Positions 1-57,700 of a stretch of 57,700 nucleotides of DNA are shown in pieces. The notes below the pieces were generated by a model, which was given only the letters and a program-made list of their open reading frames with translations, searched no databases and was not told where the DNA came from. The position numbers and the translations under genes are program-made. Origin of the DNA: Lachnospiraceae bacterium (GTDB taxonomy: Bacteria; Bacillota; Clostridia; Lachnospirales; Lachnospiraceae); the NCBI GenBank assembly GCA_011959285.1, contig BLLW01000019.1, positions 1 to 57,700 on the forward strand, in the 5' to 3' direction. Positions within the stretch are counted from its first letter, which is position 1; the number at the start of each line of letters is the position of its first letter.

Positions 1-1
1 G

Positions 2-2275
2 TTGACGAAGGAAAAGGAGCGGGCTGTCTTTACGGGACCGGACGGAAAATCCATTGAGGGAAGCGGAGAAGTGACTCGCAAGGTACAGGAACTTCTGCGG
101 CTGGATTACCGCCAGTTCAAGCAGTTATCCATGATTGCCCAGGGAGAGTTCGCAAGGCTTTTATCTGCGCCGCCATCGGAAAAGACGAAGATTTTTCGGG
201 AGATCTTCGGAACAGATCTGTACGAGAGGATTGCCGCCTCTTTAAAGGGAAAGTCTGGCGGTATCTATAAACAGATCATGGAATGCAGGCATAAAATGGA
301 CGAAGACATTGACATGCTTTCCGGGGACGAAGAGGATGGAGCAAAAGCAGGGAGCCATTATTATGAGGGCATCATAGCGCTTCTTAAGGGGGAAGAAAGA
401 AAACTACGGAAAAAGGGGAAGGAACTTCGCACAGCTTACGCCGGGAAGGACGAGAAGGTTCAGGTCCTTGCCGGGCAGATAGCGGAAAATGAACGGGTAC
501 AGAGCCTTTTTGATAAGTTGGAAAAAGAAAAAGTACGCGCCCAGGCACTCCATGAGAGAGCAGATGAGATAAAGCAGAAGGAAGATCTGCTAAAGCAGCA
601 GGAGCGGGCAGCTTCTCTGAGAACCGTGGAAATACAATTGACTGCCCTTGAAGAACAGAATGTGATTCTGAAAAAGGAAATACAGGACTATTCGGAGGAG
701 ATTCGGCTTTTAGAGCAAAAAAATAAAGAAGAAGAGACTTTTTTTGAACTGCAGGAGGAAATTGCCGCCGGCTATGAGGAGGAAAAAAGATGGCAGGAGG
801 CGGAACGCCAGCTTAAAAAGGAGCGTCAAAAGAGTGCAGCGAAGGAAGAAGAACTGAACAGGCAGCAAAAGATTTATCTGGCGGCAGAACAGGAAGAGGA
901 AGAAGCAAAACGGTTATACGAGCAGACAGATTTAGCGTACCGTCACGGTATGGCAGGAATTTTGGCGGAAGGGCTGAAAGAGGGAATCCCCTGCCCGGTG
1001 TGCGGGGCGGTGCACCATCCCCAGCCGGCAGCTAAGAGCGGCAGCCTTCCTACAAAGGAGCGGGTAAAAGAACTGAAGGACGTTTATGAGACAAAGCAGA
1101 AGAAACGGGTGGAGGTTCACGGCAGGACTGCCGCCTGTGCGGCGGAAAGCGGGGAGCTTAAGCGGCAGGTACAAGACTGGACAGATCAGTGCACGCAGCT
1201 TGAGGCATGCAGGAAAAGCAGAAATCCTGTCATAGGGGCGTATCTTACGGAGCATAGCCAGGAAGCCTTCCGGGAGCAGCTAAAGCAGTATCAGCAGCGG
1301 AGCGCCGTCCTTAAGGAAAAGAAAAAGCTGCTTTATAAGCGGCAGCAGGAAGAAATGCTTTCAAGCGAAAGACTGAAAAAGCAGAGAGAAGAATTTGACA
1401 AGGGATTAAAGGCGGCAGGCTTTTCATCCAGAGAGGCATATCTCAAAGTACGCAGGGAAGAAAAGGAAATCCGCGCGCTTCGGGAGGAAATCGAAGCTTA
1501 TCGGAAAGACTGCCATTTGAACGCGGAAATGCTCAGCCACCTTACAGAAGAGACCGGCAGGGCAAAACTTATGGACATGCAGGAACTGAAAGAACAGCTC
1601 CGTCAGGCAGAAAAAGAAAGAAAAGCCCTCTTTGATGAGCAGCTTATATTGGACAACCGCCACAAAAGCGTGAAAAAGGGTCTTTTCTCCCTTGAAGAGA
1701 AGAACAGGCAGCTGACGGCGCTGATGGAGCGCTATAGTCTGATCAAGGATTTGGATGACGCTGCAAATGGGAATAATAAAAAGAGACTGGTCTTTGAACA
1801 GTATGTGCTTGCCGCTTACTTTGAGGATATACTGACCGCCGCGAATATCAGGCTCCGCCTTTTAAGCAGCGGGAGATATGAGCTGAAAAGGGTGGAACAG
1901 ATCAGCGACGGAAGAAGCAAGGACAATCTGGAAATCGAGGTTTTAGATTATTATACGGGCAAATATCGTTCCGTCAAGACTCTTTCAGGAGGGGAATCTT
2001 TCAAGGCATCTTTATCATTGGCGTTAGGGATGAGCGATGTGGTACAGTCGGAAAGCGGAGGGCTTAAGGTGGAGGCGCTGTTTATCGATGAAGGTTTCGG
2101 CAGCCTTGACGGGGAATCCCTTGACCAGGCGTGCCTTACCTTACAGACGCTGGTGGAGCGGGACCGGCTGATCGGTATCATCTCCCACGTGCCGGAGCTT
2201 GCAGAAAAGATCGGAAATCAGATACAGATCGACAAAACAAATGCTGGAAGTAAGGCGCTTGTTATGTTATCGTAA
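2..2275 (+). CDS. sbcC: Exonuclease subunit SbcC, 5'-truncated by the window edge
   Basis: This is the large ATPase subunit of the SbcCD nuclease, the bacterial Rad50-Mre11 equivalent that opens and degrades DNA hairpins and blocked double-strand ends. The visible 757 residues keep the conserved IAQGEFA segment (about residue 46), long coiled-coil arms, the zinc-hook CPVC at about 331-334, the ABC signature LSGGES at about 661 and the Walker B/D-loop region LFIDEGFGSLD at about 692. The Walker A end is missing because roughly 100 N-terminal codons lie before base 1, so the apparent start at position 2 is internal and not a real start. An sbcD gene is expected just upstream. The family call is secure. 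Confidence 0.95.
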   Translation: MTKEKERAVFTGPDGKSIEGSGEVTRKVQELLRLDYRQFKQLSMIAQGEFARLLSAPPSEKTKIFREIFGTDLYERIAASLKGKSGGIYKQIMECRHKMDEDIDMLSGDEEDGAKAGSHYYEGIIALLKGEERKLRKKGKELRTAYAGKDEKVQVLAGQIAENERVQSLFDKLEKEKVRAQALHERADEIKQKEDLLKQQERAASLRTVEIQLTALEEQNVILKKEIQDYSEEIRLLEQKNKEEETFFELQEEIAAGYEEEKRWQEAERQLKKERQKSAAKEEELNRQQKIYLAAEQEEEEAKRLYEQTDLAYRHGMAGILAEGLKEGIPCPVCGAVHHPQPAAKSGSLPTKERVKELKDVYETKQKKRVEVHGRTAACAAESGELKRQVQDWTDQCTQLEACRKSRNPVIGAYLTEHSQEAFREQLKQYQQRSAVLKEKKKLLYKRQQEEMLSSERLKKQREEFDKGLKAAGFSSREAYLKVRREEKEIRALREEIEAYRKDCHLNAEMLSHLTEETGRAKLMDMQELKEQLRQAEKERKALFDEQLILDNRHKSVKKGLFSLEEKNRQLTALMERYSLIKDLDDAANGNNKKRLVFEQYVLAAYFEDILTAANIRLRLLSSGRYELKRVEQISDGRSKDNLEIEVLDYYTGKYRSVKTLSGGESFKASLSLALGMSDVVQSESGGLKVEALFIDEGFGSLDGESLDQACLTLQTLVERDRLIGIISHVPELAEKIGNQIQIDKTNAGSKALVMLS

Positions 2276-2322
2276 TAAATGAAATGGTTACAGAAACCAT
2301 TTGATCGGAAAGGAGGACTTAC

Positions 2323-3726
2323 ATGGAAAATCAATTTGACGTGATTATCATCGGCGCAGGTCCCGGAGGTATCTTTTGTGCCTATGAATTGCTTGATAAA
2401 AAAGAGGATTTAAAAGTATTGATGGTGGAAAAGGGGCGTTCCATTGAAAAGCGTCAATGTCCTAAGCGCATCACGAAGCAGTGTGTAGGCTGCAGTCCCT
2501 GTTCGATTACCACAGGATTTGCCGGCGCCGGCGCATTTTCCGATGGGAAATTGTCTCTTTCGCCGGATGTAGGAGGCAATCTGCCCGCAATCTTAGGATA
2601 TGAGAAGACAGAGGAACTAATCAGGGAATCTGATGCCATTTACCTGAAATTCGGCGCGGACACCAATGTCTACGGCGTAGACAAACAGGCAGAAATTAGG
2701 GAAATCCGTAAAAAAGCAATCAATGCCAATTTAAAGCTGGTAGAATGCCCCATCCGCCACTTGGGAACGGAAGAGGGGTACAAGATCTACGAAAAACTGC
2801 AGCACCATCTGGAGGAAAAGAAAGTGTCCTTCCGGTTCAACACCATGGTGGAAGAGATTCTGGTGGAGAACGGGCAGGCGGTAGGCGTAAGGACGGATAA
2901 AGGAGAAACCTTTTATGCCAGAGAAATCGTATCTGCGGTAGGACGTGAGGGCGCAGATTGGTTTAAGGATAAATGTCAGGAAATCGGTATCGAGACCACC
3001 CCGGGCACGGTGGATATCGGTGTCAGAGTGGAAGTACGGGATGAGGTGATGCAGTTCCTCAATGAAAATCTTTATGAAGCAAAACTGATTTATCATACGC
3101 CTACTTTTGACGATAAGGTAAGAACTTTCTGCACCAATCCGTCCGGGGAGGTGGCGACAGAGTATTACGAAGGCGGTCTGGCGGTGGTCAACGGTCATGC
3201 CTATAAGTCCAAGGAGTATAAGACCAACAACACCAATTTTGCTATTTTGGTCAGCAAGAACTTTACCAAGCCATTCAAGACGCCGATCGAGTACGGCAAG
3301 CACATTGCCCAGCTCTCCAACATGCTCTGCGGAGGCAAGATACTGGTGCAGACTTTTGGGGACTTTAGAAGAGGCAGAAGGACCACGGAGGAGCGTCTTT
3401 GCCGCAACAATATCATGCCTACCTTAAAGGATGCAGTGCCGGGCGATCTTTCTTTGGTTTTTCCTCACCGGATCATGGTGGATATCGAGGAAATGTTACT
3501 TGCACTGGACAAGATTACGCCGGGGATTGCAGCGGACGAGACTTTGCTTTACGGGGTGGAAGTAAAATTCTACTCCAATAAGGTGATCGTGAACAAAGAT
3601 TTTGAGACCAGTATCAGGGGACTTCGGGCAATCGGCGATGGAGCAGGCGTGACCAGAGGGCTTCAGCAGGCGTCTGCCAATGGCATCAGCGCTGCGAGAA
3701 GTATTTTGAGGACGTTTGAAGCATGA
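2323..3726 (+). CDS. NAD(P)/FAD-dependent oxidoreductase (uncharacterised dehydrogenase family)
   Basis: The protein is 467 aa. The N-terminal Rossmann motif VIIIGAGPGG binds FAD, and a C-terminal FAD segment GDGAGVTRG precedes a GISAARSI helix. After the first strand there is a cysteine-rich stretch, CPKRITKQCVGCSPC, typical of the uncharacterised FAD-dependent dehydrogenases of Firmicutes. The substrate is unknown. The start is supported by AAAGGAGG about 8 bases upstream of the ATG. The gene sits 47 bases after sbcC, and its stop overlaps the start of the downstream parvulin gene as ATGA, so the two are probably translationally coupled. The family is clear, the reaction is not. Confidence 0.88.
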   Translation: MENQFDVIIIGAGPGGIFCAYELLDKKEDLKVLMVEKGRSIEKRQCPKRITKQCVGCSPCSITTGFAGAGAFSDGKLSLSPDVGGNLPAILGYEKTEELIRESDAIYLKFGADTNVYGVDKQAEIREIRKKAINANLKLVECPIRHLGTEEGYKIYEKLQHHLEEKKVSFRFNTMVEEILVENGQAVGVRTDKGETFYAREIVSAVGREGADWFKDKCQEIGIETTPGTVDIGVRVEVRDEVMQFLNENLYEAKLIYHTPTFDDKVRTFCTNPSGEVATEYYEGGLAVVNGHAYKSKEYKTNNTNFAILVSKNFTKPFKTPIEYGKHIAQLSNMLCGGKILVQTFGDFRRGRRTTEERLCRNNIMPTLKDAVPGDLSLVFPHRIMVDIEEMLLALDKITPGIAADETLLYGVEVKFYSNKVIVNKDFETSIRGLRAIGDGAGVTRGLQQASANGISAARSILRTFEA

Positions 3727-4778
3727 AGACAGGAAGAAGGATAGCTGCCCTGCTTGCCTGCGGGCTCTTGCTCTTTTTTGCAGGCGGATGCAAAAAAAAT
3801 GACGCAGACACTAAACTGGTGTTGACTACCGGCTTTAAGAAAGATGAGATTTTCAGGATAGAAACCATGTCCTGTACTTTGCCTGAGATTATGGTATATC
3901 TCACCAATACCCAGGATCAATATGAAAGTGTCTACGGAAAAGAAATATGGAAAACAGATTTAAATGGCGTCACTCTTGAAGAAAACATAAAGGAGACGGT
4001 TCTTGCCCAGCTTGCGCAGATTAAGACCATGAATCTTTTGGCGCAGCAGCACGGCGTCGCATTAAGCGATGCTGAGTATAAACTTGCGAAATCTGCCGCA
4101 GCGGCATATTATGCGTCTTTGAATGAGGCAGAGCGGGAGAGCATGGATGTCACGGAGGAAACCATCGAAAATCTGTATGCGGAGTTTGCCCTGGCAAACA
4201 AGGTTTATGAATATATCATCAAGGATATCAATCCTGAGATCAGCGATGACGAGGCAAGAACCATTACAGTGGAACATATTCTGATCGTAACATATGCGCT
4301 GGACGGTACCGGCAAAAAGATAGAGTATACCCAGAATGCCAAAGAAGAAGCGAGGCGGCAGGCGGAGGAAATCTTGAAGCTGGCAAGGGAAGAGGATAGT
4401 GATTTTGAAGAACTGGTGCTTCAATACAGCGAAGGCGATAAGGGAACCTTTTCTTTCGGAAAAGGAGAAACGGATCCGGCTTTTGAGGAAGCGGCATTTA
4501 ATTTGGGAAATGGAGAGATCAGTGATATCGTGGAGACCGAGTACGGCTACCACATCATCAAATGTATCAGTACTTTCAACAGGGAAGAGACAGATGCCAA
4601 TAAGGTAAAGATCGTGGAAAAAAGGCGGAAAGAGGTTTTTGGTCAGGAATACGATGCCTTTGTGAAATCCCTTGCCAGAACCTTGAATGAGGAATTGTGG
4701 GAAACGGTTTCGTTTATTGAGAACAACGAAGTGACGACCAGGGATTTCTTCGACATTTATAATCAATATTTTAATTAA
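3723..4778 (+). CDS. PpiC-type (parvulin) peptidyl-prolyl isomerase lipoprotein
   Basis: This 351-aa protein has a lipoprotein signal peptide (KTGRR, hydrophobic core, lipobox FAGGC at about residues 18-22), so it should be anchored outside the membrane. A SurA/PrsA-like N-terminal helical region precedes a parvulin domain at about 175-290, recognisable by VEHIL, the FEELVLQYSEG segment, a glycine-rich FSFGKGE turn and the closing EYGYHIIKC. It probably helps fold exported proteins. The gene overlaps the upstream oxidoreductase gene by 4 bases (ATGA), and no terminator is obvious after it. It is PrsA-like in layout but shorter in its signature blocks, so no gene symbol is given. Confidence 0.88.
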   Translation: MKTGRRIAALLACGLLLFFAGGCKKNDADTKLVLTTGFKKDEIFRIETMSCTLPEIMVYLTNTQDQYESVYGKEIWKTDLNGVTLEENIKETVLAQLAQIKTMNLLAQQHGVALSDAEYKLAKSAAAAYYASLNEAERESMDVTEETIENLYAEFALANKVYEYIIKDINPEISDDEARTITVEHILIVTYALDGTGKKIEYTQNAKEEARRQAEEILKLAREEDSDFEELVLQYSEGDKGTFSFGKGETDPAFEEAAFNLGNGEISDIVETEYGYHIIKCISTFNREETDANKVKIVEKRRKEVFGQEYDAFVKSLARTLNEELWETVSFIENNEVTTRDFFDIYNQYFN

Positions 4779-4831
4779 TAAAAATTTTAGAATTAGAAAA
4801 AGCCCGTAAATACAAGGGAAAACGCAAATTA

Positions 4832-4858
4832 TTAGCACTCATGATAAACGAGTGCTAA
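4832..4858. promoter_or_regulatory. CIRCE element (HrcA operator) upstream of htpG
   Basis: Perfect inverted repeat TTAGCACTC - 9 bases - GAGTGCTAA, identical to the CIRCE consensus bound by the heat-shock repressor HrcA. It ends 7 bases before a good -35 box and about 125 bases before the htpG start. This places htpG in the HrcA regulon here. Confidence 0.95.
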
Positions 4859-4865
4859 TTTTGCC

Positions 4866-4894
4866 TTGACTTTTAAGAAAAAGGGAATTACACT
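4866..4894 (+). promoter_or_regulatory. Sigma-A-type promoter of htpG
   Basis: TTGACT (4866-4871), a 17-base spacer and TACACT (4889-4894). The predicted start of transcription near 4901 gives an 80-90 base leader before htpG. The CIRCE lies immediately upstream of the -35 box rather than over the transcription start. Confidence 0.75.
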
Positions 4895-4984
4895 TATTTT
4901 TAGCTTAAGATAGCGGCGGCGGGACATGCAGCGATCTTATATGAAACATGGATATGGAAAGAGTAGAAAAAGGAGTGATTTATC

Positions 4985-7075
4985 GTGGCAGAGAAACACG
5001 GAAGCTTATCAATCAACAGTGAAAACATATTCCCGATCATTAAGAAATGGTTGTATTCAGATCATGACATCTTTTTCAGGGAATTGATCTCCAATGGCTG
5101 TGATGCCATAACCAAGCTGAAAAAGCTGGACATGATGGGAGAATATTCTCTTCCAGCAGAGTATAAAGGGAAAATACAGGTGCTGGTGAACCCTGAGGAG
5201 AAGACCCTTAAGTTCATCGATAACGGCATCGGCATGACGGCGGATGAAGTGGAAGAGTATATCAACCAGATCGCCTTTTCCGGCGCAACGGATTTTATTG
5301 CAAAGTATAAGGATAAGACCAACGAGGATCAGATTATCGGTCATTTCGGACTGGGCTTTTATTCTGCATTCATGGTAGCCGACGAGGTGCATATCGATAC
5401 CCTCTCCTGGCAGGAAGGCGCACAGCCTGTCCACTGGGAATGCGACGGCGGAACAGAATTTGACATGAAGCAGGGGGAAAGAGAAGAGGTGGGTACCACC
5501 ATTACCCTGTTTTTGAATGAAGATGTGCTGGAGTTCTGCAATGAGTATAAGGCAAGAGAAGTAATCAAAAAGTACTGTTCTTTCATGCCTATTGAAATCT
5601 ATCTGTCCAAGGAAAATACCAAGGAGACCCAGACCATCGATGCGGATGAGAAGCTGGACACAGATACCGTGGTAGAGGAGATCAAGCCGGAGAAGGAAGA
5701 AGACAAATTAAGATACAAGATTGTAAAGCGCCCTGAACTTTTGAACGAGACCATGCCTCTTTGGGCAAAGCATCCCAATGAGTGTACCAAGGAAGAATAT
5801 CTGGAATTTTACCGCAAAGTCTTTCAGGATTACAAGGAGCCTTTGTTCTGGATTCATTTGAATATGGATTACCCGTTCAACTTAAAAGGTATTTTGTACT
5901 TCCCCAAGATCAACATGGAGTATGAATCTATCGAAGGCGTCATTAAACTGTACAACAATCAGGTGTTTATTGCAGACAACATCAAGGAAGTCATTCCGGA
6001 ATTTTTGATGCTTTTAAAGGGTGTCATCGACTGTCCCGACCTGCCGCTGAATGTGTCCAGAAGTGCGCTGCAGAATGATGGATTTGTAAAGAAGATTTCT
6101 GATTATATTTCCAAAAAGGTGGCAGATAAGCTTTCCGGTATGTGTAAGACAGAAAAGGAAGAATACAATAAGTATTGGGATGACATTAGCCCGTTTATCA
6201 AATTCGGATGCCTTAAGGACGACAAGTTCTGTGAAAAGATGACAGATTATATCCTGTTCAAGAACCTGGAGGGAGAATACTTAACGCTCCCCGAATGCTT
6301 AGAAGTCAATAAGACAGACGTAGAAGAGGAAAAGGAAGAAGGGGCAGAAGCAGACGGCAAGGATGAGAGCGAGTCTCAGGCAGCAGAGGTTATCGATGCA
6401 GACGGCAACGTGGTGAATACCGGAGCAGACGAAGAAGACGCTGCCGAAGAGGAAGAAAAGAAGGAAAAGGTCATTTATTATGTGACGGACGAAAAGCAGC
6501 AGGGACAATATATCAGTATGTTCAAGGCAGCAAAGATGGATGCCGTGATTTTGACCCACAACATCGACCAGCCCTTTATTTCTCAGCTGGAAGCGAAAAA
6601 TGAGGGAATCAAATTCCAGAGAATCGATGCGGATCTTACAGATACCTTTAAGGCAAAGACCAGCAAGAAAGCAGAAAAGGAATTGGAAGAGGCAGCAGAT
6701 GCCATCGCCAAAGTGATGAAGAAGGTCCTTAAAAAGGATAAGATTACCGTCAAAGTCGAGAAATTGAAAAACAAGAAAATTTCTTCCATGATCACCCTTT
6801 CAGAGGAGAGCAGGAGAATGCAGGATATGATGAAGATGTACTCTATGCCCGGTATGGATATGGGCGGCTTTGGAAAGGAAGGGGAGACGCTGATCTTAAA
6901 TGCGGCGCATCCGCTGGTGCAGTACATTATGGAGCATACGGAAGGCGACAATGTAAACATGATCTGCGAGCAGCTGTATGATCTGGCTCTTTTGCAGCAT
7001 GCGCCTTTAGAGCCTGAGGCAATGAGTAAATTTGTGGCAAGAAGCAACGATATCATGATGCTTCTTACTAAATAA
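4985..7075 (+). CDS. htpG: Hsp90-family chaperone HtpG
   Basis: ATP-dependent cytosolic chaperone. The GHKL ATPase motifs are all present: ELISNGCDA (with Gly-Cys in place of the usual Ala-Ser), DNGIGM at about residues 79-84, and GHFGLGFYSAF at about 119-129. The middle-domain catalytic-loop segment LPLNVSRSALQ follows at about 355. The length is 696 aa against about 625 in E. coli, and much of the excess is a very acidic insertion at about 440-492, just before the VIYYVTDEKQQ segment. The start is GTG at 4985 with AAGGAG upstream. The gene has its own promoter with a CIRCE and is probably heat-inducible through HrcA. Confidence 0.96.
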   Translation: MAEKHGSLSINSENIFPIIKKWLYSDHDIFFRELISNGCDAITKLKKLDMMGEYSLPAEYKGKIQVLVNPEEKTLKFIDNGIGMTADEVEEYINQIAFSGATDFIAKYKDKTNEDQIIGHFGLGFYSAFMVADEVHIDTLSWQEGAQPVHWECDGGTEFDMKQGEREEVGTTITLFLNEDVLEFCNEYKAREVIKKYCSFMPIEIYLSKENTKETQTIDADEKLDTDTVVEEIKPEKEEDKLRYKIVKRPELLNETMPLWAKHPNECTKEEYLEFYRKVFQDYKEPLFWIHLNMDYPFNLKGILYFPKINMEYESIEGVIKLYNNQVFIADNIKEVIPEFLMLLKGVIDCPDLPLNVSRSALQNDGFVKKISDYISKKVADKLSGMCKTEKEEYNKYWDDISPFIKFGCLKDDKFCEKMTDYILFKNLEGEYLTLPECLEVNKTDVEEEKEEGAEADGKDESESQAAEVIDADGNVVNTGADEEDAAEEEEKKEKVIYYVTDEKQQGQYISMFKAAKMDAVILTHNIDQPFISQLEAKNEGIKFQRIDADLTDTFKAKTSKKAEKELEEAADAIAKVMKKVLKKDKITVKVEKLKNKKISSMITLSEESRRMQDMMKMYSMPGMDMGGFGKEGETLILNAAHPLVQYIMEHTEGDNVNMICEQLYDLALLQHAPLEPEAMSKFVARSNDIMMLLTK

Positions 7076-7112
7076 AGATTAGCCGCCGGCAAACGGCATA
7101 TGAACAATTTAT

Positions 7113-7159
7113 ATACCTCTGCATATGATATGAATAACTATATATGCAGAGGTATTTTT
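7113..7159 (+). terminator. Hairpin with T-tract after htpG that also covers the next gene's ribosome binding site
   Basis: A 14-bp perfect stem (ATACCTCTGCATAT at 7113-7126 with ATATGCAGAGGTAT at 7142-7155), a 15-base loop, and then T5. It has the shape of an intrinsic terminator for htpG. The 3' arm contains AGAGG (7148-7152), which is correctly spaced from the ATG at 7160, so on read-through the hairpin would hide that ribosome binding site. Confidence 0.75.
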
Positions 7160-8425
7160 ATGCCCGAAAATATTTTACGAAGCGCCCAGACGGATAACAC
7201 GTATTCCGGAAAACTCCAGATTAATGTGACTTCCACCCTGGGACTGATACCGATACAGGATGCCACCGTGACAATTTCCTATACAGGCGTGCCGGATGTA
7301 ACCATAGAGAAACTTACTACAGATTCGTCAGGTCAGACAGAAGAAATCGACCTGCCGGCACCGCCCCTTGCATACAGTCTGACACCGGTAGAACAGCAGC
7401 CGTATTCTGAGTATAATATTCAAATCGAAGCGCCCGGATATGAGCCTCTTTTGATTTCGGGAACAGAGGTCCTGCCGGATGTCACGGCAGTGCAGCCGGT
7501 CAGCCTGACGCCTTTAGAGGAGCCGGAGGAAGAAGAGGAAGTGATCGTGATACCGGATCACACGTTGTACGGGGAATATCCGCCCAAGATTCCGGAAGAT
7601 GAGATCAAACCTATGGATGAAAGCGGAGAAATCGTCTTAAGCCGCGTGGTGATTCCTGAGTATGTGGTCGTTCATGACGGCGTTCCCGACGATCCGACGG
7701 CGCCAAATTATTACGTAAGGTACAGGGATTATATCAAAAACGTTGTTTCTTCTGAAATATATGCTACCTGGCCGGAGAGTGCAATCTATGCCAATACGCT
7801 TGTCATCATGTCATTTACGCTGAACAGAGTTTATACTGAGTGGTATCGAAATCAAGGGTATAACTTCACCATTACATCCTCTACCGCATATGATCAAAAG
7901 TGGATGCATGGAAGAAATTTCTACCAGAATATCGATAGAATCGTGGATAGTGTGTTTGCCAATTATTTGTCCCGTCCGGGGGTACGTCAGCCGATTTTTA
8001 CTTCTTACTGCGACGGCAGAAGGGTCACCTGTAACGGGTTAAGCCAGTGGGGCTCCAAATATCTGGGAGAAGAGGGCTACTCTGCAATAGATATTATTCA
8101 TTATTACTACGGAAGCGATATGTATATCAACACAGCACAGAGCGTTGCTGGGGTTCCTTCTTCCTTCCCGGGGTACAATTTGAATATAGGAGCTTCGGGG
8201 GAGAAGGTAAGGCAGATTCAGCAGCAGTTGAATCGGATTGCAAGAAATTATCCTGCCATTCCTACCGTTTCTGCCGATGGGATTTACGGATCGGCAACTG
8301 CCAATGCGGTAAGGACCTTCCAGAGGATATTTAATCTTCCGCAGTCCGGAATCGTGGATTATCCTACTTGGTATAGTATCTCTAATATTTATGTGGGAGT
8401 GAGCAGGATTTCTGAGCCTGGGTGA
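7160..8425 (+). CDS. SleC-like spore cortex-lytic enzyme (SpoIID-like domain plus peptidoglycan-binding domain)
   Basis: The 421-aa protein matches the layout of clostridial SleC, the germination lytic transglycosylase that degrades spore cortex. An N-terminal region of about 130 residues with a GKLQINV..V.V..ATVTISYTG start is followed by an acidic Pro/Glu linker. A SpoIID-like domain at about 150-320 carries GLSQWGSKYLGEEGYSAIDIIHYYYG-type residues, and a C-terminal peptidoglycan-binding domain at about 335-405 contains SADGIYGSAT and VRTFQR. An in-frame ATG at 7100 lies upstream of the hairpin and has no ribosome binding site, so the ATG at 7160 (AGAGG 7 bases upstream) is preferred. SleC needs proteolytic activation by Csp proteases, which are not in this window. 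The substrate is inferred from the family. Confidence 0.8.
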   Translation: MPENILRSAQTDNTYSGKLQINVTSTLGLIPIQDATVTISYTGVPDVTIEKLTTDSSGQTEEIDLPAPPLAYSLTPVEQQPYSEYNIQIEAPGYEPLLISGTEVLPDVTAVQPVSLTPLEEPEEEEEVIVIPDHTLYGEYPPKIPEDEIKPMDESGEIVLSRVVIPEYVVVHDGVPDDPTAPNYYVRYRDYIKNVVSSEIYATWPESAIYANTLVIMSFTLNRVYTEWYRNQGYNFTITSSTAYDQKWMHGRNFYQNIDRIVDSVFANYLSRPGVRQPIFTSYCDGRRVTCNGLSQWGSKYLGEEGYSAIDIIHYYYGSDMYINTAQSVAGVPSSFPGYNLNIGASGEKVRQIQQQLNRIARNYPAIPTVSADGIYGSATANAVRTFQRIFNLPQSGIVDYPTWYSISNIYVGVSRISEPG

Positions 8426-8486
8426 GATAGAAGACAGGAGTACACAGACTATCGAGGCGCGGAGCAACAAAGCAGCAGGGACCGGC

Positions 8487-8557
8487 AATGGAAGGAGTTC
8501 TCTGCAGGGGGCAGGCGGTGCATCACTGTCTGCCCCCTGCAGAGAACTCCTTCCATT
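8487..8557. repeat. Long perfect inverted repeat (28-bp arms)
   Basis: Arms at 8487-8514 and 8530-8557 are exact reverse complements and surround a 15-base loop. It lies about 60 bases after the cortex-lytic enzyme stop and before the end of the convergent flavodoxin gene. Neither side has a T-run, so it is not a textbook intrinsic terminator. It may still end or stabilise transcripts from both directions. A second structure of the same kind lies at 25640-25709. Confidence 0.9.
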
Positions 8558-8617
8558 ACCTTCTTCAAGGTGTTAAGAGGGAGGTCTTAGATTCTATAAT
8601 ATTCTCCGTGAGTAGTC

Positions 8618-9139
8618 CTATTTTTTTAGGTATTGAAGAATTGGTTCAATATATTTTTTATTTGAAATATCATAGGATGAAGAAATCATTTTTATCATAA
8701 TCTGCTCTTCTTCGGTTTTATCTTTTTTAGCTTTGAGTGTTTTAATAAACATTTTCATCATAAGTTTGGACGGTGCAGACATTTTTTCATAATTGAATCC
8801 TCCCGGACAATAAAATGCTTTTACCTTTTTCTGCTCGTGCTCGTTGAAATTCTGTTTGAGAGAGGTTTCAATCGCCGGATTGTCGATTGGACTTCCACCA
8901 ACACAAAATGCAACCAGCTTTTTATCAGCCCATTTGTCTATATTGCTCTTAAACCAATTAATTTTACTGATACCGCCTGCACATGCCCAGCTTCCAAAGA
9001 TGATTGCTTCATATGCGGTCAGGTCTTTCTTTTTTGCGGCGGACAATGCAAGACAGTCAGCTTCCGTCTCTTCCGCGATCCATTCGGCATAGCGCTTTGT
9101 AAATCCAGTTTGTGAGTTGTAAATTACAATTATGTTCAT
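8618..9139 (-). CDS. Flavodoxin-domain protein
   Basis: This 173-aa protein has the flavodoxin FMN phosphate loop IYNSQTGFTKRYAEW at its N-terminus and the flavin-contact segment GSWACAGGISK at about residues 49-59, resembling the long-chain and HemG/protoporphyrinogen-oxidase-like flavodoxins. It probably binds FMN and carries electrons or reduces quinone-like or haem-pathway substrates; the partner is unknown. The start has AAGGAG on the minus strand about 10 bases upstream. It is the second gene of an operon, 4 bases after the marR gene, so it is probably the regulated target of that MarR protein. Confidence 0.85.
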   Translation of the reverse strand: MNIIVIYNSQTGFTKRYAEWIAEETEADCLALSAAKKKDLTAYEAIIFGSWACAGGISKINWFKSNIDKWADKKLVAFCVGGSPIDNPAIETSLKQNFNEHEQKKVKAFYCPGGFNYEKMSAPSKLMMKMFIKTLKAKKDKTEEEQIMIKMISSSYDISNKKYIEPILQYLKK

Positions 9140-9143
9140 CTGC

Positions 9144-9647
9144 TTAAATCTCCTTTTTTAGATTTTCATTGGTGGTTTTCTTTTCCAGATTTTCTATTCC
9201 TGCATATAATTTTGATAAAAGAATAAAAAGAGTTTCAATCTCCTCGACTGTATATACTTCAAAGAGATATTTCAATTCTTCCTGATATTTAAAAAAATCA
9301 TTTGTAAAATAGTCGTTTACTTTTTCTGTGGGGCAGATACACATCGCTCTTGTATCATGCGGGCTTTGCTGAATCGTGATAAATCCTTTCTTCATCAAAA
9401 CATCAGCCAACTTTTTGATATTTTGTCTTGAACATCCCAATAAAGTTCCTAATTGGGTAAATGTCAGCGGTTCCGTTGATTGTCTGACGATTGATAAGAG
9501 CATAAATTGCTTTAACGATATCTCTGGAATATGGTTATCGAAAAGTGTCTGCAGCTTGTTCCCGGCAATAAATAATGTGCTAAAAATAGCCTTTCTTTGG
9601 TTTTCAGTGGAATTTGAAAATTTTGTAGTCAAATCATCTAAATTCAT
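9144..9647 (-). CDS. MarR-family transcriptional regulator
   Basis: Winged-helix repressor of about 167 aa. The helix-turn-helix and wing are recognisable in LTFTQLGTLLGCSRQNIKKLADVLMKKGFI followed by DTRAMCICPT. MarR proteins usually bind a short palindrome as dimers and are released by a small ligand or by oxidation; one Cys lies in the recognition region (LGCSR) and one in the wing (MCICP). The start at 9647 is chosen over the ATG at 9659 because GGAGG at 9653-9657 is correctly spaced for 9647 and lies inside the longer reading frame. The promoter carries likely autoregulatory operators, and the flavodoxin gene is co-transcribed downstream. Confidence 0.88.
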   Translation of the reverse strand: MNLDDLTTKFSNSTENQRKAIFSTLFIAGNKLQTLFDNHIPEISLKQFMLLSIVRQSTEPLTFTQLGTLLGCSRQNIKKLADVLMKKGFITIQQSPHDTRAMCICPTEKVNDYFTNDFFKYQEELKYLFEVYTVEEIETLFILLSKLYAGIENLEKKTTNENLKKEI

Positions 9648-9660
9648 GCAATCCTCCACA

Positions 9661-9711
9661 TTGGTAACTTGTTACGATTGACATTATAGCAACAAGTTAC
9701 CAATATGTCAA
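9661..9711 (-). promoter_or_regulatory. Consensus promoter with built-in MarR operators
   Basis: Read on the minus strand, TTGACA (9711-9706), a 17-base spacer and TATAAT (9688-9683) form a perfect consensus promoter. Two 13-base arms, TTGGTAACTTGTT at 9661-9673 and its exact reverse complement at 9691-9703, flank the -10 box. Each arm contains a small palindrome, GTAACTTGTTAC at 9664-9675 and GCAACAAGTTAC at 9689-9700. One site is inside the spacer and the other sits over the transcription start, an ideal layout for repression. Confidence 0.88.
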
Positions 9712-9873
9712 TAGGAACTGTATTCCTTTAGAACATTTCACTTCAGCGGAAAAACCAGATGCAGAAAAGGGCAGGAAAGCAGTTGACAATGCGGCAGATG
9801 CATGATATGTATGATGAAAGACAGAGAAAAACGTGGTGGCGCAAGGAAAATTAGGACAATATCAGGAAAGACC
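9712..9873. other. Intergenic stretch without recognisable features
   Basis: The stretch lies between the divergent marR and ribU promoters. A short open stretch ending with a TAG at about 9864 is too short to call and resembles a degraded gene end. Nothing else is seen. Confidence 0.5.
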
Positions 9874-9902
9874 TTGAAGTCTATTGTGTGGTATGCTATA
9901 TT
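9874..9902 (+). promoter_or_regulatory. Promoter of the FMN riboswitch-ribU transcript
   Basis: TTGAAG (9874-9879), a 17-base spacer and TATATT (9897-9902), about 27 bases before the conserved riboswitch core. Confidence 0.7.
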
Positions 9903-9928
9903 TATTTAAACAATTGAATAGCAGTGAT

Positions 9929-10039
9929 GTCTTCAGGGCAGGGTGAAATTCCCGATCGGCGGTTAAAGTCCGCGGGCGCGAAAGCGCGGGGTTTGGTGAA
10001 ATTCCAGAACCGACGGTATAGTCCGGATTAAAGAAGGTG
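9929..10039 (+). promoter_or_regulatory. FMN riboswitch (RFN element)
   Basis: The conserved RFN blocks are present in order: CTTCAGGGCAGGGTGAAATT, CCCGATCGGCGG, an AGTCCGCG loop, a GC-rich variable stem (GGGCGCGAAAGCGCGG), GGTTTGGTGAAATTCCAGAA, CCGACGGTATAGTCCGGAT and the closing GAAGG that pairs with the initial CTTC. The aptamer binds FMN and shuts down riboflavin synthesis or uptake genes. Here it precedes ribU. Confidence 0.97.
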
Positions 10040-10123
10040 TATTGAGATTGTCAGATTCATTCTGACAATGGATTTTGCACTCTTTTTTGTCAAATTGCAC
10101 TGTTGACATTTTCAATACACCTT
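10034..10123 (+). promoter_or_regulatory. FMN riboswitch expression platform (long-range 12-bp pairing)
   Basis: AAGGTGTATTGA (10034-10045) overlaps the 3' strand of the aptamer closing stem and is the exact complement of TCAATACACCTT (10112-10123). A small hairpin, ATTGTCAG/CTGACAAT at 10047-10069, followed by a T-rich run at 10082-10088, lies inside. FMN binding should decide which pairing forms. Confidence 0.7.
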
Positions 10124-10128
10124 AAATA

Positions 10129-10170
10129 TTAACACCTGAAAGGCATTCGGACCTTTCAAGTGTTAATTTT
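10129..10170 (+). terminator. Second hairpin of the ribU leader
   Basis: TTAACACCTGAAAGG (10129-10143) pairs with CCTTTCAAGTGTTAA (10152-10166) with one mismatch and is followed by TTTTAATTT. It could act as an intrinsic terminator just before the ribU ribosome binding site (AAGGAGG at about 10176-10182). Confidence 0.6.
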
Positions 10171-10189
10171 AATTTAAGGAGGTATTCAA

Positions 10190-10762
10190 ATGAATATCAG
10201 TAAATCAAAGAAACTCACAACAATAGGGATGTTATGCGCACTTGCTTATGCAGCAGTGGCTTTTGGGCGCATCCCGCTTATACTTTTTTTGAAGTATGAC
10301 CCCAAAGATGTCATCATAACAATCGGAGGATTGATTTTCGGACCGCTTACATCCCTTGCTATAACGGTGATTGTTTCTGTAGTGGAAATGTTTACAATCA
10401 GCACAACAGGAATCTTAGGCTGCGTTATGAATATTATTTCTGGCTGTTCCTTTGCGTGCACTGCCGCATTTATCTACAAAAAGAAGCGTAAACTTTCAGG
10501 TGCCATTTTGGGACTTTTGTGCGGCTGGGGCTGCCAGGTTGTAGTAATGATGCTTTGGAACTATTTAATAGCTCCAATCTACATGGGCTATCCAAGAGAA
10601 GCTGTCATAAAATTACTGCTTCCAGCATTTTTACCTTTTAATCTAATCAAAGGCGGTCTGAATGCATCGATAACAATGCTATTATATAAACCCATTGTTA
10701 CCGCCTTGCGGCATTCAAACTTGATGGAATCTAGGCATAATAATTTAAAGCAGCAGTTTTAA
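10190..10762 (+). CDS. ribU: Riboflavin ECF transporter substrate-binding subunit RibU
   Basis: This 190-aa integral membrane S component of an energy-coupling-factor transporter should have six membrane segments. It carries the conserved RibU block with PKDVIITIGGLIFGP at about residues 43-57, after a first helix with GMLCALAYAA. It takes up riboflavin together with the shared EcfA/A'/T module, which is not in this window. The ATG has AAGGAGG 7 bases upstream. The FMN riboswitch in front ties expression to flavin status, which independently supports the riboflavin assignment. Confidence 0.95.
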   Translation: MNISKSKKLTTIGMLCALAYAAVAFGRIPLILFLKYDPKDVIITIGGLIFGPLTSLAITVIVSVVEMFTISTTGILGCVMNIISGCSFACTAAFIYKKKRKLSGAILGLLCGWGCQVVVMMLWNYLIAPIYMGYPREAVIKLLLPAFLPFNLIKGGLNASITMLLYKPIVTALRHSNLMESRHNNLKQQF

Positions 10763-10843
10763 AAACTGAGAATTTGTTTGGAAGAATAAGAGGGAAGGAG
10801 GAAAGGCGCTGCACACCATACACTCAGTTTCTCAAAGACCAAC

Positions 10844-10881
10844 TTCCCCTGTTGCGAAAAATAGGGGAATGATGGTATACT
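10844..10881 (+). promoter_or_regulatory. Extended -10 promoter of the four-gene DUF5717 operon, with an inverted repeat over the -35 region
   Basis: TTGCGA (10852-10857), an 18-base spacer and TATACT (10876-10881) preceded by TGG, an extended -10. TTCCCCT (10844-10850) and AGGGGAA (10863-10869) form a 7-bp inverted repeat around the -35 box that could be an operator. Transcription would start near 10888, downstream of the GTG at 10886, which rules that codon out as the start. Confidence 0.65.
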
Positions 10882-10930
10882 TATAGTGAAGATTACGTAC
10901 GAGAAACAGGCAACTGGAGGATTGGCGGCC

Positions 10931-13900
10931 GTGCAGGACACAATAGAAAAAATTTTGGAAGGAAATTTTAATAAAGGAGTTCGCTCTCTGGATTTTTCAG
11001 ATCCTGTGATCGAACTTTCTCTGCGCGAGGGAGAGGATTATGAGGGCAGCTTTACCATATTTGGTCCTGAAAATGAGGTGACGGCGGGAATCGTATCCTC
11101 CACCAGGCTGCGTATGAGATGTTTGACAGAGCGCTTTTCCGGTCCTAGGGAAGAAATTCAGTATTTCTTTGATGCCTCGGGTATGATGGAAGGGGATGTT
11201 ATTAAGGGGGAATTCCGGATTATCTCCAATCAGGGAGAATACTATGTGCCTTATGATGTGCGTATCGTTTCAGGAACGCTGGAATCAGAACTTGGAAGCA
11301 TCAAGAATCTGTTTCATTTTGCCAATCTTGCCAGGACTAATTGGGAGGAAGCGGTAGGGCTGTTCCATTCAAAGGAATTTGAGCGCGTGTTCACAGGAGT
11401 GGACAGGCAGTATCTTGGAATTTACAAAGGTCTTGTGAAAGGCAGCAGAAGACAGCAGAATGTGGAAGAGTTTCTGCTGGAAATCAAAAAGAAACAAAAG
11501 GTTCAGTTCCTGCTTGAGGAAGCGGAAATCCGGATGGATAATCCGGGAAATATGGAAGAGGGAAGACTTATCATTAACCGGAATGGATGGGGATACTCAG
11601 AACTCTTCATAGAAAAAGAGGGAGATTTCCTTGTGCTGGAAAAGCAGGTGATCAGGGATGAGGATTTCCTGGGAAACTGCTACAGACTGCCTTTTTATAT
11701 TTCAGAGGAACAGCTTCATGGAGGCAGGAATTACGGAACCATTCATTTGTATAATCCTTATGTTTCCCTGACGGCACAGATCACGGTGGTCAACAAATCG
11801 GTGACCACGAAGGTGTTTGGCATGCGCAGGCAGCACAAGCACATGATTATGGAGTTGATGCAGTATTATGAGGCATTCCGCACTAGGAAAATCAGTGCCG
11901 CTTTGTGGATGAAAGAGACAGGGGAGCTGATTGATAAGATGATCCAGATGGATGATCATGATCTGGCGGCAAAGCTTTTTCAGGTGCAACTCCTTATTAC
12001 AGAGGAACGTTACAACGAAGCACAGTGGCTGCTTGAGCAGGCATCGGGACAATTAGAGGGTGAGTTTGCCCCGACGCTTTATTGCTATCATTTATATCTG
12101 ACTACTTTGCTCAACAGGCAGGAAGAATATATTGATGAAGTGGCAGGTCAGGTGGAAAGGATCTTTACCCAAAATTCAGATGACTGGAGGATTGCATGGC
12201 TTCTTTTATATCTGGCAGAGGACTATACGAGAAGTCCTTCCAGAAAGTGGATTATTTTGGAGGATCAATGTATGCAGGGGTGCAAAAGTCCGGTAATCTA
12301 TATAGAGGCATGGAATCTGATTTTGTCTAATCCTACACTTTTGATGAAACTTGCCCCTTTTGAACTGCAGGTACTGACCTATGCGGCAAAGAAGGAACTT
12401 CTTTCGCCTGGTGTGATCGAGCAGATTATTTATCTTGCGGGAAAGCAGAAAAATTACTCGAGAAGATTGTTCTTTATCCTAAAATGCTGTTACAAAATCG
12501 TCCCCACAGATGAAGTGCTGCAGGCAATCTGTACCTTGCTGATCAAAGGAAATATGACGGATGAATTTGCATTTCCCTGGTATGAAAAGGGAATTGAAAA
12601 GGAACTTAGGATCACAAGACTGTATGAATACTATATGATGTCTTTAAAACTTACGCCGGATAAAGAGATTCCGAAGATTGTGCTGATGTATTTTGCATTT
12701 GACAGCAATCTGGATAGTTTACATAACTCTTTTCTCTACGCCTATATTCACCGGAATAAGGCACAGTATCCGGAACTGTACGAAAGCTACCGTGAGCAGA
12801 TCGAGCGTTTTATGGTATTCCAGATTTTAAAAGGAAAAAATAATCAATATCTGGCATATTTGTATAAAAATCTGGTTACACCCATGATGATTACGGAGGA
12901 AACGGCAAAAGGTCTTTCGGTCGCTATTTTCATGCATCGTTTAACCCTTATGCGTAAGGATATCAGGAAAGTTATTCTGGTGTATGATAAAGAAAAGCAG
13001 GAAGTGGTCTATCCTGTTACCGGTGGGGAAGTGTATATTCCCGTTTATGGCAGTGATTGTCGGCTGCTCTTGGAGGATGGTCGGGGGAACCGTTACTGCA
13101 GGGGAGAGGAATATATCATTGACCGGCTCCTTGTGCCTGACAAGATTGCTTCCATGATAGCGCCTTATGTGGCGGACTGCATCCACTTTGATCTCTGGCT
13201 TTGCGAAAAGGGCAGGGAGATGGTTCAGATCAACGAGAACAATGTGACATATATGAAACGGATTACGGAATCCGATCAGGTGGAAGTGGAAGTCCAGCGT
13301 GAAATCAAGATGAAACTGATTCACTTTTTCTACGATCAGGACAGGATGAAGGAGTTGGATGACTATTTGAAGGAACTATCGCCTGCGGAAATTGAAAATC
13401 GCTGTTTCGCCCAAGTAGTGCGTTTTATGGTTCTCAGAGGAATGTATGAGAAGGCATACGACTGGATTAAACTTCGCGGAGGAGAGGGGATAGAGGCAAA
13501 ACTGATTGTAAGACTTTGCAGCCGGCTGCTTGCGGTGGAGGGCATGACAGAGGAGAGTACCATGACGATGCTGATCTTCATGGCATTTAAGGCAGGCAAG
13601 TATGACGAAAACCTGCTGCGCTATCTGTGCATGTATTTTAAGGGAACCTGCAAGGAGATGCGGGATGTCTGGAAAGCGGCGGAGGCTTTCGGCGTTGAAA
13701 CCTATGAGCTTTGTGAGCGGATCTTGATACAGATGCTCTATACAGGAGCTTTTGTGGGGGAGGGCGCAGACATTTTTAAAAAATACATCTCTGGCGGGGC
13801 TAAGACTGAGGTAGAGCTGGCATTTCTTTCCCAGAGCGCTTATGACTATTTTGTGAAGGATAAGGTGACCAGTGAGTTTGTTTTAGAGGATATGCAGAGG

Positions 13901-14488
13901 GTCATCAACAGGCAGGAGGAAATTCCCCTTGTTTGTAAGCTTGCCTATACAAAATTTTATGCGGAGAACAAGAAATTGGTGGATGAACATATATCGCGCT
14001 GTCTGCTTGTCTTTTTGCGGGAGATATTGATGCAGAAACTATGCTTTCCTTACTTTAAAGAATATGCGGATAACATCGCCTTTATGCGGCAGTTCATGGA
14101 CAAGACCATGGTGGAGTACCGTGTGAAGGACGGCAATGTGGCAGTCATTCATTACCTGATGGAAAAGGAGGAAGGCGCCGAAGGGGAATATGTCAAGGAA
14201 GAGATGAAGGATATGTTTGGCGGAGTATGTGTCAAAGAGTTTATCCTTTTCTTTGGAGAGCATTTGCAGTATTATATTACAGAAATAGAAGACGGGAAAG
14301 AGTACCTGACGGAAAGCGGGACCTTAAGCAGGAACGACACTGTAAGAGAGCAGAAGGAAAACAAGTATACCATGCTCAACGATATTTCAATCGGAAGAAA
14401 TCTGCATGATTACGATACCATGGAAAGTCTGCTGCATGAGTACTTTGAACAGGATTATATTGTGAAGGAATTGTTCCATATGCTTTAA
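10931..14488 (+). CDS. DUF5717-family large protein of unknown function
   Basis: The protein has about 1185 residues and no signal peptide or obvious membrane segment. I recognise it as the DUF5717 type found in Lachnospiraceae; no function is established. The first 300 or so residues look beta-rich (two blocks of alternating hydrophobic strands), and the rest looks like an alpha-solenoid with TPR-like helical pairs such as LAAKLFQVQLLITEERYNEAQWLLEQA. The GTG at 10931 has GGAGG (10916-10920) upstream and lies downstream of the predicted transcription start. The in-frame GTG at 10886 is only 5 bases after the -10 box. It is first of four closely spaced genes, with the DUF5716 gene 40 bases downstream. 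It may be a scaffold for that Hsp70-like partner, which is inference. Confidence 0.8.
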   Translation: MQDTIEKILEGNFNKGVRSLDFSDPVIELSLREGEDYEGSFTIFGPENEVTAGIVSSTRLRMRCLTERFSGPREEIQYFFDASGMMEGDVIKGEFRIISNQGEYYVPYDVRIVSGTLESELGSIKNLFHFANLARTNWEEAVGLFHSKEFERVFTGVDRQYLGIYKGLVKGSRRQQNVEEFLLEIKKKQKVQFLLEEAEIRMDNPGNMEEGRLIINRNGWGYSELFIEKEGDFLVLEKQVIRDEDFLGNCYRLPFYISEEQLHGGRNYGTIHLYNPYVSLTAQITVVNKSVTTKVFGMRRQHKHMIMELMQYYEAFRTRKISAALWMKETGELIDKMIQMDDHDLAAKLFQVQLLITEERYNEAQWLLEQASGQLEGEFAPTLYCYHLYLTTLLNRQEEYIDEVAGQVERIFTQNSDDWRIAWLLLYLAEDYTRSPSRKWIILEDQCMQGCKSPVIYIEAWNLILSNPTLLMKLAPFELQVLTYAAKKELLSPGVIEQIIYLAGKQKNYSRRLFFILKCCYKIVPTDEVLQAICTLLIKGNMTDEFAFPWYEKGIEKELRITRLYEYYMMSLKLTPDKEIPKIVLMYFAFDSNLDSLHNSFLYAYIHRNKAQYPELYESYREQIERFMVFQILKGKNNQYLAYLYKNLVTPMMITEETAKGLSVAIFMHRLTLMRKDIRKVILVYDKEKQEVVYPVTGGEVYIPVYGSDCRLLLEDGRGNRYCRGEEYIIDRLLVPDKIASMIAPYVADCIHFDLWLCEKGREMVQINENNVTYMKRITESDQVEVEVQREIKMKLIHFFYDQDRMKELDDYLKELSPAEIENRCFAQVVRFMVLRGMYEKAYDWIKLRGGEGIEAKLIVRLCSRLLAVEGMTEESTMTMLIFMAFKAGKYDENLLRYLCMYFKGTCKEMRDVWKAAEAFGVETYELCERILIQMLYTGAFVGEGADIFKKYISGGAKTEVELAFLSQSAYDYFVKDKVTSEFVLEDMQRVINRQEEIPLVCKLAYTKFYAENKKLVDEHISRCLLVFLREILMQKLCFPYFKEYADNIAFMRQFMDKTMVEYRVKDGNVAVIHYLMEKEEGAEGEYVKEEMKDMFGGVCVKEFILFFGEHLQYYITEIEDGKEYLTESGTLSRNDTVREQKENKYTMLNDISIGRNLHDYDTMESLLHEYFEQDYIVKELFHML

Positions 14489-14528
14489 TGTCAGAGGGAT
14501 AAGAGTTCAGTGTGCAGGGGAGATAAAC

Positions 14529-15842
14529 ATGTTTCAAAGTCAGAGAGATCAGACAGGTAAAAAGAATTATAAGAAAGTGGCTGTGGGATATGATTTGGGG
14601 AGAAATTTTGCCCAGATTAGTTACTGCGCTTTGGAAGAGACGGAGCCGGAAACTGTTTCAGCTGTTGCAGGTACGGAGCAATACAACATTCCAGCGCTCT
14701 TGTGTAAAAGACGGGGCGTAGGGCAATGGTATTATGGAAAAGAGGCTATTAAATTTGCTAAGGAAGAAGACGGTATTCTGATAGAGGATTTGATTACTCT
14801 TGCGCAGCGGGGGGAGGACGTGATGGTGGAAGGAGAGGCATTTGACCCAGCAGCGCTTCTTACGCTGTTCGTCAAAAGGAGCCTTTCACTTCTAAATCTG
14901 CGCGTTCCTTTCAATCAGATTGAAGCGTTTATGTTTACGGTGGAGGAACTTACGCCGCGGATGGTGGATGTACTTGAGAAGGTGGCAGTGGGACTGAAGC
15001 TGGGGGATGCCCGGATTTGCTTTCAAAGCCATATGGAAAGTTTTTATGCCTATACGCTCCACCAGGACAAGGAATTATGGAAGAATGATGTTGTGATTTT
15101 TGAATATCATGATACGCTTAAAAGTTTGTGCTTAGAGTGTAATACACGGACCATGCCACAAGTGGTGTTCATTGAACAGACAGATTATCCGGAGATGAGA
15201 AGGAGAGTCTGGAAGGAAGATGAGGAGGAGAAGAAACAGCAGATGGAGGAGTTGGATCAGCTGTTTTTGGGAATCGTGCAGGAGGGGGTCCGCGACAGAA
15301 TCGTTTCTACCGTGTTTTTATTGGGGGACGGATTTAAGGAGAACTGGGCGAAGGAGTCTTTAAAATATCTGTGCAGGAACCGCAGGGTGTTTCAAGGGAA
15401 TAATCTCTATAGCAAAGGCGCCTGCTATGGTCTGCTGGAACGTTTAAATCCCAGTAAAGAGTGGAAAGATTATGTATATCTTGGAGCCGATAAGTTAAAG
15501 GCGAACATCGGAATTAAGGCGCTCAGACGGGGAGAAGATTCTTACTATGCACTATTGGATGCAGGAACTAATTGGTATGAGGCAGCAGCGGATTTTGATT
15601 TGATTTTGGAAAGCGGCAATACCGTGGACTTTGTCATTACGCCACTTACGGGAGGAAATGTGACCAACAGGATTCTGGCGCTGGAAGGGCTGCCGGAACG
15701 TCCAAAGCGAACCACTAGGTTGAATGTACATATTGAGATGACTGCTGTCAATCAGGCGGCTATAACGATAGAGGATATGGGATTCGGAGAATTGTTCAAA
15801 TCCAGCGGAAAGGCATGGACACAGACGGTTATGGTGCAATAG
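14529..15842 (+). CDS. DUF5716-family Hsp70/actin-fold-like protein
   Basis: This 437-aa protein begins like an Hsp70/actin-fold ATPase (VAVGYDLGRNFAQISYC, the phosphate-1 loop) and has a late adenosine-type segment, VFLLGDGF, at about 260. The C-terminal 60 residues resemble an Hsp70 substrate-binding beta sheet (ALEGLPERP, then LNVHIEM, then IEDMGFGELFKSSG). The phosphate-2 position, normally Asp-x-Gly-Gly-Gly-Thr, reads FEYHDTL at about 196, so nucleotide hydrolysis is doubtful. I recognise it as the DUF5716 type. It is the second gene of the operon and is preceded by AGGGGAGA. It may be a pseudo-chaperone or structural actin-like protein. No function has been assigned. Confidence 0.8.
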   Translation: MFQSQRDQTGKKNYKKVAVGYDLGRNFAQISYCALEETEPETVSAVAGTEQYNIPALLCKRRGVGQWYYGKEAIKFAKEEDGILIEDLITLAQRGEDVMVEGEAFDPAALLTLFVKRSLSLLNLRVPFNQIEAFMFTVEELTPRMVDVLEKVAVGLKLGDARICFQSHMESFYAYTLHQDKELWKNDVVIFEYHDTLKSLCLECNTRTMPQVVFIEQTDYPEMRRRVWKEDEEEKKQQMEELDQLFLGIVQEGVRDRIVSTVFLLGDGFKENWAKESLKYLCRNRRVFQGNNLYSKGACYGLLERLNPSKEWKDYVYLGADKLKANIGIKALRRGEDSYYALLDAGTNWYEAAADFDLILESGNTVDFVITPLTGGNVTNRILALEGLPERPKRTTRLNVHIEMTAVNQAAITIEDMGFGELFKSSGKAWTQTVMVQ

Positions 15843-15892
15843 GGTGGTAGAAGGATTACTAATTTGGAGAAAGGTTTAGGAAGTGACCGTTT

Positions 15893-16726
15893 ATGGGCAG
15901 AATTTTATTATGTACAGGAAAATATGCCGAAAATCCATATTTTGTTGAAAGTGTATGCGTGAATGTGTACTGTGTTGAGGAACTTTGCTATCTTTTTGCC
16001 AGCAAACCTTTTATGATCAATCGGGAAATCATGGATGAAGGGCTTGCCCAGTGGCTGGGGCAGGAATGTGGTCTTACGGAATTGAGCCATCAATTGCTCA
16101 ATTTGTTTCATAAGGGCAGCCAGCCGGGAATCTTTGTGAGCATTATTTTGGACTATGTGAATTATTGCACGCCGGAGGAAAAAAAGAAAATAGAGGACGT
16201 GCTCCAAAGCAATGCAGGATTGAACGATTATGAAAGACAGAAAAGGCAGGCAGATTTTCTTCTAAAAAATGCGAAACCCAGATTGGCGATAGAGGAGTAT
16301 GACCGCCTCCTGCGGCAGCTGCCGGAAACAGAAAGCGCGCTCAAGCCGCCTATATGTCATAATATGGGTGTAGCATATGCAAGTCTGTTCCAGTTTGAGA
16401 TGGCAGCGCGGTACTTCAAAAAGGCATATGATATGACTGGTAACAGGGAGTCGGGGGTACAGTATCTTACAGCGCAGAGGATGAATCTTAAGGAGAGTGC
16501 TTATATTGCCTTTATTGCCGGGCATGGAGAATTTCATGATCTTTCTTTGCAAGTGGAAAAGAAGCTGGAAAAGGCAAAGGGCGAATTTGAGGCATCTCAG
16601 GATAATAGAATGCTGTCGGCACTCAAGATTTATAAGGATGAGGGGAATGTGGCTTCTTATTATGAGGAAATCGATAAGATTATTTCCGGCAAAAAGGATG
16701 CATACAGGGAACTAGTGGGACAGTAA
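15893..16726 (+). CDS. Hypothetical TPR-like protein of the DUF5717/DUF5716 operon
   Basis: The 277-aa soluble protein belongs to no family I can name. The N-terminal 100 residues contain a CVNVYCVEELCYLF segment and conserved-looking helices. The middle (about 115-210) has TPR-like helical pairs, with KPPICHNMGVAYASLFQFEMAARYFKKAYDMTG matching the TPR spacing of small and large residues. It sits 50 bases after the DUF5716 gene and 33 bases before the membrane coiled-coil gene, all on one strand, so it is probably co-expressed. The start at 15893 has only a weak AGGAAG. A protein-protein adaptor role is likely but inferred. Confidence 0.7.
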   Translation: MGRILLCTGKYAENPYFVESVCVNVYCVEELCYLFASKPFMINREIMDEGLAQWLGQECGLTELSHQLLNLFHKGSQPGIFVSIILDYVNYCTPEEKKKIEDVLQSNAGLNDYERQKRQADFLLKNAKPRLAIEEYDRLLRQLPETESALKPPICHNMGVAYASLFQFEMAARYFKKAYDMTGNRESGVQYLTAQRMNLKESAYIAFIAGHGEFHDLSLQVEKKLEKAKGEFEASQDNRMLSALKIYKDEGNVASYYEEIDKIISGKKDAYRELVGQ

Positions 16727-16759
16727 CGAAATGAAAACGAATAGGAAGATAGGAAAAGT

Positions 16760-17944
16760 ATGGGTTTTATAAAGAAACTGCTACAACGGAAAAAGAAACA
16801 GGAAGTGCCGGAATATGAGATTGAAGACTGGAATGAGGTGGTCTACGACAGGGAAGATTATCAGATTAATGATAAGGTCCAGCGTGAAGAATACGTGAGG
16901 GGATGCCTAGAGCAGATTGCGGAGGCGTCAAGGGAGCTTGATAACCTTCAATTTGAATATAATATGGTCACTGCCTATTTAAAGGATATGGAGGAGATTG
17001 AAGCGCTGCCGGAAGAAGAGATGGCAGAGCTTATGGAGTGTGCCAAAAAGATTGATGCCTTAGAGCAACAGCAGTCCGGCTATAAAGAGAGAGCAAACCG
17101 GATGAGTGAGGAAGCTTATCACCAGATGGAGCGTCTTGAGGAAGAGATTCAGGAAGGGTTTGAAAAACTGACACAAGCAGAAGAATATCAGGATTTTATC
17201 AAGAGGGATCTGCGTAAGCTGGATGGAGAAAAACATGCTTATCTGTTTAGGAGAAATGAGCTTCGCCGTGTCATTACGGATACGCGGTCCATGGCGGTGG
17301 TGTGTTCGGTGGCAGTGATTGCATGTATTTTACTTCTTTTTATTCTGCAGTTCGGATTTGATATGAATGCCAAGCTGGGATATCTGGCGGTGGCTGCCGT
17401 GGGAGCCATTGCAATTACGGCAATTTTTATTAAGCACAGTGATTCGGTGAAGGAACTCTCCCGGGTGGAGGGCGGCATCAACCGCATCATAAGGCTTCAA
17501 AATACAGTAAAGATACGCTATGTCAATAATACCCACCTGCTGGATTATCTCTATATGAAATATAACGTGGCAAGCGCCAGCGAGCTTGGAAAGACCTGGC
17601 AGCAGTACCAAGTGGAGAAGGCGGAGCGTCACAGCTATGAACAGGCAGAGCGGGAGCTGGATCAATGTCAGAAGGAACTTTTGCATGCGCTTCGCCGTTA
17701 TCAGATTAAAGATCCTATGATCTGGCTGCATCAGACGGCGGCAATTCTAGACAGGAAAGAGATGGTTGAGATCCGTCATAATCTGATCATTAGGAGACAG
17801 TCCTTAAGAAGGCGCATGGATTATAATAAAGAGGTGATAGCAGGCAAAGCCCAGGCTGAGATCAAAGATCTTGCAGAAAGTTACCCAGAATATGCCAAGG
17901 AGATCCTGGATATTGTGGGACAGTATGAAGAGGATTTTTCTTGA
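16760..17944 (+). CDS. Hypothetical membrane-anchored coiled-coil protein of the DUF5717/DUF5716 operon
   Basis: The 394-aa protein has a basic N-terminus (FIKKLLQRKKKQ), a Glu/Gln-rich coiled coil at about 45-165, and a hydrophobic hairpin of two membrane segments at about 174-198 (MAVVCSVAVIACILLLFILQ) and 203-223 (LGYLAVAAVGAIAITAIFI). A second helical, coiled-coil region runs to the end. This topology puts both long arms in the cytoplasm and suggests a membrane tether for the other operon products. It ends the operon: the next gene follows after 108 bases containing an 8-bp inverted repeat (TGCACTTT at 17987, AAAGTGCA at 18006). I do not recognise a named family. Confidence 0.72.
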   Translation: MGFIKKLLQRKKKQEVPEYEIEDWNEVVYDREDYQINDKVQREEYVRGCLEQIAEASRELDNLQFEYNMVTAYLKDMEEIEALPEEEMAELMECAKKIDALEQQQSGYKERANRMSEEAYHQMERLEEEIQEGFEKLTQAEEYQDFIKRDLRKLDGEKHAYLFRRNELRRVITDTRSMAVVCSVAVIACILLLFILQFGFDMNAKLGYLAVAAVGAIAITAIFIKHSDSVKELSRVEGGINRIIRLQNTVKIRYVNNTHLLDYLYMKYNVASASELGKTWQQYQVEKAERHSYEQAERELDQCQKELLHALRRYQIKDPMIWLHQTAAILDRKEMVEIRHNLIIRRQSLRRRMDYNKEVIAGKAQAEIKDLAESYPEYAKEILDIVGQYEEDFS

Positions 17945-18052
17945 CTTCTATTTGAGGGCATGATAGCATGATTAACGTATGAAAAATGCACTTTATCATG
18001 ATAGCAAAGTGCAGTGTCATGTAGAATGCTTTATGCAAATGGAGGAGAGATT

Positions 18053-18922
18053 ATGAAAAAATGTATGGCATTTTTGGCAGCAACAGCCATGACTTTAGGG
18101 CTGCTTTCCGGATGCGGTTCCGCTTCGGACGAGACAACACAGGCAAACATGGATGCGCAGGAAACGGCAGCAGATGAAAGTGCCCAGGAAACACAGCAGG
18201 AAGGAACGGACCAGACAGATGACAAGGTGATTTTTACTGTGGGATTTGATGCAGAATTTCCGCCTTACGGGTATATGGATGAAGATGGAGCGTATACTGG
18301 TTTTGATCTTGAGCTTGCAGCGGAGGTATGCAGCCGCAGGGGATGGGAACTGGAAAAGCAGCCCATTGATTGGGACTCCAAGGATTTTGAACTTTCTTCA
18401 GGTTCTATTGACTGTATCTGGAATGGTTTTACCATGAACGGACGTGAGGATGCGTACACATGGTCCCTGCCTTATGTTGATAATAGTCAGGTATTCGTGG
18501 TCAAAGCAGATGCGGCAATTACTTCTTTTGATGATCTTGCAGGCAAGTTGGTGGGCGTCCAGAAGGATTCTTCCGCGCTGGCAGCGCTTGAAGGAGATGC
18601 GGCAGATCTTGCGGCAACCTTTGCGGAGCTGAATCAGTATGCAGATTACAATACTGGATTCATGGATTTAGAAGCAGGAGCTATCGACGCTCTGGCAATC
18701 GATATAGGTGTTGCAGATTATCAGATTAAGTCCAGGGGCGAAGGCTATCTGATCATGGATGAAAGGCTTGCAACAGAACAGTACGGCATCGGTTTTCTTC
18801 TTGGAAATGACGAGTTGAAGAATCAAGTTGAAGCAACGCTGCTTGAAATGGCAGAGGATGGCAAGTTTATGGAGATTGCTGAAAAGTATGGTCTGGAAGG
18901 CAGCGTATGTCTTGGTAAATAA
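18053..18922 (+). CDS. Amino-acid ABC transporter substrate-binding lipoprotein (family 3)
   Basis: Extracellular solute-binding lipoprotein of 289 aa. The signal ends in the lipobox LLSGC (Cys21), and a low-complexity Gln/Glu/Thr linker of about 35 residues follows. The binding domain has the family-3 hallmarks FTVGFDAEFPPYGYMDEDGAYTGFDLELA-type residues, WNGFTMNGRE and GSIDCI. It captures a polar amino acid; a cystine- or glutamine-type substrate is possible, but the sequence alone does not decide. The ATG at 18053 is chosen because GGAGGAGA lies just upstream and the signal peptide starts there. Permease and ATPase genes follow. A hairpin after its stop probably lets this gene be expressed more strongly than the permease. 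Confidence 0.93.
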   Translation: MKKCMAFLAATAMTLGLLSGCGSASDETTQANMDAQETAADESAQETQQEGTDQTDDKVIFTVGFDAEFPPYGYMDEDGAYTGFDLELAAEVCSRRGWELEKQPIDWDSKDFELSSGSIDCIWNGFTMNGREDAYTWSLPYVDNSQVFVVKADAAITSFDDLAGKLVGVQKDSSALAALEGDAADLAATFAELNQYADYNTGFMDLEAGAIDALAIDIGVADYQIKSRGEGYLIMDERLATEQYGIGFLLGNDELKNQVEATLLEMAEDGKFMEIAEKYGLEGSVCLGK

Positions 18923-18929
18923 AGTGTTT

Positions 18930-18990
18930 AGGGCAGAATTTATAACAATAGGATGTGCAAGGCGCACACCAAGGGTTGTTTTTCTGCCCT
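18930..18990 (+). promoter_or_regulatory. Intercistronic hairpin between the binding-protein and permease genes
   Basis: AGGGCAGAA (18930-18938) is the exact complement of TTCTGCCCT (18982-18990), with an inner GTGC/GCAC stem at about 18954-18966. It starts 7 bases after the binding-protein stop and ends 43 bases before the permease. It probably stabilises the 5' message or partly terminates transcription, giving excess binding protein. Confidence 0.65.
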
Positions 18991-19033
18991 GTTTACTTTC
19001 GGGAGAGTTAGCGATTGAGGAGAATCAGAGCAA

Positions 19034-19681
19034 ATGAGCACAGGAACTATGTTAATACAGTTGGGAAAGGGAATGTTTTCAACGACAGAAATCTTTTTTC
19101 TGACCCTTCTCTTTTCACTGCCCCTTGGGCTTTTGATATCTTTTGGAAGGATGGCAAGGAATGGGATCATAAGAGGAATTTCTAAGTTTTACATATCCAT
19201 TATGCGCGGGACCCCTTTGATGCTGCAGCTCCTTGTGGTTTACTTTGCGCCATATTATTTATTTGGAGCAAACTTAAGAGGATACCGGTTTCCTGCCATT
19301 ATACTGGCGTTCAGCATCAATTATGCGGCATATTTTGCCGAGATATACAGAGGCGGAATCGAATCGATTTCTGTAGGACAGTATGAAGCGGCAAAGGTGC
19401 TGGGGTACAATAAGGGGCAGACCTTTTTTAGGATTATCCTGCCTCAGGTTCTTAAGCGAATTATGCCCTCGATCACGAACGAGACAATCACTCTGGTGAA
19501 GGATACCTCCTTAGCGTTTGTACTGGCGCATGCAGAAATGTTTACTATAGCAAAACAGATTGCGGCAAAGGATACAAGCGTGATGCCTCTTATGGTGGCT
19601 GGTCTGTTCTACTACATTTTCAATTTTGTAGTGGCGTTTGTAATGGAACGGATTGAAAAAGCCATGGATTATTACAGGTAG
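19034..19681 (+). CDS. Amino-acid ABC transporter permease (HisM/GlnP type)
   Basis: The inner-membrane subunit is 215 aa with about five membrane segments. It carries the RGTPLMLQL segment (about 54-62) and the cytoplasmic EAA loop, here YEAAKVLGYNKGQTFFRIILPQ-like residues at about 117-138, which contacts the ATPase. It lies between the binding-protein and ATPase genes. The ATG at 19034 is preceded by a weak GAGGAGAA. The ATPase gene starts 13 bases after its stop, so the two are co-translated. Confidence 0.93.
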   Translation: MSTGTMLIQLGKGMFSTTEIFFLTLLFSLPLGLLISFGRMARNGIIRGISKFYISIMRGTPLMLQLLVVYFAPYYLFGANLRGYRFPAIILAFSINYAAYFAEIYRGGIESISVGQYEAAKVLGYNKGQTFFRIILPQVLKRIMPSITNETITLVKDTSLAFVLAHAEMFTIAKQIAAKDTSVMPLMVAGLFYYIFNFVVAFVMERIEKAMDYYR

Positions 19682-19694
19682 GAGGGAAACAAGG

Positions 19695-20459
19695 ATGGAC
19701 GCTGAAATTTTATTGGAAATCAATCATATGAGCAAGGGCTTCGATGAACTGGATGTGATCAGAGATATTTCTCTTTCTGTAAAGGAGGGAGAGGTGGTGT
19801 CTATTATCGGACCTTCAGGATCGGGGAAATCTACTTTGCTCAGATGTGCAACCATGCTGGAGAAGATGGACGGCGGAGAGCTGATTTATCTCGGGGAAAA
19901 GGCGGCATGGGAAGAAAAGGGCAGATGCGTGTATGCAAAAAAGCAGGAATTAAAGAAGATTCAGAAACATTTTGGTCTGGTTTTTCAGAATTTTAATTTA
20001 TTTCCCCATTACAGCGTCATGCGCAACATTATCGATGCGCCCATGCGGGTGAACGGCGTGGCGAAGCGGGAAGCGGTCAGCCGCGCAAAGGAGCTTTTAG
20101 AGCAGCTGGGGCTTGCAGATAAGGCAGATGCATACCCTTGCCAGCTTTCAGGCGGACAGCAGCAGAGAGTGTCGATTGCAAGGGCACTGGCGCTTCAGCC
20201 TAAGATTTTATTTTTTGATGAACCCACTTCCGCGCTTGACCCGGAGCTGACGGGGGAGGTCTTAAAGGTCATCAGGCAGTTGGCGAAGGAGCATATGACT
20301 ATGATCATCGTGACCCATGAAATGCAGTTCGCCAGGGAATTGTCGGATCGGATCATCTTTATGGAACAGGGCATCATACAGGCACAGGGGACGCCGGAAG
20401 AAATTTTTGCATCCGACAAGGAAAGAGTCAGAGAATTCATAGGTAAATTTCAATCATAA
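19695..20459 (+). CDS. Amino-acid ABC transporter ATP-binding protein (GlnQ type)
   Basis: The cytoplasmic ATPase is 254 aa. It has Walker A GPSGSGKSTLLR at about 39-50, Q-loop VFQNFNLFPH, signature LSGGQQQRVSIARAL at about 152-166, Walker B LFFDEPTSALDPEL and H-loop THEM. The LFPHYSVMRNI and ALDPELTGEVL wording is typical of polar-amino-acid importers. The ATG at 19695 with GGAGG 9 bases upstream is preferred over an upstream in-frame ATG inside the permease gene. It completes the 18053-20459 importer operon. Confidence 0.94.
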   Translation: MDAEILLEINHMSKGFDELDVIRDISLSVKEGEVVSIIGPSGSGKSTLLRCATMLEKMDGGELIYLGEKAAWEEKGRCVYAKKQELKKIQKHFGLVFQNFNLFPHYSVMRNIIDAPMRVNGVAKREAVSRAKELLEQLGLADKADAYPCQLSGGQQQRVSIARALALQPKILFFDEPTSALDPELTGEVLKVIRQLAKEHMTMIIVTHEMQFARELSDRIIFMEQGIIQAQGTPEEIFASDKERVREFIGKFQS

Positions 20460-20495
20460 ATCATATTGCCGCATGGCGGCGGAATGGAGGAAACA

Positions 20496-21203
20496 ATGGA
20501 AAAAAAGGAACAGCTTTATGAAGGAAAAGCAAAGAAGGTATTTGCAACAGAGGACCCCGATGTAGTGATCGTGGATTACAAGGACGACGCTACTGCTTTT
20601 AACGGAGAAAAGAAGGGGACCATCGTGGGAAAGGGCGTGATCAACAACCGCATGACGAACCATGTATTTAAGCTTCTTGAAAAGGAAGGGGTGCCCACCC
20701 ATTTGATTGAGGAATTAAGCGACAGGGAGACTGCCGTTAAGAAGGTAGAGATCGTACCCCTTGAAGTGATCATCCGTAACGTGGCTGCGGGAAGCTTTTC
20801 AAAGCGCCTTGGTGTGCCGGAGGGAACGCCTTTTAAAGAACCTACCATTGAATTTAGCTACAAAAACGACGAATTGGGCGATCCCCTTATCAACAGCTAT
20901 TTTGCTGTTGCCTTAGGACTTGCCACATGGGAAGAAATCGATGTGATCAAAAAGTATGCATTTAAGGTAAATGAAGTGTTGAAGGCATATTTCCTTCAGG
21001 CGGATATCAAGCTGATCGACTTTAAGATTGAGTTCGGACGTTTCCATGGGGAAATCCTTCTTGCAGACGAGACTTCACCGGATACCTGCCGGCTCTGGGA
21101 TGTAAATACCAATGAGAAGCTGGATAAGGACCGTTTCCGCAGGGATCTTGGAAATGTGGAAGAGGCATACAACGAAGTATTTAAGCGTCTTGGACTGGCA
21201 TAG
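20496..21203 (+). CDS. purC: Phosphoribosylaminoimidazole-succinocarboxamide synthase
   Basis: SAICAR synthetase, 236 aa, ligates aspartate to CAIR in de novo purine synthesis. Diagnostic segments are [10 protein letters not shown] at the N-terminus, [26 protein letters not shown], and [10 protein letters not shown] followed by [14 protein letters not shown]. The ATG at 20496 with GGAGG upstream is preferred over the in-frame ATG at 20466, as it gives the usual family start. It opens a four-gene purine run: purC, purF, purB and a purF paralog. No purine riboswitch or PurR-type box was recognised in front of it, and it lies only 36 bases after the ABC ATPase gene, so read-through is possible. 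Confidence 0.97.
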
Positions 21204-21260
21204 GTATTTTTGATGCAGATGCCGGAACGGATCTTGGCAGAAGCGGATGGGGAGTAAATT

Positions 21261-22739
21261 ATGAAAACAAAAGACAGCATTGTGGAGCTAGAAGAGAGAC
21301 AGTGTAAAACAAATGTGCCGGCGTCAGATAAGCTGGGCGAGGAATGCGGCGTCTTCGGCGTCTATGATTTTGACGGCGGGGACGTAGCATCTACGATTTA
21401 CTATGGCTTGTTTGCGCTGCAGCACAGGGGCCAGGAGAGCTGCGGCATTGCAGTCAGCGATACCGCAGGTCCCAAGGGAAAGGTCTTAAGCGCCAAAGAT
21501 ATGGGATTATTGAATGAGGCGTTTACCCCGGAAATATTAGAAAAGTTAAAGGGAGATATCGGCGTGGGGCATGTAAGATATTCCACTGCCGGAAGTTCCA
21601 CCAGAGAGAATGCCCAGCCGCTGGTGCTGAATTATGTAAAGGGGACCCTTGGACTCGCCCACAACGGAAACCTGATCAATGCACCGGAGCTTAGAAGGGA
21701 ATTGGCGTACACTGGCGCCATTTTTCAGACTACCATTGATTCAGAGGTAATCGCATACCATATTGCCAGGGAGCGTCTTAACGCAAAGTCGGTAGAGGAG
21801 GCAGTGGGGCGTGCCATGCAGAAGATTAAGGGTGCTTACTCCCTGATCGTTATGTCGCCCCGGAAGCTGATCGGCGCGAGGGATCCTTTTGGATTTAAGC
21901 CTCTTTGTATCGGAAAGCGGGATAATGCCTATATTCTGGCATCTGAGACGTGTGCCCTTGATACGGTGGGAGCATCTTTTGTTCGGGATGTAGAGCCGGG
22001 AGAGATCGTCACCATTTCCCCGGAAAAGGGGATTGAATCAGATAAGAGTCTGTGTATCCCTAGTAAGCAGCATGCTAGGTGTGTGTTCGAGTACATTTAT
22101 TTTGCAAGACCGGACAGCTATATAGACGGTATGAGTGTTTACAATTCCCGCATTCTGGCAGGGAAATTTCTGGCAATGGATTCACCGGTGGAGGCAGATC
22201 TTGTCGTAGGGGTGCCGGAATCAGGTAATTGTGCGGCATTGGGGTATTCCTTACAGTCAGGGATTCCCTATGGACAGGCGTTCGTAAAAAATACCTATGT
22301 GGGCAGGACCTTCATTAAACCGAAACAAAAAAACAGAGAAAGCAGTGTGCAGGTAAAATTAAATGTCTTAAGAGAAGTGGTGGAAGGAAAGCGCATCATT
22401 ATGATTGATGATTCTATTGTGCGGGGTACTACTTCTGACAGAATCGTGCATATGCTCAGAGAAGCCGGTGCCAAGGAGGTGCATATGAGGGTCAGTGCAC
22501 CGCCCTTTTTGTGGCCCTGCTATTTCGGGACAGATGTGCCCGCAAGAGAGCAGCTGATTGCATATAACCATACTGTGGAGGAAATCTGCAGTATCATCGG
22601 GGCGGATTCCCTTGGCTATCTTCGGGAAGAACGTCTTGATGAGATCGTGGAAAACAGAGGCATCTGTAAGGGGTGCTTTACTGGAACCTATCCCATGGAA
22701 CCGCCTTGTGAGGATATCAGGGGTGAGTTCGATCATTAG
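21261..22739 (+). CDS. purF: Amidophosphoribosyltransferase (active PurF)
   Basis: This 492-aa enzyme makes phosphoribosylamine from PRPP and glutamine, the first committed purine step. A propeptide of about 28 residues precedes the nucleophile Cys29 (EECGVFG). The glutaminase site is complete, with LQHRGQES, GHVRYSTAG and HNGN. The PRPP loop IMIDDSIVRGTTSDR lies at about 374. Four likely Fe-S cysteines (RCVFEYIYF, WPCYFG, CKGC) mark the oxygen-sensitive B. subtilis type. The start is ATG 21261. Its degenerate paralog lies two genes downstream. Confidence 0.97.
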   Translation: MKTKDSIVELEERQCKTNVPASDKLGEECGVFGVYDFDGGDVASTIYYGLFALQHRGQESCGIAVSDTAGPKGKVLSAKDMGLLNEAFTPEILEKLKGDIGVGHVRYSTAGSSTRENAQPLVLNYVKGTLGLAHNGNLINAPELRRELAYTGAIFQTTIDSEVIAYHIARERLNAKSVEEAVGRAMQKIKGAYSLIVMSPRKLIGARDPFGFKPLCIGKRDNAYILASETCALDTVGASFVRDVEPGEIVTISPEKGIESDKSLCIPSKQHARCVFEYIYFARPDSYIDGMSVYNSRILAGKFLAMDSPVEADLVVGVPESGNCAALGYSLQSGIPYGQAFVKNTYVGRTFIKPKQKNRESSVQVKLNVLREVVEGKRIIMIDDSIVRGTTSDRIVHMLREAGAKEVHMRVSAPPFLWPCYFGTDVPAREQLIAYNHTVEEICSIIGADSLGYLREERLDEIVENRGICKGCFTGTYPMEPPCEDIRGEFDH

Positions 22740-22762
22740 GAAGCAAAAGTAGGAGGATTGTG

Positions 22763-24214
22763 ATGAGTACAGACAGATACGTAAGTCCCTTGTCGGAGCG
22801 TTACGCAAGCAGGGAGATGCAGTATATCTTTTCACCTGACATGAAGTTCAGGACTTGGAGAAAGTTGTGGATCGCATTGGCAGAGACGGAGATGGAACTT
22901 GGTCTTTCCCAGGACGGAAAGCCGGTCATCTCCCAGGAGCAGATTGATGAACTGCGGCTCCATGCAAATGATATCAATTATGACGTGGCAAAAGCAAGAG
23001 AAAAGGAAGTACGCCATGATGTCATGAGTCATGTCTATGCATACGGCAAACAATGCCCTAAGGCGGCAGGCATTATCCACTTGGGCGCCACCAGTTGCTA
23101 TGTGGGAGATAACACGGATATTATCGTGATGACAGAAGCGCTCAGACTGGTGAAGAAGAAACTGGTAAATGTGCTTTCTAAGCTGGCATCCTTTGCAGAT
23201 AAATATAAAACCCAGCCTACACTGGCATTTACCCATTTTCAGCCGGCCCAGCCTACCACGGTGGGAAAGAGGGCGACGCTGTGGATGCAGGAGTTCATGC
23301 TGGATCTGGAGGATTTAGAATATGTGCTTGGCGGCATGAAGCTGCTAGGTTCCAAGGGAACCACCGGAACGCAGGCGTCCTTTTTGGAGCTGTTTAACGG
23401 GGATCAGGAGACCATCGACAAGATCGATCCCATGATTGCCGGGAAGATGGGCTTTAAGGAATGCTATCCGGTATCCGGGCAGACTTACTCACGAAAGGTA
23501 GACACGAGAGTTGCCAATGTGCTTGCAGGAATTGCGGCAAGCGCCCACAAAATGTCCAATGATATCAGGCTCCTGCAGCATTTAAAAGAAGTGGAAGAGC
23601 CTTTTGAAAAGAGCCAGATCGGTTCCTCTGCCATGGCGTATAAACGCAATCCTATGCGCAGCGAGCGGATTGCGTCTCTTTCCAGATATGTGATGGTGGA
23701 TGCGTTAAATCCGGCAATCACCTCCGCTGCTCAGTGGTTTGAAAGAACCTTGGATGACTCTGCCAATAAGCGGCTTTCCATACCGGAAGGATTCCTGGCA
23801 ATCGATGGCATTCTGGATCTTTGCCTGAATGTGGTGGATGGTCTTGTGGTTTATCCTAAAGTCATCGAAAAACATATGATGAGTGAGCTTCCCTTTATGG
23901 CAACGGAAAATATCATGATGGATGCAGTAAAGATGGGCGGCAACAGGCAGGAACTTCACGAGAAGATCAGAGAACTTTCCATGGAAGCAGGCAGAAACGT
24001 GAAGGTGGAAGGGAAGGAAAACAATCTCTTAGAGTTGATAGCGGCGGACCCTGCCTTCAACATGACGCTGGAAGATCTGCAAAAGACCATGGAGCCGTCA
24101 AGATACGTGGGACGTTCCAAAGAGCAGGTAGAGAAGTTCCTTTCGCAGGTAGTGTACCCCGTGTTAGATAAAAATAAGGATCTGCTTGGCATAAAAGCAG
24201 AGATCAATGTTTAA
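22763..24214 (+). CDS. purB: Adenylosuccinate lyase
   Basis: This 483-aa member of the fumarase/aspartase superfamily cleaves SAICAR and adenylosuccinate, serving two purine steps. Hallmarks are the HLGATSCYVGDN segment, the TLAFTHFQPAQPTTVGKR segment, and the signature loop GSSAMAYKRNPMRSER at about 290. The ATG at 22763 has GGAGG 6 bases upstream; the preceding in-frame GTG at 22760 is less well spaced. It follows purF after 23 bases and precedes the purF paralog by 13 bases, so the four genes look like one transcription unit. Confidence 0.97.
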   Translation: MSTDRYVSPLSERYASREMQYIFSPDMKFRTWRKLWIALAETEMELGLSQDGKPVISQEQIDELRLHANDINYDVAKAREKEVRHDVMSHVYAYGKQCPKAAGIIHLGATSCYVGDNTDIIVMTEALRLVKKKLVNVLSKLASFADKYKTQPTLAFTHFQPAQPTTVGKRATLWMQEFMLDLEDLEYVLGGMKLLGSKGTTGTQASFLELFNGDQETIDKIDPMIAGKMGFKECYPVSGQTYSRKVDTRVANVLAGIAASAHKMSNDIRLLQHLKEVEEPFEKSQIGSSAMAYKRNPMRSERIASLSRYVMVDALNPAITSAAQWFERTLDDSANKRLSIPEGFLAIDGILDLCLNVVDGLVVYPKVIEKHMMSELPFMATENIMMDAVKMGGNRQELHEKIRELSMEAGRNVKVEGKENNLLELIAADPAFNMTLEDLQKTMEPSRYVGRSKEQVEKFLSQVVYPVLDKNKDLLGIKAEINV

Positions 24215-24227
24215 GGAGGCGTGACTT

Positions 24228-25634
24228 TTGGGCGGATTTTTTGGAGTAGCTTCAAAGAAAGATTGTGTATTTGATTTGTTTTTTGGCACGGATTATCATT
24301 CCCATTTGGGAACGAGAAGGGCGGGAATGGCTGTATACAGTAAGGAAAACGGATTTGACCGTGCCATCCACAATATTGAAAATGCACCTTTTCGTACCAA
24401 ATTTGATAAGGATGTAAATGAGATGCAAGGTAATCTTGGAATCGGCTGTATTTCAGATTATGAGCCTCAGCCTCTTTTGGTTCGTTCCCACCATGGAACT
24501 TATGCGATTATGACGGTGGGAAAGATCAATAACATGGAGGAAATCGTCAAAAAGATTTTTGACATGGGGCATACTCATTTTTTGGAGATGAGCGGCGGTG
24601 ATATCAATGCCACGGAACTTGTGGCAGCAATTATCAATCAGAAGGATAATCTGATTGAAGGCATCACTTATGCCCAGGAGCTGATCGATGGTTCCATGAC
24701 GATTTCCCTGCTGACGTCAAAAGGGATTTATGCAGCGAGGGATAAGATGGGAAGGACGCCCGTTGCAATCGGAAAAAAAGAAGACGGACACTGTATTTCC
24801 TTTGAAAACTTTGCTTACTTAAATTTGGGATATGTGGAAGAACGGGAATTAGGTCCCGGTGAGATTGTCATCGTGACGCCAGAGGAGGTCAGGACGTTAG
24901 TAAAGCCCGGCACAGATATGAAAATCTGTACTTTCCTGTGGGTATATTACGGCTATCCTTCTTCTTCTTACGAGGGCATCAGCGTAGAGAAGATGCGCTA
25001 CAACTGCGGCGCCCTTTTAGCCAAGCGGGATGACGTATCGCCAGACAATGTGGCAGGTGTGCCAGATTCCGGCATCGCCCATGCAATTGGATATTCTAAT
25101 GTGTCAGGCATTCCTTTTTCCAGACCCTTTATCAAATACACGCCTACCTGGCCAAGGTCCTTTATGCCGACAATCCAGAGCCAGAGGAATCTGATTGCAA
25201 AAATGAAGCTGATACCGGTTCATGATTTGATTCAGGATAAGAGCCTTCTGCTCATCGATGATTCTATCGTGCGGGGTACACAGCTTCGAGAGACCACGGA
25301 GTTTCTTTACCAGAGCGGTGCAAAAGAGGTCCATATAAGACCTGCCTGTCCGCCTCTGCTGTACGGATGTAAGTATCTTAACTTTTCCCGTTCCACATCG
25401 GAGATGGACCTGATTACGAGAAGGATCATCAAGGAGATGGAGGGAGAAGGTAAACATGTGAATTTGAGCGCTTACTCCAATCCTGAAACGCCGGAATATC
25501 AGGAGATGATCAGACGAATCGGGGAGCAGCTGAATTTCACTTCGCTGAAATACCACAGACTGGATGATATGATAGAGTCGGTGGGGATTGATAGGAACAA
25601 ACTCTGCACCTACTGCTGGGACGGTAAAGAGTAG
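24228..25634 (+). CDS. PurF paralog lacking the glutaminase active site
   Basis: The 468-aa protein aligns along its whole length with PurF, but the N-terminal nucleophile CGVFGV reads GGFFGV, HRGQES reads HLGTRR, HVRYSTAG is missing and HNGN reads TVGK. Glutamine hydrolysis should therefore be lost. The phosphoribosyltransferase half is well kept, with PRPP loop LLIDDSIVRGTQLRE at about 341-355, and so are the four cysteines placed like the PurF Fe-S ligands (KICTF, YGCKY, LCTYC). The start is TTG 24228 with AAGGAGG upstream. It may act with free ammonia, regulate or pair with true PurF, or have a different acceptor. Automatic annotation would call it amidophosphoribosyltransferase. Confidence 0.85.
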   Translation: MGGFFGVASKKDCVFDLFFGTDYHSHLGTRRAGMAVYSKENGFDRAIHNIENAPFRTKFDKDVNEMQGNLGIGCISDYEPQPLLVRSHHGTYAIMTVGKINNMEEIVKKIFDMGHTHFLEMSGGDINATELVAAIINQKDNLIEGITYAQELIDGSMTISLLTSKGIYAARDKMGRTPVAIGKKEDGHCISFENFAYLNLGYVEERELGPGEIVIVTPEEVRTLVKPGTDMKICTFLWVYYGYPSSSYEGISVEKMRYNCGALLAKRDDVSPDNVAGVPDSGIAHAIGYSNVSGIPFSRPFIKYTPTWPRSFMPTIQSQRNLIAKMKLIPVHDLIQDKSLLLIDDSIVRGTQLRETTEFLYQSGAKEVHIRPACPPLLYGCKYLNFSRSTSEMDLITRRIIKEMEGEGKHVNLSAYSNPETPEYQEMIRRIGEQLNFTSLKYHRLDDMIESVGIDRNKLCTYCWDGKE

Positions 25635-25639
25635 GTGCG

Positions 25640-25709
25640 GCTGGAATGTATGGTTAGAAGGCGCAGGCGGCACGAGTGCCGCCTGCGCCTTCTGACCATA
25701 CATTCCAGC
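25640..25709. repeat. Long inverted repeat (33-bp arms) after the purine operon
   Basis: Arms 25640-25672 and 25677-25709 pair throughout, with a single G-T wobble, around a 4-base loop. It begins 5 bases after the stop of the PurF paralog. No T-run follows. It has the same shape as the structure at 8487-8557 but an unrelated sequence, so it is not a copied element. Confidence 0.9.
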
Positions 25710-25958
25710 TGTCCACTGGCGACATTGGAATATTATTCTGATTTGAGTGTTTTCTTACCAATATCTATTACGTGGGTCTCCAGCAGGGTTATGGTTCTTC
25801 CGCATTTTGTGAAAACCCTCTTTCTATTTTGAAAGTTATGTTGTATAATCCTTTGTATAGGCATTTCAGATAACAAATCGTGATAAATTCCCGGAAGAAT
25901 ATATTTTAGTTTGAAATTATTTGAATTTCTTTATCATTATAGATGAATGGAGGATTTT
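25710..25958 (+). promoter_or_regulatory. Intergenic leader region of rho, with a probable -10 box
   Basis: TATAAT at 25844-25849, preceded by TTG, is a good -10, but only a weak -35 (TTTCTA, 25821-25826) is visible. It leaves an AT-rich leader of about 105 bases before rho. No riboswitch fold was recognised. Rho is often autoregulated by attenuation in its leader, which this stretch would allow. Confidence 0.45.
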
Positions 25959-27458
25959 ATGAGAGAAAAGTATGAGTCTTTGGCATTGGCGGATCTGAAG
26001 GCGATAGCGAAAGCCAGAGGGCTGAAAGGAACTTCGACGATGAAGAAGGCAGAGTTGATTGAATTGATGCTCGCGGAGGATGAAAAGGATAAAGCACAGG
26101 GGAAAAATGTGCCGCCTAAATCGGCTCCGGCAAGACCAGCACCGATAAGAACTGCGCCTGCTGGAAGAGCAGATGAAAAGAATGAGCATGGAGAAAGCAG
26201 GACGGAAGGAAGAATTGAGAAAAGCGAATACAGGGCAGAGCGCACGGAAAAGCCGGAATATCGGACGGAGCGCACGGAAGGCAGGGTAGAGGAGCCGAGA
26301 ACGGAGGAGGACAAGTTCCCTGCGGAACTGGACAGCGGTATAGCGGCAAGCGGTATACTGGAGGTCATGCCTGACGGGTACGGATTTATCCGTTGTGAGA
26401 ATTATCTGCCGGGAGATCATGATGTGTATGTGGCGCCCAGCCAGATACGCCGCTTTGGGCTGAAAACGGGAGATATCCTAGAGGGAAATACCCGCGTCAG
26501 AACCCAGGGGGAAAAGTTTGCTGCTCTTCTTTATGTAAAGTCGATTAACGGCTATGCGCCGGAGGTTGCGGCGAGGCGTTGTAATTTTGAAGACATGACG
26601 CCGATTTTTCCGGATGAAAGGCTGCATTTGGAGATGCCGGGAGCGAGTATATCTATGAGAATCATGGATTTGATCAGCCCTGTGGGAAAAGGACAGCGTG
26701 GTATGATCGTTTCTCCGCCAAAGGCTGGTAAAACCACCCTTCTTAAGGACGTGGCAAAGTCCATCAAGCGTAATTCACCGGATATACATTTGATTATCCT
26801 TTTGATTGATGAACGTCCTGAAGAAGTGACAGATATTAAGGAAGCGATTGAGGGACCGAATGTGGAGGTCATTTATTCCACGTTTGATGAGCTGCCGGAT
26901 CATCATAAGCGTGTGGCAGAAATGGTAATTGAAAGAGGAAAACGTCTGGTAGAGCATAAGAAGGATGTGATGATCCTGATTGACAGTATCACCAGACTGA
27001 CAAGGGCATATAATCTGACGGTTCCGCCAAGCGGACGTACCTTGTCGGGAGGTCTTGACCCGGCGGCTCTGCATATGCCGAAGCGTTTTTTTGGCGCTGC
27101 GAGAAACATGCGTGAAGGCGGTTCACTGACGATTCTTGCAACAGCGTTGGTTGACACCGGAAGCAAGATGGATGATGTTGTTTATGAGGAATTTAAGGGA
27201 ACCGGTAATATGGAGCTGGTTCTTGACCGTAAGCTTTCTGAAAAGAGGGTGTTTCCAGCGATTGATATTCCCAAATCCAGTACAAGAAGGGAAGACCTTT
27301 TGCTGGCGCAGGATGAGTTGGAGGCAATCAATATCATGCGTAAGGCGTTAAATGGTCTGAAACCAGAAGAGGCAGTGGATAAAATACTGGATATGTTTGC
27401 AAAGACAAGGAACAATCAGGAATTTGTGAATCTTGTCAAAAAAATAAAATGGTTTTAA
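25959..27458 (+). CDS. rho: Transcription termination factor Rho
   Basis: Hexameric RNA helicase, 499 aa. An N-terminal LADLKAIAKARGLKGTSTMKKAELIELML domain (residues 7-35) is followed by an insertion of about 75 residues rich in Arg, Glu, Pro and Ala with near-repeats around EYRAERTEKP and EYRTERTEG. Next come the cold-shock RNA-binding domain (GILEVMPDGYGFIR), Walker A SPPKAGKTTLL at about 252-262, Walker B VMILIDSITRLTRAYN, and the catalytic and R-loop segments. The ATG at 25959 has GGAGG upstream and is preferred over 25947. It precedes rpmE but is separated from it by a promoter. Confidence 0.97.
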   Translation: MREKYESLALADLKAIAKARGLKGTSTMKKAELIELMLAEDEKDKAQGKNVPPKSAPARPAPIRTAPAGRADEKNEHGESRTEGRIEKSEYRAERTEKPEYRTERTEGRVEEPRTEEDKFPAELDSGIAASGILEVMPDGYGFIRCENYLPGDHDVYVAPSQIRRFGLKTGDILEGNTRVRTQGEKFAALLYVKSINGYAPEVAARRCNFEDMTPIFPDERLHLEMPGASISMRIMDLISPVGKGQRGMIVSPPKAGKTTLLKDVAKSIKRNSPDIHLIILLIDERPEEVTDIKEAIEGPNVEVIYSTFDELPDHHKRVAEMVIERGKRLVEHKKDVMILIDSITRLTRAYNLTVPPSGRTLSGGLDPAALHMPKRFFGAARNMREGGSLTILATALVDTGSKMDDVVYEEFKGTGNMELVLDRKLSEKRVFPAIDIPKSSTRREDLLLAQDELEAINIMRKALNGLKPEEAVDKILDMFAKTRNNQEFVNLVKKIKWF

Positions 27459-27465
27459 AAAATAC

Positions 27466-27494
27466 TTGCATCCTTGCATAAGCTGTGCTACAAT
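27466..27494 (+). promoter_or_regulatory. Promoter of rpmE
   Basis: TTGCAT (27466-27471), a 17-base spacer and TACAAT (27489-27494), starting just after the rho stop. The predicted leader is about 110 bases. Confidence 0.75.
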
Positions 27495-27609
27495 TAAAAA
27501 GCTGTTTCGGGTTATCATTGTGCCAGTGTACATGCCTGCACAGATAGACGGTTCGGCAGATGAGAACAAATTGATTCAGATTATAATGTTATTATAGAGA
27601 GGTGAAAGC
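27495..27609 (+). promoter_or_regulatory. Candidate L31 leader RNA
   Basis: This leader of about 110 bases contains short complementary segments (for example GTGCCAGTGTACATGCCTGCAC) before the GAGAGGTG ribosome binding site. Ribosomal-protein leaders for L31 are known in Firmicutes. I cannot confirm the fold by eye. Confidence 0.3.
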
Positions 27610-27816
27610 ATGAAAGAAGGAATTCATCCTGAGTTTTATCAGGCAACTGTAACTTGCAACTGTGGCAATACATTTGTAACAGGCTCAACGAAAAAGGATA
27701 TTCACGTTGAAGTATGTTCTAAGTGCCATTCATTCTACACCGGTCAGCAGAAGGCAGCGAGAGCCGATGGACGTATTGATAAGTTCAACAAGAAATATGG
27801 TGTGGAAAGCAAATAG
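27610..27816 (+). CDS. rpmE: 50S ribosomal protein L31 (zinc-binding form)
   Basis: Ribosomal protein of 68 aa. The four zinc-binding cysteines are present as TCNCGN and EVCSKCH, marking the C+ (zinc-containing) L31 type. The family-typical C-terminal part (HSFYTGQQK, then VDKF-like IDKFNKKYG) is intact. GAGAGGTG lies 7 bases upstream of the ATG. It has its own promoter and a terminator, and lies between rho and a YqhQ-type gene, a common order in Clostridia. Confidence 0.97.
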
Positions 27817-27827
27817 TTCTGCAGGAA

Positions 27828-27860
27828 AAGGTTGGGGTGTTACATCTCAACCTTATTTTA
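27828..27860 (+). terminator. Intrinsic terminator after rpmE
   Basis: AAGGTTG (27828-27834) pairs with CAACCTT (27848-27854), extended by wobble pairs, and is followed by ATTTTA. It lies 12 bases after the rpmE stop. Confidence 0.6.
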
Positions 27861-27914
27861 ACATGAGGATGTCTCGCAAAGCGTGACATCCGTTGTTTGT
27901 ATATGGAGTGTCAT

Positions 27915-29003
27915 ATGAAGAAAAACAAAGTGAATCGCTCATCGGGAATAGGCGGTCAGGCAGTCTTAGAAGGCGTTATGATGAGGAATAAGGACGATTA
28001 TGCCGTGGCAATCAGGAAGCCTGATGGTGAAATCGAAGTGGAAATGGATGTGTTCCACGGATGCATGCATGGAAGTAAGCTGACTAAAATTCCTTTTATA
28101 AGAGGGGTTTTTAATTTTATTGATTCTCTGCATCTGGGGATGAAGACGCTGAATTTTTCAGCTTCTTTTTATGAAGATGGAGAGGCGGAAGAAACCAAGC
28201 TGGATAAAACCTTGGATAAGGTAACGGGGGGGAAGGGCGAAGGCATACTGATGGGTATAACCACAGTGATTTCCATTGTGCTGGCAGTAGGAATCTTTAT
28301 TTTATTGCCCTATTTTCTTTCATCGCTGTTAGCCGGTTTTGTGAGAAACGCCTCTCTCCTTGCGATTATGGAAGGAGCAATCAGAATCTTGATTTTTCTT
28401 GCCTATGTGGTGGGAATCAGTCTGATGAAAGATATCAGAAGGCTTTATCAGTATCATGGTGCAGAGCATAAATGTATCAATTGTATTGAAAAAGGCAGAC
28501 CGCTCACCGTGCACAATGTGATGCGCAGTTCCCGTATTCATAAACGCTGCGGAACCAGCTTTTTGTTTTTTGTCATGTTTGTCAGTATCATCTTGTTCTT
28601 CTTTATCAGGGTGCAGAATCCGGCTCTTAAAATCGCACTGCGTATTTTATTGATACCGGTTATTGCAGGGATTTCTTACGAGATTATCCGTCTTGCAGGA
28701 AGAAGCGATAATCTTTTTGTAAAGATTATTTCCGCCCCGGGAATGCTTTTGCAGCGTCTCACAACCAAGGAGCCTGACAAGAGCATGGTGGAAGTTGCCA
28801 TGAAATCTGTGGAGGCGGTGTTCGACTGGAAAGCTTACTTAAATGAGACCTTTGGCTATGAAGTGGATGACTCTTGGCTGGTAGATGAACCCATAGACGA
28901 GGAGACAGCAGAGGATAGGGCATCAGTGGATGCGGTAGAAGAGAACGGGCAGGCAGATGAGGAAGCAGCAGACGGGAAAGCGGCGGATGCAGATGGAGTA
29001 TAG
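27915..29003 (+). CDS. DUF1385 (YqhQ-like) membrane protein
   Basis: The protein is about 362 aa. The N-terminal GGQAVLEGVMMRNKDDYAVAIRKPDG-type segment is diagnostic of DUF1385. Two clear hydrophobic segments lie at about 110-135 (ITTVISIVLAVGIFILLPYF) and 150-175, and others near 225-260. The central YHGAEHKCINC and RCGTSFLF stretches contain conserved His and Cys residues. Function is unknown. The acidic C-terminal tail (after about 325) is rich in Glu, Asp and Ala and overlaps the prmC start by 14 bases. The ATG at 27915 is preferred because GGAG is 7 bases upstream. Confidence 0.88.
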   Translation: MKKNKVNRSSGIGGQAVLEGVMMRNKDDYAVAIRKPDGEIEVEMDVFHGCMHGSKLTKIPFIRGVFNFIDSLHLGMKTLNFSASFYEDGEAEETKLDKTLDKVTGGKGEGILMGITTVISIVLAVGIFILLPYFLSSLLAGFVRNASLLAIMEGAIRILIFLAYVVGISLMKDIRRLYQYHGAEHKCINCIEKGRPLTVHNVMRSSRIHKRCGTSFLFFVMFVSIILFFFIRVQNPALKIALRILLIPVIAGISYEIIRLAGRSDNLFVKIISAPGMLLQRLTTKEPDKSMVEVAMKSVEAVFDWKAYLNETFGYEVDDSWLVDEPIDEETAEDRASVDAVEENGQADEEAADGKAADADGV

Positions 29004-29826
29004 AACATTATACGATATGGGTGCAGAGGAGTTGAAAGAGGCTGGCGTGGAGGAAGCGGCGCTGGATGCCAGGCTGTTGCTTGAGGAGGTCTGCGGTACA
29101 GACCGGAATGACCTTTTGGTACATGGGGATCACTTGGTGGCAGAGGATCAGCTTGAGCGATATATGGAATGCATTGATCTGCGGAGCAAACGCATACCTT
29201 TACAGCATATTTTGGGGTATCAGGAGTTCATGGGATTGAAATTCAAGGTAACGCCGGATGTGCTGATTCCCAGGCAGGATACGGAAACGCTGGTGGAGGA
29301 AGTGATGCGTAATCTCCATGACGGCATGCGTATCTTAGATATGTGCACCGGTTCGGGATGTATTCTCTTAAGTCTTTTGCGTTATTCTAATGACTGTGTG
29401 GGCACGGGATGCGACCTTTCGGAAGCGGCGTTGCAGGTGGCGCAGGAAAATGCCCGGGCGCTTTCATTGGAAGCGGAATTTATTCAGAGTGATTTGTTTG
29501 AAAAGGTGCAGGGAAAATACGAGATAATCGTTTCAAATCCGCCTTATATTCCAAGCCAGGAGATTCTGACGCTTATGGAAGAGGTAAGGGATCATGACCC
29601 GCTTATGGCTTTGGATGGAAGAGAAGACGGGTTATACTTTTACAAAGAAATCATTAAAGGAGCAGGGCAGCATCTGCATCCGGGGGGGATGCTTTTTTTT
29701 GAAATCGGATGTACCCAAGCGGAGGATGTGAGCAGATATTTGAAGGAGGCAGGCTATAAGGAAGTGACGGTCTGCAAGGATTTAGCAGGGCTTGACAGAG
29801 TCGTGTCAGGCGTGTATGGAGGTTAG
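28990..29826 (+). CDS. prmC: Release factor glutamine methyltransferase PrmC
   Basis: SAM-dependent enzyme of about 278 aa that methylates the Gln of the GGQ motif in release factors RF1 and RF2. It has an N-terminal helical domain, then [31 protein letters not shown], the SAM loop [10 protein letters not shown], and the catalytic SNPPYIP. The gene overlaps the upstream DUF1385 gene, and its end overlaps the beginning of the next open frame; the true prfA start follows 4 bases after its stop. The start is ATG 28990 or 28996, which is uncertain because the ribosome binding site is poor. Its substrate RF1 is the next gene, the classical pairing. Confidence 0.95.
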
Positions 29827-29830
29827 AACG

Positions 29831-30904
29831 GTGTTTGATAAACTGGAAGACTTATTGATTCGATTTGAAGAAATTATGGGCGAACTGAATGAGCCTACGG
29901 TTGCAAATAATCAGGAGCGGTTCCGCAAGCTGATGAAAGAGCAGAGCGACCTTACGCCTATCGTGAACGCTTACAAAGAATATAAGAAGTCCAAACAGGA
30001 TGTGGAAGATTCTCTTGTGATGCTGGATGAGGAATCGGATGAAGATATGCGCGAAATGCTCAAGGAAGAGCTGAATGGGGCAAAGAAACGTATAGAAGAG
30101 CTGGAGCAGGAGTTAAAAATCCTTCTTCTGCCCAAGGACCCCAACGATGACAAGAATGTTATCGTTGAAATCAGGGCAGGTGCAGGGGGAGACGAAGCGG
30201 CTCTTTTTGCGGCAGAGGTCTATCGTCTTTATGTGCATTATGCGGAGGGGCAGCGTTGGAAAGTGGAGACCATGAACGTGGACGAGATTGGCATCGGCGG
30301 TATGAAAGAAGTCAATTTCATGATCAGCGGTCAGGGAGCCTATTCCAAGCTGAAATATGAAAGCGGCGTCCATCGCGTGCAGCGTGTGCCGGAGACAGAG
30401 TCAGGCGGGCGTATTCACACCTCAACCATTACGGTAGCGGTGATGCCGGAGGTGGAGGATGTGGATATTGTCATTGATGAGAAGGACATCCGTATCGACG
30501 TCATGCGTGCATCGGGAAACGGCGGTCAGTGTGTCAATACTACGGACTCTGCAGTGCGCCTGACCCATTATCCTACTGGAATCGTGGTGTACAGCCAGAC
30601 AGAAAAGTCTCAGCTGCAGAATAAGGCTAAGGCATTTGCGCTGCTGCGTGCCAAACTTTATGATATCGAACAGCAGAAGGCACATGATGCGGAGGCGGAA
30701 CTTAGGAGAAGTCAGATTGGAACCGGGGACCGTTCTGAAAAGATTCGTACTTATAATTTCCCTCAGGGACGTGTTACGGATCACAGGATTGGGCTTACCC
30801 TGTATAAGCTTGACAAGGTGATGGACGGTGATATTCAGGAGATCATCGATGCCTGCATTGCAGCGGACCAGGCGGCGAAGCTGGCGAAGATGAATGAAAA
30901 TTGA
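29831..30904 (+). CDS. prfA: Peptide chain release factor 1
   Basis: RF1 reads UAA and UAG and triggers peptide release. The stop-codon recognition tripeptide appears as PET in [14 protein letters not shown], a Pro-x-Thr RF1 signature. The catalytic GGQ lies in [15 protein letters not shown], where the residue after GGQ is Cys instead of the more usual His. The GTG at 29831 with GGAGG at 29818-29822 gives 357 aa, the normal RF1 length; the longer frame from 29792 would overlap prmC. It is the last gene of the rpmE-yqhQ-prmC-prfA run. Confidence 0.97.
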
Positions 30905-30928
30905 AAAGCGGCTTAAGTCTTTGACCAT

Positions 30929-30974
30929 AAAAAGAACCGGCAAACTGTGATTTCTTCACAAGTTTGTCGGCTCT
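30929..30974 (-). terminator. Intrinsic terminator of the minus-strand merR operon
   Basis: On the minus strand a bulged stem, GCCGACAAACT paired with AGTTTGCCGG (30974 to 30934), is followed by TTTTT (30933-30929), immediately after the merR stop. It may also slow plus-strand transcription leaving prfA. Confidence 0.75.
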
Positions 30975-30977
30975 ATC

Positions 30978-31784
30978 TCATGTCTGTGCGTCTTCTGCTT
31001 GATGATGTATTTGTCCTTTAAATGGAGATTTATTGCAATATACAGCAATTGCCTGTTTGACAAAGTCGGCAGTTCCATCGCCGCCTGCTTTATCAATGTT
31101 GCTTTTGAAGCGTTCATCGCATACATACATTTCACCTAATCCGTTAAGGATTTCATCCGTACATGTATAGTAGTGATCGGTTATAAATGTCTGTAATGCA
31201 GAGATTTTCTTTTGCACTTCGTCGGCATTAGGAGTTAAGTGTTTCAATTGTCCTAATTCAGAAAAAATTGTCATTAATTGCTCTGTGAGTTTACTATAAT
31301 TATCTTCATTTCGGGCAATCTCCTTTTGCTTGTATTCTTGATACGCTTTGGTATTGCCCCATTTTGCTTTGACTTCCGCCTCATACTTTTCGATTTCACT
31401 CTTGTCGAAAATATCAAAATTCATTGTTGAAACTCCTTTCATTGTTGCGATTCCTTTGCTTTGGATTTCACGGGTGAAGGTAAGCAGTTTCCCTATGTGT
31501 TCATATTGTAATTCCAACAACCTAATTTGCTGGGCGATTGCTTCTGATGGGTCAAAATCAGGGCTGTCAAGAATAGCCTTGATTTCTTTTAAGGGAAACT
31601 GTAATTCACGAAACAATAAAATGCTTTGCAAACGGTTAAGCGCCGTATCATCATACATTCGATAGCCTGCTTCGGTTACATGTGTTGGTTTCAAAAGTCC
31701 GATTTCATCATAATAATGAAGGGTGCGGGCGGTGATACCAGTCAATTTAACAACGTCATGGACAGACATAGTTTTTTTAGTCAT
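30978..31784 (-). CDS. MerR-family regulator with a TipAS-type ligand domain
   Basis: This 268-aa regulator has an N-terminal MerR helix-turn-helix (VHDVVKLTGITARTLHYYDEIGLLKPT, residues 8-34), a wing (GYRMYDD), a dimerisation helix to about 110, and a C-terminal alpha-helical TipAS-like domain (about 135-260). In TipAL-type proteins this domain binds thiopeptide antibiotics or other drugs. Such regulators twist promoters with 19-bp spacers, and one is found upstream of its operon. It is second in a two-gene minus-strand operon, overlapping the peptidase-like gene by 8 bases, with GGAGG upstream. Its ligand is unknown. Confidence 0.9.
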   Translation of the reverse strand: MTKKTMSVHDVVKLTGITARTLHYYDEIGLLKPTHVTEAGYRMYDDTALNRLQSILLFRELQFPLKEIKAILDSPDFDPSEAIAQQIRLLELQYEHIGKLLTFTREIQSKGIATMKGVSTMNFDIFDKSEIEKYEAEVKAKWGNTKAYQEYKQKEIARNEDNYSKLTEQLMTIFSELGQLKHLTPNADEVQKKISALQTFITDHYYTCTDEILNGLGEMYVCDERFKSNIDKAGGDGTADFVKQAIAVYCNKSPFKGQIHHQAEDAQT

Positions 31785-32688
31785 TCCAAAAGTCCTCCGC
31801 AGCCTCTAGAATTTCTTTTGCTGGTAAAAGTGTCGCTTCGATAACACTTTTTCCGGTTTTTTTCAGATAATGCTTTACTAAATGATAACCACAGGCATAT
31901 CCGGCGCAATAAGGTAAACCTGCTTGCGGATAATTTTGTAATTTAGCCATTTCATCACCATAAAGATAAGCATTGAGATTTTCCAATCCTTGTACATGTA
32001 ATCCGTTCCGGATAATGGGTTTGATACATTCGTTCAAAGTTGCCCTATCTGTTTTGGTCACCCAGGGACCTGCCTTGTCTTCGCCATACAAAGAAGTTGC
32101 AAAGACTTCTGCCAAGCCTTCACTGATTATCATATCTCCAAGTGTGATGTTGTTTTCCCATTCAATAAACTGAAAACGGATATTGTGATTTGTTTCGTGC
32201 GCCAAAGCTGCGGGAAGATGTTCTAATGTATATTCGTTTGGGATTAGCCAGGAAAAAATATATCCCGGTATACCGCCGTCCCCACAATAGCCCTCATTTA
32301 ATATCATATAAGGGTTTTCAGGATTTGCAAGCAATATAGTAAATAGATACTCTTGAACAGGTAAAACAATCCCCTGTTCAAGAAAGCAATTTAACGATTT
32401 CCTGATTGCCAGCGCACATTTTTCCCAAAGTGTATCGTCTGAAATCAGCCGAATATTTTGTTCTTGTGTTTCATCTATCTTAGCTGGTGCAATGTGTCCA
32501 AGCATTGCACTTGCCATAATAACATCATATCCGTTAGGTGTTTTCGCTTTCATGGGAATATTATAATAAGCCCATTTCCTTTCAAAGGGCATCATCAGTT
32601 CAGAACGATAAATGTCGTTCTTTTTATCCAGAGGTGCACGCATAATTTTAGAATAAACGCCGTCTGAACGTATAGCAGATACTTTCAT
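31777..32688 (-). CDS. DUF2268-type putative zinc-dependent protease
   Basis: The 303-aa protein carries a gluzincin-like zinc site, AHETNH (HExxH) at about residues 185-190 and a downstream EGLAE at about 211, the likely third ligand. I recognise the DUF2268 (predicted Zn-protease) type. No signal peptide is seen, so it should be cytoplasmic. AAGGAG lies 9 bases before the ATG. It is the first gene of an operon with a TipAS-type MerR regulator, whose putative operator sits in the promoter. An inducible role in drug or peptide breakdown is plausible, but this is inference. Confidence 0.82.
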   Translation of the reverse strand: MKVSAIRSDGVYSKIMRAPLDKKNDIYRSELMMPFERKWAYYNIPMKAKTPNGYDVIMASAMLGHIAPAKIDETQEQNIRLISDDTLWEKCALAIRKSLNCFLEQGIVLPVQEYLFTILLANPENPYMILNEGYCGDGGIPGYIFSWLIPNEYTLEHLPAALAHETNHNIRFQFIEWENNITLGDMIISEGLAEVFATSLYGEDKAGPWVTKTDRATLNECIKPIIRNGLHVQGLENLNAYLYGDEMAKLQNYPQAGLPYCAGYACGYHLVKHYLKKTGKSVIEATLLPAKEILEAAEDFWND

Positions 32689-32716
32689 CTCTTTAGCTCC
32701 TTTTCTGTTTTCCTAC

Positions 32717-32747
32717 ATAATAAACTATGACGTAACGTTAGAGTCAA
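32717..32747 (-). promoter_or_regulatory. MerR-type promoter with 19-bp spacer and operator dyad
   Basis: On the minus strand, TTGACT (32747-32742), a 19-base spacer and TATTAT (32722-32717). On the plus strand the spacer region holds a dyad, ACTATGACGT - A - ACGTTAGAGT (32724-32744), matching at 8 of 10 positions. A long spacer filled by a dyad is the hallmark of promoters that MerR proteins activate by DNA distortion. Confidence 0.9.
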
Positions 32748-32785
32748 GAGAGAATTTAAAAAAATATATTTGCGCTTGGCATCCG

Positions 32786-33196
32786 GTGGCAGGATGGCAA
32801 AGAAAAATAATTCCCTTTTGCAAAGAAAATGACATCCTCTATTTCGGCTATATGATTCTGGAGCAGGGCGCATTATCCGGTCACTATGATTTGCAGCATC
32901 CGTTTCCCGCTTTTTCATTAAGAGGGATTTCGTTTGGAAAGAAAAAATTCAAGAAGGTCAGTCCGCTTATAGAATGGGAGAGGAAATTGGCTGAAAAATA
33001 TAGGGTGGATGTTTCCCAAATTCCAATTGCATGGGCGCTGGCGAAGCAGGTGGTGCCGATTGTCGGTCTTACTAGGTCGCAGCATGCGCAGGCACTTGAA
33101 AAAGGGGTCAGGGTTGAACTATTGCTGCAGGAAATCCAAGAGCTGGAATCGCTGGCACAGAAGTCCGGCGTAACATGCAGGGGAATCTGGGAATGA
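32786..33196 (+). pseudogene. Aldo/keto reductase remnant (C-terminal part only)
   Basis: The 136 residues match the C-terminal half of the aldo/keto reductase fold: IIPFCKENDILYFGYMILEQGALSG resembles the CRENGI...YSPLAQGLLTG region, and IPIAWALAKQVVPIVGLTRSQHAQ resembles the NADPH-binding ALRWLL...PIPGARN region. The catalytic Asp/Tyr/Lys/His half is missing. The open frame starts right beside the promoter of the minus-strand merR operon, so the 5' half was probably removed or displaced when that cassette arrived. There is no good ribosome binding site. It is unlikely to be functional. Confidence 0.8.
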
Positions 33197-33357
33197 AAAT
33201 TATAGATGATTTTCCAGATATAGAGATTCCCGATAGACAGTATCGTAGATGGCGTGGTTTAAGTCCGCGCCGCTCTTCGCTTTAGTTGCTAAAAAAAAGC
33301 ATTTGGAATACAATAGAGACAATGTGACTGATGGCAGAGAGGAAAACGGAAAGTGTT

Positions 33358-34053
33358 ATGATGAAGAAAAAATTATTGATTATTGAGGACGATATGGATC
33401 TTGCAAAGATAACCAGTGATATGTTGAAAAGCTATGGATATGAAGTTGAGACGGTCAGAGATTGTGAAGGGGCATTTGCGATTCTTACGGATACGCAGTT
33501 TCATCTGATTTTGATGGATATCAATCTGCCCGATGGAACAGGATTTGAGGTGTGCAGGGAGCTTAGGAAGGTGTCTAAGATCCCAGTCATCTTTGCCAGT
33601 GCCAGGACCAGTGAGGATGATAAAGTGCAGGGGCTTGATATGGGCGGAGATGATTATCTTGCCAAGCCGTATTCGCTAAGGGAATTACTTGCAAGGGTGA
33701 ATGCGCTGGTGCGCAGGACTTACGGTGCAGCTGAGGAAGGAAAGGTATGGCAGTTTGGCGAAGTAGTCGTTGATGCGGGAAACAGGACAGTGAATAAGTG
33801 CGGTGCGGAGGTAAAACTGGCTTTAAAGGAATTTGATCTTCTGGCATACCTGTGTGCCCATGGGAATCAGATTATCCGAAAAGAGGAACTGCTCCGCGAA
33901 GTGTGGGGCGCATTTTCGGAAGTTGAGATTTCTACGGTAGCGGTCCATATCAGATGGCTTCGGGAGAAGCTTGAGGAGGACCCGGCAAATCCCCGATTCA
34001 TCAAGACGGTATGGGGCGTTGGGTATCAGATTGATAAGGTGAAGGAAGTGTAA
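33358..34053 (+). CDS. OmpR-family response regulator
   Basis: The DNA-binding response regulator is about 231 aa. The receiver domain has the acidic pair EDD at residues 10-12, the phospho-acceptor Asp54 (LILMDINLPDG), and Lys in DYLAKPY. A winged-helix C-terminus follows (LALKEFDLLAYL, VWG, VAVHIRWLREKL, VWGVGYQ). The start is uncertain: 33358 and 33361 fit the family start MKKKLLIIEDD better than 33331. It pairs with the histidine kinase 22 bases downstream, and an ABC transporter follows. Confidence 0.93.
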   Translation: MMKKKLLIIEDDMDLAKITSDMLKSYGYEVETVRDCEGAFAILTDTQFHLILMDINLPDGTGFEVCRELRKVSKIPVIFASARTSEDDKVQGLDMGGDDYLAKPYSLRELLARVNALVRRTYGAAEEGKVWQFGEVVVDAGNRTVNKCGAEVKLALKEFDLLAYLCAHGNQIIRKEELLREVWGAFSEVEISTVAVHIRWLREKLEEDPANPRFIKTVWGVGYQIDKVKEV

Positions 34054-34075
34054 AACGCTTCGGAATCGAGAAAAA

Positions 34076-35227
34076 ATGAAAAAACAGTTTGCAATGATGG
34101 TTATGGTAAGCATTGGGGTGCTTTTATTATTTTTTTGGTGCATCACGATGATGATAGAAAAAGGAATGGGAGAAAGCAGTGCGGAAGAGAATCTTGTGCT
34201 CTTAAATGAAATTAGCCAATTGACTTCTTCAAGTGAGGGCGAAAACCCGGCACAGAAGGAGATTGCACAGTTGAGCGGGCAGCTGAAGGAGGAGAGTGCG
34301 CAAGGGGGAAAAATTATGGTCAGACAGATGGCGGCAGTCTGCTTGATATTTACGGTTCTATGTCTGCTATGCTGGTCAGTCTATCTTTATTTAAGGATAT
34401 TAAAGCCATTTGATAAATTGGAAGAGTATGCAGGTCAGATTGCAAGTGGGAATCTGGATTTTCCGCTGACAGTTGAGAGGACGAATTTTTTCGGTGCATT
34501 TACTTGGGCATTCGACCATATGCGGAAGGAAATCATGAATGCCCGGGAAAGGGAAAAAAGAGCAATCAGCGAAAATAAAACAATTATTGCTACATTGTCC
34601 CATGATATCAAAACACCAATCGCTTCAATCAGAGCATATGCAGAGGGGCTTGAAGCAAATCTGGAAGCAGATTATGAGCAGAGGGAAAGATATTTACAAG
34701 TCATTATGAGAAAATGTGACGAGGTCACCCGCCTTACCAACGATTTGGTGCTGCATTCACTGTCTGAGCTGGAGAATCTGGAGATAAGGCAGCAGAAGGT
34801 GGATATACGAAAGATACTCCTACAGATTTGGGAGGACTTGGATGATTCTCACGTGACCTTATGTCAGCCGCTTCCTGAAGCAGAAGTCTTAGGGGATGAA
34901 AAAAGGATAGAGCAGGTGCTCCTAAATCTGCTGGAAAATATACGTAAATATGTATCTGGTGCGAAAGCGGAGGTGTGGGCTGAAGTATGCGGGGACCGAT
35001 ACGAAATTCATGTGAGGGATTATGGAGAGGGTATCTTACCGGAGGATGTTCCTTTTGTTTTCAATAAATTTTACAGAGGGAAAAATGTGGGCGATAAGAA
35101 TGGTTCAGGACTTGGCTTATATATTGTAAAGTATATTATGGAAAAAATGGGGGGCGGGGTGAGCCTTAGCAATCACCAGGATGGATTGGAAGTTGTGGTA
35201 TGGTGCAGAGTTATAGCATTACAATAA
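34076..35227 (+). CDS. Membrane sensor histidine kinase
   Basis: The kinase is 383 aa. The first membrane segment is at about 5-25 (FAMMVMVSIGVLLLFFWCITMM), an extracellular loop of about 55 residues follows, the second segment is at about 85-107, and a HAMP-like linker (RILKPFDKLEEYAGQIASGNLDF) comes next. The phospho-acceptor His176 lies in LSHDIKTPIAS, and the ATPase boxes are NLLENIRKY, DYGEGI and NGSGLGLYIVKYIM. It senses an unknown extracellular signal and phosphorylates the adjacent regulator. The neighbouring ABC transporter (35393-38519) is the obvious target. Confidence 0.93.
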   Translation: MKKQFAMMVMVSIGVLLLFFWCITMMIEKGMGESSAEENLVLLNEISQLTSSSEGENPAQKEIAQLSGQLKEESAQGGKIMVRQMAAVCLIFTVLCLLCWSVYLYLRILKPFDKLEEYAGQIASGNLDFPLTVERTNFFGAFTWAFDHMRKEIMNAREREKRAISENKTIIATLSHDIKTPIASIRAYAEGLEANLEADYEQRERYLQVIMRKCDEVTRLTNDLVLHSLSELENLEIRQQKVDIRKILLQIWEDLDDSHVTLCQPLPEAEVLGDEKRIEQVLLNLLENIRKYVSGAKAEVWAEVCGDRYEIHVRDYGEGILPEDVPFVFNKFYRGKNVGDKNGSGLGLYIVKYIMEKMGGGVSLSNHQDGLEVVVWCRVIALQ

Positions 35228-35392
35228 GCCGGCTCGCCAAACGTGGCAGCGTTTGTTATATCCTGGGTCATATAACTTGCAAACAGATTATAAAAAAGTC
35301 CTTCTTAAAGATTTGTTAATAATTGTTCTGCTATGCTTGATTAAAGGGAGCGAAAGCACCTTAAGATCAGCAAGGGAAAGGAAGAGTCGATT

Positions 35393-36154
35393 ATGAAAAC
35401 AACAGTCATGAAAGCGAAGGATGTTTGTAAGAGCTTTGCGAATAACGGCGGGCAGAACCACGTACTTGACATGGTAAATCTGGAAATCTATGACGGTGAC
35501 TTTACCGTTATCATGGGATCTTCGGGAGCGGGGAAGTCTACCCTGCTCTATGCATTAAGCGGGATGGATAAACCTACCAGCGGAAGCGTCTGTTATAAAG
35601 AAAGAGAGATCAGCCATTTGAAAGAGCAGAAGATGGCGCAGCTGCGGGCAAAAGAGTTTGGGTTTGTGTTCCAACAGGCGCATCTTGTCAGCAATCTCAC
35701 CTTATTTGAGAATGTTGCAGTGACGGGGTATCTCACAAAGACAAGGACCCAGAAGGAGGTAAGGAGCAGGGCAGAGGAGCTGCTTAGCCAGATGCATGTG
35801 GAGAAGGCGGCGGACCGGCTTCCCTCACAGGTATCGGGGGGAGAGGCACAGCGGGCAGCGATTGCCAGAGCCATGATGAATGAGCCGGGGATGTTGTTTG
35901 CGGATGAGCCTACCGGAGCGCTGAATAAGCGCAATACCCAGGAGGTGCTTGATCTTTTGACGAAAATCAATGAGGACGGGCAGAATATTCTGATGGTGAC
36001 GCATGATATCAAGGCGGCAATCCGGGCAACCAGGCTTTTGTATCTGGAAGACGGAAGAGTGGTGGATGAAATGTCCCTGCCGGTATACGAGAAGGAAGAG
36101 GCGCGCCGGCGGGAAAAGCAGGTGGAAGCGTGGCTTTCCTCCATGGAATGGTAG
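35393..36154 (+). CDS. ABC transporter ATP-binding protein (MacB/LolD-like export type)
   Basis: This 253-aa ATPase has Walker A GSSGAGKSTLL, Q-loop VFQQAHL, signature VSGGEAQRAAIARAM (Glu in place of the common Gln), Walker B LFADEPTGALN and H-loop THDIKAA. The DEPTGALN wording and its FtsX-type partner place it with antimicrobial-peptide and lipoprotein exporters or mechanotransmitters. It lies 165 bases after the kinase gene and 10 bases before the permease gene. The gap contains two small inverted repeats (AAACG/CGTTT near 35239-35254 and GTTATAT/ATATAAC at 35255-35276) and may hold the regulator's binding site. Confidence 0.93.
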   Translation: MKTTVMKAKDVCKSFANNGGQNHVLDMVNLEIYDGDFTVIMGSSGAGKSTLLYALSGMDKPTSGSVCYKEREISHLKEQKMAQLRAKEFGFVFQQAHLVSNLTLFENVAVTGYLTKTRTQKEVRSRAEELLSQMHVEKAADRLPSQVSGGEAQRAAIARAMMNEPGMLFADEPTGALNKRNTQEVLDLLTKINEDGQNILMVTHDIKAAIRATRLLYLEDGRVVDEMSLPVYEKEEARRREKQVEAWLSSMEW

Positions 36155-36164
36155 GAGGTGCGGC

Positions 36165-38519
36165 ATGAAATATCTTACCTTACTTAAAGCCAACATAAAA
36201 AGCCAGAAGGGAAGCTTTATCGGGATATCACTTCTTATGTTCATTATTACGGTTTCCTTGCTGGCAGTTCTAACCATATGGAAAAATGCCAACGACTATG
36301 AAGAGGAACAGCTCTTGCGTACCGGGTATGGCGATATCACCAGCTGGATAGAGGGAAAGGACGATATTGAAAAGCTGTGCGGTCAGGTAGAGGCGCTTTC
36401 GGATGTCTGGAAGGTAGAGGTGCAGGACGCAATTGGAATATCAAAATATTATGTGAATGGGCAGGAAGGTGTAACGGGAATTTTGCAGATATTTGCGTTT
36501 GGGCAGGAGCGATATACTTATCATATTTTTAATAAAAATCTGACAGGAATAGAAGAAAGCGCAGAGGAGCTTTCGGATGGAGAGGTGTATGTATCGCCAG
36601 CCTTTTGTTCTTTATATGATGCGCAGGCAGGAGACGAGATTTCCATACAAATTGCAGGAGAGAAGGATAGGGCAGTTTATACCATAAAAGGTTTCTTTGA
36701 GGATCCGTCAGCGGGATCGGCTTTAATGGGAATCAAATCCATTCTTATGAACACAGCGGATATGGAGAAATTGTCAAAAAGGATAGAGGGAGCAGAAAGT
36801 CAGGAACAGGCAGCAGAAATATGCCTTCTGCATATCTTCCAGTCGGAACAAAGTACCTTGTCAATGCTGGATTTTCAAAATTTGCTGGGAGAGAAGACAG
36901 AGGTAAATGATTACGCCAGCTTTGCTTATTCGTCACAGGCAATTAAGGGATTTATGTTGATTCTTCAGAATATCTTTGTCGGATTTTTACTGGTCTTTGT
37001 GGTCGTTCTTTTGATGATCACAATGGTGGTCATCGGACACAGCATCAGCAGCTGCATTGAACAGGACTATGTGAATATGGGAATCCTGAAGGCGGTTGGA
37101 TTTACCAGAGCGGACCTTAAAAGGATACAGATTCTGCAATATGTGCTTGCCGTGCTTGTCGGGATGGTGCCGGGCAGCTTTTTGTCAGGAATGGTGGCAA
37201 GGCTCATAAACAGGCTGATGGTCACCACAACGGGATTGCTTATTCCTGAGGATGGCAATCTGTCAATAAGTATGGCAGCGCTTAGTGTGATTTTGTGTCT
37301 GCTGACGGCATTTATTAGTCTTAAAACAACAGGAATCGGGAAGATTACACCTATCAGGGCGATCCGAGGCGGAGCAGATGATGTATATTTCAGCAGCCGG
37401 CTCACCACAAGGATTTATCAAAGAGGATTGATCCTGCATTTGGCGTTTCGACAGCTCCTGTCAGGAAAGAAGCAATATGTAAGCGCCTGCATGGTCGCGG
37501 CTCTTTTAGTATTTTTCATTTCCCTGACTGTAAGGATCGACGTGTGGATGGGACCGGACGGAAAAGGTTTTATGAATGAATTTTCACCTGCGAAATATGA
37601 TATCGGATTTGAATGTGAGGACAAGGAACTGGAAAGAGAGGTGGATGCGTTGATTGCCCGGAATGCCCAGATTGCTGCCCAGTATGAGTTTAAGATGGAG
37701 CGTGCAGTGATCGACAATTATGAGAGCTCTGTTAATATCGCATCTGCCCCGGAATATTTTAATGTAATTAAGGGAAGAAGCTGTAAATATGGGAATGAGG
37801 TGCTGGTGACAGATTTGGTAGCAGATGTAATAGAGGCACAGATCGGCGATACCGTTCTTGTCTCTTATAAGGGAAAGGAACTGGAATTTATCATCAGCGG
37901 CATTTACCAGTGCGTAAATGATATGGGAGATAATTTTGCAATCAGCAAGGAGGGCTGGGAGCGGTTTGAAAGTGAGCCTATATCTTTTTTTCAATATTAT
38001 ATACTGGAGGATTCTTCACAGACTGGAGAAATTGCAGACTTGTTGAATGAGAATTATAAGGATCGTATAGACATAGATGAGAATGGGTGGTCAGGACTTG
38101 GGGCAATCTTAAGCGTGATGTCGGCGATAGAGGTATTTATGTATGTTATAACCGCTGTATTTATTTTGGTGGCAGTTTATCTGACAGGAAGTAAGGTCTT
38201 ATACAAAGAGAAGCGTGATTTGGGAATTTACAAATCATTGGGCTTTACAGCTGGGCAGCTGCGGATGTCCTTTGCCCTGCGCTTTTGTATGATGGCTGTG
38301 ATTGGCTCTGTCCTGGGAAATGTGCTGAGCGGGCTTTTCACAGATTCGCTGGTGACGGCAATGCTGACCATGTGCGGTGTCAGCAGGTTTGAATCCAGTT
38401 TGAATCCTTTACAGATGCTTTTTTCAGGCGTGGTCGTAAGCGGGTTGTTCCTGATTTTTGCCTATCTGGCAGCAGGAAAAATAAAGAAGGTGGAGCCGTC
38501 TATATTGATTGTAGAATAA
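36165..38519 (+). CDS. FtsX-type ABC transporter permease
   Basis: The membrane protein is about 784 aa. The N-terminal membrane segment (SFIGISLLMFIITVSLLAVL) is followed by a large extracellular domain. Three helices then form the first FtsX domain, at about residues 260-395, with the GILKAVGFTRADLKRIQ cytoplasmic loop. A second extracellular domain follows, and a second FtsX domain lies at the C-terminus (GIYKSLGFTAGQLRMSFALRF). The two-fold FtsX layout is typical of BceB and MacB-like systems. The ATG at 36165 has AGGAGG upstream; a longer frame from 36003 overlaps the ATPase gene and is not real. Confidence 0.92.
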   Translation: MKYLTLLKANIKSQKGSFIGISLLMFIITVSLLAVLTIWKNANDYEEEQLLRTGYGDITSWIEGKDDIEKLCGQVEALSDVWKVEVQDAIGISKYYVNGQEGVTGILQIFAFGQERYTYHIFNKNLTGIEESAEELSDGEVYVSPAFCSLYDAQAGDEISIQIAGEKDRAVYTIKGFFEDPSAGSALMGIKSILMNTADMEKLSKRIEGAESQEQAAEICLLHIFQSEQSTLSMLDFQNLLGEKTEVNDYASFAYSSQAIKGFMLILQNIFVGFLLVFVVVLLMITMVVIGHSISSCIEQDYVNMGILKAVGFTRADLKRIQILQYVLAVLVGMVPGSFLSGMVARLINRLMVTTTGLLIPEDGNLSISMAALSVILCLLTAFISLKTTGIGKITPIRAIRGGADDVYFSSRLTTRIYQRGLILHLAFRQLLSGKKQYVSACMVAALLVFFISLTVRIDVWMGPDGKGFMNEFSPAKYDIGFECEDKELEREVDALIARNAQIAAQYEFKMERAVIDNYESSVNIASAPEYFNVIKGRSCKYGNEVLVTDLVADVIEAQIGDTVLVSYKGKELEFIISGIYQCVNDMGDNFAISKEGWERFESEPISFFQYYILEDSSQTGEIADLLNENYKDRIDIDENGWSGLGAILSVMSAIEVFMYVITAVFILVAVYLTGSKVLYKEKRDLGIYKSLGFTAGQLRMSFALRFCMMAVIGSVLGNVLSGLFTDSLVTAMLTMCGVSRFESSLNPLQMLFSGVVVSGLFLIFAYLAAGKIKKVEPSILIVE

Positions 38520-38736
38520 AAAACGTAGGTGTACTCCTTCTGCAGGCGCTCTCCGTTTTGAAAGAATAAGTGAACACCAGTTAATTTTATTGACGGAATG
38601 TTAACGGAAGTTCAGTTGATAGATGGGATGCGGGCTGTTAAGATAAAAGAGCAAAGGCCGATGCAAGTTATATATTCCGCAGCAAGCAGGCGCTTAAACC
38701 GTTGCTTGCGAGAAGAAATCAAGGAGGTTTGCTGCT

Positions 38737-39768
38737 ATGCAGATAGGAGAGGTAATCAGAAAATACAGAAAAAAACAAGATATGACACAGGAGGAAATGG
38801 CAGGGTGTCTGGGAGTGACCGCTCCGGCAGTCAATAAATGGGAAAACGGAAATTCCATGCCGGATATCATGCTCCTTGCGCCTATCGCCCGGCTGCTTGG
38901 CATCACGGTGGATGAACTTTTGTCTTTCAGGGAGGAACTGACGAGGGAAGAAATCAATGGTTTGGTAAATGAATTGAATGATAGATTAAAAAAGGGTTCT
39001 TACGGGGAAGTATTTTCGTGGGCAAAGAAGATCATGGAGGAATATCCAAACTGTGAGTGGCTGATTTGGCAGATGGCGGTGGTGCTCGATGCCCAGCGTA
39101 TGTTCAGCAAGATTCCAGTTGCAGAGCAATATGAGGATTATCTTTGCGACTGTTATATCCGTGTTTTATCAAGCAATGATGAACAGCTCAGAAGAAAGGC
39201 GGCGGATTCTTTGTTTAGTCTCTATGCCAGAAAAGAACAGTGGGAGAAGGCGGAAGCGTATCTTGCGTATTTTCCATCCGACAGTCCGGAGCGGAAAAGG
39301 AAGCAGGCATATCTTTACAGCAAAACAGGGCGTATGCAGGAAGCGTATAAGGCATATGAAGAAATTCTCTTTTCGGGCTGCCAAATGGCGAGTATGGTAC
39401 TGCACAGCATGCATATGCTTGCCATAGAGGAAAAAAACTGGGAAAAGGCGCAGTATTATGTGGAAAAGGAGAAACAGATGGCAGTCCTGTTTGAGATGGG
39501 AGAGTACACTTTCGTTTCCGCAGGATTAGAGCTTGCGATTGCTATGCAGGATGCAGATGCAGTGATTGCAATTATGGAGCAGACGCTTGGGGCAGTTGAA
39601 ACCGTCGCCGAATGGATGGATTCACCACTCTATGAGCACATGGCGTTTAAAAGACCTGGGGAAAAGTTTGCCGTGGAGCTTAAAAAGAAACTGGTAGAGA
39701 ATTTCAGGGAGGAAGAGAGTTTTGGGTTTTTGAGAGAAGATAAGCGGTATCAGGAATTAATAAAATAA
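38737..39768 (+). CDS. XRE-family regulator with a TPR-like C-terminus
   Basis: The 343-aa protein starts with a Cro/C1 helix-turn-helix (IGEVIRKYRKKQDMTQEEMAGCLGVTAPAVNKWENG, residues 2-37). A helical repeat region with TPR character follows (WEKAEAYLAYFPSD, MQEAYKAYEEILFS, WEKAQYYVEKEKQM). Such HTH-TPR proteins sense peptides or protein partners. AAGGAGG lies 10 bases upstream. Just before it, GCAAGCA (38682-38688) and TGCTTGC (38703-38709) form an inverted repeat that could be an autoregulatory site. The next gene is transcribed from its own TATAAT box, so this regulator is probably monocistronic. Confidence 0.9.
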   Translation: MQIGEVIRKYRKKQDMTQEEMAGCLGVTAPAVNKWENGNSMPDIMLLAPIARLLGITVDELLSFREELTREEINGLVNELNDRLKKGSYGEVFSWAKKIMEEYPNCEWLIWQMAVVLDAQRMFSKIPVAEQYEDYLCDCYIRVLSSNDEQLRRKAADSLFSLYARKEQWEKAEAYLAYFPSDSPERKRKQAYLYSKTGRMQEAYKAYEEILFSGCQMASMVLHSMHMLAIEEKNWEKAQYYVEKEKQMAVLFEMGEYTFVSAGLELAIAMQDADAVIAIMEQTLGAVETVAEWMDSPLYEHMAFKRPGEKFAVELKKKLVENFREEESFGFLREDKRYQELIK

Positions 39769-39851
39769 GGGTGGGCTTTAAAAGTTTTTGAATATAGGCT
39801 ATAATATAGAGCGATGAACAAACAAGGAAAGAAAGGAATTATAGTTACAGT

Positions 39852-40658
39852 ATGAGAAAAGTCAGAATTATGCTTGCCGCCGCTTTATTTATAGGTATAT
39901 TTCTATTTTCAGGCACAGGCGATCCCGTTTGTGCGGCGGAATTGGCCGAAACGCAGGAGCAAAGCACGGCAGCCGATACACGACCGGACTACACTATTTA
40001 TGTGAACAGAGTTTTGAATTGTATTACCATTAAACAGCAAAATGAAGATGGCTCCCAGACACCAGTAAAGGCAATGGTATGTTCCTGTGGGCGTGAGGGT
40101 TCTGAAACACCGGAAGGCATCTTCCGTACTTCCAATTATTATACTTGGCGCAAAATGGTAGACGCAACTTACGCCAGATATGCAGTGCGGTTCAATGGAA
40201 AAATACTTTTTCATTCTGTGCCATACATTGAGGAATCACCGGATACGTTAGAATGGGAAGAATATAATAAGCTGGGAGAAAACGCGTCACTAGGATGTGT
40301 CAGATTATCTGTTGAGGATGCAAAATGGATTTATGATAATTGCAAGCAGGGAACAACGGTAGTCGTATATTCTGACACGGAAGAAACAGGAGAACTTGGG
40401 AAACCGACAGCAACAAAGATTGAAGAGAGTTCTCCGAACAGGGGATGGGATCCAACAGATGCCAGAGCCGATAACCCATGGCTGGGCGGAAAAGGACTCT
40501 ATACGCCTTTCTTAGGAAGCATGGATGAATTTGATTACATAGCATATGCAGACCAGTACCCGGATTTGCGGGAAGCCTTTGGCTATGATAAAGAAGCATT
40601 GTATGGGCACTATATCGCGCACGGAATAAATGAAGGAAGAATTGGAAAGGCGCTTTGA
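39852..40658 (+). CDS. Secreted L,D-transpeptidase (YkuD fold) with a C-terminal cell-surface motif
   Basis: This 268-aa protein has a signal peptide (VRIMLAAALFIGIFLFSGTG, with cleavage near VCAAE). The YkuD catalytic domain runs from about 45 to 175, with HSVPY, and ASLGCVRLS containing the nucleophile Cys149. These enzymes make 3-3 cross-links or attach proteins to peptidoglycan. The last 50 residues hold a separate motif, DEFDYIAYADQYPDLREAFG, then YGHYIAHGINEGR, resembling a repeat found on other clostridial surface proteins. A TATAAT (39801-39806) and AAGGAAAG-type sites precede the gene. Confidence 0.9.
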   Translation: MRKVRIMLAAALFIGIFLFSGTGDPVCAAELAETQEQSTAADTRPDYTIYVNRVLNCITIKQQNEDGSQTPVKAMVCSCGREGSETPEGIFRTSNYYTWRKMVDATYARYAVRFNGKILFHSVPYIEESPDTLEWEEYNKLGENASLGCVRLSVEDAKWIYDNCKQGTTVVVYSDTEETGELGKPTATKIEESSPNRGWDPTDARADNPWLGGKGLYTPFLGSMDEFDYIAYADQYPDLREAFGYDKEALYGHYIAHGINEGRIGKAL

Positions 40659-40699
40659 TGTGACGCTGCCGATAGATCATAAGAAGGGATGGAAAAGGA

Positions 40700-40906
40700 A
40701 TAGCAATCCTGCAATGTAAAATGTGCGGCGGGATGCAGATCCTTCCGCGTCCGTTTGAAGACTTTTTACTGGAAGATGTGAAACGGGATGCAGTGGCGGA
40801 TTTTAAGAAGTGGGATGAGGTGCTTTTACAATCTTACGGAGAGCGGAAATTCATTCCTCTTGCAATGACGCAGGAGGAAGTGTATAGCAGAAGCGGAGAA
40901 AATTAG
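40700..40906 (+). pseudogene. Broken small gene: zinc-ribbon start joined to an unrelated tail
   Basis: The frame reads IAILQCKMCGG and then switches to MQILPRPFEDFLLEDVKRDA and ends VYSRSGEN at 40904. The CKMCGG start resembles small zinc-ribbon proteins, but the second CxxC knuckle is missing. An ATG would be expected where ATA stands at 40700. The first in-frame ATG (40721) falls after CKxC and lacks a ribosome binding site at the right distance. It looks like a deletion fusion at the start of a decaying cluster. A functional 61-aa product from 40721 cannot be excluded. Confidence 0.55.
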
Positions 40907-40916
40907 GAGGCAGTGT

Positions 40917-41557
40917 ATGGGACACGGAAGTTATCAGAGCAAGGATTGGGAGAAATTGCGTTCTTCCCGCAAGATTAACAGCCAGTCTACGGTGCAGGAT
41001 ATGTATCAGTCCAGATCCATGAAGGATTATTTGAATCCTTATGGAGTGAAATACAGGGAATCCTGTGATTCCATGGATAATCCGGCATCTACGGCAATTA
41101 TTTTCGGGCTGGATGTGACCGGCTCTATGGGGTATTTGTCGGAGGCGATTCCCAAAGCGATCAGGCGCCTTTGCAGGTCACACAGTTTGAGGCGGATATC
41201 CGCATTGCGGAACAGCTCCTGGATGTATACTTTGAGGCAGAGGCGGAGGCATTTGCCAGTCTTGACCATCCTGCTATAGTTTACGCCGACCCGGACTGCG
41301 CCTGCACCACGGTATACGATGTTCTGCTCAACAGCCTGACAGAACAGCTTCGGGATAAGGAACGGCATGGCTCCTGCGGCATGGGCATCTTTGAAACGGT
41401 GCTCCGCACCCGGGATACGCCCTATGCGCTTTTTCTGCATGAATTTGAGGGAACGGATGAAGACAAAATCGTGCGAAAACTCCGCAATATCCGTGAGAAC
41501 TATACAAAGCCTCGACTGGAAAATCTTAAGCAGAAGTATCCCGGGCCGCAGCGTTAA
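40917..41557 (+). pseudogene. vWA-like gene with internal deletions and frame change
   Basis: A good start (AGGAGG upstream) leads into MGHGSYQSKDWEKL, ESCDSMDNPASTAI and the MIDAS-like metal site GLDVTGSMG at about residues 62-70, typical of a vWA-type protein family of Lachnospiraceae. Near 41150-41160 the frame is lost, and the family continues in another frame as DQAPLQVTQFEADIRIAEQL up to DVYFEA (about 41245). After that the sequence changes to an unrelated protein containing RHGSCGMGIFETV, ending at 41557. At least two deletions have therefore joined parts of different genes. Confidence 0.7.
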
Positions 41558-41718
41558 GACTGACACATCTGGATGAAACCCAAGGAAAAATCATATTTTC
41601 CGACCAGACGCGGAGCATGGAGGCATTCTGCAAATATTGCCGGACAAAAGCACCGGGATTACTGCAGACCATCTATACAGACCGTCAGCAGGAACAGGAG
41701 ATTTACCAATTTACATAA
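41539..41718 (+). pseudogene. Frameshifted tail of the same decaying gene
   Basis: The protein in the 41250-41557 frame continues in a different frame as AALRLTHLDETQGKIIFSDQ, ending in a TAA at 41716-41718. The change of frame near 41540-41550 is most simply a small indel. The GSCGMGI.ETV block before it faintly recalls adenylosuccinate-synthetase-like proteins, but I am not sure. The end overlaps the 3' end of the convergent mgtC-like gene by 16 bases. Confidence 0.5.
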
Positions 41719-42404
41719 TCGATGAATGTGACGCCCTCAAGTGCGCCATAAGTTTCCACAATCTGAGAGTAAGTGACTTCCTCATGAAAACACAAAGTAA
41801 TTGTAGCGGAGACGGAAGTGCTTTCCGCAGTACTTCTCCCCCGGGTCATCTCCAAATGCTCCACGGTGCAATTCTTGCTCTTTGCAAAAGAAATAAACTT
41901 GCTCATGTCGGCAATCTTTTCAAACTCCACATGTAATATAACCAGCTTCGACGCCGGATTCAGATGCCGGTTCACGACCCGCAGCATTTTAAGCGCAATC
42001 CCAATGGCGGCAAAAACCACCAGTGCGCCGGTATAAAATCCTGCGCCCAAAGCAAGCCCCATACATGCCACCGCCCACAGCCCGGCGGCAGTGGTAAGAC
42101 CTTTCACCTGATTCTGCCTTGTCACCAGAATCGTTCCAGCCCCCAGAAACCCAATTCCGCTGATGACCTGCGCCGGAATACGCCCTGCATCGATAGAATC
42201 AAAAATCGTGGTCAAATAAATCCCCACCATCATGGCAAGCGTAGACCCTAAGCACACCACCAGATAAGTCCGAAACCCCGCCGGTCTATGCCTCTTCTCC
42301 CTCTCATACCCCAAAATCCCGCTGAGCACCATAGCAAGAAACGTCCGAAGCAAGATAGAAGGCAGCGTCAACTCCCTCAAAATCTCAATTCTCTCCAATA
42401 CCAT
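41703..42404 (-). CDS. MgtC/SapB-family membrane protein
   Basis: The 233-aa protein has about four or five membrane segments in the first 150 residues and a soluble ACT-like C-terminal domain. Family hallmarks are LSGILGYEREKRHRPAGFRTY (residues 28-48), GSTLAMM, and GIGFLGAGTIL followed by VKGLTTAAGLW. MgtC-type proteins affect magnesium limitation and F-ATPase or phosphate physiology; most Firmicutes members are uncharacterised. AAAGAGGG lies 7 bases before the ATG. It is transcribed alone on the minus strand, converging on the pseudogene cluster. Confidence 0.92.
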   Translation of the reverse strand: MVLERIEILRELTLPSILLRTFLAMVLSGILGYEREKRHRPAGFRTYLVVCLGSTLAMMVGIYLTTIFDSIDAGRIPAQVISGIGFLGAGTILVTRQNQVKGLTTAAGLWAVACMGLALGAGFYTGALVVFAAIGIALKMLRVVNRHLNPASKLVILHVEFEKIADMSKFISFAKSKNCTVEHLEMTRGRSTAESTSVSATITLCFHEEVTYSQIVETYGALEGVTFIDYVNW

Positions 42405-42562
42405 AATATCCCTCTTTCCAATAAATCCGATTCTACCATTCCTAACTAAAGTTTACCATAGTAACACCCCACACTCAAACCTTTTCTCTGCCACGTTTCT
42501 CCGCTCCCTTGTACCTGGTCTGCCCTCCCCCTGCTGCTTCCTTCCACAAATCCCCCGCCCCC

Positions 42563-42582
42563 ATTTTGTTTACAATTTGATG
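42563..42582 (+). promoter_or_regulatory. Putative response-regulator box upstream of the 42636 regulator
   Basis: ATTTTGTTTACAATTTGATG matches 17 of 20 bases of the box at 44696-44715, upstream of the lipoprotein gene of the same cluster. The two copies suggest autoregulation by the two-component system encoded between them. Confidence 0.55.
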
Positions 42583-42635
42583 CTTTTTTTGCAAGACTTT
42601 TGTGTTAAGATAAGTGCTGAATGGGGGAGTATGTG

Positions 42636-43304
42636 ATGACAAAGATTTTAGTAATCGAGGACGACAATTCCATATCAGAACTCATCTGCATGAACTTAGG
42701 CGCCGCCGGCTACGAGACGGTGCCGATTATGGACGGGCTTGCAGCGGAGGCATTTTTGCAGGACGGGAAGAACAAGGAGATTGCCCTTGCCCTGGTAGAT
42801 GTGATGCTGCCCGGCAAGGATGGATTTGCTCTGATGGAGGATCTGCAAAGAGAAGGCATCCCCGTGATTTACCTGACCGCCAAGGATGATGTGCTGTCAA
42901 AAGTCCATGGTCTTAGGGCAGGGGCAGAGGATTACATCGTAAAGCCCTTTGAGGTGCTAGAACTTTTGGTGCGCATGGAAAAGGTGCTCAAAAGAACCGG
43001 GCGCAGCAGGCAAAAGATTCAGATACGGGATGTGATGATTGATTTAAAAGAACACAGCGTATCGAAGGACGGCGTGAAAGTGTCCTTAAAGCCGCTGGAG
43101 TACGAGCTTTTGGTGACCCTTGCAGGGAGCAAGAATGTGGCTTTTACAAGGGAAGAGTTGCTAAACAGGATATGGGGATGCGACTATATGGGAGAGACCA
43201 GGACGGTGGATGTGCATATCGGACAGCTGCGCAAAAAGCTGGATTTTCATGATGTGATCCGCACCATATCCAAAACTGGTTACCGCTTGGAGGATTTGGA
43301 GTAG
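42636..43304 (+). CDS. OmpR-family response regulator
   Basis: The regulator is 222 aa. The receiver has EDD at residues 8-10, Asp55 in LALVDVMLPGKDG, Thr in YLTAKDD and Lys in DYIVKPF. The winged-helix output domain has LKPLEYELLVTLAGSKN, RIWGCDY, and TVDVHIGQLRKKL followed by ISKTGYRL. The ATG at 42636 with GGGGGAG upstream is preferred over 42621. The stop is directly followed by the kinase ATG, with no intervening base. A shared 20-bp box upstream of this gene and of the later lipoprotein gene suggests its regulon. Confidence 0.94.
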   Translation: MTKILVIEDDNSISELICMNLGAAGYETVPIMDGLAAEAFLQDGKNKEIALALVDVMLPGKDGFALMEDLQREGIPVIYLTAKDDVLSKVHGLRAGAEDYIVKPFEVLELLVRMEKVLKRTGRSRQKIQIRDVMIDLKEHSVSKDGVKVSLKPLEYELLVTLAGSKNVAFTREELLNRIWGCDYMGETRTVDVHIGQLRKKLDFHDVIRTISKTGYRLEDLE

Positions 43305-44684
43305 ATGAAGCTTTGGATAAAACTTGCCCTTATGACAGTACTGATCTTGTTGATATCTATGGGCTTTTTCGGTGCGGAAATGATTTACCGGTCGATTTTG
43401 TACAATCAAGAAAAAACGATTGAAAGCTGTGAGCAGCAGCTGCGGTCTACCGCCTATGCCATTGGGAGAGAACTGGAAAATGGGCTCCGGGAAGAATACA
43501 GCGAAACCACCAAGCGTTCCTATATCAACTATGTGGTAAAAAAGTACGGCGCTTCCCAGTACATTTTAATCGAGAATGAGCAGGAAGTCTGCAACCTGAC
43601 GCCTTTTGCATTAAAAAATCCCGGAGATGAAAGATGGAACCAATCCCAGTGCAGCAGCGTCATACAAAGAAGGGGAGAACAATATATTTTGATCTCAGGC
43701 AAGGCGGTGTCGGGAGTGGGAGAGGCAGCCTATAAACTCGTACTCGTACAGGATATTTCAGAGCTCTACCAGGATATGCGGGAACAGGCGTTTCTAAGCC
43801 TCCTGGTTTTTTTAGGGGCAGTGGCAGTTTGTGTGATTTTAGTTTTTCTTGTGACAAAGAAAATTTTACGTCCCCTTAGGGAACTGCAGCATGCAGCGCG
43901 GGATATCAGTGCTGGAAAACTGGAAAGGCGGGCAAATGTATCCGGCAGGGATGAAATTGGTCTTATGGCAGTAGACTTTAATAAGATGGCGGATCGAATC
44001 GAGGACCAAGTGACGGAATTATCCAAGGTATCTGAGCAGCGCAGGCAGATGTTGGGAAGCCTGACCCATGAGATGAAGACACCTATGACTTCCATTATCG
44101 GTTATTCAGACACACTCTTGCATGTAAACCTGAAAAAGGAACAGCAGGAGCGGGCGCTTTCACATATCAAAGAGGAGTGCAGCCGGTTAGAGCGTCTGAG
44201 CAGTAAGCTGATGAGCCTGATAGGACTGTATGAAAATGACAGCATTTGCATGGAAAAGGTCTCTATGCAGGAATTATTTGAACAGGTGGCAAGGCTGGAA
44301 GAACATCCTTTAAAGCAAAGGGGAATCCGGCTGGTATATTCCTGCCATATGGAAGATCAAAAGATCGACAGGGATCTATTTGAAAGCCTTCTGGTCAATC
44401 TCATTGATAATGGGGCAAAGGCAAGTGAAGCGGGTATGACGATTTACCTTACCGGAGAGGGAAATGTCATTACCGTAAGTGACCAAGGATGCGGGATTCC
44501 CAGGGAGGAAATTGAGCGGGTGACGGAAGCTTTTTACATGGTAGACAAGGCGCGGAGCAGAAAGGCAGGAGGATGCGGGCTTGGGCTGTCCTTGTGCAGC
44601 ATGATTGCCCAGCTCCATCATGCCAGCTTGTCTATTGAAAGCGAAATCGAGAAGGGCACGAAGGTATCAATTATTTTTTTGTAA
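43305..44684 (+). CDS. Membrane sensor histidine kinase
   Basis: The kinase is 459 aa. It has membrane segments at about 5-27 and 160-183, with an extracellular sensor domain of about 130 residues between them, then HAMP (KILRPLRELQHAARDISAGKLERRA). His255 lies in LTHEMKTPMTSI, and the ATPase boxes NLIDNGAKA, DQGCGIP and GGCGLGLSLCSMI follow. The LIDNGAKA wording has Gly where many kinases have Ala. The gene abuts the regulator gene, and a lipoprotein gene that may be its target or signal partner follows after 106 bases. Confidence 0.93.
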   Translation: MKLWIKLALMTVLILLISMGFFGAEMIYRSILYNQEKTIESCEQQLRSTAYAIGRELENGLREEYSETTKRSYINYVVKKYGASQYILIENEQEVCNLTPFALKNPGDERWNQSQCSSVIQRRGEQYILISGKAVSGVGEAAYKLVLVQDISELYQDMREQAFLSLLVFLGAVAVCVILVFLVTKKILRPLRELQHAARDISAGKLERRANVSGRDEIGLMAVDFNKMADRIEDQVTELSKVSEQRRQMLGSLTHEMKTPMTSIIGYSDTLLHVNLKKEQQERALSHIKEECSRLERLSSKLMSLIGLYENDSICMEKVSMQELFEQVARLEEHPLKQRGIRLVYSCHMEDQKIDRDLFESLLVNLIDNGAKASEAGMTIYLTGEGNVITVSDQGCGIPREEIERVTEAFYMVDKARSRKAGGCGLGLSLCSMIAQLHHASLSIESEIEKGTKVSIIFL

Positions 44685-44695
44685 TATCTGTTTGC

Positions 44696-44715
44696 AATTT
44701 GTTTACATTTTGTTG
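44696..44715 (+). promoter_or_regulatory. Putative response-regulator box upstream of the lipoprotein gene
   Basis: AATTTGTTTACATTTTGTTG is 17/20 identical to the box at 42563-42582. A second TTTACA follows about 20 bases downstream (near 44723), which would suit binding of two regulator dimers on one DNA face. Confidence 0.55.
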
Positions 44716-44790
44716 TATACCTTTTACAGGACAGTAGCGTATGCTTCTTGTATTCAGATAAAAGAATACAGGAGAGGAGATTGATAGAGA

Positions 44791-46236
44791 ATGAAGGTAA
44801 AGAAGATAGCAGTATTATGTGCTGCGGTAGGAATGCTGTCTGTGCTGCTTACGGGATGTGGCGACAGTATACAGTCTGAGGAGGAAATCGTTGTTCCGAG
44901 AGAAGATACAGATTTTCAGGAACCGGAAGAGCAGAATGATCAGGATTCAGGGGAAGAAGGTGCAGCAGCAAATACGGGCGGCATTGCCCAGATGGTGCAG
45001 GCGCCGGAGCATTATACATGGGAGCAAAGCAGCGGGGACTATCACATTTCGGCGGATGCGCCTGTGATTCTGCCGGAGGCGGAAGGGTTCAAATCCTATA
45101 AGGTGACCAGCGCAGTGTTCACCCAGGAAGATTATGATAAAGTAAATCAGGTGTTGTTAAACGGTGCATCGCTCTGGGAAAGAGATTATGAAGAAATGAA
45201 AGCGTCTAACGGATTTACGGCATCGGAAATCGATGAGATTATAGAACGTTTAGAGAATGCGGAGAAAACAGACAAAGCCGGAGCAGCAACTTATGAGGAA
45301 AAAATCGATGAGTTTAAGAGATTACGGGAGGGCGCGCTTGAAGAACCTGTTATCGTTGAAGTTCCTGCAGTCGTTTCCTACCAGAAGATAGAGAATCTTG
45401 AAGAGGAAAATGCCGAATATGTAGAAGATAATATTTTGCATGGAAATGCGACGTTAAACGGAGAGGATTATATGGTAATTTTGGACAATAACTTGAGGGA
45501 TGACTGGCGGTGGATTTACTTTAACATAATCAGTTCCAGAGGAAATTTTTATTCTGTAGGCAGACAGGTGGAACCGGGAGGAGAGAAAATTTCAGTGGAA
45601 AATGTCAAGCAGGAAGCGCAGCAGATGATGACGGATATGGGGTTTTCGGATTTTATCATGTCAGGTGATGAGTATTTTGCCTCTACATCTATGAACGAAA
45701 CGGATGGGACCATAACAGGCATAGGCGGTTACGGCGTCCATTTTACGCGATGTTTGGACGGGATTCCAGTGACCTATACGGACAGTGAGGGCACCACAAT
45801 GGAAGATGGAGATATCTCTTCGTGGCCGTATGAAAAAATTGATATCGTGTTTGATCAGGATGGATTTACCGAATTTAAATGGACCAATCCTTATCAGTTG
45901 GAAAAAACGTCGGATGAATATGTGTTTCTGCTTCCTTTTGCGGATATTCAGAATGTGTTTGAAGAGATGATGTTCAAAAAGACGGAGGACTTTTGGAAAG
46001 ACGTGCAAGCGGAAGTGACACTTCAGGTAAACGAGGTGCGTTTAGGGTATATGCGCGTCATGGAAAAGGGAAATGTGATGGAAGGAACCATGATTCCAGT
46101 GTGGGATTTCTTTGGAAGTGAGACCTTCCGTTATGGAGATATGGAAGAGGCCTTTACGGAAGAGAGACCATATAGATGCCTGCTCACCATCAATGCCATG
46201 GATGGCACGATTATTGACAGGGATTTCGGATATTAA
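44791..46236 (+). CDS. Large extracytoplasmic lipoprotein (possibly DUF6034-type)
   Basis: This 481-aa protein has a signal peptide ending in the lipobox LLTGC (Cys23) and an acidic linker of about 35 residues (QEPEEQNDQDSGEEG). The rest is a long domain with alternating strands and no catalytic motif I recognise. It resembles Lachnospiraceae lipoproteins grouped as DUF6034, but I am not certain. AGGAGAGGAG lies upstream of the ATG. It follows a two-component system and shares its promoter box, so it is probably regulated by that system and may feed back on the kinase's extracellular domain. Confidence 0.75.
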   Translation: MKVKKIAVLCAAVGMLSVLLTGCGDSIQSEEEIVVPREDTDFQEPEEQNDQDSGEEGAAANTGGIAQMVQAPEHYTWEQSSGDYHISADAPVILPEAEGFKSYKVTSAVFTQEDYDKVNQVLLNGASLWERDYEEMKASNGFTASEIDEIIERLENAEKTDKAGAATYEEKIDEFKRLREGALEEPVIVEVPAVVSYQKIENLEEENAEYVEDNILHGNATLNGEDYMVILDNNLRDDWRWIYFNIISSRGNFYSVGRQVEPGGEKISVENVKQEAQQMMTDMGFSDFIMSGDEYFASTSMNETDGTITGIGGYGVHFTRCLDGIPVTYTDSEGTTMEDGDISSWPYEKIDIVFDQDGFTEFKWTNPYQLEKTSDEYVFLLPFADIQNVFEEMMFKKTEDFWKDVQAEVTLQVNEVRLGYMRVMEKGNVMEGTMIPVWDFFGSETFRYGDMEEAFTEERPYRCLLTINAMDGTIIDRDFGY

Positions 46237-46246
46237 AAAGAAAGGC

Positions 46247-46951
46247 ATGGATTTTACAAAAGTGAAGGTTCAAAAGGCAATCTGTATTTCAGCTTCCAAC
46301 ATTGTAAAATATCAAAAACAGAGCACATCGTACCATATAAGTACGATTATTGAGGAGGCGTTATCGAAAAAGAATATTTCCTGTGAAATCATTGATCTGC
46401 GGGAATTTACCTTAATGCCATGCAATGGTTGCGACGAATGTTGCAAGTACATTAGATGCGGTCAGGATGCAGAGTTCAACAGGATTTATGAAAAGGCGGC
46501 GGGAGCGGACTATCTGTTTTTTGTCTCTCCTTGCTGTGCGCCGATACCGGCAAAGCTGAGCATGCTTCTGGAAAAGATAGAGAAAATGTCATCTTTACCT
46601 AGAAAGAAGGAACTTGACGGGGGGTTAAGATTCGGTGGGATACTGGCTGGAATCATTTCTTACGGGGAGGTGGAGAGGAAAACGCCAAAAGACCGGATTT
46701 CCGTGGCTTTGCAGGAAAAATTGCTGCGTTATAAGGTGATGGTGAATGATATTATTGCGGAGGCCATTGGCAGAATAAATATGCGCACGGTGCCATATAA
46801 TTCAAAGTGGAATACGGGGATTGCCCTCCCGGTTGGGGAGGATAGGAACGGGAAGGAGCAAAGTTATGATCCAAAGCTGCTGGAGCAGGAGATTCGGCAG
46901 TATGTGGAGGTCATTGTGCAGACATCTAAGTCTTTGCATGCAATTTGCTGA
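46247..46951 (+). CDS. Flavodoxin-fold NAD(P)H reductase / iron-sulfur flavoprotein-like
   Basis: The protein is about 234 aa. It starts KAICISASNIVKYQKQST, the flavin phosphate loop of NADPH-dependent FMN-reductase-type folds, and has a cysteine cluster CNGCDECCKYIRCG at about 63-76, similar to the Fe-S site of iron-sulfur flavoproteins. FFVSPCCAPIPAKLSMLLEKIEK continues the flavodoxin fold. It probably shuttles electrons to an unknown acceptor. The ATG at 46247 has AAAGG upstream and lies 10 bases after the lipoprotein stop; a longer frame starting inside the lipoprotein gene is rejected. Confidence 0.8.
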   Translation: MDFTKVKVQKAICISASNIVKYQKQSTSYHISTIIEEALSKKNISCEIIDLREFTLMPCNGCDECCKYIRCGQDAEFNRIYEKAAGADYLFFVSPCCAPIPAKLSMLLEKIEKMSSLPRKKELDGGLRFGGILAGIISYGEVERKTPKDRISVALQEKLLRYKVMVNDIIAEAIGRINMRTVPYNSKWNTGIALPVGEDRNGKEQSYDPKLLEQEIRQYVEVIVQTSKSLHAIC

Positions 46952-47188
46952 TGGCGGCGGTTCAGCCTGCAAGGGCAGCAGTGACACGGGTGGAGAGCGA
47001 ATCGGGTACAGGGGGAGCGCATATATTTCAGTGAAAAGATGAACAGCCTGTATACGCATGTAATGCAAGGCACTTGTGTTTTTTGAGGAAAGGAAATATA
47101 ATATTGAAAATGGTGGGTGTCTTGCTGATTTCAAAAGGAGCAGAAAAGCTGATAGACTGGTGAGATAAGAAATGAAAGGACATAATAA

Positions 47189-47875
47189 ATGAAATTGCTA
47201 GTTGTTGAGGACGATTTAACCCTGAGTACGGCGATATGTTTTGAACTGGATTGTAATGATTACTTGGCGGTTGCTGCTTATAATTGCAAAAAGGCGTATC
47301 AGCTTATTCAAAGCGACCATTTTGATTTAGCAATACTTGATGTAAATTTACCGGATGGAAATGGTTTTGATTTGTGTCGTACTATAAAAAAGGTATGTCC
47401 GCAAATGCCAGTTATATTTTTGTCCGCGAATGATCTGGAGCAGGATATTTTGAATGGTTTTGACCTCGGTGCAGAGGATTATGTTACAAAACCGTTTAAT
47501 ATGAAAATACTTTTGCGGCGTATAGAGGTTGCAGTTCGAAGAAATCATTCATTAGAACAGCAAATGATGAACTGTTGGAGCGATGGCTTTCTTTCGCTTG
47601 ATTTCAGTAAACTTATTGCAGTTCGCAGAAATGAAAAAATCATCGTTACTTCTAATGAGTATAAGCTGCTGAAAGTCTTAACAGAAAATGCTGGAAATAT
47701 ACTGACTAGACAGATGCTTTTGGAACGGCTTTGGGATGTTGAGGGTAACTTTGTTGATGATCATGCGCTGACTGTCACAATCAATCGGTTAAGAGACAAG
47801 ATTGAAGACGATGCCCATACATATATCAAGACAGTGCGCGGCATAGGATATGTTTGGACGGGGGAAGCAGTATGA
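47189..47875 (+). CDS. OmpR-family response regulator of a peptide-antibiotic-type module
   Basis: The regulator is 228 aa. The receiver has EDD at 7-9, Asp51 in LAILDVNLPDG and Lys in DYVTKPFN. The output domain has TSNEYKLLKVLTENAGN, LWDVEGNFVDDHALTVTINRLRDKI and VRGIGYVW, the BceR/VanR-like wording. The kinase ATG overlaps its stop (ATGA). The ABC transporter genes that follow and the direct repeats at 49691-49721 make a self-contained sensing and detoxification unit. The 237-base gap before it shows no clear regulatory box. Confidence 0.93.
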   Translation: MKLLVVEDDLTLSTAICFELDCNDYLAVAAYNCKKAYQLIQSDHFDLAILDVNLPDGNGFDLCRTIKKVCPQMPVIFLSANDLEQDILNGFDLGAEDYVTKPFNMKILLRRIEVAVRRNHSLEQQMMNCWSDGFLSLDFSKLIAVRRNEKIIVTSNEYKLLKVLTENAGNILTRQMLLERLWDVEGNFVDDHALTVTINRLRDKIEDDAHTYIKTVRGIGYVWTGEAV

Positions 47876-48891
47876 AAGAAATGCGCTTGACAGGATTTTG
47901 CCGAAGATTGCTTTTGGGCATTGCCTTTTGTGCCGGAATGACAGGTTTCTTTTTTTCTTATATTCCCCAAGAACTCGTACGGGGATTTCTATTTGTTTTC
48001 AGCGGTGCTGCTTTTCTTGCAACGGTATTTTGGGCTTTTTGGCAAAGTCGGCAGCTTTCTGATTTTTCTAATGATATATGTGAAACAGTTGACATTCTGA
48101 TGGAGGGTCAGGAACTCCCTAATTTTTTCCCGTATGAAGAAACAGTTATCTCAAAGGTACAGAGTAAACTATTGCAATATTACGAGAAAATGAAAGACGA
48201 ACAGCAGCAGAGCAGACAGGACAAGCAGACGATACAAGAACTGGTTAGTGATATATCCCATCAGGTCAAAACACCAACAGCGAACATTCAGATGATAACT
48301 GGCATTTTGAACCAGCATGAATTGCCCCCTGACAAGCAGAAAGAATTTCTGGACTTAATGACTGTCCAGATTGACAAGCTTGATTTTTTAATGCAGTCAC
48401 TGATTAAAATGTCCCGGCTAGAGACCGGGGTTTTTGTTTTGCATATGGAAGAAACGAGATTGTGTGATACGATTGCAGGCGCTATGAGCATAATACTGGC
48501 AGAAGCAGAAAAGAAAAATATCCAGCTTTTGGCTGATTGTGATAGTAAATTGACCGTGAAGCATGATTCGAAATGGACGGCAGAAGCCATCGGCAACATT
48601 TTGGATAACGCAGTGAAGTACACGCCGGAAGGCGGTATAATCAGCATTTCCGTCCGTCCATGGCAATTTTATACCCGGATTGACATAAGCGATACAGGGA
48701 TAGGCATTGATCAGGAAAATTATAATGCTATATTCCAACGCTTTTATCGGGCAGAGGAAGTGACCGCAGAAAAAGGTGTCGGTTTAGGATTATATCTGGC
48801 AAGAGGAATCATTGCCCAGCAAAATGGTTATATCACAGTAAAATCAAAAAAAGGCAAAGGAAGTACATTTTCAGTCTTTCTGTTAAGCTGA
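47872..48891 (+). CDS. Short-loop sensor histidine kinase (BceS-like topology)
   Basis: The kinase is 339 aa. Two membrane helices at about 11-30 and 37-57 are separated by only a few residues (SYIPQELVR), so there is hardly any extracellular sensor domain. This is the intramembrane-sensing layout in which a partner ABC transporter usually detects the signal. His130 lies in ISHQVKTPTANIQM, and the ATPase boxes are NILDNAVKYTPEGG, DTGIGID and GVGLGLYLARGII. The start ATG at 47872 overlaps the regulator stop. Confidence 0.92.
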   Translation: MKEMRLTGFCRRLLLGIAFCAGMTGFFFSYIPQELVRGFLFVFSGAAFLATVFWAFWQSRQLSDFSNDICETVDILMEGQELPNFFPYEETVISKVQSKLLQYYEKMKDEQQQSRQDKQTIQELVSDISHQVKTPTANIQMITGILNQHELPPDKQKEFLDLMTVQIDKLDFLMQSLIKMSRLETGVFVLHMEETRLCDTIAGAMSIILAEAEKKNIQLLADCDSKLTVKHDSKWTAEAIGNILDNAVKYTPEGGIISISVRPWQFYTRIDISDTGIGIDQENYNAIFQRFYRAEEVTAEKGVGLGLYLARGIIAQQNGYITVKSKKGKGSTFSVFLLS

Positions 48892-48907
48892 CGGAGATAG
48901 TGGAATT

Positions 48908-49570
48908 ATGGAGATAGTGGAAATACGACGCTTGAAGAAATATTTCATGGATGGATTACAGGTAGTCAAAGCACTGGATGGAATCGACCTGTCCATAAAA
49001 AAAGGGAAGTTTACAGTCATTGTAGGTGCGTCAGGTTCTGGAAAAACTACGTTGTTAAATACGATTGCCGGACTATGCGAGCCCACTGAAGGAAGCGTAA
49101 TCGTGGATGGGCTGAATTTATCAAAAATGGGAGAGGAACAGCTTACGGTGTTCAGGCGCAGAAAGATGGGATTTGTTTTTCAGGGGTATAACCTGATACC
49201 TGAATTGACAGTCAAAGAAAATATAGTATTTCCTCTGGCTCTCGATGACGCTCGGCTTGATGCGGCGTATTTTTCCAGCCTTGTTCATCTGCTGGGATTG
49301 GACAATTATCTGGATGCCAGCCCACATATGCTTTCGGGTGGAGCACAACAGTGCACGGCGATTGCACGTGCCTTGATTACAAAGCCTTCGATTGTCTTAG
49401 CCGATGAACCTACCGGCAGCTTTGATGTGAAAACAACACAAAATGTTGTTGGATTGCTCAAAATGACTGCCGCCACATTTCACCAGACATTGGTTGTGAG
49501 TACTCATAATCTTGATCTTGCCCAGCTTGCGGACTGGGTAGTGCGGCTGCAAGATGGAAAAATCGTGTAA
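48908..49570 (+). CDS. ABC transporter ATP-binding protein with an unusual signature motif
   Basis: This 220-aa ATPase has Walker [12 protein letters not shown] at about 38-48, Q-loop [10 protein letters not shown], Walker [13 protein letters not shown] and H-loop STHNLDL. The signature reads [15 protein letters not shown] where LSGGQQQRVAIARAL is usual, so the canonical Arg is Cys. It lies 16 bases after the kinase gene but 196 bases before the permease gene, and a second, canonical ATPase lies after the permease. It may form a heterodimer or serve a regulatory role. Confidence 0.92.
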
Positions 49571-49690
49571 TAAGAATCTACCACACATAGCAGAAAAAGC
49601 TGATTTGCAAAAGGTAATGGATATAGGGATAAAAATAATGCGTAGCGATAAATTTTCTATACAGATTTACCGCTATTTTTAGTTACAAAT

Positions 49691-49721
49691 TTGTGACATT
49701 CGTGTGCCTGAATTGTGACAT
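49691..49721 (+). promoter_or_regulatory. Direct repeat TTGTGACAT x2, likely response-regulator binding site
   Basis: TTGTGACAT at 49691-49699 and again at 49713-49721, 22 bases apart (about two helical turns), 46 bases before the permease ATG. TATCCT (49730-49735), preceded by TGC, could be an extended -10. This suggests a second promoter for the permease and second ATPase controlled by the 47189 regulator. Confidence 0.6.
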
Positions 49722-49766
49722 AGCTGTGCTATCCTTATTTTCAGAAACAGGAAGGAGAAACATAGA

Positions 49767-52352
49767 ATGAAAAATATGTTAAGTGTTCTTGCCGGGCGTA
49801 GTTTTCGAGCCAGCAGGATGCGAAATCTGATTGCGATATTAGCGATTATGCTGACCACAGTTCTGTTTACTACTGTTACCACAATCAGTATGGGTGCGAT
49901 GGAATCTATAACTTTGACTATGCAGATGTTGAAAGGCAGCCGGTCAGACGGTGATTTCCACAATATGACTGCTGAGCAGTATGAGGCTTTGGAGGATGCT
50001 GATTTTATTCGGGAATACGGTCTGCGGATGCCGGTAGGTTTTCTTGCGAATACGGCTCGTCATAACATCGAGTTTGATGTGCTGGATTCTGTTCAGGCTG
50101 ATTTGACTTTCTGTATGCCTGTTCATGGCAGTGTACCAAAGGCAGAAAATGAGATTGTAACCTCAGACGCGGCGCTTAGAGATTTGGGGGTGACGCCAGA
50201 GGTGGGAGCAGCTGTCACCATTGCTTTTACTGCTCACGGTCGGGAATATCAGCTGGATATGATTGTGTCCGGCTGGTTTGAAGCCACTAGTGAGCAAATC
50301 AGCATGATGTGGGCGGGAACGACGTTTCGAGACGCGCATCCCGATATATTTGAGTACACCTACGACCAGGATCGGGATATGGCCGGAACTTATTATTCTG
50401 ACTTTGTAGCTGCAAGCACAGCAGGACTTCAGGAAAAACTGGATCATTGGGTATGGCAAATGGGTGCTGACCCGAATGCGGTCAACTCCGAACATTTATC
50501 TGCAACAATAAATGCAGTGACCAATCCTACACTGGAGCCAGCGGCTCTTCTGCTTGTGGCTGTTATAATCGTACTGTTTGTTCTTTGCGGATATTTATTG
50601 ATTTATAATGTGTTTGACATTGCGGTGATGCAGGAAATCCGTCGTTATGGTTTATACCGCACTGTGGGTATGAGCAAGCGGCAGGTAAAGAAGTTGATAA
50701 ACATGCAGGCTCTGTGGCTTTCCTGTGTTGGCATTCCCTTGGGCTTACTAATTGGTTATTTTGTTGGAAAAGCGACTTTGCCTTATATGATGCGTACCTT
50801 GTCTTCCAGCTATGAGAATGTAGTCATCAATGTAAATCCGTCCCCGATAATTTTTGTGGGGGCTGCTATATTGACCGCTTTTACTGTGTTTCTTTCCACA
50901 AGGAAACCAATACGAGTAGCAGCAAATATCCCGCCGATTGAAGCGTTCCGTTATGTGGAGGCAGTGGCAGGCAGAAAAACCACGAAGAAAAGTACCGCTG
51001 GTACCAGCCTGTTCCGGCTGGCGTGGTCTAATTTGGAACGCAATAAGCGCCGTTCCTTTTTTATAGTAGCTTCTTTGTCACTATGTGTTATCCTGCTTAA
51101 CTGCACAGGTATTGCTGCTGACAGCGTAGACATAGAAAAACAGGTGTCTTACAGCATCAGAACTGATTTCGTTGTAGTGAACGCGTTGAGCAAAAACATT
51201 TTAGAAGGATTCACCCGGCGCGAGCATGGGCTGGGGCGGGAAGTAATCGACGCTATCAACGCACAGCCGGAAGTAAACGGGGCTTCTGCCATTTATAAAA
51301 ATACATTGGATGACAGCAATGTGACCTATGACTTTCCGGTAGAACTTGATTACACTGGCACCGACGAAGAGACCGGTATCGACTATGCGGGTACCAAGGA
51401 TGGAATCGTCTTTAATTTAGGCGATGATGGTCACGCACTCTGTAATGTGTATGGCATGGAAGAAACAGCCCTTGCCCGTATGGACATTCAGGAAGGAGAA
51501 ACAGATGCGCATAGTCTTTATAAGAAGATGGCAAACGGCGAAGGCGTATTGCTGGGGGTGCCGTCTGATATGGGAACATCCATTTTGAAACCTGCTTTTG
51601 ATCTGATGGATGTGGGAGACATTATTACGGTTTTCAAAAACGGCGAACCGATGATGGAGCTGCCTGTGTTAGCCAAAGCCGCCCTAAACGGTGACGATAT
51701 GGAAATCAGATATACTACCCATGGTCCCTTTGCAGTTGGTAAGGATGGTTTGTTCCTGTATCTTCCAGCTAGTGTTTACACTAAGATTTACGATGAACCG
51801 GTTATTTACAAATATTCTTTTGATGTAGAGGAAGAACAACAGGATGCCATGAGTGAATTTTTACAAGGCTATGTAACGAATGTAGACCCTAGTCTGGGTT
51901 ATGTTTCTGCTGAAGAAGCCAGGCAGGATGCTGTTACAACCCGTACCATGCTCCAATTTGTCGGCGGATTGATCGGCATTATCTTTGGTGCAGCCGGAAT
52001 ACTTAACTTAGTAAATACCATCATTACATCTATTCTGGCAAGGCGTCATGAATTTGCAACCATGCAGAGTATTGGTATGACAGCAAAGCAGTTGACCTGG
52101 ATGATGATTTGGGAAAGTGTTTATTATGCCGTCGGCGTGTGTATTGTCGGCCTGCTTCTGTCTGTGGTACTGGCGCTTACTGCGGTAAAGATGCTTATCG
52201 GTGGAATTTGGTATTTCACTTTCCACTTTACGCTTGTTCCCGCTATCATTGTGTGTATTTTGCTTTTGCTTGTTGCCGCTATGGCGCCAGTGATTGCATT
52301 AAAAGTATTCAATAAAGGCAGTATTGTTGAAAAACTGCGTGTTGCAGAATAA
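49767..52352 (+). CDS. Large FtsX-type ABC transporter permease
   Basis: The membrane protein is 861 aa. It has an N-terminal membrane segment (LIAILAIMLTTVLFTTVTTISM) and a first extracellular domain to about 255. Membrane segments near 260-285, 310-340 and 355-380 surround the YGLYRTVGMSKRQVKKLINM loop. A second helix at about 425-450 and a long extracellular domain (about 460-720) follow, with terminal FtsX helices around FATMQSIGMTAKQLTWMMIWES. The duplicate FtsX layout and large external domains match peptide-antibiotic resistance permeases. AAGGAG lies upstream of the ATG. Confidence 0.92.
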   Translation: MKNMLSVLAGRSFRASRMRNLIAILAIMLTTVLFTTVTTISMGAMESITLTMQMLKGSRSDGDFHNMTAEQYEALEDADFIREYGLRMPVGFLANTARHNIEFDVLDSVQADLTFCMPVHGSVPKAENEIVTSDAALRDLGVTPEVGAAVTIAFTAHGREYQLDMIVSGWFEATSEQISMMWAGTTFRDAHPDIFEYTYDQDRDMAGTYYSDFVAASTAGLQEKLDHWVWQMGADPNAVNSEHLSATINAVTNPTLEPAALLLVAVIIVLFVLCGYLLIYNVFDIAVMQEIRRYGLYRTVGMSKRQVKKLINMQALWLSCVGIPLGLLIGYFVGKATLPYMMRTLSSSYENVVINVNPSPIIFVGAAILTAFTVFLSTRKPIRVAANIPPIEAFRYVEAVAGRKTTKKSTAGTSLFRLAWSNLERNKRRSFFIVASLSLCVILLNCTGIAADSVDIEKQVSYSIRTDFVVVNALSKNILEGFTRREHGLGREVIDAINAQPEVNGASAIYKNTLDDSNVTYDFPVELDYTGTDEETGIDYAGTKDGIVFNLGDDGHALCNVYGMEETALARMDIQEGETDAHSLYKKMANGEGVLLGVPSDMGTSILKPAFDLMDVGDIITVFKNGEPMMELPVLAKAALNGDDMEIRYTTHGPFAVGKDGLFLYLPASVYTKIYDEPVIYKYSFDVEEEQQDAMSEFLQGYVTNVDPSLGYVSAEEARQDAVTTRTMLQFVGGLIGIIFGAAGILNLVNTIITSILARRHEFATMQSIGMTAKQLTWMMIWESVYYAVGVCIVGLLLSVVLALTAVKMLIGGIWYFTFHFTLVPAIIVCILLLLVAAMAPVIALKVFNKGSIVEKLRVAE

Positions 52353-52373
52353 TCGGATATGGAGGATTTGGCT

Positions 52374-53048
52374 ATGAGTGCCAATATTATTTTACAGACA
52401 AAAAAACTGAAAAAATACTATGGAAAGGGAGAAACACAGGTTCATGCATTAGACGGTGTAAACCTAGAGATTGAGGCTGGAAAGTTCGTTGCCATTATCG
52501 GCACTTCCGGCTCCGGTAAATCTACTTTGCTGAATATGTTGGGTGGTCTTGATACTCCGACCTCTGGAACTGTCACTATTGGCAATACGGAACTGTCTGG
52601 ATTGAAAGAGGAGCAGCTTACCATGTTCCGCCGCAGACGTATCGGTTTTATCTTCCAGAACTATAATCTGATACCGACTCTGAACGTGTGGGAAAATATT
52701 ATTTTCCCCATTACAATGGATGGACAGAAACCAGATAAAAAATTTATTGAGGAAATTGTCGGACTGCTTGGACTAGAACAGAAAATCTACAGCCTGCCGA
52801 ACAATCTTTCCGGTGGTCAACAACAGCGTGTGGCGATTGCACGCGCCCTTGCCTCTAAACCTGATATTGTATTGGCAGACGAACCAACCGGAAATCTGGA
52901 TTCTAAAACTAGCGATAATGTAATCCATTTGCTGCAAATGACAAGCCGGAAATTCCAACAGACCATTATTATAATTACCCATAATCCTGAAATTGCGCAG
53001 TTGACCGATCAAACTATTCGTATCGAGGACGGCAGGATTGTGAGCTGA
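52374..53048 (+). CDS. ABC transporter ATP-binding protein (canonical)
   Basis: This 224-aa ATPase has Walker A GTSGSGKSTLLNMLGG at about 41-56, Q-loop IFQNYNLIPT, signature LSGGQQQRVAIARAL, Walker [13 protein letters not shown] and H-loop ITHNPEI. All motifs are intact, unlike the first ATPase of the cluster, with which it shares the [22 protein letters not shown] wording. The ATG at 52374 with GGAGG upstream is preferred over 52359. It lies 21 bases after the permease gene and is probably its main energiser. Confidence 0.94.
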   Translation: MSANIILQTKKLKKYYGKGETQVHALDGVNLEIEAGKFVAIIGTSGSGKSTLLNMLGGLDTPTSGTVTIGNTELSGLKEEQLTMFRRRRIGFIFQNYNLIPTLNVWENIIFPITMDGQKPDKKFIEEIVGLLGLEQKIYSLPNNLSGGQQQRVAIARALASKPDIVLADEPTGNLDSKTSDNVIHLLQMTSRKFQQTIIIITHNPEIAQLTDQTIRIEDGRIVS

Positions 53049-53198
53049 CTGCAAATGAAGGTTAAGTTTGGACAAAATATGTCTGCTTATGATATATTAA
53101 ATTATAAGGGTAATAGCGTTGATAGAACAAAGTAATGATTGAGGAGAGAGCACTTTTTCAAATTTACATGTATGTAAGGTTTAAGAGAGGGAAATGGG

Positions 53199-53753
53199 AT
53201 GGATTTTGCAGAGAAAAAGATAGAATTAAAAAATGGGAAAGAGGGCATTCTGCGGGCGGCACGGCAGGAGGATGCGGAGGGGATGATTGCGCTTCTGAAA
53301 ACTGTATTTGGGGAAACGACGTTTTTATTAAGGAATGTGGATGAGATGAGCTTCACGCAGGAGGAAGAAAGAAGGATTCTGCAGGAGATGCTGGATGCGG
53401 AAAGTGAGTTTATGATGCTTGTTCAGATCGAGGATGAAATCGCCGGGAACTGTGCGGTTATGTCAAAAGGCGGACAGAGAAGAGTGAATCATAGATGCGA
53501 ATTTGCCATAGCTTTAAAGAAAGAATATTGGCATCTGGGGCTGGGAGGCTTTATGATGGAATATGCGCTGGAGTTGGCGGAAAAGATGGGGTATGAGCAG
53601 ATGGAGCTGGGAGTCGTTGAAGGAAATGACAGGGCAAAGGCATTGTACGAAAGATTCGGGTTTGAAGTGACGGGGAAAACGCCGAGAGCGATGAAATACG
53701 ATGACGGAAGCTATAAAGATGAATATGCAATGACAAAAGTGTTTCATCGTTAA
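53199..53753 (+). CDS. GNAT-family N-acetyltransferase
   Basis: The 184-aa protein begins with strand KNGKEGILRAARQEDAEGMIALL. The acetyl-CoA-binding segment is ALKKEYWHLGLGGFMMEYALELA, matching the R/QxxGxG/A turn in degenerate form (WHLGLGG), followed by MELGVVEGNDRAKALYERFGFEVTGKTP, a textbook GNAT C-terminus. The substrate is unknown; the wording resembles RimI/YjcF-like and ribosomal-protein-type acetyltransferases. AGAGGG lies upstream. No operon partner is evident. Confidence 0.92.
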   Translation: MDFAEKKIELKNGKEGILRAARQEDAEGMIALLKTVFGETTFLLRNVDEMSFTQEEERRILQEMLDAESEFMMLVQIEDEIAGNCAVMSKGGQRRVNHRCEFAIALKKEYWHLGLGGFMMEYALELAEKMGYEQMELGVVEGNDRAKALYERFGFEVTGKTPRAMKYDDGSYKDEYAMTKVFHR

Positions 53754-53811
53754 CAGAAAATGGTTATAATGATAGGTAGGCAGTGATTGAAAAATCAGAA
53801 GGAGGAAGGAT

Positions 53812-54063
53812 ATGTTAGAGTTTAAGTATGATACACAATTGCTGATTGAAGGCAAGGATTTGGATGAGGACGTGATTTCAGAATATTTTACAGAAAATTT
53901 TAAAGGGGACTGTCTTTTGGCAGTAGGAGATGAGGAACTGATTAAGATCCATTTCCACACCAATGAACCTTGGAAGGTGCTTGAATATTGCGCCAGCTTG
54001 GGAGAAATTTATGATATTGTGGTGGAGGATATGGACAGGCAGTCTAGGGGACTTAAAGGATAA
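53812..54063 (+). CDS. Stand-alone domain related to the C-terminal end of FakA (DhaK-like fatty acid kinase)
   Basis: The 83-aa protein reads FKYDTQLLIEGKDLDEDVIS at its start, then LLAVGDEELIKIHFHTNEPWKVLEYCASLGEIYDIVVEDM. This corresponds to the end of the YloV/FakA family, where a similar YCTE...GDSLVVVGDDDLVKVHVHTN block occurs. The kinase (Dak2) domain is absent. GGAGGAAGG lies correctly before the ATG, and a terminator follows at 54085, so it looks like an intact small gene and not a random fragment. It could bind FakB or DegV-type partners. Function is unknown. Confidence 0.72.
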   Translation: MLEFKYDTQLLIEGKDLDEDVISEYFTENFKGDCLLAVGDEELIKIHFHTNEPWKVLEYCASLGEIYDIVVEDMDRQSRGLKG

Positions 54064-54084
54064 ATTCTATAAAAGATGAAAAGG

Positions 54085-54112
54085 CGCAGGCGGTCTTTGC
54101 CTGCGTTTTGTA
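54085..54112 (+). terminator. Intrinsic terminator
   Basis: CGCAGGC (54085-54091) pairs with GCCTGCG (54099-54105), followed by TTTTGTATTT, 21 bases after the stop of the small FakA-like gene. Confidence 0.75.
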
Positions 54113-54208
54113 TTTCATCCTGTTTAAAAGCATCTTATCCGCAAGGCTCTTTTTAGTGGGGGAAAAATATGTTATGTTGGCTCCATCAAAGGATGGAGGA
54201 GCCAGATT

Positions 54209-55294
54209 ATGAAAAGAGAAAAAGTTGAAAGAGAGTTTGACAGGAAGAAAATCGTATTAAGGTGCATCAAAATTGCAGCCATTATTTTTTGTATTGTGGT
54301 TTTGGTAAGGATTATTTTATTCCCGCCTTATAAACAGCCGGTCGTTACAGGGAGCCATGAGGTCGCCATAGAGGTGTTTACGTGGGAGGATGAAAGCAGG
54401 GTGGAGACCTTTACAGATACCGGAGAGAACCGTGCGCTTACGGTGAAATTCTGGTATCCAAAGGAGGAGGGCAGATATCCGCTTGTGGTATTTTCTCATG
54501 GGGCGTTTGGCGTGATTGACAGCAATTATTCCACCTGTATGGAACTTGCATCCAATGGCTATGTGGTGGCAAGCGTTGCGCATCCGTATCACGCCATGTT
54601 CGTGGAGGATGTAAATGGCAAGGTCACGACGGTAGACATGGACTTTTTTAAGAGCGTTTATGAGGGGAATGGCAATATGGATCCAGAGGTGGAAGAAAGA
54701 CTTTATTTAAACTATAAAGAATGGATGGCGCTTAGGACGGCAGATGAAAATTTCGTGCTGGATACGATTTTAAGTAAGGCGGAAAAAGGGGAGGCTGGAC
54801 CTTTTGACCTGATTGACTCGGAAAAAATCGGTCTGTTCGGGCATTCCATGGGCGGCGCATCATCGGTGGCGCTTGGAAGGCAGCGGGATGATATCGATGC
54901 TGTCATTGACTTAGAGGGCACCATGCTGGGAGAATATGTGGGATTTGAAAACGGTGCGGAACTTTTTAATGAGGAGCCTTATCCTGTTCCCATATTGGAT
55001 GTAAACTCTGACAGGGTTCACGAGGCAGTAAAGGAGCAGGAATTAGAGGGATTTGAGTACGTCAATTTTTATGTAGGAAGAAATGCATTAGACTACAGGG
55101 AAGTGGTTTTTCATAATGCAGGACATTTGAATTTCACAGATTTGCCGCTGGCATCTCCTGTTCTGGCAAAGATGCTGGGGGTAGGAAAGGTGGATGCCCG
55201 GACTTGTATTGAGAATGTAAACGAAATGGTGCTTATATGGTTCGATTATTATTTAAAAGGCGTAGGAGAACTGAATCTGAAAGCGGAATATTGA
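54209..55294 (+). CDS. Membrane-anchored alpha/beta hydrolase (PAF-acetylhydrolase/dienelactone-hydrolase-like)
   Basis: This 361-aa protein has a basic N-terminus and one membrane helix at about 21-40 (IAAIIFCIVVLVRIILFP), so the catalytic domain should face outward. The hydrolase core has KFWYPKEEGRYPLVVFSHGAFG (oxyanion region) and the nucleophile elbow GHSMGG with Ser213. A late Asp may lie in DVNSDRV, and the catalytic His in NAGHLNFTD. The substrate is unknown. The GGAGG ribosome binding site lies in a small hairpin (TGGCTCCATC with GATGGAGGAGCCA, about 54179-54206). Confidence 0.88.
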   Translation: MKREKVEREFDRKKIVLRCIKIAAIIFCIVVLVRIILFPPYKQPVVTGSHEVAIEVFTWEDESRVETFTDTGENRALTVKFWYPKEEGRYPLVVFSHGAFGVIDSNYSTCMELASNGYVVASVAHPYHAMFVEDVNGKVTTVDMDFFKSVYEGNGNMDPEVEERLYLNYKEWMALRTADENFVLDTILSKAEKGEAGPFDLIDSEKIGLFGHSMGGASSVALGRQRDDIDAVIDLEGTMLGEYVGFENGAELFNEEPYPVPILDVNSDRVHEAVKEQELEGFEYVNFYVGRNALDYREVVFHNAGHLNFTDLPLASPVLAKMLGVGKVDARTCIENVNEMVLIWFDYYLKGVGELNLKAEY

Positions 55295-55366
55295 TACCGC
55301 GGAGCCGTAAAGCGGAGTAATCTCAGAATGCGCAAATTGCAAATATAGGAAAAGGTATGATTTGGA

Positions 55367-55813
55367 ATGAAAGTCAGCATCAGAAAAATAACGAGGAAAG
55401 AGGAAGAACAGGTCGTCATAGAGTGCGTGGAGATTACTCCCGAGATCAGGGATATCCACAGCTATATAACGGCTAAAGGCATTGAATTGTCCGGCACAAC
55501 AGATGACCAGCATATGCAGCGTTTTCGGCTGGAGGATGTGCATTATTTTGAGGCAGTGGATGAGAAGGTGTTTGCCTGTGCAGACAAACAGGTATATGAA
55601 ATAAAGATGCGGCTGTACGAGGCGGAAACTGCTTACAGGGAGTATCATTTTGTGCGGTGTTCTAAATCGGTGGTGCTCAATCTGATGAAATTAGATAGCA
55701 TCAGCCCAGCGCTGAATGGACGCTTTTTTGCCCATATGAAAAACGGAGAGAAACTGATGATATCCAGGCAGTATGCGGGGGTGCTTAAGCAAATCGTTAT
55801 GGAAGGAATTTAA
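55367..55813 (+). CDS. LytTR-type DNA-binding regulator
   Basis: The 148-aa protein has an N-terminal stretch of about 45 residues followed by a LytTR DNA-binding domain: RLEDVHYFEAVDEKVFACADKQVYEIKMRLYEAE, then FVRCSKSVVLNLMKLDSISPALNGRFFAHMKNGEKLMISRQYAGVLK. It lacks a receiver domain. Proteins of this kind are often encoded next to a small DUF3021 membrane protein that controls them, as here: the next gene begins 1 base after its stop. The start ATG at 55367 has a weak AAAGG site. Confidence 0.92.
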   Translation: MKVSIRKITRKEEEQVVIECVEITPEIRDIHSYITAKGIELSGTTDDQHMQRFRLEDVHYFEAVDEKVFACADKQVYEIKMRLYEAETAYREYHFVRCSKSVVLNLMKLDSISPALNGRFFAHMKNGEKLMISRQYAGVLKQIVMEGI

Positions 55814-55814
55814 G

Positions 55815-56270
55815 ATGAAAGAAAAAAAAGATTTTTTGGCGCCAATCATGGCATTTATGGTCTGTACTACCTGCATTACGATTTTGGAGGGGGTAGTGGG
55901 AATGATTCTTTATCCTGAGCAGAAGTTTGGATATGATGCTTTTTTTTCACCGCCTCTGTTTGGGTTTTGTTCCGTTTTATTGGGAATTGTCACATATTCT
56001 AAGAAAGAATTGAGCGTAAAACAGGTTTGGGTCCGCAGAGGCATTCATCTGCTTTTGATAGAAGGATTGATTTTTGGGGTAAATTATGCGGCTGGAATTA
56101 TTTTTGAACCGTTGGTAGGTATTCTTCTCGCGGCGGCAATTGCACTGGTCTTTGTGACAGTCTATGTTGTCTTATGGCTGAATGATAAGAGAAGTGCGGC
56201 GATGTTCAATGAACAATTGAAGCGTTATCAACAGCAGATTCTGGAGTCAGAGAAATTTACTCCATATTGA
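55815..56270 (+). CDS. DUF3021-family small membrane protein
   Basis: The 151-aa protein has four predicted membrane helices (about 8-30, 42-60, 72-95 and 100-122) and a cytoplasmic tail, KRSAAMFNEQLKRYQQQILE. The layout and the position directly after a LytTR gene match DUF3021 proteins, which probably act as inhibitors or sensors for the paired LytTR factor. The ATG at 55815 is used; GGAAGGAATT just upstream provides the ribosome binding site. The longer frame from 55773 overlaps the regulator gene and is rejected. Confidence 0.88.
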   Translation: MKEKKDFLAPIMAFMVCTTCITILEGVVGMILYPEQKFGYDAFFSPPLFGFCSVLLGIVTYSKKELSVKQVWVRRGIHLLLIEGLIFGVNYAAGIIFEPLVGILLAAAIALVFVTVYVVLWLNDKRSAAMFNEQLKRYQQQILESEKFTPY

Positions 56271-56349
56271 GTCGATTTGGTTACATTTGACATCAATATC
56301 TGAAAATCATGCCGATAATCTATGTAAGCAGCATTCATCAAGGAATTAA

Positions 56350-56409
56350 ATGTTTGGTGAAAGGCTGCGAGAAATGTTGTTTGCGCAGGATTGGAGGTAT
56401 GGAATATGA
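56350..56409 (+). CDS. Possible 19-codon leader reading frame
   Basis: ATG at 56350, preceded by AAGGA, encodes MFGERLREMLFAQDWRYGI and stops at 56407-56409, so its stop overlaps the next gene's ATG as ATGA. MFGERLREML looks like the first residues of an XRE-type regulator. It could be a broken regulator start or a coupling leader. There is no evidence that the peptide accumulates. Confidence 0.3.
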   Translation: MFGERLREMLFAQDWRYGI

Positions 56410-57023
56410 ATATAAAGTTACAGGCAGGCAACAGTCTGCTTTTCGGGCTCAGATCGCCGGCGCTCAACGGCGGATTAAAGAGCACCCAGCAGAAGATGGA
56501 AAGACAGGCAAAATGCGAGAACCAGGTCGCCTTTTTCGAGGAAAAGAAAAGCAATCTGAAAAATATGGAATGCGGCACCCTCGAGGAAATTGCAGAGAAA
56601 CTGGATATGCTGCACACCTATGACGACCAGATTGCCGCGGCAAAGGCGCAGTACAATCGCGAGCAGATGTCCCATGCGCTTGACGAGGCGTTAGAAAAAG
56701 GGGAAAAGATTGCCGATGCAGTGGAAAAGACCAAGCCCAAAACACCCGAGGAGAGGGCAGAGGATCTTGCCAAAGAAGCGCTGGGAATCGAAGAGGAAGA
56801 AGGCATGCTGGAAGAGGCGCTAGAGGAAGTGTCAGAAATCGTGGAAGAGACTGCCGAAGCAAGCGAAGCGTTGGAAGAGACGACAGAAGCGCTTGCAGAT
56901 CAGGTTGCCAAGGACGCAGAAGCACTGGCGCAGCAGACGGAAGAAGTACTTGAGGGGCAGGAAACAGAAGGATTAGAGCAGCAGATAGAGCGAAGATACG
57001 AGCGGTTTGATATGCGCGCTTAA
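56406..57023 (+). CDS. Acidic coiled-coil protein of unknown function
   Basis: The 205-aa soluble protein has no signal peptide. The first 25 residues (IKLQAGNSLLFGLRSPALNG) are unlike the remainder. Residues 27-120 are charged helix, and from about 125 on the sequence is almost only Glu, Ala, Leu, Thr and Val in heptad-like order (EEALEEVSEIVEETAEASEA), a strongly acidic coiled coil. The ATG at 56406 has GGAGG (56393-56397) upstream. I do not recognise a family. It is followed by a terminator-like hairpin at 57099. Confidence 0.7.
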   Translation: MNIKLQAGNSLLFGLRSPALNGGLKSTQQKMERQAKCENQVAFFEEKKSNLKNMECGTLEEIAEKLDMLHTYDDQIAAAKAQYNREQMSHALDEALEKGEKIADAVEKTKPKTPEERAEDLAKEALGIEEEEGMLEEALEEVSEIVEETAEASEALEETTEALADQVAKDAEALAQQTEEVLEGQETEGLEQQIERRYERFDMRA

Positions 57024-57098
57024 AAGTGGTTACTTTTTGCGTAAGCTGCTGATCTGGTACGGTCAGTATGAACAGGATATAGGAACATAGTTGAAAAC

Positions 57099-57136
57099 AA
57101 TGGCTTCCGGCACATCAGACGTGCACGGGAGCCATT
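57099..57136 (+). terminator. Terminator-like hairpin
   Basis: AATGGCTTCCGGCAC (57099-57113) pairs with GTGCACGGGAGCCATT (57121-57136), with a one-base bulge, followed by ATTATTATT. It lies 76 bases after the acidic coiled-coil gene. Confidence 0.55.
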
Positions 57137-57159
57137 ATTATTGCAATAAGCTGGCGGGG

Positions 57160-57699
57160 GGGAACATTGGCATTGTTCGCAAAGACGTTGAATCTGCTTG
57201 CGAAAATAATTTCATAAAGTTTGCCATAGAGGATTCCATTAACAAAAAATATCCTGGCGATTATGAAAAACGGAAGCAGCTGCGTCTCGAGAAGGAAAAA
57301 CCTGTTCTGGAGGCTTTTTGGTCATGGCTTGAGCAGCAGAAGCCAGTCCGGAATACCCGCATGGATAAAGCGGTAAATTATGGCCTTAACCGGCGGAAAA
57401 CAGCACAGACTTATCTGGAGGATGGCCGCTGCAGCTTTACGAACAATCTTAGCGAGAACGCGATCCGTCCATTTGCAGTCGGCCGGAAGAACTGGCTGTT
57501 CAGTGATTCTGTCTCTGGAGCCAATGCCAGTGCTGTAGTTTATACAATGGTTGAGATGGCAAAGGCGCACGACCTGAACATTTACGGATATCTAAAATTT
57601 CTGCTGGAACGTCGGCCAACGAAAGATATGACTGATGATCAGCTAGCAGAGCTTGCACCCTGGAGTGAAAAACTCCAATCTATCAAAAATCGCATGTGA
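57160..57699 (+). pseudogene. IS66-family transposase remnant (C-terminal part)
   Basis: About 180 residues match the C-terminal third of IS66 TnpC: KPVLEAFWSWLEQQ, DKAVNYGLNRRKTAQTYLEDGRCSFTNNLSENAIRPFAVGRKNWLF with the last catalytic Glu in LSENAIRP, then the terminal TMVEMAKAHDLNIYGYLKFLL segment. The N-terminal leucine zipper, the zinc finger and most of the DDE core are missing, and the sequence before about 57160 is unrelated. There is no ribosome binding site. It is a 5'-truncated, dead insertion-sequence copy. The right end of the element may lie beyond the window. Confidence 0.85.
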
Positions 57700-57700
57700 A

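Follow-up and report, generated by a model that had tools for sequence, protein, structure and literature searches.

The window, i.e. the whole stretch of 57,700 nucleotides analyzed (contig BLLW01000019.1 of a Lachnospiraceae bacterium), carries four long open reading frames (ORFs) on the same strand, separated by gaps of 40, 50 and 33 bases. The following features were assigned:

10844-10853/10860-10869, unstranded: inverted repeat across the -35 region, not conserved
10852..10881, + strand: promoter-like site TTGCGA-18-TATACT, with a comparable site in the upstream DNA of the close relatives L136, L137 and L143
10931..14488, + strand: gene 1, DUF5717; Ig-like/beta N-terminal part (residues ~1-290) and TPR-containing solenoid (~295-1185); proposed scaffold
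14529..15842, + strand: gene 2, DUF5716, putative pseudo-Hsp70 of 437 aa; NBD-like part and SBD-beta-like tail, lid absent
15893..16726, + strand: gene 3, TPR protein of 277 aa; weak TPR match, alignment with the TPR protein of related operons
16760..17944, + strand: gene 4, two-TM protein of 394 aa, proposed accessory membrane anchor; coiled-coil-like arms on both sides
17270..17440, + strand: transmembrane hairpin of gene 4, from a hydropathy scan

The ORFs were found where a preliminary description of this DNA had placed four tightly packed genes. For gene 1, a mechanical call gave a start at 10886 (1200 aa); the GTG at 10931 (1185 aa) was favoured because many frames of close relatives measure 1185-1190 aa and because a Shine-Dalgarno-like CTGGAGGA lies immediately 5′ of it. 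Of 20 comparisons, 13 had a computable dS (approximately 1 or more in every case) and gave dN/dS values of 0.017-0.062. All four are genuine genes, closely spaced and subject to purifying selection. Searching NCBIfam returned nothing above cut-off. The genes had been termed uncharacterised; indeed, no function is assigned, but genes 1 and 2 are already in databases, as full-length members, far above cut-off, of DUF5717 (PF18983/PF18984) and DUF5716 (PF18980). Neighbouring genes in the window (riboflavin transport, amino-acid ABC transporter, purine genes) give no pointer to chaperones, and gene 4 is followed by no recognisable intrinsic terminator ahead of the ABC transporter genes. A dedicated promoter with an inverted repeat had been taken to suggest regulation. 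Both elements exist, but the repeat pattern was recovered in only 2 of 71 related loci (L135 and L136, both very close relatives; 1 of 69 in a narrower scan), and its role as a conserved operator was therefore rejected.

Gene 1 consists of DUF5717_N followed by DUF5717 (PF18984, E 0; PF18983, E 2e-104). In other families of the order, hereafter the sister families, its two halves are encoded separately at 20 of 25 loci read. The N-terminal part appears Ig-like by eye from its sequence pattern; Pfam did not call this beta domain FNIII, either in the window or in sister-operon proteins. The gene 1 profile matched nothing in the PDB, and a profile of the sister-family solenoid matched solved designed TPRs (E 6.3e-8), in line with the giant repeat protein originally proposed. 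Gene 3, proposed as a TPR-like adaptor, matched TPR under the Pfam cut-off (E 1.7e-5) and aligned with the sister-operon TPR protein at 99.6% (hhalign, E 1.3e-23), which bears out its TPR character. No Pfam family was found above cut-off for gene 4. By hydropathy it is the one protein of the four with membrane-length hydrophobic stretches, two in number (residues 171-227), and its arms look coiled-coil-like by eye, in agreement with the membrane coiled coil described before. An ortholog of gene 4 was identified in a sister family (G929, E 4e-35). Upstream transmembrane proteins of some sister operons were tried as further gene 4 relatives and discarded (hhalign 1.8%).

DUF5716 and DUF5717 were each detected in 244 of the 250 Lachnospiraceae genera sampled, mostly in single copy. 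Two genomes (G387, G417) apparently missed both families, yet contained solenoid fragments; with these set aside, both were absent from G318, G380 and G512. DUF5717 alone was missing from G310 (67% complete) and DUF5716 alone from G435 (68% complete). The order of genes 1-2-3 was the same in 57 of 59 genomes read, as anticipated by the preliminary description; the 58 Lachnospiraceae genomes used for reading were hand-picked, mostly high-scoring and on long contigs, G299 and G328 being chosen as seeming exceptions. The proposed operon of four genes stood for genes 1-3 and not for gene 4, which was detected in 113 of 250 genera (a few of these by weak matches) and whose presence requires at least five changes on the Lachnospiraceae tree. 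Based on this distribution, gene 4 is an optional part and the unit does not consist of four fixed genes. Independent loss among relatives, which had been named as an argument against a linked system, was thus found in part, for gene 4. No replacement could be assigned where gene 4 is missing, the next gene being of a varying, ordinary kind.

An opposite-strand aminotransferase gene was found upstream at 29 of 58 Lachnospiraceae and 13 of 25 sister loci and at only 3 of 78 nearest loci. The 80 loci nearest by DUF5716 are not independent. A same-strand htpG gene lay within 3 kb upstream at 4 of 58 and 15 of 78 Lachnospiraceae loci (the 78 being the close relatives), at 1.3-1.9 kb in 13 of these 19 cases, and at none of 25 sister loci. 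Neither neighbour is present at the window locus.

Gene 2 matched DUF5716_C (PF18980, E 7e-111). Used alone against the PDB, it gave chance-level matches only, and the Pfam HSP70 model matched none of 32 single DUF5716 proteins (E up to 5). A profile of these 32 proteins gave six PDB matches at E up to 10, all of them DnaK (E 0.0046-0.016). In hhalign, DUF5716 aligned with 11 Hsp70s, three of them operon-type, at 97.6% (E 3.7e-12) and with five DnaK sequences alone at 82.6% (E 9.6e-6), compared with at most 1.7% for seven unrelated families. A second, colinear segment corresponding to the SBD-beta tail had a probability of 20.5% (E 0.0011; 8.8% against DnaK alone). In a tree of 59 rows (SH-aLRT), in which long branches meet, DUF5716 together with the sister-operon protein Hsp70-B fell on one side of a branch (support 100) and DUF5716 alone was separated with support 99. 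Hsp70-B of L257 matched DUF5716_C (E 2.6e-27) as well as HSP70 (E 7.2e-17). Taken from profiles, tree and motifs, gene 2 is a divergent Hsp70, with DUF5716 as the predicted ortholog of Hsp70-B. The chaperone-like actin-fold protein of the preliminary description is accordingly recognised as a degenerate Hsp70. This deduced Hsp70 ancestry of DUF5716, its operon and the sister-family counterpart are new; Pfam assigns no function.

The counterpart operon of the sister families comprises nine genes, including four Hsp70 genes and a GrpE-domain gene, by which the chaperone theme noticed earlier is substantiated. It encodes an Ig-like protein, a TPR solenoid, Hsp70-A, a GrpE-domain protein, Hsp70-B, -C and -D and a TPR protein; Hsp70-D carries VWA and the membrane coiled coil is present sometimes. 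The sample consisted of 25 genomes hand-picked from 51 non-Lachnospiraceae genomes with a DUF5717_N match (one below cut-off), and several of its operons end at contig ends (including G930, G931, G986 and G990). Script counts were 25 for the solenoid, 23 for A, 20 for the GrpE-like protein, 19 for B, 18 for C, 19 for D, 18 for gene 3 and 5 for gene 4. In G929, A, C, D and the GrpE-like protein were present on reading, outside the script counts. GrpE and VWA were Pfam-tested in L257 and L253 and assigned elsewhere by alignment, length and position. The Hsp70-B position of G968 and G987 is occupied by proteins matched by no model. The Lachnospiraceae locus encodes neither Hsp70-A, -C or -D nor the GrpE-like protein. 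Elsewhere in 60 Lachnospiraceae genomes, the search for the GrpE-like protein gave only two short GrpE-domain matches, and in 40 genomes no Hsp70 frame was as long as D and no match scoring in the A/C range was near full length. Searching an open-licence full-text collection, outside which most subscription papers fall, yielded no account of an operon that combines four Hsp70s with a GrpE-domain protein and an Hsp70-VWA fusion. Among the matches listed for transposon and essentiality studies, none was on Lachnospiraceae by title.

Motifs were read from a MAFFT alignment to DnaK of the window's own genome. Phosphate-2 GGGT was found in A (23/23), C (18/18) and D (19/19) and in none of 19 B or 32 DUF5716 proteins. 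Phosphate-1 TT was likewise missing from B (0/19) and DUF5716 (0/32) and present in D (19/19), which is the only free test of this motif, as the A and C rows were partly sorted by it. The catalytic-lysine column held K in every A, C and D and in no B (0/19) or DUF5716 (0/32). At the catalytic glutamate (NEP site), the aligned column, which is alignment-dependent, held E in 4 of 19 B and 0 of 32 DUF5716 proteins; a glutamate lay within a few columns in 19/19 and 28/32, respectively. The phosphate-1 aspartate was retained in 18/19 B and 27/32 DUF5716. The adenosine-side loop of DUF5716 keeps a GxG pattern. A tail motif, D-x-G-(F/L/Y)-G, aligned opposite DLGTG of DnaK and occurred in 18/19 B, 32/32 DUF5716 and 12/18 C, and in no A, D or DnaK. 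A block around VFxGNNLYSKGACY is strongly conserved in DUF5716. As aligned, the phosphate-binding motifs and the catalytic lysine are lost in DUF5716, and Hsp70-B is likewise motif-degenerate. Given the nearby glutamate and a phosphate-1 aspartate retained in most proteins, DUF5716 may still bind nucleotide. Compared with the Hsp70 (DnaK) family (PF00012), DUF5716 shares the order of an NBD-like part followed by a putative SBD-beta-like tail and groups with the operon Hsp70, but differs in the loss of the phosphate-1 threonines, the lysine and GGGT and in the absence of the alpha-helical lid, the gene 2 chain stopping ~16 residues past the tail motif; moreover, the operon in the window lacks a GrpE-like gene.

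By sequence correspondence, gene 1 unites in a single chain what are an Ig-like and a TPR-solenoid protein in the sister operon, gene 3 represents the sister TPR protein and gene 4 the sister membrane coiled coil. The Lachnospiraceae locus is probably a reduced form of this operon, which several other families of the order carry, and the direction of change would be loss rather than gain. DUF5717 would act as the backbone or scaffold. DUF5716, as an Hsp70 module that does not cycle, would either use its SBD-beta-like part to hold a polypeptide or partner or have a structural role as a subunit. The TPR protein would connect the assembly with clients or with further chaperones (DnaK, HtpG), and gene 4, where present, would tether the complex to the membrane. 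The whole assembly would constitute an ATP-independent assembly or holding platform rather than a folding engine. We tentatively propose a Lachnospiraceae core machine of chaperone descent that dropped its ATP engine: a non-cycling Hsp70 on a giant Ig/TPR scaffold, as the endpoint of the nine-gene, four-Hsp70 system.

A somewhat unlikely alternative is that DUF5716 is a structural or signalling subunit whose Hsp70 fold now serves as a nucleotide sensor or scaffold (cf. pseudokinases), while DUF5717 and the TPR protein build a complex that is cytoskeleton-like or associated with the envelope. Loss of the hydrolysis motifs alongside the retained phosphate-1 aspartate and GxG would suit such a role, as would the conserved VFxGNNLYSKGACY block, the near-universal, mostly single-copy occurrence in Lachnospiraceae and the absence of a J-domain from those sister-operon proteins that were scanned. 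Against it stand the retained putative SBD-beta-like tail and, in favour of a chaperone origin, the GrpE-domain gene and three motif-intact Hsp70s of the sister operons. Assignment of DUF5716 to the MreB/FtsA/PilM-type actin-fold proteins, and of the locus to a filament or pilus-like assembly, was already disfavoured and is very improbable. It draws on general actin-fold kinship and on the two-TM gene 4, reminiscent of membrane partners of such proteins; Pfam MreB_Mbl also scored above cut-off on sister Hsp70-A, -C and -D, although far below HSP70, and PilM_2 matched one sister Hsp70-C (E 0.0038). However, hhalign gave 1.0% for MreB (two sequences only) versus 97.6% for Hsp70, and a putative SBD-beta-like tail is present.

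One published theme of the GTPase-centred GAP1-N2 systems has a similar parts list (Kaur et al. 2020; PMC7159879): HSP70 and GrpE, joined in a subset by a second HSP70, together with an FNIII protein that carries a fused TPR or DnaJ part. The sister operon resembles it in combining HSP70, GrpE and a putative beta-sandwich/TPR protein, but no DO-GTPase or GAP1 was found and the distribution is not patchy, and the window version also lacks GrpE and a motif-intact Hsp70. Descent of the locus from these conflict systems, with a role in defence, is improbable. Pfam identified no DO-GTPase or GAP1 in 19 proteins or pieces (16 from the L257, L253, L272 and L292 operons and three upstream neighbours), nor in the four window proteins. 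PADLOC returned no match for the latter (E up to 0.01) and one weak match among four sister proteins. The near-universal presence in Lachnospiraceae is also unlike that of patchy defence genes. Another partial parallel is DnaK2 of M. xanthus, a DnaK paralogue with its own GrpE-type factor (PMC11019930). The sister operon likewise has a second Hsp70 and a linked nucleotide-exchange factor, but differs in having four Hsp70s plus a scaffold; of these Hsp70s, the window keeps only the motif-degenerate one.

The sister operons reveal an arrangement of four Hsp70s, a GrpE-domain protein and an Hsp70-VWA fusion. Lachnospiraceae belong to the most common bacteria of the gut, and a 7-kb operon with no assigned function, whose marker genes each occur in 244 of 250 genera, represents a gap in the core biology of this family. 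Together with the sister operons it spans a natural gradation, from Hsp70s with intact motifs to a pseudo-Hsp70 whose scaffold is kept, offering a direct route to what Hsp70 does without an ATP cycle.

The stretch at 10931-17944 contained four long head-to-tail open reading frames with gaps of 40, 50 and 33 bases, as the preliminary description had observed, and the start codon chosen there (10931) was the better one. The following features were used:

10852-10881, + strand: promoter-like site (promoter scan)
Gene 1, + strand: solenoid protein, Pfam DUF5717_N (E 0) and DUF5717 (E 2e-104)
Gene 2, + strand: pseudo-Hsp70, Pfam DUF5716_C (E 7e-111)
Gene 3, 15893-16726, + strand: TPR protein, TPR below the Pfam cut-off
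Gene 4, + strand: coiled-coil-like protein, no Pfam family over the cut-off

Membrane-length hydrophobic stretches were detected by hydropathy in gene 4 only (two, mid-protein). Of 20 comparisons with the corresponding loci L136-L140, 13 had a computable dS, and their dN/dS was 0.017-0.062; these values are rough, dS being about 1 or more. A MinC N-terminal-like domain was also weakly matched by the gene 3 protein (E 0.0033); 2 of 11 relatives show this match.

Among 291 genomes of the class, 10 gave a DUF5716 match, and among 398 of the phylum, 5 gave a DUF5717_N match; every one of them belongs to Lachnospiraceae. Within this family, DUF5716 and DUF5717 were each present in 244 of 250 genera (199 of 202 good genomes). 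Neither was found in five family genomes; as G387 and G417 hold solenoid fragments, G318, G380 and G512 are left; G310 and G435, each less than 70% complete, miss one apiece. Gene order was read in the window and in 58 family genomes picked by hand. Genes 1-2-3 were retained together, in that order and on one strand, in 57 of these 59, and gene 4 directly followed gene 3 in 27. At one exception (G299) the locus is broken by contig ends. The other, G328, is the only family genome read with gene 1 apart: it lies mid-contig (L128, L129) on a separate contig from genes 2-3-4, which are also mid-contig.

Gene 4 is an optional member. It was matched in 113 of 250 family genera, a few of these matches being weak and partial, and its presence required at least five changes on the tree of genes 1-3 (25 of 57 carry it). 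As all 80 nearest loci have gene 4, sampling near relatives only would mislead on its distribution. Several matches among the 250 genera are interrupted by one or two in-frame stops, as gene loss under way or assembly errors would give.

The window's gene 2 protein, used as a single query against the PDB, gave chance-level hits only, and the Pfam HSP70 model matched none of 32 single DUF5716 proteins. A profile of these 32 proteins gave six PDB matches at a limit of E 10; every one is a DnaK (E 0.0046-0.016), with the alignment beginning at the N-terminus. In profile-profile comparison, DUF5716 residues 14-257 aligned with 11 Hsp70s, including three operon-type Hsp70s of sister families (L237, L239, L250), at 97.6% (E 3.7e-12); a colinear second segment, residues 351-421, fell on the last part of the substrate-binding beta domain (E 0.0011, probability 20.5%). 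With five DnaK alone the first segment reached 82.6% (E 9.6e-6) and the tail segment 8.8%. Control comparisons reached at most 1.7% for seven unrelated neighbour families and at most 0.5% for genes 1, 3 and 4. MreB (two sequences) gave 1.0%. Judged from these profiles, gene 2 encodes a degenerate Hsp70.

DUF5717_N was matched in 62 of the 116 genomes searched in the order. Of these, 51 lie outside Lachnospiraceae, one of the 51 matches being below cut-off; twenty-five of the 51 loci were read. The DUF5717 counterpart was split in 20 of 25 into an N-part of about 400 aa (found in 19) and a solenoid of about 900 aa, and formed one frame in 5. The recurring order was N-part, solenoid, Hsp70-A, GrpE-domain protein, Hsp70-B, Hsp70-C, Hsp70-D, gene-3 TPR protein and sometimes gene 4.

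Sister-operon members in 25 loci (script counts, which overlooked A, GrpE, C and D of G929)
Hsp70-A: about 559 aa; 23/25
GrpE-like protein, C-terminal GrpE domain: mostly 560-645 aa, 279 aa in L253; 20/25
Hsp70-B: about 525 aa; 19/25
Hsp70-C: about 546 aa; 18/25
Hsp70-D: about 692 aa, VWA domain in both loci tested; 19/25
Gene-3 TPR protein: about 387 aa, four TPR_2 stretches in L257; 18/25
Gene-4 protein: 5/25

Pfam recognised the GrpE domain in L257 and L253, the two loci tested, at E 5e-12 each, and the GrpE-like profile matched solved GrpE at E 4.4e-4. G929, from another family of the order, carries all nine genes in order, then valyl-tRNA synthetase. Its Hsp70-B and gene-4 proteins matched the window's genes 2 and 4 at E 3e-35 and 4e-35, and its gene 3 is a 123-aa piece beside an unlabelled 195-aa frame. 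Hsp70 with a C-terminal VWA domain is encoded at L257:13000-15075 and equivalents; that of G929 lies in two overlapping-frame pieces (L253:4343-6384, minus strand), either a frameshift or an assembly error. An Hsp70 of this VWA type gave a weak PADLOC hit (PDC-M61B, E 2.7e-7). At the B position of G968 and G987, the proteins were matched by no model. Sister operons L259, L267-L270 and L288-L291, in which the gene-4 protein was not found, have another membrane protein (349-482 aa, TM-like stretches) ahead of the Ig-like N-part gene, with no recognisable kinship to gene 4. The solenoid contains TPR by profile match; in the class sample its profile picked up seven genomes of the family and, beyond the order, five weak matches (E 6.6e-9 to 5.6e-4) that all fall inside profile positions 461-619, overlapping the TPR stretch.

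For motif counts every row was aligned to DnaK of the window genome. Phosphate-2 GGGT was present in all A (23/23), C (18/18) and D (19/19) and in no B (0/19) or DUF5716 (0/32). Phosphate-1 TT was found in D (19/19) and not in B (0/19) or DUF5716 (0/32); because this motif had helped to sort A and C, their 100% is no test. The lysine column held K in all A, C and D, and in no B or DUF5716. For the catalytic glutamate the picture is less clear: it occupied the aligned column in 4/19 B and 0/32 DUF5716, with a glutamate a few columns away in 19/19 and 28/32, and the phosphate-1 aspartate is mostly retained in both. The beta-domain tail D-x-G-(F/L/Y)-G occurred in B (18/19), DUF5716 (32/32) and C (12/18) and in no A, D or DnaK; being common to B, DUF5716 and most C, it is in line with derivation of Hsp70-B from a C-like gene. 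The Hsp70-B of L257 matched both DUF5716_C (E 2.6e-27) and HSP70 (E 7.2e-17) in Pfam. A quick tree of 59 rows joined Hsp70-B and DUF5716 (SH-aLRT 100; DUF5716 alone 99), with C next, long branches being a caveat. In both branches of the order, then, the pseudo-Hsp70 is without these motifs.

No full-length GrpE-like protein was found in 60 family genomes, which gave two short hits over the GrpE domain. Of 40 family genomes surveyed for Hsp70, 37 gave a hit; the survey yielded DnaK and, in many, another Hsp70, with no D-length frame and no near-full-length hit at the A/C range of 176-257 bits. In the window's genome DnaK was the single Hsp70 at E 1e-30, and the only further hits were two weaker, MreB-like ones. 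We infer that A, C, D and the GrpE-like protein were then lost from the window's family and not gained by the others.

The region has 23 sites of this promoter-like kind where chance would give 14.1, so the scan by itself is little proof. The inverted repeat overlapping the promoter-like site, previously taken to suggest regulation, recurred in 2 of 71 relatives, which are the closest two, and so offers no sign that regulation is conserved. The interval separating gene 4 from the ABC transporter genes showed no intrinsic terminator. Upstream, an FMN riboswitch (RF00050, 102 bits, 9925-10042) precedes an ECF transporter substrate-binding gene (10190-10762), probably of a riboflavin transporter. 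An opposite-strand aminotransferase is a shared upstream neighbour, with 29 hits among the 58 family loci and 13 among the 25 sister loci; the 78 nearest loci give only 3, and the window lacks it. Same-strand htpG (Hsp90) was found upstream in 4/58 and 15/78 family loci and 0/25 sister loci, ending 54-130 bases before gene 1 in six (L093, L107, L108, L124, L160, L161) and lying 1.3-1.9 kb upstream in 13 more; these genes hint at a tie to other chaperones.

Full-text searches of an open-licence library for DUF5716/DUF5717 gave one unrelated paper, and those on Hsp70 clusters and inactive Hsp70s listed no account of the operon. The closest published set of parts found was the HSP70/GrpE theme of GAP1-N2 GTPase-centred systems, which also have FNIII proteins fused to TPR or DnaJ (PMC7159879); the sister-operon proteins scanned lack GTPase and GAP1, the defining parts of those systems. 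PADLOC found nothing among the window's proteins, and near-universal retention in the family speaks against a conflict system. The sequences show the ancestry and motif loss of gene 2, the joint retention of solenoid, pseudo-Hsp70 and TPR protein, and a membrane protein that is optional. The solenoid would form the backbone of an assembly in which DUF5716 would be a non-cycling Hsp70 subunit holding a partner or client, gene 3 may act as adaptor and gene 4, where present, as membrane tether. We lean towards this mechanism as a whole, at a confidence much below that placed in the Hsp70 ancestry of gene 2.
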